Positions 1 through 35,755 of a stretch of 35,755 nucleotides of DNA are shown here, piece after piece. The notes under the pieces were generated by a model. The model saw nothing but the letters and a program-made list of their open reading frames with translations. It did not search any database and had not been told where the DNA came from. A program made the translations under genes and the position numbers. Numbering within the stretch: the stretch's first letter is position 1; every line of letters begins with the position of its first letter. The DNA comes from Pedosphaera sp. (GTDB taxonomy: Bacteria; Verrucomicrobiota; Verrucomicrobiia; Limisphaerales; F1-12-MAGs170), in the NCBI GenBank assembly GCA_009695275.1, contig SIBF01000023.1:1-35755 (forward strand), written 5' to 3'.

Positions 1-132
1 CTCATCCGAACCGGACTTCAAGCGCTGCTGCGACGGACGGTCAAAGAACCCCTGCCGGTCATTTTCGAAAACGTCGCCGACCATTTAGAGCTGGGACTTA
101 CTTGGCTCAAACAACGCAACTTCAGGTTGTGA
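1..132 (+). CDS. 3' end of an unidentified CDS truncated by the window edge (ends ...NVADHLELGLTWLKQRNFRL*)
   Basis: Frame 1 is open from base 1 to TGA at 130-132; protein-like composition; does not overlap the next gene. Confidence 0.45.
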   Translation, partial: LIRTGLQALLRRTVKEPLPVIFENVADHLELGLTWLKQRNFRL

Positions 133-285
133 AACAAAAAGCCGTGATTCCCACGGGCAGTCTGGCGCAATAATCCGTTGGACAAACCTCCCAACTTTCC
201 CATTCCACGGGCGATTCGCTCACTCCGACAACCAATCGCTCACTGTCTGTCATTGGTGAGTTGCCCTCAGCACAAACTCTCCCAC

Positions 286-2988
286 CTATTGCTTTTCCAA
301 CTGCTCCAACATGCGGCGCGCCACACCCCGTCCAGGTTGAGCCTGATCCAGCTCCTCCAAAACAGACCTGGCTTGGACTCGATTGGCTCCCCAGTTTTGC
401 CGGGCCCACGTCAGAGCCTGTGCATAGCCCAATGTGAAATTGGTGCTGCGTCGGGCACTTTCCACAAACGCGTTCAAAGCCCCCGGTTCCCGCCCGTCCG
501 ATTCATCCACCAAACCCTGGATGTAAACATCACGCGCCGACATAAAGTCACCCAACTCGGAAACGAATGAAAATTTCCAATCATCTGTACCATTGACCAG
601 CGATGCCGGACTCGATGTGAGGTTTCGGATTACGACTGATAATCGCTCGTGAGCTGGCCGTCTCGGACCATAGCTCCACGCCGGTGCGCTGAAAAGCACC
701 ACGGGATGATCATCGGAGTTCAGTGGGCCACCGCCCGCGAATTGGCGAATCGCATCTGTGTTTCCGAGAAACCCGCCAAACAATTCCAAAGTATTCCGAA
801 GCTGGACGCCCTTTAACGCTGCAAGCAATGCCTCGTCACTCACCCGTTGCTCCAGGTAGTCGGGCGGATAAGTCCGTGGCTCCATGGTTCCAATCAACCC
901 AAGCACGGGAGTGTCGATATTGTAACGCAGCAACCAGGCACTCGTGTTGGGAAATACTTCAAGAAATGTACGAGTGATGGTTTTCAGCACCTCTTCGTCG
1001 AGTTGATACAGGGGGAGCCATTGGCAGAATGTTCCTCCCGACTCCAGAACCGAACGGATCGCCGCGAAATGTTCCCGCGTGTAGAGAAGACCGGCTCCGT
1101 CACGCGATGGATGGAACAGATCGGCGACCACCACATCATACCGGTTGGTTGTCGTGCGAACGAATCGACGCGCGTCCGCGACATGGATCCTCAACCGCTC
1201 GCCCGCGTTGCCAGCGGAATTCTCTGGAGAAAACAAACCGCCGACGTCAACCACTTCAGGCAACAGCTCAACACCGTCCGCGCGAAGCCCCGGGTGGGTC
1301 GCACTGGCTGCAAACGTGATGCCCGTGCCGAGTCCCAGAAACAGCGCGCGTTTCGGCGCAGGGTGCAGCAACAATGGGATGTGAGCATGACGCCTCTCCG
1401 CAAGCGCAGCTCCAGTCCCTCCCATCGCAAAGCGATGATTGACCACAAGACTGCGATTGCCATCCGCATAACGGATGACGGCCACGGAATCCATTCTACC
1501 CTCGCGATAGCTCATCAACGCCCCGCCCGGCGGCAACGACGGCGCTTGAAGATGGCGCGGCAGAAGCAAACCAATGAAGCTCGGCAGAAGGACCAAAGCC
1601 CGCCAATTTGTCCGCATTTGAATGCAAGCCAGGAGCAGATAACCCGTCACCAATCCCACGAGAGACCACTTGAAACCGACCATGGGAATCAGCAGCACAC
1701 CGAACACAAACGGCGCCAGCGCACATCCGAAAGTATTAGCCGCGGTAGCACTTCCCACCCAGGCGTCTTCATTGGCAGCTTTCTGAACCAGGTGCGCGAA
1801 CAAAGCGCCCATCAAGCATGTTGGCCCGGCGAACACGAGTGCCTCCACAAAAACTTCCCCAGCAATCCCACTTGCGACGGACACTCCAAGAAAGCCGCGC
1901 GTGAAGTCGTAAATGCCACGGGCAAACGCCAGCGGAATCATTCCCATGACACAAGTGAAAGCCAGGCCCAGAAACAACATCTTCTCCAGTCTCAAAGGTT
2001 CAATCTTCAAGCACCGCTTCTGGTAAACCGCCGCGCCAGTTGCCGTGCCCAGTAGATAAACCATCAATGCTGAAGCGAACGTATAAACCGTGTTTTCCAA
2101 TACGTTGGCGAGAACGCGAATCGATACAATTTCCCAGCCGATACCCAGAAGCCCCGTGAACCCTAACATCAGGAGAAGCACGACACGTGATCTGCCGCCG
2201 ATCCGTTTCCTCGCTTGTTCTCGTGGCACAGCTCCTCGTTCAACACCAGTGCTTCGACCATGCCTCGAATTGGATTTTTCGCCAGCAGTGCCAACAAGGG
2301 ATTCCTCGAAGCCGGCAGTTCCTATATCCTCGATCCAATCTTCCTCATCACTCGAATTGCGCCCCAACCACCAGGCCCCGGCCGCACAGGCAAAATTGAC
2401 GAATGCAAAAACCATCAATGACGAACGAAAGCCGAACTTGGGCAATACCATGAACGTCGAAAAGCCCACACCAGCCAAAGCGCCAATCGTGTTCGCCGCA
2501 TAGAGAGTCCCAACGATTTTCTTATCTCCGAGCATTCGCGTGGCAAACCGGATCATCGCCGGCCACGTTGCTCCCATCGCGCAGGTGGCAGGAAGCAAAA
2601 CAACCAACGGAACCAGGAATGCCACGAGCCAATGCCGCCCGAGAGAAGGCTCCTCACCGATCATTCTCGCTCCGAGAGCGTCCACCAGGGGAACCAGGCT
2701 CATTGTTACCAACGCCCAACAACCAATGATCAATTCCAACCAAACATAGAGTTCCCCTGCCCGCCTGAGCCGGCCTGCGAGAGAATCTCCCAGCCAACCG
2801 CCAAGTGTAAGTCCACCGAAAAACGCAGCCACCACCGCAAGCATCGCAGGGACTTCGTGCCCAAGCGCATTGGTGAACAGACGCGTCCAGACCGTCTGGT
2901 ACGCGAGCCCGGACGCGCCTGAGAGAAGGAAAAGCACGAAGCAACCCTTCATGGGGTATCCAAAATTTGAAGACTCGCGCCTGGCCAT
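286..2988 (-). CDS. Spermidine synthase-like protein with N-terminal multi-TM (MFS-like) region fused to an aminopropyltransferase/methyltransferase-fold domain
   Basis: 900 aa; N-terminus FLLSGASGLAYQTVWTRL and many TM segments; C-terminal FLGLGTGITFAASATHPGLRADGVELLPEVV...DVVVADLFHP SAM-type nucleotide-binding pattern. Confidence 0.85.
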   Translation of the reverse strand: MARRESSNFGYPMKGCFVLFLLSGASGLAYQTVWTRLFTNALGHEVPAMLAVVAAFFGGLTLGGWLGDSLAGRLRRAGELYVWLELIIGCWALVTMSLVPLVDALGARMIGEEPSLGRHWLVAFLVPLVVLLPATCAMGATWPAMIRFATRMLGDKKIVGTLYAANTIGALAGVGFSTFMVLPKFGFRSSLMVFAFVNFACAAGAWWLGRNSSDEEDWIEDIGTAGFEESLVGTAGEKSNSRHGRSTGVERGAVPREQARKRIGGRSRVVLLLMLGFTGLLGIGWEIVSIRVLANVLENTVYTFASALMVYLLGTATGAAVYQKRCLKIEPLRLEKMLFLGLAFTCVMGMIPLAFARGIYDFTRGFLGVSVASGIAGEVFVEALVFAGPTCLMGALFAHLVQKAANEDAWVGSATAANTFGCALAPFVFGVLLIPMVGFKWSLVGLVTGYLLLACIQMRTNWRALVLLPSFIGLLLPRHLQAPSLPPGGALMSYREGRMDSVAVIRYADGNRSLVVNHRFAMGGTGAALAERRHAHIPLLLHPAPKRALFLGLGTGITFAASATHPGLRADGVELLPEVVDVGGLFSPENSAGNAGERLRIHVADARRFVRTTTNRYDVVVADLFHPSRDGAGLLYTREHFAAIRSVLESGGTFCQWLPLYQLDEEVLKTITRTFLEVFPNTSAWLLRYNIDTPVLGLIGTMEPRTYPPDYLEQRVSDEALLAALKGVQLRNTLELFGGFLGNTDAIRQFAGGGPLNSDDHPVVLFSAPAWSYGPRRPAHERLSVVIRNLTSSPASLVNGTDDWKFSFVSELGDFMSARDVYIQGLVDESDGREPGALNAFVESARRSTNFTLGYAQALTWARQNWGANRVQARSVLEELDQAQPGRGVARRMLEQLEKQ

Positions 2989-3115
2989 AAAGTGAGATTA
3001 GCGGCCTCATTGGAGAAGCTTCCAGATAAACTCTTTTCCCTATGACATGAAAACTGCTGAAAACCCGCTTCAATTTCGTTGTCATCATCGAGTCCGCTCC
3101 TAAACTGCCGATCCG

Positions 3116-3706
3116 ATGATCAGGGTTATAGCATTGATTTTTGCACCGTTCCGCACCTGGACGAAAATTGCGGAAGCACAACGAGGTGTTCTTTTCGTCC
3201 TCTGTCTATCCTTTCTACCGTTGATGCTGGGCTGTGTCGCCGCGGAAACCTATTCTCTGATTCACTGGGGCGAACCACGTGGCGCGTCGGAAAACTTGGT
3301 GAGAATTTCCCAGACCATCGCAGTGCGTTACGCCATTGCTCAAGTGTTGCTTTTGACCACATGCGTGTTCTTCAGCGCTTACGTCCTTCACGCCGTTGCT
3401 GAAAGTTTTCATATCACCACTCGTTTCTACCAATCGTTCGCCGCAGTGGTTTACGGAATAAGTCCGCTCGTGCTGATGCGATTGTTGGATGCGTGGCCAG
3501 CCATTCCGTCCTGGGGTTGCTGGGCGTTTGGAGTCCTGCTTTCGATCTCAGCGCTTTACAACGGCGTCGCTCTGATGCTGCGACCTGAACAAACCAAAGG
3601 CCTTGGTCTTTACCTCGTCACCGCAATAATCATCGTGCTGTCCACCGGAGTCTCCCACTTCGTAGCCCAGGCAGTGTTGCACGAAAAGATCTTCCGTAAC
3701 CTCTGA
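3116..3706 (+). CDS. Yip1-like / hypothetical multi-pass membrane protein
   Basis: 196 aa, ATG start, about 5 hydrophobic segments; family assignment tentative. Confidence 0.6.
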   Translation: MIRVIALIFAPFRTWTKIAEAQRGVLFVLCLSFLPLMLGCVAAETYSLIHWGEPRGASENLVRISQTIAVRYAIAQVLLLTTCVFFSAYVLHAVAESFHITTRFYQSFAAVVYGISPLVLMRLLDAWPAIPSWGCWAFGVLLSISALYNGVALMLRPEQTKGLGLYLVTAIIIVLSTGVSHFVAQAVLHEKIFRNL

Positions 3707-3791
3707 AAGAGGTTGATGCCGACCGCCACAGCCTCCGGACTCTGAAGACCACCCCGTAAGAGGATAGCCAAATCCAGTCCGTGGCATCACT

Positions 3792-5699
3792 TTAACGGCG
3801 CAATCGTTCCCACGCGCGAGCAACCACCCATCGTTCCTGCTCCAGCGAACGCCGCGCCGTCATTTCATCGGAGCCAGTGAGTTCTCGTAGGATTCTCACC
3901 GCGCGGTCGCGCAGCTTCATATTGGAAGGATTCAAATCCACCATCAGGTTGCCTATGACTTTGCCCAGCCGCGTCATCGCGAGCGTGGTGAAAATATTCA
4001 GCACAAGCTTCGTAGCTGTGCCGCATTTGAGGCGCGTGGAACCAGTCAGGATTTCGGGGCCCAAATCTGGATCGATGACGACATCGGGCTGTAGCGATGG
4101 CTTAAATTCCAAATACGGATTGAACGTGACAAGGATAATCATCGCCCCTCTGACACGGGCCGCTTGCAGAGCACCCCAGACAAATGGCGTCCGCCCACTC
4201 GCGGCAATTCCGACGACAACATCCTTCCGCGACACTGCTCGAAACTCCACAGCCGCGGCACCGGCCGGAGCATCATCCTCGGCACCTTCGACCGCCTGCC
4301 ACAGCGCGTTTCGTCCGCCTGCGATCACCCCCTGAACCAGGTCCGGTGGCGTGCGAAAAGTCGGCGGACACTCGCTGGCATCCAGAACCCCAAGCCGCCC
4401 ACTCGTTCCCGCGCCGAAATAAAAGAGACGGCCTCCGCTCTTGATAGCCGTCACGATGAGCGCGACGGCTTTCTCGATTTCGCGATGTTTGGTGAAGAGT
4501 TTTCCTGCCACGGTCCCTTCCTCACGAAGCATCAAGCGAACGGCTGCCGAGTATGAAAGCTGACTGAGGCGGCGTGAGTAAGAATTGCGAGACTCCGTCG
4601 GGGACAACTGGCTGGATCCTGGGATCAAACCCGCATCCCGAGCCACCGACACCTCATGCCGCGCGCGCGCAGCGACTGCACTTTCTGCGATGCTCACGAT
4701 GCCTGTCTTTCCAAGAATCTTCCGTCCCAGCATCACTGCTCCCCAGACGCTTTCGAGGCTCAGCGGAACACAAATGCATTCACCCCACTGTTCGGAAATC
4801 AAACGTGCAATTTGCCGCCGGAAACGGGGTTGCTGGATCAGCACGCCGCCGACAAACACGAATTCAACTTTGCCACCTCGTGGTGCGAGTTTCTTGGCGC
4901 AAGCCACCGCATCCTTCGCGAGACTATGCGCCGCGCCTTTCAGAATGTCCTGAGCGATTCGGTCTCGCTTTTGTGACGCTTGAAAAACCTCCAATGCCAG
5001 CGCGGCAATCTCTTCTTTGCCGGCCTGTTGCACCCACCCAATCAGGTCGTCAGGAGAGTTGAGCTGAAGCTTGCGAAGCAACCGTTGACCGAGAGAGGAC
5101 CACACTCCATCTCGATCCAGATAATACACCACAGCCTTGAGCGCCCTGAGACCGATCTCAAAACCGCTCCCCTTGTCCCCCAGTATGTGCCCCCAGCCAC
5201 CGATCTTGGCTGTTCTGCCTTCAGGTGCGCGGCCATAACAACAAGAACCCGTGCCGCTCAACACCAGCACTCGAGGAACTTCAATCTCGGCGCTTTGCCC
5301 AGCCGAAAGAGCGCTCTCCAGATCATTCGTGGCATGACAGGGCACTCCCGGCCATACCCGCGCGGCAGCTTCACGCATCCTGGCCCAATCCCGCTCATTC
5401 CGCGCGCCGGCAAGGCATATCGCCACCGCATCTGGAGCCGGACATTCTCGAGCAACTTCCGCCAACCGTCGCCAGAGTTTGGTATCTGTCAGAAGCCGGA
5501 GATTAGCAGGGCCGGTTTCAACTCGTCGAACGACTTTCCCAGACGCATCAACAGCCAGCGCCACAGTCCGCGTTCCGCCACCCTCGATACCAATGACAAT
5601 GTTCGATCGAGTTTGGATCGTCCGATCAGACGGGAGTTTTCCAGCTCTCGCCCTTTGGGAGGCCTTTAATTTGTCACTTCGTGTCGTTACCTTTGCCAT
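3792..5699 (-). CDS. murQ: Fusion protein: BadF/BadG-type sugar kinase (N-acetylglucosamine kinase-like) + N-acetylmuramic acid 6-phosphate etherase (MurQ)
   Basis: N-terminal IGIEGGGTRTVALAVD and GTGSCCYGR kinase-type motifs; C-terminal GAGTSGRLGVLDASECPPTF, EGAEDD, GIAASGRTPFVWGAL, TGSTRLKCGTATKLVLN, NLMVDLNPSNMKL MurQ motifs. Confidence 0.92.
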   Translation of the reverse strand: MAKVTTRSDKLKASQRARAGKLPSDRTIQTRSNIVIGIEGGGTRTVALAVDASGKVVRRVETGPANLRLLTDTKLWRRLAEVARECPAPDAVAICLAGARNERDWARMREAAARVWPGVPCHATNDLESALSAGQSAEIEVPRVLVLSGTGSCCYGRAPEGRTAKIGGWGHILGDKGSGFEIGLRALKAVVYYLDRDGVWSSLGQRLLRKLQLNSPDDLIGWVQQAGKEEIAALALEVFQASQKRDRIAQDILKGAAHSLAKDAVACAKKLAPRGGKVEFVFVGGVLIQQPRFRRQIARLISEQWGECICVPLSLESVWGAVMLGRKILGKTGIVSIAESAVAARARHEVSVARDAGLIPGSSQLSPTESRNSYSRRLSQLSYSAAVRLMLREEGTVAGKLFTKHREIEKAVALIVTAIKSGGRLFYFGAGTSGRLGVLDASECPPTFRTPPDLVQGVIAGGRNALWQAVEGAEDDAPAGAAAVEFRAVSRKDVVVGIAASGRTPFVWGALQAARVRGAMIILVTFNPYLEFKPSLQPDVVIDPDLGPEILTGSTRLKCGTATKLVLNIFTTLAMTRLGKVIGNLMVDLNPSNMKLRDRAVRILRELTGSDEMTARRSLEQERWVVARAWERLRR

Positions 5700-5843
5700 G
5701 CGATGAGTATTTGCCGGGAGCGCCGATTGCCAAGTGTTTTCCAGGAACCATCGAAGTCAGAGAACTTAATCTTTTCTGCAACTCCTTTGCGTCAACCCGT
5801 GTCCTTGAGCTAGAATGCGCCGGATCAGCGATCGGCACAGCCA

Positions 5844-6479
5844 ATGACAGAAACGAACCAGTTCGCAGAGTTCATGCAAGCGTACCAGAACATGGTATTC
5901 AGCACCGCCGTCAGGCTTCTCGGGAACGAGACCGACGCAAAGGACATCTCGCAGGAGGTGTTCCTCAAGGCCTACGAGCGCTTCAATGACCTCTCCAAAA
6001 GCCCCACCGTTGGAGGTTGGCTCAAAACGGTAACGCGCAACCTTTGCCTCAATCACCTCACCCGCTATCGGGCGCGTTGGCGATTCTTCTCGGAGATGCT
6101 CTCCCCGGATGGCGGGGACGATTTCATCTTTGAAATTCCCGCCGAGGAAACCACAAGCCATCAGGCCAATGAAGCGGATCAACGACGACTGCTGGAACAC
6201 GCATTGCAAAAACTTCCGCCGGCTCAACGCGTCCCACTCGTGCTCTTCCACTTTGAGAATCTCGGTTGTGAGGAAATCGCCCGCAAACTTCGCATCTCCC
6301 TCGCGAAGGTGAAGACCGATATCTTTCGAGGCCGGGAGGCTCTGCGCAAGAAACTCCAGCTCACGCTCGGAAACGATGATGAATTCGACCAATACAAAGC
6401 GCCATCCGTCGTCAACACGGCGAAGCCGGCGGTCAGCAAATCCAATCCGATGCGCTACACTCAAGCGCTCCTGGCCTGA
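5844..6479 (+). CDS. RNA polymerase sigma factor, ECF sigma-70 family
   Basis: 211 aa; region 2 (AYQNMVFSTAVRLLGNETDAKDISQEVFLKAYERF) and region 4 (LPPAQRVPLVLFHFENLGCEEIARKLRISLAKVKTDIFRGREALRKKL). Confidence 0.93.
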   Translation: MTETNQFAEFMQAYQNMVFSTAVRLLGNETDAKDISQEVFLKAYERFNDLSKSPTVGGWLKTVTRNLCLNHLTRYRARWRFFSEMLSPDGGDDFIFEIPAEETTSHQANEADQRRLLEHALQKLPPAQRVPLVLFHFENLGCEEIARKLRISLAKVKTDIFRGREALRKKLQLTLGNDDEFDQYKAPSVVNTAKPAVSKSNPMRYTQALLA

Positions 6480-6489
6480 GCAACGTGCC

Positions 6490-6951
6490 ATGAACAAGAC
6501 TCACCAAGAAAAACTGGCTGAACTCATCCACCAGGAGTTGATGAATCTTCCGGAACATCAGGCTCCAACAAACCTCATCCCGGACATCCTGAAACGGATT
6601 GAAGAGCGGCAGCGGTGCTGGTGGAAGCAGGCCTGGACAGAATGGCCATTCACGGCGCGTTTGCTGCTTCTCCCAGCGGCGCTGGCTTGCGGGGGGACAT
6701 TTTTGCTCGTGCTAACGAGCATGTCAAAGTGGCAGTTGATGGATCACACCACAGCTTTCGCTGGAAATTATCTGAGAGCGCTAAGTCCACTCCTGGACCT
6801 GGTCGCGACACTCTCAAGTGCCGCCCTGCTCGCTTTGCAAAGTCTCGAACAGCCCTGGATCATCGGTGCGGCTTCAGTTGTCTTCATGATGTACCTCAGT
6901 TGCGTCGCCCTCGGCACCGCCTGCTTCCGTGTCGCTGCTCAACGGCATTAA
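6490..6951 (+). CDS. Small membrane protein downstream of the sigma factor, possible anti-sigma factor
   Basis: ATG at 6490, 11 nt after the sigma stop; cytosolic N-terminus MNKTHQEKLAELIHQELMNLPEHQAP then hydrophobic segments; role inferred from position. Confidence 0.6.
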   Translation: MNKTHQEKLAELIHQELMNLPEHQAPTNLIPDILKRIEERQRCWWKQAWTEWPFTARLLLLPAALACGGTFLLVLTSMSKWQLMDHTTAFAGNYLRALSPLLDLVATLSSAALLALQSLEQPWIIGAASVVFMMYLSCVALGTACFRVAAQRH

Positions 6952-6955
6952 ATCT

Positions 6956-8500
6956 ATGAAACAAGCCTGTTTCAGCCTCCTGTTCGTCTGCATTAGTCTG
7001 AGTTGTTTGAGTTTCCTTGAGAGCTCTGGCAACGCCGGTGCTCAGGAACCTTCGCCATCAGAAAAAACTATAGAGCCAGCCGTAATCCAGCCGACGGATA
7101 AGGGTAACGAAGCTGACGAAACCGCCATCAAAACCGGCGTCAAGAAGCGCACTCTCATTCGTAACAAACGACACAGTCGCGAGGTCGTAGAAATCGGGCG
7201 ACCAGTCGTCGTTCAGCGCGAGGAAACGAAAGATAACGTCGTCGTCATTGCCGGTGACGCGAAGATTGATGGCATCGTACGGCACGATGTCGTCGTGATT
7301 TCGGGAACAGCGGAAGTGAACGGCGAGATTCAAGGCAACCTCGTGGTGGTGCTTGGTGGAGTGAAGTTGGGTCCGGATGCGAACATTCATCGGGAAACGG
7401 TCGTGATTGGCGGACCCTTTGACGAAGACGCTGGATCCACGATTGGAGGCCAACGCTATTTTGTCAGCTTGAACCAGGCATTACCGAACTTCGGCTGGTT
7501 GCAGCAGTGGTTGACCAAAGGTGTGTTCCTCGCCCGTCCGCTGCCCCCACAGGTTCCGTGGGTGTGGGGAGTTTTCGGATTATTCCTCCTGGTTTACTCG
7601 ATGATGGCGCTGCTTTTCCCGAGGCCGGTGCAGGCGTCTGTCATCGCCATGCAAGAGCGGCCTGTCGGAGCCTTCTTCACCGGAATGCTGGCAGCCTTGT
7701 TGGTCGCTCCGCTTGCTGTGCTCTTATTGATAACAGTGGTCGGCATCCCCGTAATCTTCCTCCTTGCCTGCGCCACCATCCTGGCTTTTCTCGTGGGTAA
7801 GACGGCTGTGTACTCCTACACGGGGCAACAGTTGATCCGTCAATTCAAGCCAGAAGGTGGAGCACTCGTGCTGATGCTCATCCTGGGAGCGGCGCTCTTT
7901 TGTGTCATCTACATGATTCCTGTGGTGGGGTTCCTCGCCTGGGGATTCGCCACCTTGCTCGGACTCGGTGGCGTGGTGCTTGCCGCGTTCCGCGCCATGC
8001 GCCGCGAAGACTCGAGAGTCCCGTTCACACCTCCACCCGTCGTGGTGATGGGTGCCTTGACAGCCGCCGGTTCAGCAGCTGCGAGCAGCGTTCCTCCGGG
8101 AGTTTCCGCAGTGCCGCCGCTGGAGTTAGTGGTGATGCAGCGGGCGGGATTCTGGCGCAGGTTCCTGGCAACCTTCCTCGATTTCATCCTGCTCTCGCTG
8201 CTCATCGCCCTGGCTGGTCCTGCATTTCTATTTGTTTGGGCCGGTTATCACGTCGCGATGTGGACATGGAAAGGAACCACGATCGGTGGAATCGTCATGG
8301 GGATAAAAGTTGTGCGTCTGAATGGATCCCCGGTGAATTTCTCCGTGGCGCTGGTTCGCAGCCTTTCAAGCTTCTTCTCGGCGCTGGTGCTCTTCCTCGG
8401 ATTCTTCTGGGCTGGCTGGGACCGGGACAGGCAATCGTGGCACGACAAAATCGCAGGCACGACCATCGTCCGGGTGCCCAGCGGGACATCGTTGATCTAA
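6956..8500 (+). CDS. Exported/membrane protein with bactofilin-like (polymer-forming) repeat region and C-terminal RDD domain
   Basis: DNVVVIAGDAKIDGIVRHDVVVISGTAEVNGEIQGNLVVVLGG beta-repeat; C-terminal RAGFWRRFLATFLDFILLSLL...KGTTIGGIVMGIKVVRLNGSPVNFSVALVRSL RDD-type sequence. Confidence 0.82.
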   Translation: MKQACFSLLFVCISLSCLSFLESSGNAGAQEPSPSEKTIEPAVIQPTDKGNEADETAIKTGVKKRTLIRNKRHSREVVEIGRPVVVQREETKDNVVVIAGDAKIDGIVRHDVVVISGTAEVNGEIQGNLVVVLGGVKLGPDANIHRETVVIGGPFDEDAGSTIGGQRYFVSLNQALPNFGWLQQWLTKGVFLARPLPPQVPWVWGVFGLFLLVYSMMALLFPRPVQASVIAMQERPVGAFFTGMLAALLVAPLAVLLLITVVGIPVIFLLACATILAFLVGKTAVYSYTGQQLIRQFKPEGGALVLMLILGAALFCVIYMIPVVGFLAWGFATLLGLGGVVLAAFRAMRREDSRVPFTPPPVVVMGALTAAGSAAASSVPPGVSAVPPLELVVMQRAGFWRRFLATFLDFILLSLLIALAGPAFLFVWAGYHVAMWTWKGTTIGGIVMGIKVVRLNGSPVNFSVALVRSLSSFFSALVLFLGFFWAGWDRDRQSWHDKIAGTTIVRVPSGTSLI

Positions 8501-9645
8501 CGCGCAAGCGCGTCGGCTCTGGCCCAGGCATCCGCGGCGAGAATTTGATCCAGGCCCGGACGCTCCACTACACTGTGGCGATCCATCGACCTCCCCACCA
8601 CGTCGGGAATCTGGTTGAAAGAAATCTTCTTGTCGCAAAACGCTTCCACCGCCACCTCGTTCGCTGCGTTCATGACCGCCGGCAACGTCCCGCCAACTTC
8701 CCCCGCACGACGCGCCAGCTTGAGCGCTGGAAAGCGGTCAAGATCCGGCTCCTCGAAAGTAAGTTGACCGAGCATTGCGAGATTCGTCTGCACGCGCGCG
8801 CTCAAAACACGATCTGGATAAGTTAACGCATATTGAATCGGCAGGCACATGTCCGGCGTGGACAACTGCGCGATGATCGAGCCATCGATGAATTCAACCA
8901 TCGAGTGAACCATGCTCTGGGGATGAACCACCACCTGCACGCGCCCCATCTCGATGTCAAAAAGCCAGCGCGCCTCAATCATCTCCAGCCCTTTGTTGAA
9001 CAGAGTTGCGGAGTCGAGCGTGATCTTCCTGCCCATGACCCACGAAGGGTGTTTCAATGCCCGCTCAACAGTGATGTCTCGAAAACTCTCCTTCGGCCAG
9101 TCGGTCTTGTTCCGAAAAGGCCCGCCCGACGCCGTCAGCCAGAGGTTTCGCACCGAACTGGAGGGCTTGCCATCGAGACACTGGAAGATCGCGGAATGCT
9201 CACTGTCCACCGCCAGCACCCTGACGCCATGCTTCCGCGCTTCGCTCATGACGATTTCTCCGGCCATCACCAGAATCTCCTTGGAAGCCACCGCGATGTC
9301 TTTGCCCGCGCGAATCGCGGCGAGCGCTGGCTGTAGTCCTGCCGTCCCGACAATCGCGATCAGCACGATGTCTGCCGAGGGGAGCGTCGCCAGCTTGATC
9401 AAGCCTTCACTCCCGTGATGAACCTCTATCGAATCTCCAAATGCCTCCCGCAGTTCGGTCGCTTGAGCCAGATCAATGATGGAAACCGCTTCTGGCCCGT
9501 GCTGGCGTGCCTGTTCCGTCAGCAGCTTTACATTGTTGCCAGCGGCGAGCCCGACCAACCGGATTTTCTCCGGAAGATCCAGGGCCACCTTGACCGTGCT
9601 TGTGCCGATTGATCCAGTGCTGCCGAGTAAAACAACGCGCTTCAT
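8497..9645 (-). CDS. dxr: 1-deoxy-D-xylulose-5-phosphate reductoisomerase
   Basis: MKRVVLLGSTGSIGTSTVKV, ASKEILVMAGEIV, VDSEHSAIFQCL, TASGGPFRNK, HPSWVMGRKITLDSATLFNKGLEMIEARWLF, VVHPQSMVHSMVEFIDGSIIAQL. Confidence 0.98.
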   Translation of the reverse strand: MKRVVLLGSTGSIGTSTVKVALDLPEKIRLVGLAAGNNVKLLTEQARQHGPEAVSIIDLAQATELREAFGDSIEVHHGSEGLIKLATLPSADIVLIAIVGTAGLQPALAAIRAGKDIAVASKEILVMAGEIVMSEARKHGVRVLAVDSEHSAIFQCLDGKPSSSVRNLWLTASGGPFRNKTDWPKESFRDITVERALKHPSWVMGRKITLDSATLFNKGLEMIEARWLFDIEMGRVQVVVHPQSMVHSMVEFIDGSIIAQLSTPDMCLPIQYALTYPDRVLSARVQTNLAMLGQLTFEEPDLDRFPALKLARRAGEVGGTLPAVMNAANEVAVEAFCDKKISFNQIPDVVGRSMDRHSVVERPGLDQILAADAWARADALAR

Positions 9646-9656
9646 TTAATCGAGTG

Positions 9657-10574
9657 CTAGTTGGTCAGGACATGCCGCAAGTACAAATACATCAGCGGCG
9701 CATTGAACAGCAGGCTGTCCATCAAATCCAGCATGCCGCCGATGCCGGGAAAGAAGCGTCCGGAATCCTTCACTCCAGCTTCACGCTTGAATAGGGATTC
9801 GATCAGATCACCCACCACGGCGGCTACGCTTAGAATCACGCCGAGCACGACCGCATGATAGGGGTTCATTCCGATAAGATGCGCTTTCGCGAGCTGCGCG
9901 TAGCCCAGGCTTCCACCGACCGAGAAGAGAATTGCGCCGGCAAATCCTTCCCATGTCTTGTTCGGACTGATCCGGGGAATCATCTTGTGACGACCTATCA
10001 ATGAACCGGTGCAGTAGGCGCCCATGTCGCTGAACTTCGTCACCAGAATAAAATACAAGACGTAATACTGGCCCTCAACTCGCGGAAAGAAATTGATCTT
10101 CTGGATGAAATTCAGGAGCCACGGAACGTACATCAGCCCAAACAACGTGGTGGAAACAGCCATCAACCCGGCGGTGTTCGATTTCGCGATCAACTGCCTC
10201 ACACAAAGCCCCAGCACGAAAATCACGATGATGCTGGTCTCAAAATCATTGGCCTTCGCCGGAGGCAGGACAAAACCGCGCGTCCGGGTGACATAGTAAA
10301 ACGTGCTCGCCATCAGGAGCAGTCCGCTGGCAATTCCCATGATGCGGAAACACACCAACCCTCGCTTTTCCGCCATGTCGTAAAACTCCCGCAAACCCAG
10401 CCAGGCAATCAACATCATCAGCCCCAAAAATAGATAATCCGCGATCAGCCTGTTTTCCGAAAAGATCGAGCCCAACACAACACCCCATAGCAGCAGAGAG
10501 CTGCCAAGCCGCCGCAACAATGTCGCGAGTTTTGAACTCGGTGGCGAAGGCTGTGTTGGCGGCAATTCTGGCAC
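9657..10574 (-). CDS. cdsA: Phosphatidate cytidylyltransferase
   Basis: 305 aa multi-TM; TKFSDMGAYCTGSLIGRHKMIPRISPNKTWEGFAGAILFS...VGDLIESLFKREAGVKDSGRFFPGIGGMLDLMDSLLFNAP CdsA signature; GTG start. Confidence 0.95.
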   Translation of the reverse strand: MPELPPTQPSPPSSKLATLLRRLGSSLLLWGVVLGSIFSENRLIADYLFLGLMMLIAWLGLREFYDMAEKRGLVCFRIMGIASGLLLMASTFYYVTRTRGFVLPPAKANDFETSIIVIFVLGLCVRQLIAKSNTAGLMAVSTTLFGLMYVPWLLNFIQKINFFPRVEGQYYVLYFILVTKFSDMGAYCTGSLIGRHKMIPRISPNKTWEGFAGAILFSVGGSLGYAQLAKAHLIGMNPYHAVVLGVILSVAAVVGDLIESLFKREAGVKDSGRFFPGIGGMLDLMDSLLFNAPLMYLYLRHVLTN

Positions 10575-10901
10575 TGCGGGAAACTACGCCGTCGGGAACG
10601 ATTGGGGCAAGCCGAAGTAAAAAACGGATTGATGGCTTGACCCCGGTCCAAGGTCAGGCTGCTCCAGTCCGCGCCTCTGCCAGCCTTGCTGTCGCGCATT
10701 TACTCCGGAAGGTAAAGACATGGTCAGCGCACCCATCGAGGCAGCGTTCCTCGATAGCAATCATCAGCCAGGTTGGACCGGTGACGACTCGTCGCTCCGC
10801 ATTCATGATCCTTCGGTGCGCGGCTACTGGCCCATCTTGCATGGAATCGGAACCTAGCGGCGCGAACGAGTGCCACCCCTTCCCCATCGACTCACTTTCC
10901 G

Positions 10902-11050
10902 TCCCTCAAATCCGAAATTGCACTGACACGAGCATTCAGTTGACGAGTAATTCCACTTCACCACAGCACGGTAGAACCGCGTGCTTGAGTTTGTCGCCGA
11001 GGCGACGAGCCAGATGCCGGAATCATAGTTCAAGGCAGGGATGAATCTGC
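10902..11050 (-). pseudogene. Possible gene-fragment remnant resembling the C-terminus of an exported protein (...DSGIWLVASATNSSTRFYRAVVK)
   Basis: Short protein-like stretch in the minus-strand ORF, in a region without a credible full gene; boundaries approximate. Confidence 0.2.
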
Positions 11051-11273
11051 TGCGGAGGTCTTCCTGGGAACTCAGGGCAAACACCGGGCCGGTGCGTTTG
11101 ATGGCCTTTCGCTTGATCATTGAGAGCGCCGCGGCATCGCACTGGCTTGCGCGAGTCGATGCAGACCAAGGGACGAACTATCTGCGTGCGAATGCCGTGG
11201 AGTATTCGCCAGGGCCTGATCAGTAAAAAATCCCGCGTTGAATCTGCGGCCTTTCCGGAGATTATGGTCGCTG

Positions 11274-13799
11274 ATGATCAGTTCAGCCTTGCTCGCTTGC
11301 TTTGCCGTCGCTCTCTCGCCGCTTTCAATGGCGTCGGGTGCGACGGCGGAGTTTGTGAACTTGGAGAACAAGAGTGAGCACTGGTCCTTCCAGCCGGTGT
11401 CCAGTCCGGCGCCGCCAAAAACTGCGAACAAGCGCTGGGCACGCAACGAAGTGGACCGGTTCATCCTCGCGCGACTGGAGAAGGAAGGCTTGAAACCCGC
11501 GACGGAGGCGGATCGTGTGACCTGGCTGCGACGCGTGTCGTTTGATCTCATCGGGCTGCCGCCATCTCCGGAGCAGGTGGAGTCTTTCGTGAAGGATCGC
11601 CAGGGCAATGCTCACGAGAGTGTGGTGGACGAACTGCTGAAGTCGCCCCGTTACGGTGAGCGCTGGGCTCAGCATTGGCTGGATGTGGTGCGCTATGCGG
11701 ATACGCACGGCTTCGAGGTGAACACGGAGCGACCAAACGCCTGGCCGTATCGCGACTACATCATCCGCGCCTTTAACAACGACACGCCGTATGACCGCTT
11801 CATCCGGGAACAGATTGTTGGTGATGCGCTCGGCGAGGATGCGGCGACGGGTTTTCTTATCACGGCGTCCGTGCTGTTGCCTGGGCAGATCGGCGCGGAC
11901 GATGTTTCCAAGCGTCTTGCCCGGCAGGATTCGCTCGACGAAATCGTGGTGAACATCGGGCAGACCTTTCTCGGCCTGAGCGTGGGCTGCGCGCGGTGTC
12001 ACGACCACAAGTTTGATCCCATCAGCGCGCGGGATTATTACTCGATGCAGGCGTTCTTCGCGGGCGTGGAGTATGGCGACCGCGAATTGCACACGCCGGA
12101 AGCGGACGCGATGCGCACCGAGGAAAAGCGTCTTACGAAGCGGATGAGTGAAGTTGAATGGGATCTCTCTCGACTGTCGCCGCTGGCCAAATCCGGTGTG
12201 GAACGTCCGCCGGTGAATGCGCGCGTGAACACTGACCGCTTTGCGACGGTGAAGGCGAAACGTGTGCGTTTCACCATTCGCGAGACGAACAATCTGGAGC
12301 CGTGCCTTGATGAGCTGGAGGTTTTCGGCGCATCGGGTACGAACGTCGCGCTCGCCAGCGCAGGCACCACGTCAACGTCGTCGAGCGACACCGTCGTTGC
12401 GGACAATCATGAGTTGCGCTTCGTCAACGATGGTCATTACGGCAACTCACGGAGCTGGATGTCGAACGAGAAAGGCAAAGGTTGGGTGGTGCTGGAGTTC
12501 GCACAGGAGCAAATAATTGATCGCGTCGTGTGGGGGCGTGACCGCACTGCGCAGTTCATCGACCGGCTTGCGGCGAGTTACGTCATCGAAGTCGCCGATG
12601 CCGCAGGCGAATGGCACCTCGTCGCGGACTCGTCCGATCGTGTGAAGTTTGTGCCTGGAGAAAACAAAGCATCCTTGTTTTCCACCGCCGGACTCACCGC
12701 GGATGAAGCGAAGGAAGCGACGCGTTTGGTGGATGAAAAAAAGAAGCTGGAACGTAGCATCAAGGCAACAACGGAGGGGCGCCTGGCGTTCGCAGGAACG
12801 TTCCGATTACCGGATAAGATTCATCTGCTCAACCGCGGCGACCCGGAGCAGCCGAAGGACGAAGTTGTTCCCGCAGTGCTCAGCGTGCTTGGCTCGACGA
12901 AGCTTGCATGCGACACGGGTGAACAGGAGCGTCGCAAGGCGCTCGCTGGTTGGATTGCCAGCATCGAGAATCCTCTTACGGTGCGTGTGATGGTGAACCG
13001 CATCTGGCAGGGACATTTCGGCACCGGCCTCGTGGAGACCCCGAGTGACTTTGGCCGGAACGGTGCGAGACCGTCCCATCCCGAACTGCTCGACTGGCTG
13101 GCGTCCGAGTTCATTCGTTCCGGCTGGTCGGTGAAGCACATGCACCGCCTCATCGTGCTCTCGGCCACATATCGGCAGAGTTCTTCAACAGGAGGAAGCA
13201 GAGAGCACAGAGTTATGAAACAAGCTTCTCCGTTATCTCCTGTTCAAATCGACTCAGACGTCCGCCTGCTCTGGCGTTTTCCTTCACGCCGGCTCGAGTC
13301 CGAACCGATCCGCGACTCGATGCTCGCGGTCAGCGGGAAGCTGAACTTGAAGATGGGAGGGCGCGGCTTCGATCTGTTCAATAACCGCGGTGGGTTGAGC
13401 GGCTTCAATCCCGTCGAGTCCTTCAGCGGTGATGGCCTGCGGCGGATGATTTATGCGCACAAGGTCCGTCGCGAGCGCGAGGCTGTGTTTGGCGCATTCG
13501 ACTGCCCAGACGCCGGACAGAGCACCGCGCGCCGCCGCGAGTCCACCACGCCGATCCAGGCGCTGAACCTCTTCAACAGTCGTTTCACTATCGAGCAGGC
13601 CGATGCCTTCGCAAGCCGTGTGAAAGTTGATGCCGGCGAGGACATCGCCAAACAGATCCGTCGCGCTTACCAACTCGCACTCAGTCGTAACCCGAGTGTT
13701 GCCGAGTTGACGGACGTTCAGCCGATCGTGGCCGCGCATGGATTACCGACGCTTTGCCGCGCTCTTTTCAACAGTAACGAGTTTCTTTTCGTCCCATGA
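11274..13799 (+). CDS. PSD1-type protein: DUF1549 + F5/8C-like insert + DUF1553, lacking an N-terminal PSCyt1 domain
   Basis: NEVDRFILARLEKEGLKPATEADRVTWLRRVSFDLIGLPPSPEQV, GCARCHDHKFDPISARDYY, NPLTVRVMVNRIWQGHFGTGLVETPSDFG, TTPIQALNLFNS; signal-peptide-like start MISSALLACFAVALSPLSMASGATA at 11274 (ORF opens at 11238 with TTG). Confidence 0.93.
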   Translation: MISSALLACFAVALSPLSMASGATAEFVNLENKSEHWSFQPVSSPAPPKTANKRWARNEVDRFILARLEKEGLKPATEADRVTWLRRVSFDLIGLPPSPEQVESFVKDRQGNAHESVVDELLKSPRYGERWAQHWLDVVRYADTHGFEVNTERPNAWPYRDYIIRAFNNDTPYDRFIREQIVGDALGEDAATGFLITASVLLPGQIGADDVSKRLARQDSLDEIVVNIGQTFLGLSVGCARCHDHKFDPISARDYYSMQAFFAGVEYGDRELHTPEADAMRTEEKRLTKRMSEVEWDLSRLSPLAKSGVERPPVNARVNTDRFATVKAKRVRFTIRETNNLEPCLDELEVFGASGTNVALASAGTTSTSSSDTVVADNHELRFVNDGHYGNSRSWMSNEKGKGWVVLEFAQEQIIDRVVWGRDRTAQFIDRLAASYVIEVADAAGEWHLVADSSDRVKFVPGENKASLFSTAGLTADEAKEATRLVDEKKKLERSIKATTEGRLAFAGTFRLPDKIHLLNRGDPEQPKDEVVPAVLSVLGSTKLACDTGEQERRKALAGWIASIENPLTVRVMVNRIWQGHFGTGLVETPSDFGRNGARPSHPELLDWLASEFIRSGWSVKHMHRLIVLSATYRQSSSTGGSREHRVMKQASPLSPVQIDSDVRLLWRFPSRRLESEPIRDSMLAVSGKLNLKMGGRGFDLFNNRGGLSGFNPVESFSGDGLRRMIYAHKVRREREAVFGAFDCPDAGQSTARRRESTTPIQALNLFNSRFTIEQADAFASRVKVDAGEDIAKQIRRAYQLALSRNPSVAELTDVQPIVAAHGLPTLCRALFNSNEFLFVP
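13187..13244. repeat. Imperfect palindromic repeat inserted in frame within the DUF1553 coding region
   Basis: Arms AACAGGAGGAAGCAGAGA (13187-) and reverse complement of ...TCTCCGTTATCTCCTGTT (-13244); AACAGGAG/CTCCTGTT is perfect, about 14/18 over the longer arm. Confidence 0.7.
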
Positions 13800-15124
13800 A
13801 CTACACGCACCTTATTAAAGCCATCAACAGCGCGACGTCCGAATTGCAAGGCCGGGCGGTGATGGCGGTAAATCAAGCGCTGGTCATGCGCAACTGGCTG
13901 GTCGGCGCTTACCTGGTTGAGTTTGAGCAGAACGGGAAGGACCGAGCAAAATATGGAGAACGGTTGCTGGAGCGGGTGGCAGAGGATGTGGCGGAGAAGA
14001 ACATCAAAGGTCTTGATGAAAGAACACTTCGCGACTGTCGCACGCTCTATGGGATATATCCTCAAATTCGGGGGGCACTGACCCCCGAATTCAGCAGGAA
14101 GCTCAAGTTGCCTCCAATTCCTTCAATACTGTCGATGGAATTATCCCCGTCCGAAGCGCAGAACTCCGCTTCTGAGATTCACGGGACACTGACCCGCGAA
14201 TCGTCCGTCCGCTTGGCGCTACCGCCCATTCGACAGTTACTGTCTGTCGAATCAGTGATGACAAAAGCCCTCGTCTCAATTCGGGGGTCACTGCCCCCCG
14301 AATTGCCCACGCCCCTTTCGATCGATAATTTGCTGCGGCTTTCTTGGACACACTTTCAAGAATTTATCCGCCTCGACGACCCGTGGAAGCGTGCCTTCTA
14401 CGAGAACGAATGTCTCAAGGCGAATTGGTCGGTACGCCAGCTCCAGCGGCAGATTGGCTCGCTGCTCTACGAACGCACCGGACTGTCGAAGAATAAGGCT
14501 GCCGTCATCCAGCGTGCGCGATCGCAGGAGCCGCGGGAGACTATTGCCGACCTCATCCGTGACCCGTATGTGCTGGAATTCACCGGCCTTGCTGAGCGGC
14601 CGGAGTATCGTGAGTCCGATCTGGAACGTGCGCTGCTCGACCACTTGCAAGGATTCCTCCTCGAACTTGGCGAGGGGTTTTGCTTCGAGGCGCGGCAACG
14701 GCGCATCACTGTTGGAGTCAAGCACAACTACATTGACCTCATCTTCTACCGCCGCCGCCTGCGCTGCCATGTACTGATTGATTTGAAGATTCGCGCATTC
14801 CAGCACGGCGACGCCGGTCAAATGAATTTTTATCTCAACTGGTGGAAATCGAACGCGGTCGAAGACGGCGACCATCCGCCTGTCGGCATCATCCTGTGTA
14901 GCGAGCGCGACCGGGTGGATGTCGAATTCGCAACGGCCGGAGTAAGTAACAAACTCTTCGTCTCACGCTACCTTGTCGCTCTGCCCTCGGCGGAGCAACT
15001 GCGATCGTTTCTCGAAAAAGACCGCGCACGGATTGAGAGCCTGATGCCGCCGGCTGCGAGCCGGAAGAAATCTGTAAAACGGCGAAGGGCGGCGAAATCA
15101 AAAAAGCGGAGGTTCAACAAATGA
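13796..15124 (+). CDS. DUF1016 (YhcG-like) protein with C-terminal PD-(D/E)XK nuclease domain
   Basis: [102 protein letters not shown] (D...DxK); FYLNWW. Confidence 0.95.
14065..14304. repeat. In-frame array of palindromes (27-nt units at 51-nt period) with a shared ACTG loop centre and differing, self-complementary stems
   Basis: Units 14065-14091, 14116-14142, 14176-14202, 14227-14253, 14278-14304, plus a degenerate hairpin at 14150-14175. Confidence 0.9.
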
Positions 15125-16590
15125 ACCACCACGACGGAGTCTTTTCACTCCACGGTCGCCACTTGTTGGATCGTCGCGGCTTCCTGTCCAGCACTGCGAC
15201 GGCGTTAGGCTCCATCGCGTTGACGAACCTGCTCGGGCTGGATGGCTTGCTCGCGGCGCAAGGGCCGGTGATTGATCCCGCGCGCCCGTATGCGCCGCGA
15301 CAACCTCATTTTCCCGCGAAAGCGAAGAACGTCATCGTTATCTTCTGCGCCGGAGCGGTCAGCCAGTTGGAGACGTGGGATTACAAGCCGGAGCTGATCC
15401 AGTGGGACAATAAACCGTTGCCGGGAGGACCGGCGGTGACGTTTCAAGGCCCGGCCGGCAATCTCGCGCGGCCGCAGTATGAGTTTCGTCCGCGCGGACA
15501 GACGGGGAAGATGGTCTCCGACTTGATCCCGCACCTCGCAGAACTCACCGACGACATCGCCTTCATCCACTCGCTGACCAGCAAGAGCAACACGCACGGG
15601 CCTGCCGAGAATTTCCTCTCCACCGGCTTCGTGCTCGATGGTTTCCCGAGCCTCGGCTCGTGGGTGAGTTACGCGCTCGGGAGCGAGAACCAGGATCTGC
15701 CGGCGTTCGTTTCCATCCTTGATCCGCGCGGTGTCCCGCAGAACGGCTCGAACAACTGGGGTCCCGGCTTTCTGCCTGCGGCCTTCCAAGGCACCACCTT
15801 CAGCGCCAGGGATCCGGTACGTCATCTGGCCGCGCCCGGTATTTCGCCCGAAGCGGACCGCGCTGCGCGTTCGCTCTTGCAGCGCATGAACTCGCGCCAT
15901 CTGGAGCAGCATCCCGGGGACAGCAAGCTGGCGGCACGCATTGCGAGTTACGAATTGGCAGCACGCATGCAGCTCAGCGTTCCCGAGATCAGCGACCTCT
16001 CCACCGAGCCGGCGCACATTCTGAAAAGCTACGGCGCGGACGACACAGCGAACCCAATCAAAGCCGGCTTCGCCAGGAACTGCATCCTCGCACGCCGGCT
16101 GATTGAGAAAGGTGTGCGTTTCGTTCAGCTATTCAATGGCGCTTACGCCAGCGGCGGTGAGTTGAACTGGGATGGCCACAACAAGCTGAAGGAGCAATAC
16201 GACAAACACGCCACCATCCTCGACCAGCCCGCAGCAGCGCTCATCCGCGACTTGCGCCAGCGTGGCTTGCTGGAAGACACGCTCGTCGTCTGGTGCACGG
16301 AGTTCGGGCGCATGCCATTCTTCCAAAAGGGCGCGCAAGGTCGCGACCACAATCCCGACGGCTTCACCTGCTGGTTGACCGGAGCCGGGGTGAAGCGCGG
16401 TGTGAGCCACGGTGTCACCGACGAACTCGGCCAGCGCGCCGTGGAGAACATTCATCCGCTCTACGATCTAAACGCGACCATACTGCACCTCCTTGGCCTC
16501 GACCACGAGAAGCTTACATTTGAGCACAACGGCGTGCAGCGCCGGCTGACCAATGTGGAGGGCCACGTGATCAGGGAAGTGTTGGTGTAG
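15121..16590 (+). CDS. DUF1501 family protein with Tat-like N-terminus
   Basis: [25 protein letters not shown] leader; [39 protein letters not shown]...[21 protein letters not shown]. Confidence 0.94.
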
Positions 16591-16729
16591 TCTTCGCTGC
16601 GGCAATGGCCGAGCCATTGACGGTTCCGCGCTGATTCCCCAAGAATTTCTCGGCGCAAAGTCCAGCCAGCACGTCAGCGATCTGGCCTCCTTCACGGGAG
16701 TTGCTTGAACTTCGCCGGGCTCAGGCAGG

Positions 16730-16899
16730 TACTGAGGAGACCGTGGAATAGCCGACAAATCTCGGAGGCGGCGCGGGCGCATCTGCTGCGTGGCTCGCTT
16801 GGTCAGAGGCCGCTGCGGGCATCCTCCCGCGCTCACGCCTTGCATCTGTGCCCACGGCACTCTCCGGAATTCGTCGTCTATCCCGCGGTCTCCTCAGTA
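16730..16899. mobile_element. MITE-like inverted-repeat element of about 170 bp between convergent genes
   Basis: TACTGAGGAGACCGTGGAATAG (16730-16751) versus reverse complement of 16878-16899, TACTGAGGAGACCGCGGGATAG: 20/22 identity; weaker complementarity continues inward. Confidence 0.55.
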
Positions 16900-16900
16900 G

Positions 16901-18376
16901 CTACACCACGATGTCGTTCACGACATGTCCGTGGACATCTGTGAGGCGGTAGCGGCGTCCCTGGAATTCGTAAGTGAGACGTTCGTGGTCGAAGCCCAGG
17001 CAATGGAGAATCGTCGCCTGCATGTCGTGGACGTGGACGGGGTTCTCCACGGTGTGAAAGCCCAGTTCGTCCGTGGCACCGTAGCTGAGTCCGCGCTTCA
17101 CGCCGCCGCCGGCCATCCACAGGGTGAACGCCTGCGGATGATGATCGCGACCCATCGAACGACCGAGGCTCGGGTTGGTCTCCACCATGGGCGTGCGTCC
17201 GAATTCACCGCCCCAGATGACGAGCGTGGAATCGAGCAGGCCGAGGCGCTTGAGATCCTTCACCAGCGCCGCGCTCGCCTGATCAGTGGTTTTGCAATTG
17301 CCGGTGTGATTGCCCACCACGTCGCTGTGAGCGTCCCATCCCTCGTGGTAAATGTTGATAAACCGCACTCCGCGCTCGACCATCCGGCGGGCCAGCAGAC
17401 AGGCGCGGGCAAATGAGGGTTTGTCCGGGTCGCAGCCGTAGAGTTCGAGTGTCTCCTTCTTCTCGCTCTTCAAGTCCATCAGCTCCGGTGCGCTGGTCTG
17501 GAGGCGAAAGGCCATTTCATAGGCGTTGATGCGCGTGGCAATCTCAGGATCACCCACTGCGCCGAGTTGCTGCTCGTTCATGGAGCGAACCAGGTCGAGC
17601 GTGTCGCGCTGGAGTCTGTCGTCCACGCCTTTCGGGCTGGCGACGTTCAGGATGGGATCGCCCTGGTTGCGCAGACGCACGCCGGTGAATGTTGTCGGGA
17701 TGAAGCCGCTCGACCAATTGGCCGCGCCGCCACTGATGCCTGAGCCGGTGCTCATCACCACATAGGCCGGCAGGTTCTTCGACTCCGAGCCAAGTCCGTA
17801 GGTCGCCCACGAGCCAATGCTGGGCCGTCCGGGTTGAGAGAAACCGGTGTTGAAGAAAATTTGCGCCGGCGCGTGGTTGAACTGATCCGTCTTCACCGAG
17901 CGAATCAGGCAAATCTCATCCGCGATGGAACCGATGTGCGGAAGGATCTCGCTCATTTCTGCACCGCTCTGGCCATACTTCTTGAATTTGAAACGGGGCG
18001 CCATGACTGCGGCATCCGATCGGATGAACGCGTAGCGCTGGCCTCCAATGACAGACGGTGGCAACGGTTTCCCTTCGAGCTTGAGCAACTCCGGTTTGTA
18101 ATCGAACAGATCGAGCTGCGAGGGCGCGCCTGCCATGAAAAGGTGAATGACCGCCCTGGCTTTCCCGGGAAAATGCGGCTGCTTCGGCACCATTAAATCG
18201 ACCGGCGCGGCCGCCCTCGAGACAAACGCATCCGTCAGCAACGACGCGAGGCCGACCTTGCCGAGCCCGATGCCGCACTCGCGCAGAAACCAGCGCCGGC
18301 TCAAGGGCAGCCCGCGCTCCGAGAAGTGATGTGACTGGCAGTTCATGGAGTCATTGCTTCGTGATTGTTTCGTCAA
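16901..18376 (-). CDS. DUF1501 family protein
   Basis: LSRRWFLRECGIGLGKVGLASLL leader; KPELLKLEGKPLPPS; VIWGGEFGRTPMVE...GRDHHPQAFTLWMAGGGVKRGLSYGATDELG. Confidence 0.94.
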   Translation of the reverse strand: MTKQSRSNDSMNCQSHHFSERGLPLSRRWFLRECGIGLGKVGLASLLTDAFVSRAAAPVDLMVPKQPHFPGKARAVIHLFMAGAPSQLDLFDYKPELLKLEGKPLPPSVIGGQRYAFIRSDAAVMAPRFKFKKYGQSGAEMSEILPHIGSIADEICLIRSVKTDQFNHAPAQIFFNTGFSQPGRPSIGSWATYGLGSESKNLPAYVVMSTGSGISGGAANWSSGFIPTTFTGVRLRNQGDPILNVASPKGVDDRLQRDTLDLVRSMNEQQLGAVGDPEIATRINAYEMAFRLQTSAPELMDLKSEKKETLELYGCDPDKPSFARACLLARRMVERGVRFINIYHEGWDAHSDVVGNHTGNCKTTDQASAALVKDLKRLGLLDSTLVIWGGEFGRTPMVETNPSLGRSMGRDHHPQAFTLWMAGGGVKRGLSYGATDELGFHTVENPVHVHDMQATILHCLGFDHERLTYEFQGRRYRLTDVHGHVVNDIVV

Positions 18377-21300
18377 GATTCAAGATCGCGCGCGCCACGG
18401 TGGTCCACGCGGCGCGTTCCACCATGTCGCCCTTGCCGTCATCGGCAAGATCCGCAGCCTTCAACTCGCCGCTCTTCACTCGTTCGCGCTGGGCGTTGAG
18501 AAAAGCGACCAGCCTGGCCTTTTCGGCGGCGGCCGGCTCGCGCGTGAGTACGCGGCGGAAAACGAACTCAGCCTTCCGCTCATCGTCGCCGGATTGCTCA
18601 GCCGTGAGCGCGCCCAGTTTCTGGGCGGCTTCGACGAACGCGATGTCGTTGAGCAAGGTCAGCGACTGGAGCGGTGTGTTCGAGATTTCGCGTTTGGCCA
18701 GGCAAGTTTCGCCTGACGGCGCGTCAAACGTGTTGAACATCGCAAAGGGTGCGCTGCGTTTCTGGAACGTGTAAAGCGACCGGCGGTAGCGGTCTTCGCC
18801 CGGGCTTACCTCCCACTTGGCAGAGCCGTAGGCCACCTCAGTCACGCCATCTGGCTGCGGCGGTTTCACAGGTGGCCCGAACATTTTCGCCGACAGCGTG
18901 CTGCTCGAAGCCAGCGCGGAGTCACGAATGATTTCCGCGTCCAGCCGCACGCGGGGGCTGCGGGCCAGAAGGCGGTTCTGAGGATCGCGTGAGAGCAACT
19001 CCGGAGTGAACCGCGACTGCTGTCGATAAGTGGAGCTGGTGACAATGAGGCGATGCAGCTTCTTGAGCGACCAGCCTTGCTTGATGAATTCCACCGCCAG
19101 CCAGTCGAGCAGCTCAGGATGGCTTGGCAGCTCGCCTTGGAATCCAAAATCGTTCTGCGTTCCTACGATCCCGGTGCCGAAGAAGGCGGCCCATTGCCGG
19201 TTCACCACGACGCGCGCGGTCAGCGGATTCTCCGGGGAAACGAGCCATTTCGCGAGCGCGAGCCTGTCCCTTTTTGAATCCTCGGGCAGGCGTGGCAGGA
19301 ACTGGGGGACATCGGCCTCCACGCGGTCTGTCGGCTGGAGGAACTCGCCGCGATTATGGATGAATGTCGAGCGTGGCGCAGCGGTGGGACGCTCGCGCAT
19401 CACCAGTGTCGTGGTGTAAGCCGGCGGTTTGCGCAGGTCGCGAATCTCCTTCGACTGCTTCGCCAACTCCGGTGCGGTGAGCAGGAAGCTCTCGCGCAAC
19501 TCCGCGCGCTGTTCAGTCGTGAGCCCGGCATCTGGCACGAACAACAAGCGCTCGACCGATTCCGAGAGTTTTCCCGCCTCGGCACCGCGTGCAGCGGTTG
19601 TGACCGAGATGCGGAATCGCCCCAGCGAGCAGGCGTAGTGACGCCCAAACAGCATCTTCACGTCGAGACGGCTGGCTTCGACGGGTTCGTCTGGAACGAA
19701 CACGGCGTGGTGCGTCTCACCGGGCCGGTCCGCGCAGCTCCATCCGGTTTGCGGATCGCCGTCGGTTGCGGCCCTGGCGCTGGCACCGCTGCCGAAATTA
19801 TTTTTCGCGTAACTCTCCGTGGCTTTCACGAATTTCACGCGCCGGCCATCCGCAGCCACTTGAAATTCACCCAGGAAAAAATCGCCCTTGGGCCCTTCGT
19901 AATATGCCAGGCCGGGACCATGCGCCGGCAGGCTGTCATCGGGCAGCGCTTCCAGGCGGATGGCGGTGACGCGGCCCGGCAGATTAGTGAAGGTGAGATC
20001 GTAAACGTCGCTCTTGCTGATGTCGCCACTGGCCAGCACGGAATTGTCCGGCTGCACGGTGAGCAACGGCAGGTTCGATTTCGGCCCGGTGGGTCGTAGG
20101 ACAGTCCATGTGACAGCGCGTTTCCGCTCACGCTCCAACCATTGCGTGAACGCGGCCTCCAAGGCCTCCTGTCTGCGCACAAGTTCCGGCCGCGTGTCAC
20201 TCTCCGGTGCCCCGACGCTGATCGCGAGACGCCCGATGGTGTGATTTCCTCCGTGTTGCTGCTGCAAACGCACGGTGATTCTTGTGCCGGAATCCAGCAC
20301 CATGGTTTTTTCGAACTGGAACGTGGCCGAGTGATTCGCGTTCAAGGTTTTTCCAGCCTCATGGATTGCCCAGCCTGTCTCCAATTTACCGTCAAATGCG
20401 TTGCCGACTGGAAACTCGTTTTGTTCCGCGGTGGCCTTAGCGCTGCGAATCTTTACCGGCTCCGTCGCGGCTGAACCGTTGAGCGGCGTCCGACTTACGG
20501 TGATTTCCGAGAGGACAAAATTTCCGTGCGGCGTGCGACCCGGACCTTTGTTCGGCAGAGAATCGTGAGTCAACGCCTCGAGGCGGAGCTGCGTGACGTT
20601 GGTCAGCTTCGTGATAAAACTAACCGTCACATCGCTGCGGTCCAATCCCGGAGCGGTGAAGAGCACCGAGCCATCCTCCAACAACCTGGCGTCATCCCCC
20701 TGCTCCAAGCTCTCGATCTTTGGCGTTACTTTTTCCCAGTGGAAGGGCTCCAGCTCGACCGGCCAACTCGTGGAAAGCTCTGCGAGAAGTTTCGTCGCGC
20801 GCCCCTCGCGGCCGCGTTGCTGTTCCCCGGCGTCTTCGGCCGGAAGATCAAGGTCCGGCTCCTCGGCGTTATTTAGGAATGCCATCAGTTGGTAGTAATC
20901 CTTGTGCAAAATGGGATCGTATTTATGCGTGTGGCACTGCGCGCAGCCGACGGTCAGGCCGAGCCACGCCGTGCCGGTGGTGTTGACGCGGTCCACCACG
21001 GCGTGAAAACGAAACTCCAACGGATCGATACCCCCCTCCTCGTTGAGCATCGTATTCCGATGAAACCCCGTGGCGACGAGCTGATCGCGCGTGGGGTTCG
21101 GCAACAAATCGCCCGCGATCTGCTCGACGGTGAACTGGTCGAACGGCATGTCGGCATTCAAGGCGCGTATGACCCAGTCGCGATACGGCCAGATGCTGCG
21201 GTTGCGATCCTTCTCGTAGCCGTTGCTGTCAGCATAGCGGGCGAGGTCGAGCCACTTGCGCGCCCAGCGCTCGCCGTAACGGGGCGACGCCAGCAGCTTT

Positions 21301-21947
21301 GCCACGAGCCGTTCGCAGGCGTCAGGCCGCGCATCTTGCGCGAACGCGTCCGCTTCCTCCGGCGTGGCAGGCAGGCCGATCAGGTCGAGATGCAGCCGGC
21401 GGGCCAGGGTGAGCTTGCTGGCTTCGGGGGAGGGCTTTAATCCTTCCTTCTGGAGACGCGCAGCGATGAAGGCGTCGATGGAATTGCGCACTTCGAATCC
21501 CGGATTCTGCACGTCGGGCGGCGACACGGCCTTTGGTGCCACGAATGACCAGTGCGGCCGATAATCCGCACCATCTGCGATCCAGCGCTTGAGAATGTCC
21601 TTCTGTTGAGGGTTGAGCGGATGCTTCACCTTCGCGGGCGGCATCAGGTCATCTTCGTCCGTCGTGAAGATGCGGGCGATAACTTCGCTCTTCTCCGGTT
21701 GACCCGGCACGATGGCTGGCCCGCCTGATTTGCCCGACTTGAGCGCGGCATCCCGCATGTCCAGGCGCACGCCGCCCTTGCGCGTGTCATCGTCGGGGCC
21801 GTGGCACTTGAAACAATGGGAGGAAAGGATGGGGCGCACTTCGCGCAAGAAGTCCGGCGACTCCGCCGCCATGCTGGTGCCGACCCAAAGCGCGCCGGCC
21901 AGGACGACTGCGGTTCTCAGTGACATCGCATTCATGGCTTGGTGCAT
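18351..21947 (-). CDS. PSD1-type protein: PSCyt1 (heme CxxCH) + DUF1549 + duplicated discoidin-like inserts + DUF1553
   Basis: VRPILSSHCFKCHGPDDDTRKGGVRLD; LARRLHLDLIGLPATPEE; GCAQCHTHKYDPI; NPLTARVVVNRQWAAFFGTGIVGTQNDFG; NTPLQSLTLLND; overlaps the downstream DUF1501 start by 26 nt. Start may be a downstream ATG (MNAMSLRTAVVL...). Confidence 0.95.
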   Translation of the reverse strand: MHQAMNAMSLRTAVVLAGALWVGTSMAAESPDFLREVRPILSSHCFKCHGPDDDTRKGGVRLDMRDAALKSGKSGGPAIVPGQPEKSEVIARIFTTDEDDLMPPAKVKHPLNPQQKDILKRWIADGADYRPHWSFVAPKAVSPPDVQNPGFEVRNSIDAFIAARLQKEGLKPSPEASKLTLARRLHLDLIGLPATPEEADAFAQDARPDACERLVAKLLASPRYGERWARKWLDLARYADSNGYEKDRNRSIWPYRDWVIRALNADMPFDQFTVEQIAGDLLPNPTRDQLVATGFHRNTMLNEEGGIDPLEFRFHAVVDRVNTTGTAWLGLTVGCAQCHTHKYDPILHKDYYQLMAFLNNAEEPDLDLPAEDAGEQQRGREGRATKLLAELSTSWPVELEPFHWEKVTPKIESLEQGDDARLLEDGSVLFTAPGLDRSDVTVSFITKLTNVTQLRLEALTHDSLPNKGPGRTPHGNFVLSEITVSRTPLNGSAATEPVKIRSAKATAEQNEFPVGNAFDGKLETGWAIHEAGKTLNANHSATFQFEKTMVLDSGTRITVRLQQQHGGNHTIGRLAISVGAPESDTRPELVRRQEALEAAFTQWLERERKRAVTWTVLRPTGPKSNLPLLTVQPDNSVLASGDISKSDVYDLTFTNLPGRVTAIRLEALPDDSLPAHGPGLAYYEGPKGDFFLGEFQVAADGRRVKFVKATESYAKNNFGSGASARAATDGDPQTGWSCADRPGETHHAVFVPDEPVEASRLDVKMLFGRHYACSLGRFRISVTTAARGAEAGKLSESVERLLFVPDAGLTTEQRAELRESFLLTAPELAKQSKEIRDLRKPPAYTTTLVMRERPTAAPRSTFIHNRGEFLQPTDRVEADVPQFLPRLPEDSKRDRLALAKWLVSPENPLTARVVVNRQWAAFFGTGIVGTQNDFGFQGELPSHPELLDWLAVEFIKQGWSLKKLHRLIVTSSTYRQQSRFTPELLSRDPQNRLLARSPRVRLDAEIIRDSALASSSTLSAKMFGPPVKPPQPDGVTEVAYGSAKWEVSPGEDRYRRSLYTFQKRSAPFAMFNTFDAPSGETCLAKREISNTPLQSLTLLNDIAFVEAAQKLGALTAEQSGDDERKAEFVFRRVLTREPAAAEKARLVAFLNAQRERVKSGELKAADLADDGKGDMVERAAWTTVARAILNLDETITKQ

Positions 21948-22131
21948 ATTATTATCATCGCTCGATCCAGTCGCCAGAAATTACGAAGCAAACCTTTGCA
22001 TTATTCAGCCTTTGCCAAACCACATCCGACCGGCGGCCCATTATCTCCAACAAGGTTCTTCCCAGAAAGTGAAGCCAGTCGAGTGAAGATGAATTATTAG
22101 CGGGTGCTTCCGGTCGAACTGCGGTTTGCCA

Positions 22132-24297
22132 ATGAACCCTCTGAACATACTTCTCCCGCTTCTCGCGCTTTTTGTTTCCTCATCCGTTATTCGAGCGAAT
22201 CCGCAGGGCGACTGGCTGATCAATCCGGCACCATTCAAGGCGAAAGTTTCCGTGAGCAAGGATGGCCGCGAAGTGGAGCTGAACAACGGGCTGCTTCGCC
22301 GCGTGATCCGGCTCCAGCCAGACGCGGCGACGGTGGCGCTGGTTAATCTGACAACCGGCGAATCGCTGCTGCGCGGTGTGAAACCGGAAGCCGTCGTCGA
22401 GATCGATGGCCGGCGATTTGACATCGGTGGACTCAAGGGACAGCCGAACTACGCTTTCCTCCGTCCGGAGTGGGTGGAGCAATTGCGCACTGACCCGACA
22501 GCGTTTCGTTTCGTCGGCTATGAGATTGGGAAGCCGAAGGAGCGCATGACGTGGAAGCGCACACGGCATCACGCCCCGGATGTGACGTGGCCACCGGCAG
22601 GCGCGACGTTGCGGCTTGATTTTGCACCGCCTACGCCGACGAACGGTCCGGCAGGTCTTCCCATCCGTGTGTCCGTCCATTACGAACTCTACGACGGCCT
22701 TCCGTGCTACAGCAAATGGATCACGGTTTCGAACGGCACGGACAAGGTCGTTCGCGTGGATCGCTTCTCCAGCGAGGTGCTGGCGGTGGTCGAGCGCGCC
22801 TCGGAGGTGGACGAATTAACGGAGGGCCTTACGCCGCCCAACATCCATGTCGAAACCGACATGGCCTTCGGTGGAATGGTTGCGTCCGGTGCGAATCGTC
22901 GATCCTTCCGCTGGCTGGCCGATCCAGATTTCCACACACAGGTGAACTACGAGAAGCGGACACCGTGTCTGCTGGACATCGGTCCCGACCTCGGCCCGGC
23001 GCAGGAGCTTTTGCCTGGCGGAGTGTTCGAGTCGTTTCGCGCCTGGGTGCTGCCGTTCGAAAACACCGACCGCGAACGCTGCGGCCTGACCATTCGCCGG
23101 TTGTATCGCATCATCGCGCCGTGGACGACGGAGAATCCGATCATGATGCACCTCGTCTCTTCCAGGGGGGAGGCGGTCACTAACGCCATCGATCAGTGCG
23201 CAGCCGTCGGCTTCGAGATGTTGATCCTCAGCTTCGGCAGCGGGTTCGACATGGAGAACGAGAAACCGGCCACCCTGGAACGCGCAAAGAACTTCGCCTC
23301 TTACGCCCGCAGCAAAGGTATCGAGATCGGCAGTTACTCCCTGCTGGCGTCACGTAGCATTGGCAGCGGAAATGATGTCGTCATGCCGCCGGGGCAAAAG
23401 CCGGCGTTCGGTAATTCACCCTGCCTGGAAAGCCGGTGGGGAACGAATTACTTCCGTCGTCTCTATGAATTTCATCGCGAGAGCGGCTTCACGCTTCTGG
23501 AACACGACGGCTCGTATCCCGGAGATGTCTGCACCAGCGACCAGCATCCCGGACATCGCGGGCTGGAGGATTCGCGCTGGAACCAGTGGCGCGAGATCTC
23601 CGACTTCTACAAATGGTGCCGGTCCCAGGGCTTTTACCTCAATGTGCCGGATCACTATTTTCTTTCCGGCTCCACGAAGTCCGGCATGGGTTATCGCGAA
23701 GTGAACTGGTCGCTTCCGCGTGAACAGCAGGTCATTCACACAAGGCAGAATATTTACGACGGAACATGGCAGAAGACTCCGAGCATGGGCTGGATGTTCG
23801 TCCCACTGACCGAGTATCAGGGAGGTGGCGCGGCGGCGACCATCGAGCCACTCGACCAACACCTTGACCACTACGAGCGGATGATTGAGAGCAATCTCGC
23901 GCTGGGCGTGCAGGCCTGTTATCGGGGTCCGCGTCTCTTCGACACCGGGCGCACCAGGATGACGGTCAAAGCGAAGGTAGATTGGTTCAAAGCCCACCGC
24001 GACATCCTGGAGAGCGACCTCATCCACGGCCGCCGGGCTGACGCGCGAGAACTCGACTGGATGCTGCACGTGAATCCAAACCTGAAGGAGAAGGGCTTGC
24101 TCGTGGTGTTCAATCCGCTGAACGAACCGGTGACAAAGAACCTCCGGGTCAATCTCTACTACACGGGCCTGACCGACTCGGCGCGCATTCGCGAGAAGGG
24201 CGGTTCAGCCAAACGCTTCAAACTGAGCCGCGATTATTCGTTGGAACTTCCGGTGCGGGTTTCCGCGCAAGGAATGAACTGGTTCACAGTTGAATAG
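22132..24297 (+). CDS. Secreted glycoside-hydrolase-like protein (alpha-galactosidase/GH-D clan-like TIM barrel)
   Basis: Signal peptide MNPLNILLPLLALFVSSSVIRA; FEMLILSFGSGFDMEN...SKGIEIGSYSLLASRS...GFTLLEHDGSYPGD barrel-like pattern; exact family uncertain. Confidence 0.6.
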   Translation: MNPLNILLPLLALFVSSSVIRANPQGDWLINPAPFKAKVSVSKDGREVELNNGLLRRVIRLQPDAATVALVNLTTGESLLRGVKPEAVVEIDGRRFDIGGLKGQPNYAFLRPEWVEQLRTDPTAFRFVGYEIGKPKERMTWKRTRHHAPDVTWPPAGATLRLDFAPPTPTNGPAGLPIRVSVHYELYDGLPCYSKWITVSNGTDKVVRVDRFSSEVLAVVERASEVDELTEGLTPPNIHVETDMAFGGMVASGANRRSFRWLADPDFHTQVNYEKRTPCLLDIGPDLGPAQELLPGGVFESFRAWVLPFENTDRERCGLTIRRLYRIIAPWTTENPIMMHLVSSRGEAVTNAIDQCAAVGFEMLILSFGSGFDMENEKPATLERAKNFASYARSKGIEIGSYSLLASRSIGSGNDVVMPPGQKPAFGNSPCLESRWGTNYFRRLYEFHRESGFTLLEHDGSYPGDVCTSDQHPGHRGLEDSRWNQWREISDFYKWCRSQGFYLNVPDHYFLSGSTKSGMGYREVNWSLPREQQVIHTRQNIYDGTWQKTPSMGWMFVPLTEYQGGGAAATIEPLDQHLDHYERMIESNLALGVQACYRGPRLFDTGRTRMTVKAKVDWFKAHRDILESDLIHGRRADARELDWMLHVNPNLKEKGLLVVFNPLNEPVTKNLRVNLYYTGLTDSARIREKGGSAKRFKLSRDYSLELPVRVSAQGMNWFTVE

Positions 24298-24483
24298 TCA
24301 ATGGGACCCACCGGTGGTTGATCAAGATCACACTTGTATCCGTTCTGGACAATATTGGGCGATTCTTTCCTTGGAAGCCTCATCACTTGCTCTTGCGAAG
24401 CTGAGTTATGTTCGTTGGACAACTCCTCAATAAGCGATTGACACCTCGCAGTCGCAAAACTAGCTTCGCCACACATAACACGT

Positions 24484-24858
24484 ATGTCCGAAGAGAATCC
24501 AAATCCGCCCGCTGGTGCCGCCGCTCCAAAGCCTGCCGAAGCCTCCAAGGTGCAGCCTAAAAAGGAAACCGTTCGAATCAATTTGCCGCCGAAACCCACC
24601 GCCTCCCCGACGATCAAGATTCCCGCGCCTGCCGCTATGGCCGCAGCCGCAGCCGCGCCCGCTGCCCCTGCATCTGGTCACGCGGCTTCTGCCGCGCCAA
24701 AGGCCGCAGCTGCGGCTCCCGCTGCTCCTTCCCGACCGATGCCTCGTTCTGCCCCGACTGGCGCTCGTGTTAGCGCGCTCGATACCGTCCTGGCTCTCGT
24801 GGCAGCGGTGGTTGGTATCGCCGCAGTGGTTCGGCTGTTTCTCCTGACGCAGTCCTGA
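24484..24858 (+). CDS. Ala/Pro-rich low-complexity protein with a C-terminal TM helix
   Basis: 124 aa; 24-residue hydrophobic C-terminal segment VLALVAAVVGIAAVVRLFLL. Confidence 0.65.
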   Translation: MSEENPNPPAGAAAPKPAEASKVQPKKETVRINLPPKPTASPTIKIPAPAAMAAAAAAPAAPASGHAASAAPKAAAAAPAAPSRPMPRSAPTGARVSALDTVLALVAAVVGIAAVVRLFLLTQS

Positions 24859-24918
24859 GCACGATAGTTCAGGCTGATTGTCTTTGATTCAAAAAAATTT
24901 CATTTGAAAGGATTTTTC

Positions 24919-25251
24919 ATGTCTTCACCTAACATTGTCACTTTGACCGAAGGCAACTTCGGCGCGGAGGTCGCGAGTTCCCAAGTTCCTGTCCTGGTGG
25001 ATTTCTGGGCTGAGTGGTGCGGCCCTTGCAAGATGATCGCGCCCGTGCTCGATGAACTGGCGTCGGAGTTCGATTCCAAGGTTAAAATAGGAAAAGTGAA
25101 CATCGACGAACATCAAGGACTCGCCGCAAAGTATGGCGTTCGTGCCATTCCGACCCTGCTGATATTCAAAGGTGGCGAAGTCATTGACCAGGTCGTGGGG
25201 ATGAAGAGCAAGCGCGACCTGAAGTCCATGCTGGACAAAGCGGTCGGCTGA
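24919..25251 (+). CDS. trxA: Thioredoxin
   Basis: VPVLVDFWAEWCGPCKMIAPVLDELA (CGPC); GVRAIPTLLIFKGGE; SD-like GAAAGGA upstream of ATG at 24919. Confidence 0.97.
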   Translation: MSSPNIVTLTEGNFGAEVASSQVPVLVDFWAEWCGPCKMIAPVLDELASEFDSKVKIGKVNIDEHQGLAAKYGVRAIPTLLIFKGGEVIDQVVGMKSKRDLKSMLDKAVG

Positions 25252-25272
25252 TCCGCGTGGGGCGGATGAGAC

Positions 25273-26277
25273 ATGGCGCTCATCGTCACGCCCGGCCAGT
25301 TAAGCCGGCGCTCTGGGTTGTATCACCAACTCGGTTCGACACTTGCCGCCGGACTCCCGATGCTTCAAGCGTTGGAGATGCTTTCTCAGACGACGCATTC
25401 GCGATCGGTCCGTCCTCAGCTCCTTCAGATTCTCTCACGCATTCAAGCAGGCTCCACTTTTTACGAAGCTGCGGCATCGACCGGCAAATGGCTCCCTGAG
25501 TTCGATCTCGCTCTCCTGTCCGCTGGAGAAAAAAGCGGGCGGCTGGACGGCTGTCTGCGGCTCTTGTCGGAGTATTATGAGGAACGCGCGAGGTTGGCGC
25601 GGGTGGTCATCTCGAATCTGGGATATCCCGTTTTCGTGTTTCACTTCGCCGTCATTGTCTTCCCTCCCGTGATGCTGAAATTGCTGATTTTTGACGGAAA
25701 GGTCTTCCCTTTTCTGACGTCAAAGCTTGCGACACTGCTGCCGATCTACGCGGTGGTGTTCGCACTTGTTTACGCGACGCAGGGCCGCCACGGCGAACGC
25801 TGGCGGGCTAGGATTGAATGGTTGCTGGGGATGGTTCCAATCCTCGGAAGCGCCCGGAGGAATCTCGCACTGGCGCGGCTTTCTGTTGCGCTCGAAGGAT
25901 TGATCAGCGCCGGGGTGTCCATCATCGAAGCTTGGGATCTTGCGGCAGCATCGAGCGGCTCGCCGGCCCTGTTGCGAACCGTCGCAAGCTGGAAGGCCCA
26001 TGTGATCATGGGGATGACACCTGCCGAAGCGGTGCGTCGGAGCGGCGTTTTCCCTGACATGTTTACGGGCCTGTATTCGAGCGGCGAAGTCAGCGGCAAA
26101 CTCGAGGAATCCCTCGGAAGGCTCTATAAACATTTTCGCGATGAAGGTTCGCGCCAGCTTCAAGTTGTCGCGCAATGGACGCCAAGAATCGTTTATTTGA
26201 GTATCATGCTCGCGATCGCCTACCAGGTGCTGTCCTTTTACTCGAACTACTACGGCGAGATGATGAAGAACTTTTGA
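25273..26277 (+). CDS. Type II secretion system F / PilC-like inner-membrane protein
   Basis: LYHQLGSTLAAGLPMLQALEML; FDLALLSAGEKSGRLDGCLRLLSEYYEERARL; second repeat MFTGLYSSGEVSGKLEESLGRLYKHF. Confidence 0.88.
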   Translation: MALIVTPGQLSRRSGLYHQLGSTLAAGLPMLQALEMLSQTTHSRSVRPQLLQILSRIQAGSTFYEAAASTGKWLPEFDLALLSAGEKSGRLDGCLRLLSEYYEERARLARVVISNLGYPVFVFHFAVIVFPPVMLKLLIFDGKVFPFLTSKLATLLPIYAVVFALVYATQGRHGERWRARIEWLLGMVPILGSARRNLALARLSVALEGLISAGVSIIEAWDLAAASSGSPALLRTVASWKAHVIMGMTPAEAVRRSGVFPDMFTGLYSSGEVSGKLEESLGRLYKHFRDEGSRQLQVVAQWTPRIVYLSIMLAIAYQVLSFYSNYYGEMMKNF

Positions 26278-26400
26278 AGCGGACTCGGTGACGAAGGGTT
26301 CTCATCTGGTGTTCGTTTGGTGACGGTTGGAGGGATTGGCGAGCCCAGTGGAATTGCAGCCATTGTGTTTTGAACGGGTGGATTCCAACTTTAAACAATT

Positions 26401-27552
26401 GTGAACATATCTGAACTTCACGCGAATGAAGAATTGCGGCGGCACGAGTTTCCCGTGTCGCGTGAGAAAGTTTTTCTGGCGCACGCGGGTGTCTGCCCGG
26501 TGCCGAGGCGAGTGGCCGAGGCGGTCCGCGACTACGCCAGGCTCTCGACTATGGGAGATCAGGAGACGCTGGTGCCGGCGACGCGCCTGAGCCAGTCGCG
26601 GGAGATGGCAGCACGATTGATCGGCGCGAAGCCTGCGGAGATCGCGTTTGTGGGACCGACCTCGCTTGGTTTGAGCATGGTGGCTGGAGGCTTGAAGTTT
26701 CGTCGGAACGAAAATGTGGTGATCTATTTCGACGACTATCCCTCGAACGTTTATCCGTGGATGAAACTTGCAGATCGCGGTGTGCAGGTTCGTTTCTTGA
26801 ATGTGCGCGAACTGGGACGCATCCGCGCCGCGGATGTCATGGGACAGGTGGACGAGAACACGCGTCTGGTGGCGCTGGCGTCCTGCCATTTCCTCGCGGG
26901 ATGGCGGATCGACCTTCCAGCAATCGGGGAATATCTCCGCAAGAAGCAGATTCTTTTCTGCGTGGATGGAATTCAGACGGTGGGAGCGTTTCCAATGAAC
27001 GCGGAGCATTTCGACTTTTTGGCAGCGGATGCCCACAAGTGGATGCTGGGGCCGTGCGGCGCTGGAATTCTTTACGTGCGCGAAGAGGTTCAAGATCGGC
27101 TGCGACCCATGGTGTGGGGTTGGAACAACGTTTATTGTCCCCACTACGTGGCTCAAGAAGATATGAAGACTCGATCTGGTGGCGCGCGCTACGAAGCGGG
27201 CAGTCACAACCTTTTAGGCTTGGTGGGGCTCAACGCCGCGATGGAATTGCTCCTGGAAGTTGGAGTGGAGAAGATCGCAGCCGAACTGTTGCGCAAGCGG
27301 TCGTTGCTTGTGCCGTTGATGGAGGCGAAGGGGTTCAGCGTGCTTCAGGCGACAGCGCCGCCACAGAATGCGAGTGGAATTGTGACTTTTTCCCGCGCGG
27401 ATGCCGACATGACCGCACTGCATCAAAAGCTTGAAAGTGCGGGAATCATTTGTTCACTCCGGGCGGATCGAGCAAGTGAGCAGTACATCCGTTTCTCACC
27501 CCACTTTTACAACACGGACGAGGAGCTGCACCGAGCCGTCGAACTGCTTTGA
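26401..27552 (+). CDS. Class-V aminotransferase (cysteine desulfurase/isopenicillin-N epimerase-like PLP enzyme)
   Basis: FLAHAGVCPVPRRVAEAV; VDGIQTVGAFPMNAEHFDFLAADAHKWMLGPCGAGILYVRE; GTG start. Confidence 0.9.
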   Translation: MNISELHANEELRRHEFPVSREKVFLAHAGVCPVPRRVAEAVRDYARLSTMGDQETLVPATRLSQSREMAARLIGAKPAEIAFVGPTSLGLSMVAGGLKFRRNENVVIYFDDYPSNVYPWMKLADRGVQVRFLNVRELGRIRAADVMGQVDENTRLVALASCHFLAGWRIDLPAIGEYLRKKQILFCVDGIQTVGAFPMNAEHFDFLAADAHKWMLGPCGAGILYVREEVQDRLRPMVWGWNNVYCPHYVAQEDMKTRSGGARYEAGSHNLLGLVGLNAAMELLLEVGVEKIAAELLRKRSLLVPLMEAKGFSVLQATAPPQNASGIVTFSRADADMTALHQKLESAGIICSLRADRASEQYIRFSPHFYNTDEELHRAVELL

Positions 27553-27603
27553 TGAAATCCCGCTGCGCCCTCCGGGCTTGAGAATAACATCCGCGAAGGA
27601 TGT

Positions 27604-28185
27604 TCACGGCCGAGATGACTTCGGGAGCGCCGTGGGCGTGTGAACCTTTTGAAAAAGGGAGGCAGCGTATTTGGAGACAGGCTCGATTAGAATTTCCGCC
27701 GGTGTTTCATCTCCAGAACTCATGGTTGGGCCGGTTGCTTTGATGATCGATGAATGGATGATGTCTCCCGTGGCACAGTCGGCGATCTGAATCTTGATCT
27801 CCGCCTTGTCGGGCAGACCGTTCCACCCGGTTGCTCTATCCTCCCATCGAATCAATGTTGGATAGACCAGAAATTGAGCCCGAATGTTTCGCGCAGTCTC
27901 AAGCGCATCATCGAAGACTTCCATCTTGCGACCAATCCATGCTTGTCGAGCGCATTTGCCGAAGGCGTCGCGAACAAGCTCAGCCGCCTTTTGGCCGGAA
28001 TTCAAAACGGGCCCCTTCCTTCCCGGAGCATTGGCGGGAATTCCGACGTAGACCGCAGACTTGGCGTTAAGTCTGGCACCCGTAATTTCTGACGTGGTTG
28101 TTTCCCTGACGGTTGACCGGCAACTGGTGGTGAGCAAGGCCGCTGCCGCGGCGGCACAGGACACAAGGCGAGGTAGAAATTTCAT
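27604..28185 (-). CDS. DUF4823-like lipoprotein
   Basis: Lipobox-like AAALLTTSC; VYVGIPANAP...GPVLNSGQKAAELVRDAF; start overlaps upstream stop (TGATG). Confidence 0.65.
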   Translation of the reverse strand: MKFLPRLVSCAAAAAALLTTSCRSTVRETTTSEITGARLNAKSAVYVGIPANAPGRKGPVLNSGQKAAELVRDAFGKCARQAWIGRKMEVFDDALETARNIRAQFLVYPTLIRWEDRATGWNGLPDKAEIKIQIADCATGDIIHSSIIKATGPTMSSGDETPAEILIEPVSKYAASLFQKVHTPTALPKSSRP

Positions 28186-29591
28186 CAAGCAATGGACGTA
28201 TTGATTTGTGACGCGAGTTCTTCTGCTGGATAAGTCCAGATCTCGGCGAGCGTGGGATGATAATGAGGCATCAGAGCCAGTTCGTGAACGGTTGTGCGTT
28301 TGTTCATCGCGGCGATGATTTCGTGAAGAAGTTCACCACCCATCGGGCCAACGATGCTGCCTCCAATAATCTCACCGCTGGCAGGATCAGCGAGCAATTT
28401 CACGAATCCTTCACGAGCCTCCATGATCAACGATTTGCCGTGATCATCGAAGCGATGGTTCGCAGTCAAATATGGGATTTCCCTGCTCCGTGCCTCCTTC
28501 TCAGTCAAGCCTACCGAGGCGACTTGCGGATCCGTGAAGACAACGCTCGTCAGCAAACGATAATCAATGCTCCGAGGAGACGCGGGATGGGCGATATTGT
28601 GCGCCGCGATCTCGCCTTGCTGAATGGCGATGTGGACAATCTCGTGCGGCCCAGTGCAATCTCCCGCTGCATAAATGTGAGGTGCCGAAGTCTGCATGTG
28701 GCTGTTGGTCACAATCCGGCCGCGCTCCGTTGACACGCCAGCTTTGTCGAGGTTCAGCATCGCCGTGTTGGGTGATCGCCCTAAACCATGAAATAGTTCA
28801 TCGGCAGTAACACGAACCAGCGCGCCATTCTTGGTGAACTCAACCACTTTTGAAGCGCCGTCGCTGGCGACTTTCATCAACTGGGTGCCAAGGTGGAGTG
28901 TGATTCCATCTCGCGCGAACACATGCTCGATTTCCCGCGCCACATCCTCGTCAAAATCGCGTAGAACCTGATGGCTCCGCTGAATCAGTGTTACTTTGAC
29001 GTCCAGCCGTGCAAAGAACTGCGCAAATTCAATCGCAACGGCACCGCCTCCAAGGATGGTGAGCGATCGAGGAAGCGACATCATCTTCAAAGCATCATCG
29101 CTGGTGATGAAGCCGGCCTCGGGCAAGCCTGGCACGGGCGGGGTGGCTGTGATTGACCCGGTGCTGATGATGAAATGATCCGCAGTGAGCACCGTTCCAT
29201 CGCTCAACGCCAGTTTGTGCGCATCCATGAAACGGGCGTTCGCGCGGAAGAAAGCGAACTTGCCTGAAGTCAACTGGCTGTGGCGATAATCGGCGAATTC
29301 GCGAATGAGTCTGTCTTTGCGAGCCATGATCGCCGCGAGATTGAACGTCACTTGTCCTGTCTGAACTCCCCAGGTCGCAGCGTGGCGAACGAGATTAAGG
29401 ACATCCGTGGCGTAGAGCAAAGCCTTGGTCGGCATGCAGCCGCGAAGAATGCATAGTCCGCCGACATCCTCGCCCCCTTCAATGACAGCCGTCTTCAGCC
29501 CAAGTAGAGCCGAAGTCCTCGCCGAGGCATACCCACCACTGCCTCCGCCGATAATCGCGACATCGAAGTGCGTTTTGCGCGATTCACTCAT
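28185..29591 (-). CDS. Dihydrolipoamide dehydrogenase / mercuric-reductase-like flavoprotein disulfide oxidoreductase
   Basis: FDVAIIGGGSGGYASARTSALLGLKTAVIEGGEDVGGLCILRGCMPTKALLY (CX4C); YAAGDCTGP; dimerization region ...MPHYHPTLAEIWTYPAEELA. Confidence 0.92.
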   Translation of the reverse strand: MSESRKTHFDVAIIGGGSGGYASARTSALLGLKTAVIEGGEDVGGLCILRGCMPTKALLYATDVLNLVRHAATWGVQTGQVTFNLAAIMARKDRLIREFADYRHSQLTSGKFAFFRANARFMDAHKLALSDGTVLTADHFIISTGSITATPPVPGLPEAGFITSDDALKMMSLPRSLTILGGGAVAIEFAQFFARLDVKVTLIQRSHQVLRDFDEDVAREIEHVFARDGITLHLGTQLMKVASDGASKVVEFTKNGALVRVTADELFHGLGRSPNTAMLNLDKAGVSTERGRIVTNSHMQTSAPHIYAAGDCTGPHEIVHIAIQQGEIAAHNIAHPASPRSIDYRLLTSVVFTDPQVASVGLTEKEARSREIPYLTANHRFDDHGKSLIMEAREGFVKLLADPASGEIIGGSIVGPMGGELLHEIIAAMNKRTTVHELALMPHYHPTLAEIWTYPAEELASQINTSIA

Positions 29592-29673
29592 TAAATTGAC
29601 GATGCGGTGGATGCTCCAAAAATTCAACGCTTCTCTACGCGCTCCGCGACTCGCTTCGGTAATTCAATTTTCA

Positions 29674-30897
29674 TCAACTTCCCGGAATTGAATCGATGGC
29701 CACCGTCCGCCGGTTTCCACGAAGGTACGTCCCTGCAAGCAACGTCAGCCCAGCACAGAGCAATATGCAGACAGCAAAGGTGCTGCTGTGGGGGTAGGAC
29801 GGAAAAATCTTAAGGGCACCCGCTCCAACGGCAGGCCCGAGAAAAATACCAAACCCGATGGCTGCCTCGTGAATTCCTCCTTGCTCTCCTTTCGCCTCGC
29901 CAACATCCATGGAGTAGAAGAGCGATGCGTAGTAGATCAGCCCAACAGCGATGCCAAACCCGACCTGAGCGATGACAATCACAGCCAGACTGGGAACCAG
30001 CAAGATCGACGCAAACGAGCTAATCAACAGGACAAACGCGGCGAAGAACCAGCGCGCCCGGTAATGCCAGCCGGGCCAGAGCCACAGCGCAAGAAATGTG
30101 AACCATCTCGCAAAAAACCAGATCGAACACACAAAACCCGCGAACATCGGCGTCAGGTGAAATTCTCCCGCCAGGCCCGGGATGACCGCTGCCAGCGTGT
30201 TGATCGCCACGTAGGCGAAGGGATTCGCGGTCCACGCCATACGAAGAAACATCTTGGAGCGGGCGATGGGGCGTGGAGTCAGTTCGATGCGCACGCCGGC
30301 GTTGTCATCGGGAATGAAAGATGATTTCGAGGAGGCAACATTCGCAGCTCTCTCTCGCAACCAGAACAGCAAACAGATCTGCACGAAATGCACCATGGCC
30401 GGCAGCCAGAAGATGCTCCGCATTCCCAGCCATTCCACGAGGGCTCCACCGCTGAAGTAAGCCAGCGCGCCTGCGCTGGACCATGTGAGATTGTAAATGC
30501 CGACCATTCGCTGCACACCGAGCGGACTTTCACCTTCGCTCACCAGCGCTTCCAATGATGGCCAGGTGAAACACACACTGAAGGTCCATAAAATCATCCA
30601 GCCGATTTGTCCCGCGGGAGAGTTGGCGAAATAGCCGCCGATCATGGAGATTATCATCCCGAAGAAGCCGGTTAGCAGCGCATTGAAGTACCCGTGACGT
30701 TGCCCATACTTTCCACCGTGCAAGGATGAGAATGTATAAACGAAGCCGAAGGTCGCCGAGACGCAGAGGTTGCCAAAATTGCCGAATCCAAACTGACGCG
30801 CCAGCAGGAAGAACAGATAATATGCGTAAAAGGCGGTGCTGATTGAGTTCAGCCACTGGATGACGAGATAACCTGTTTTAAGCTGGCGGTGTGTCAT
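29674..30897 (-). CDS. MFS transporter
   Basis: 407 aa with about 12 hydrophobic segments, including GFAGFVCSIWFFARW-type helices. Confidence 0.82.
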   Translation of the reverse strand: MTHRQLKTGYLVIQWLNSISTAFYAYYLFFLLARQFGFGNFGNLCVSATFGFVYTFSSLHGGKYGQRHGYFNALLTGFFGMIISMIGGYFANSPAGQIGWMILWTFSVCFTWPSLEALVSEGESPLGVQRMVGIYNLTWSSAGALAYFSGGALVEWLGMRSIFWLPAMVHFVQICLLFWLRERAANVASSKSSFIPDDNAGVRIELTPRPIARSKMFLRMAWTANPFAYVAINTLAAVIPGLAGEFHLTPMFAGFVCSIWFFARWFTFLALWLWPGWHYRARWFFAAFVLLISSFASILLVPSLAVIVIAQVGFGIAVGLIYYASLFYSMDVGEAKGEQGGIHEAAIGFGIFLGPAVGAGALKIFPSYPHSSTFAVCILLCAGLTLLAGTYLRGNRRTVAIDSIPGS

Positions 30898-30922
30898 GAG
30901 GAACGAGATTCACTCGTGCGCT

Positions 30923-31381
30923 TCAACTCTTGATCTCCTCGATAGCCTTCAAGCAATACCATTTCACCGCGTTGCTCATTGGAGGTTCGAGCTGATTCAG
31001 TTCAACTGGCAAGCACCAGCGGATGTCATGGTGTTCCTCCTCAGCGAGCGAAAGTTGACCTCCTTTTGGCCGGGCGAAGTAAATCATCCCGATGTGTTCA
31101 TGGCTCGGGTTGATGCGGTGAATATCCAAAAACCTAGGCGCGATCAAGGCGCGCGTACCAGGCTCGGTCGTGGGAGGGCGTTCACCGATCAACTCGACAT
31201 CGAAGCCGCTTTCTTCCTTCGCTTCGCGCAGGGCGGCGATTTCCGGATCTTCATCCAACTCGATGTGTCCGCCGAGTGGCAGCCACTTTCCGAGCTTGCG
31301 ATGAAGGATCAGCAACACCTTGCCGTTCTGCACGACAAAGATTGCGACGGTGAAATCGATGGCAAAATGGATATGGGCCAT
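30923..31381 (-). CDS. NUDIX hydrolase
   Basis: LPLGGHIELDEDPEIAALREAKEESGFDVEL matches GX5EX7REUXEEXGU. Confidence 0.94.
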   Translation of the reverse strand: MAHIHFAIDFTVAIFVVQNGKVLLILHRKLGKWLPLGGHIELDEDPEIAALREAKEESGFDVELIGERPPTTEPGTRALIAPRFLDIHRINPSHEHIGMIYFARPKGGQLSLAEEEHHDIRWCLPVELNQLEPPMSNAVKWYCLKAIEEIKS

Positions 31382-31635
31382 GGGGCGAAGACTGTGGCAA
31401 GTGCTCCAGGCGGCGTCAAATCATCCGCCCGCGACAACGTACCCGTGAAGTTCCGCATGAGAATTCTTTCTTTGGCGGCAGGGTTCGTGTAGGAATTTGT
31501 TCGACCGAAGACATGAGTGGATTCCATTTCGATCTTTATCAGCACCAGCGCCGTTTCGCCCGAAGCCGATGCGGGGACGCTGCGCGCTTCCCAGAGGCGG
31601 AGCCTGCCGGTCGCACCACCCACGGAGCATTGACG

Positions 31636-32079
31636 ATGTTTCGATGGGTGGCAGCGGTTGCTTGCTTGTTGGTTCTTGCCGGCCTTTTATCAGGTTGCGC
31701 GACATCCACCCTTGCGACCCGAAAGCAGGAACGCTGGTCGGCATACGCGGCATTGTCTGAAGAAGAGCGCCGCCTGGTCGATACGAGTCAGATTCAAACC
31801 GGGATGAGTGAGGATGCGGTGTTTCTCTCGTGGGGAAAGCCGCTTCAAATTCTCGAACAGCAAAACGAGACCGGCAGATTTACGACCTGGCTGTACCATG
31901 GCAGCGAGCTTCAAAGCGATTGGTACTGGCGCTACCAGGTCGGAGGACATCCGCACGGATACTTTCGAAATGCGCACCCGGTCCCGTATCATGACATACA
32001 TGATTACGTGAAAGCGGAGGTCGTCTTCGCCGGCGGCAAGGTGCTACGCTGGCAAACACTGCCGAGACCCGCTTACTGA
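31636..32079 (+). CDS. Hypothetical lipoprotein
   Basis: MFRWVAAVACLLVLAGLLSGC lipobox; IQTGMSEDAVFLSWGKP resembles SmpA/OmlA-type outer-membrane lipoproteins. Confidence 0.72.
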   Translation: MFRWVAAVACLLVLAGLLSGCATSTLATRKQERWSAYAALSEEERRLVDTSQIQTGMSEDAVFLSWGKPLQILEQQNETGRFTTWLYHGSELQSDWYWRYQVGGHPHGYFRNAHPVPYHDIHDYVKAEVVFAGGKVLRWQTLPRPAY

Positions 32080-32114
32080 CCACATCGCGCTTCCACACCT
32101 GGAGATCCATCACT

Positions 32115-32873
32115 TTGGCAAAACTTGATCACATCGAATTGCGCGGCGACCGCTCGGTGACGCGCATCCCAATAGTCTATGAAGACCGCTCCGTCATGGC
32201 GATCGACAAGCCCGCCTGGTGGATGCTCGTACCGTTCGACTGGCAGCGAACGGACCGCAATCTCGCGGCCGCCATCGCATCATCATTGGAGGCACGTGAT
32301 TTTTGGGCCCGGTCAAGGAATCTGAAATTCCTCCGGAACGTGCATCGGCTTGATGCGGAAACCACGGGCATACTTCTACTCGCCAAGAGCGCGGGCGGGG
32401 TCAACACCTTCGGAGATCTTTTCGAATCACGTCGCATGGAGAAAACGTACCTGGCTGTCGTTCGGGGCGAGCCGAAGAGATCTGAGTGGACGATCCGGTT
32501 GAATCTGGCGCCAGACCCCGACTGCATCGGACGCATGAAAGTGGACGACAGCATGGGCAAGGAGGCGGAGACGTCGTTTCGAGTGGTCGAATCGCGAGCG
32601 GGGCACACACTGGTCGAAGCACACCCATTCACCGGACGGACGCATCAAATCCGTCTGCATCTTCAAGCCAGCGGACATCCCATCGTCGGAGACCCGATGT
32701 ACGGATCGGCCCCGGGACTGGCCCCGAAGAGCGCGAAAGGAGTGCTCGAGTATCCGATGGCCTTGCGCGCTGTTGGATTGAATTACATCGATCCATTCAC
32801 ACGCCGCGAAACAAGGATTAGAGCTCCGGTCGAGAGGTTCCTGAAAGCGTTTGGATTTGAACTCACTATTTAA
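32115..32873 (+). CDS. RluA-family RNA pseudouridine synthase
   Basis: HRLDAETTGILLLAKS; EKTYLAVVRG; HPFTGRTHQIRLHLQASGHPIVGDPMYG; TTG start in the ORF track. Confidence 0.94.
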   Translation: MAKLDHIELRGDRSVTRIPIVYEDRSVMAIDKPAWWMLVPFDWQRTDRNLAAAIASSLEARDFWARSRNLKFLRNVHRLDAETTGILLLAKSAGGVNTFGDLFESRRMEKTYLAVVRGEPKRSEWTIRLNLAPDPDCIGRMKVDDSMGKEAETSFRVVESRAGHTLVEAHPFTGRTHQIRLHLQASGHPIVGDPMYGSAPGLAPKSAKGVLEYPMALRAVGLNYIDPFTRRETRIRAPVERFLKAFGFELTI

Positions 32874-32982
32874 GTTTCGGTCTGGTTCGTGGAAAGCGCG
32901 TATCAATAGCGTATTCATTGGTATATTATGAATTTCAGCTAACTTACACCCATGTCGTTTGACCACCTCAAACCGAAACTTA
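32871..32982. repeat. 112-bp inverted-repeat element (perfect 11-bp termini), also a possible bidirectional terminator
   Basis: TAAGTTTCGGT (32871-32881) / ACCGAAACTTA (32972-32982), AT-rich interior; left arm includes the TAA stop of the RluA-type gene. Confidence 0.5.
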
Positions 32983-32996
32983 CGTGTTAGGATTTG

Positions 32997-33095
32997 TTAG
33001 GATAAGTCACGAGGCTGAAGGTTCAACACAACGGCGTCACCATGAAAACGCCTTTCTTTGACTTCGCGAAGCTCACCAACCAAGAATTCCTTCAC
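32997..33095 (-). CDS. Putative 32-aa micro-ORF coupled to the PafA-like gene: (M)KEFLVGELREVKERRFHGDAVVLNLQPRDLS
   Basis: GTG start overlaps the TGA stop of the PafA-TPR gene (GTGA). Confidence 0.35.
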   Translation of the reverse strand: MKEFLVGELREVKERRFHGDAVVLNLQPRDLS

Positions 33096-35503
33096 AGCCA
33101 CCAATAGAAATCCGTTCCGCCGTCGGGATCGACTGCGGCAGTTACCCAATCGTCCCAGTGGTCTAGAACTTTGGCAAGGGCTGGGCACTGGGAAAGGGCT
33201 GGGCGCAAACCACGGAGTTCATGCAAGCGGGATTTGATTGGCGCTGTAGCCGAGAGGTCGCGGAGGAGCCGGGCTTGGAGAACCAGCGTGCGAGCCTCCC
33301 CCATTCGATTGTGCAGTCGGATCTGGATGGCCCTGACCTGGTCAAGCAACTGCAGAGCCACTGCCCGATCAGAGTCAAGCTTGGCGCGGTAGGTTAGCGT
33401 CAAGTCTGCGAGATCGCCTTCGAAGTTTTGGGCCAGTTGCAATCTTTCCGCCGCTTCGAGCGTACGGTGGGCATCTTCCGCGCGGCCAACGGCGCGATAG
33501 ACATCCCCGAGATCGGCCAGTGCACGGGCAATCACTCCTGGGTTGGCTTGGAGGCGACGTTCGGGCCGGCAGGCATCTTCAAGCGCCGCCATCGCCTCGC
33601 TAGGATGACCATTGCGTAGAAGGAATAGGCCGCAATGGTCGAGGAAGGCTACGGCCGTGCCAGAGTTACCGTCGGAGGCCGCCAGGAATTCGCGTCCCGT
33701 CTCGATCCACCTTTCGATGGCCGCGGCGGGAACCAGACCCCGGTGGCGATAAGCGCATACGTAGTCGTTGACAAGCGAGAAGGTCAAGGAATGCAACCGC
33801 ATCAATTCGTCCAGCGCGGAGATGCTGTCGCAGAAACCTCGCCGGCTTTGCACCCACGCCCGCAGACGGAGGAATTCATAGTTCAAATCCGAGTCAAATG
33901 TATCCTGAAAGATCCCCACTTCGCTAAGTCGTTCGGCGGCGGATTCGTGATTGCCCCGGTCGTGGAATGCGAGCGCCTGACCCACCATCATGCCCAGGTG
34001 ATCGTGGATGGAGACCTTACAATCGCGGAATCCTTTCGGTACCTCTTGCCAGCGTTCCTCGGAGGTGAATGGATGTGAGAGATCGAGCATGACGCGTCTC
34101 TCGCAGTCCACCACGCCCCGCCAGCTACATGTGAAACGTTTGCGTTCAGCCGCAAAACGCTGGACGCACTGGCCGCGGAGCTTCGCGCGCCCGATGGCAG
34201 GCGGTTGGGCAACGGCGTGCTCAATGTTATCCACGCCAGGGAAGCGATGCGTGAGGACACCGGCATGATCCAGCTCGGAGAAGATGCCGCCATCCAACTG
34301 ACCAAAGCGTGTGTCGATCTCGCAGAGTTCCTGGTGGACTTGTGCTATTGACCAGGCATCCGTCCGCCGGAGTTTCAAACTTTGCATTTCTTCCAGGAGA
34401 ACATCGGAGTCGAGGATCGTGGCGGAATTGGCATTGAGTCGTGCATGCTGCCATTGATCCTCCTTGACGCCGCGCCGTCCCGCGCGTTCAAGGAACAGAG
34501 AGAGTTTGATCGCCCAATCGAGTTGGGTCGCAACAGAGGCTGGCGCGCCATTCTCCAGGCGATCCAGCATGGTACGCCATTCAATGCAGACGCGTTCAGC
34601 CCACGGCGGCATGAATTGGGCGTGAACGTGGGCCTCGGCCACTTCGAGGTAATGACGTTGGATTTGCACCGCGCTCAACTGGCGTCCGCCGAGCGTACGC
34701 GTGGTGGCCTGGCAGGCCGGATCGGCGGCGAAGCGTTGCATGGCGCTGAGCGGATTCATCAGCTGCACCGCACGGCCTGGCTGCAGGCCTGCCTCGATCA
34801 TGGCCGCAATCACCGCAGTGGCACCCATGTTAAGCCAGAGCGCGGTCTCGGAACAGACGCTTTCACCACAAATGATATGGAGCCGGTGAAACCCGTCGGC
34901 GGCAAGAGTCTCGTCCTTGGTGTGAAAAATGCCCCGGTCGCTGGTGCTGTTGTTGGAAAACTCTTGTTTCAGGAACGCCACACGCGGTGAGAGCGTGAAC
35001 GCAAGCCGGCTGCCGGCGAGTTCGATGCCACCCGCACCGGAGTAAACAATCCGGCTGACCAGATGCGGGATTATCTGTTCCGGAAGTTTCCCCGGGTCCG
35101 CACGGTGCATGAACGATGTGTGGCAGCCCCACGTCGAGCCCGAGCCGCTGTGGTCCACGTTCGTCTTGAAGAGGAGCACTTCCGCGGCTGAAGGTGAGTG
35201 ACGTTTCAGTTCAGCAGCCACTGTGCTCAACACCCTCTCTCCAGCATGCATGTAGCGCACCAAGTCCCACGGGTTGGCGCATTCGGGCGTGGTCATCTCG
35301 GGATGGCCCGAGTCGATGTAAAAGCGGGCGCCATTGGGCAGGAAGATTCCGCCGCCATCCGTCGCCGGCAGGTGGGCCAGGCAATCGCGCGCCGTATTCA
35401 TGAAGCGAGTTGCCCAGTCGCGATTGGGCCCCGCGCGCACAGCCTCACGGTCGCGAACCGCAAAGCCGTACTCCGTTTCCATGCCAAACAAGCTTTCACT
35501 CAT
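33092..35503 (-). CDS. PafA/Dop superfamily (Pup ligase/deamidase-like, glutamine-synthetase fold) protein fused to a TPR-like C-terminal region
   Basis: MSESLFGMETEYGFAV; IFLPNGARFYIDSGHPEMTTPEC; AGERVL; LLFKTNVDHSGSGSTWGCHTSFM; C-terminal about 300 aa with helical repeats (ALADLGDVYRAVGRAEDAHRTLEAAERL). SD-like GGAGG precedes ATG at 35503 (the ORF track extends to a TTG at 35590). Confidence 0.88.
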   Translation of the reverse strand: MSESLFGMETEYGFAVRDREAVRAGPNRDWATRFMNTARDCLAHLPATDGGGIFLPNGARFYIDSGHPEMTTPECANPWDLVRYMHAGERVLSTVAAELKRHSPSAAEVLLFKTNVDHSGSGSTWGCHTSFMHRADPGKLPEQIIPHLVSRIVYSGAGGIELAGSRLAFTLSPRVAFLKQEFSNNSTSDRGIFHTKDETLAADGFHRLHIICGESVCSETALWLNMGATAVIAAMIEAGLQPGRAVQLMNPLSAMQRFAADPACQATTRTLGGRQLSAVQIQRHYLEVAEAHVHAQFMPPWAERVCIEWRTMLDRLENGAPASVATQLDWAIKLSLFLERAGRRGVKEDQWQHARLNANSATILDSDVLLEEMQSLKLRRTDAWSIAQVHQELCEIDTRFGQLDGGIFSELDHAGVLTHRFPGVDNIEHAVAQPPAIGRAKLRGQCVQRFAAERKRFTCSWRGVVDCERRVMLDLSHPFTSEERWQEVPKGFRDCKVSIHDHLGMMVGQALAFHDRGNHESAAERLSEVGIFQDTFDSDLNYEFLRLRAWVQSRRGFCDSISALDELMRLHSLTFSLVNDYVCAYRHRGLVPAAAIERWIETGREFLAASDGNSGTAVAFLDHCGLFLLRNGHPSEAMAALEDACRPERRLQANPGVIARALADLGDVYRAVGRAEDAHRTLEAAERLQLAQNFEGDLADLTLTYRAKLDSDRAVALQLLDQVRAIQIRLHNRMGEARTLVLQARLLRDLSATAPIKSRLHELRGLRPALSQCPALAKVLDHWDDWVTAAVDPDGGTDFYWWL

Positions 35504-35555
35504 GCGGGTCTGCCTCCAGGAAAACAACGGCGTGAGATCTGGGAACTGCACGTCA

Positions 35556-35738
35556 TCAAAGCCCCCAGAAAATATCGCCGTAGCTGTCAATGGCCCTGTC
35601 CAGCGTCCCAGCAGTTCTCATTTTGACGGCTGAGGTGGAATGAGGCGGTCTGAGCGGTCTGAAGGTTTTTTCATTTTGTCCTGGACTCACACCGTTTTTT
35701 GGTTTATCCCGGTTTCGGATGCTAACCGAACCGCTCAT
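35556..35738 (-). CDS. Putative 60-aa small protein upstream of the PafA-like gene (MSGSVSIRNRDKPKNGVSPGQNEKTFRPLRPPHSTSAVKMRTAGTLDRAIDSYGDIFWGL)
   Basis: ATG overlaps a TGA in the upstream frame (ATGA; frame ...SDNAPG* open to the window edge); polar, Pro/Lys/Arg-rich; 52 nt before the PafA-like ATG. Confidence 0.45.
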   Translation of the reverse strand: MSGSVSIRNRDKPKNGVSPGQNEKTFRPLRPPHSTSAVKMRTAGTLDRAIDSYGDIFWGL

Positions 35739-35755
35739 CCAGGGGCGTTATCTGA

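Follow-up and report, generated by a model that had tools for sequence, protein, structure and literature searches.

A Pup-ligase-family gene at the contig end

The window (the whole 35,755-nucleotide stretch of DNA that was analysed) carries, close to its end, a Pup-ligase-family gene of the PafA type (33092..35503, minus strand), which runs from an ATG at 35503 to a stop codon at 33094-33092 and encodes 803 amino acids. A preliminary description of this DNA had reported an open reading frame there without naming its strand; the minus strand reads as 803 residues and a stop, and the plus-strand frame is riddled with stops. The start is in register with those of orthologues (MAERLFG, MSERLLG) and has a GGAGG ~10 nt upstream. 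A longer reading from a TTG at 35590 was ruled out because the orthologues begin at the equivalent of 35503.

Residues 1-490 (34034..35503, minus) form a glutamine-synthetase-like PafA/Dop domain together with its C-terminal domain. The Pfam profile PF03136 (Pup_ligase) matches residues 5-359 and a second stretch at 2.9e-87 and 294 bits (cut-off 25), so the family match is not due to chance, and in a Foldseek search of the PDB the AlphaFold model matched PafA and Dop structures at 2.7e-17 to 3.5e-11 (4b0r/4bjr), with 4b0t also found. Against the NCBIfam equivalogs the protein scored 241.3 bits for Dop (TIGR03688, cut-off 492.3) and 227.4 bits for PafA (TIGR03686, cut-off 551.3). As both scores lie far under their cut-offs, the ligase is divergent, in agreement with the preliminary description, which had called it a divergent PafA/Dop-family enzyme and had suggested such a profile comparison.

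The motifs quoted in that description were all found in the translation, namely GMETEYG at residues 7-13, NGARFYIDSGHPEMTTPE at residues 57-74, AGERVL at residues 87-92 and WGCHTSFM, which replaces the [Y/F]GxHEN[Y/F] block. Taking the list of conserved superfamily motifs from PMC2588565, we compared the protein with C. glutamicum PafA and seven orthologues. The GhExE motif with its Mg/ATP ligands reads GMETE (residues 7-11; 35471..35485, minus) and aligns with GIETE of C. glutamicum PafA; G7, E9 and E11 are invariant in eight orthologues. The strand-2 Asp, D64, follows at a spacing of 53 residues within NGARFYIDSGHPEMTTPE (35282..35335, minus), where H67, E69 and E74 are also conserved, and H128, R190 and R207 are kept further along the chain. 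Loss of the Mg/ATP ligands, looked for by sequence alignment, was not found, with one caveat: in WGCHTSF (residues 125-131; 35111..35131, minus) the HxN motif of strand 4 has become HTS, the His being kept and the Asn replaced by Ser. HTS is shared with the nearest relative (locus L038), and the other members of the clade have HEN or HES. The gene might on this account be a decayed or inactive paralogue, a reading to which the partner genes not found in the window genome would also lend themselves. Yet the 803 codons are free of stops, every other motif residue is kept, and the protein is 56% identical to that of L038 over its full length, TPR region included, with HTS present in both; we regard decay as very unlikely.

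The C-terminal ~305 residues form a TPR-like helical superhelix (residues 495-803; 33095..34021, minus). Pfam TPR matches to this region are weak, the best being 0.0027 and below cut-off. In the AlphaFold model it is a run of helical hairpins (helices H499 to H787, pLDDT mostly 60-90). The Foldseek search of the PDB also matched TPR proteins including APC/C subunits, Rap and LGN, which bears out the TPR extension that had been read from the sequence.

Upstream of the ligase ATG, 252 bp of contig remain. Within this stretch, a 146-bp repeat (35609..35754, no strand) recurs unchanged at the beginning of a second contig in the same MAG (C144), which then continues into a pilin-type gene. Since the assembly breaks in a repeat upstream of the ligase, we read the operon in relatives. 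No Pup-like C-terminus was found in three frames of the 252 bp. As had been pointed out, neither a proteasome nor an ATPase gene lies in the window, nor does a second PafA/Dop gene, and the contig ends there. Profile searches of the 66%-complete window genome returned this gene only for PF03136, nothing for JAB, and a canonical ARC plus an FtsH-like match for AAA; Pup-like, Dop-like, JAB and operon-type AAA genes were not matched in it, and we therefore infer the operon in this genome from its relatives.

Elsewhere in the window, features were read by eye. A minus-strand ORF at 3792-5699 reads as a fusion of a BadF-type N-acetylglucosamine kinase and a MurQ-type etherase, the region 11238-21947 holds planctomycete-type DUF1549/DUF1553 and DUF1501 gene pairs, and a DUF1016-like nuclease ORF (13796-15124) lies between these pairs.

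Family placement of the ligase

Dop carries a Dop-loop of 40-65 residues before strand 2, whereas PafA is without it (PMC8599861, PMC7947786). The Dop-loop is absent from the window protein. Between its GhExE and the strand-2 Asp lie 53 residues, with a range of 46-53 across its clade; the corresponding figures are 43-57 for canonical PafA, 75-92 for canonical Dop (with one pattern misread set aside) and 65-107 for the Dop-like partners encoded in the operon of the relatives. Judged by this spacing and the missing loop, the window protein is PafA-type and not Dop-type. With the PafA of actinobacteria (4b0t, 4bjr; TIGR03686) it shares the fold, GhExE, NGxRxYxD..HPE and the lack of a Dop-loop, and its relatives likewise have a Pup-like gene next door; it differs in its TPR tail, in HTS for HxN and in belonging to a separate 100/100 clade. 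The depupylase Dop (4b0r, 9cku; TIGR03688) gave the better core score of the two equivalogs (241 bits), but in the relatives the Dop role falls to a separate neighbouring gene (P0005 family).

An orthologue search covering one genome per species in 85,462 species, together with related genomes, found at least eight orthologous loci. We then placed the protein in a tree of 66 sequences, including its relatives, the Dop-like proteins of the operon, and PafA and Dop of the canonical verrucomicrobial type. Together with eight relatives, the window protein belongs to a clade of nine (100/100), which the best tree puts on the PafA side (100/99) and not inside an ordinary Dop/PafA clade, a placement that the preliminary description had weighed. 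Seven operon Dop-like proteins make up a 100/100 clade of their own on the Dop side, canonical verrucomicrobial PafA is another separate 100/100 clade, and canonical Dop is also separate. AU tests rejected neither a tree joining the two PF03136 clades of the operon (p-AU 0.18) nor one in which the window clade and canonical verrucomicrobial PafA are sisters (p 0.50). The deep branching is therefore unsure; that the window clade stands apart is not in doubt.

L038, the nearest relative, shows 65% identity over the core and combines the full operon set with the same TPR. This segment is common to four members (the window protein, L038, L039 and G053) and is missing in two others of the clade, G040 (551 aa) and L041, so that the TPR is accessory and not a defining trait; the fusion seen at the outset is present but does not mark the clade. 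No Pup ligase with a TPR was found in a literature search.

Four PF03136-type genes lie on a contig binned as Woesearchaeota (L107), one of them Dop-like and the other three PafA-like, in tandem. The three PafA-like genes form a deep separate clade in the tree; the contig could be a case of mis-binning or hold a further variant.

Gene order in the relatives

In the relatives, the ligase gene closes an operon that is rare among bacteria, a single co-directional run in the order RING, E1, E2, X, Ubl, JAB, AAA, Dop-like, Pup-like, ligase. The full run occurs in at least four loci (L038, L039/G060, L041 and G040), spread over Verrucomicrobia and Deltaproteobacteria/Myxococcota. Partial runs from two Acidobacteria MAGs and one further MAG start at Ubl (L044), inside JAB (L040) or inside the AAA gene (L043) because the contig begins there, and the Acidobacteria loci keep Ubl or JAB beside the Pup genes. 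The genes of the operon abut or overlap, the reading frames of JAB and AAA being among those that overlap. Genome G053 has X, the Pup-like gene and the ligase only, adjoining, so linkage to the ubiquitin-like half is not universal. At L038:9860-10000, the spacer between the Pup-like gene and the ligase is expanded by short repeats, resembling the repeat at the contig end of the window.

Among the listed orthologues with upstream sequence, the Pup-like gene directly precedes the ligase in 8/8, and in 7/8 a Dop-like gene also lies before it. This neighbourhood fits the Pup/UBact-like conjugation variant that the preliminary description had proposed. Its other suggestion, a stand-alone amidoligase modifying a peptide, here taken as an enzyme making a gamma-glutamyl peptide or metabolite, could draw on there being no Pup gene visible in the window, but is highly improbable in the face of these two neighbours. 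The E1/E2/RING/JAB/Ubl cascade and the ARC/Mpa-like ATPase had been missed.

The Pup-like proteins are 61-101 aa long with 0-2 lysines. They end in RQEGGQ, RQDGGQ, RQQGGQ, RQQGGE, RQPDGQ, RQNSGE, RQTSAE or KQPPAQ, giving the pattern ...[RK]Q..[GA][QE]; PPAQ in L038 and TSAE in L041 depart from a strict GG[EQ]. The Dop-like partner matches PF03136 at 279 bits. The E1 is a ThiF protein (PF00899, 1.7e-28), and the JAB protein matches PF14464 (Prok-JAB, 9.5e-6), with the E, HxH, SxxD metal site legible in all complete copies. The RING protein matches PF14446 (Prok-RING_1) at 7.2e-6, below its cut-off, and has an FHA-like stretch that was read by eye and is not a database match. For the E2 (P0010 family) there was no direct Pfam match and nothing significant in a PDB profile search, and its AlphaFold model is weak (pLDDT 41); it has an (H/A)PN...C motif, the Cys of which is invariant in four, and its profile finds UQ_con proteins of other bacterial Ubl operons. 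The Ubl ends in AG, or in AG with a short tail. It is 35% identical to a Ubl-like ORF of G478, and the equivalent in G443 matches Pfam YukD at 2.5e-14. The only PDB matches of the Ubl, to MoaD/SAMP1 at E 0.05-0.15, are no more than suggestive. Protein X (L034:2580-3614, L039:3974-4876, L038:3383-4381) recurs in the reduced G053 locus at 27% identity (3e-16) and, as the sole gene kept there with Pup and ligase, may be an adaptor of the ligase.

The AAA protein matches PF00004 and the proteasomal-ATPase OB domain, its best NCBIfam match being pup_AAA (3.3e-70). It has the AAA and interdomain OB domains in common with Mpa/ARC (TIGR03689), and its pre-OB sequence aligns with ARC. However, it scores 237 bits against a cut-off of 504.75, shares 29% identity with the window genome's ARC and is without the terminal GQYL, and there is no 20S in G060. 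The C-terminus was given no weight as an argument against docking to a proteasome, since GQYL is likewise missing from the canonical ARC that the window genome encodes.

Compared with actinobacterial PafA loci, the operon adds E1, E2, RING, JAB and Ubl and is without 20S genes. Searches for a 20S proteasome gave no match in the window genome (G000, 66% complete), G053 or G060 (94% complete), and the operon PafA/Dop pair is the only such pair in G060 and in the genomes of L038, L040, L041, L043 and L044. A PADLOC search gave weak E1 and AAA matches only and recognised no defence system. The gene could, alternatively, encode an ordinary verrucomicrobial Pup-proteasome ligase that acquired a TPR tail and serves the canonical ARC/20S route. 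Contig C228 of the window genome indeed encodes a canonical-type ARC (pup_AAA 423 bits), canonical PafA/Dop and a 20S gene are both present in its congener G001 and also in G040, and the tree allows sisterhood to canonical verrucomicrobial PafA. This explanation is nevertheless unlikely, as canonical verrucomicrobial PafA sits in its separate clade, G040 encodes this type in an operon distinct from its canonical pair, which is accompanied by 20S, and G060, which also has this type, yielded neither a 20S match nor a second pair.

A proposed dual-modifier pathway

We read the ligase gene as the terminal gene of a dual-modifier operon, coding for an ATP-dependent ligase of the PafA type, and put the probability of this reading at about 0.7. 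The enzyme probably attaches a small Pup-like tag to other proteins. The Dop-like enzyme would make Glu from the C-terminal Gln of the Pup-like protein; by homology, the ligase would then use ATP to phosphorylate this C-terminal Glu and would join the activated Pup-like protein to a target lysine. The Dop-like partner would also take the Pup tag off. In parallel, E1, E2 and RING would attach the YukD-type ubiquitin-like protein and the JAB isopeptidase would remove it, and the ARC/Mpa-like AAA ATPase would grip Pup-tagged proteins and unfold or extract them. Since at least one genome with the operon has no 20S match, remodelling, not degradation, may be the output. As for the TPR superhelix, we infer that it probably selects targets or docks a partner.

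The conserved gene order suggests that the two tags may be coupled. In such a system, encoded in one operon, Pup would be attached to proteins marked with the first tag or to the Ubl itself, JAB and Dop would remove the tags, the ARC-type ATPase would serve as a segregase without a proteasome, and the TPR of the ligase would read the first tag or a RING/E2 partner. We put this forward tentatively, at rather less than even odds. The two halves of the operon may instead be independent and merely co-inherited or co-regulated, which would affect the coupling only and not the ligase assignment. In G443, in G478 and, partially, on contig C199 of the window genome, the ubiquitin-like half does stand without Pup genes, and the reduced G053 locus retains no more than X, Pup and ligase. 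Against this, the genes of both halves keep their common order across Verrucomicrobia and Deltaproteobacteria/Myxococcota, with ligases 42-57% identical, and the Acidobacteria loci and the overlap of the JAB and AAA frames point the same way; full independence appears possible but doubtful.

Pup systems outside the actinobacteria occur in Verrucomicrobia, Nitrospirae, Deltaproteobacteria and Planctomycetes (PMC2588565). Such Pup/UBact systems likewise combine a small lysine-poor modifier, mostly ending in G[EQ], with PafA and Dop paralogues, but their published neighbourhoods hold proteasome subunits or a membrane protein, and E1, E2, RING or JAB are not mentioned (PMC2588565). Bacterial Ubl conjugation operons (YukD-type Ubl, ThiF E1, UBC E2, JAB and Prok-RING; for E1/E2/JAB sets, PMC1779556) have the same components, but those of G443, G478 and C199 have no Pup, Dop, PafA or ARC-like gene adjoining. 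An operon of Pup with E1/E2/JAB is mentioned neither in PMC2588565 nor in the accessible part of PMC1779556, and our full-text literature search returned none; an earlier sighting in the 2011 prokaryotic RING work is possible. The two-tag combination therefore appears new as far as we found. We regard it as a variant of known tagging systems, with a substantial chance of its being a distinct coupled system.

Protein tagging is held to have been invented independently in ubiquitin-like conjugation (E1/E2/RING) and in pupylation (glutamine-synthetase fold) (PMC2588565). If our reading is true, an operon with full sets of both tags and an unfoldase, found in distant phyla, would provide a natural example of one pathway using two unrelated tags, and would offer pupylation without a proteasome. 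The TPR would then be a candidate substrate-reading module on a Pup ligase, and target choice would become directly testable.

Two further loci were seen in the window genome. The canonical-type ARC/Mpa ATPase lies at L127:7819-9591 (G000:C228), where the contig stops just downstream, and its Pup, Dop, PafA and 20S partners are not in the MAG. At L126:8696-11905 (G000:C199), a ubiquitin-like locus encodes JAB, a TM protein, a RING protein with a TM2 domain and a UQ_con E2 with a GYF-like tail, the contig end preceding any E1 or Ubl. With this canonical-type ARC and a separate RING/E2/JAB locus, the window genome may carry more than one system.
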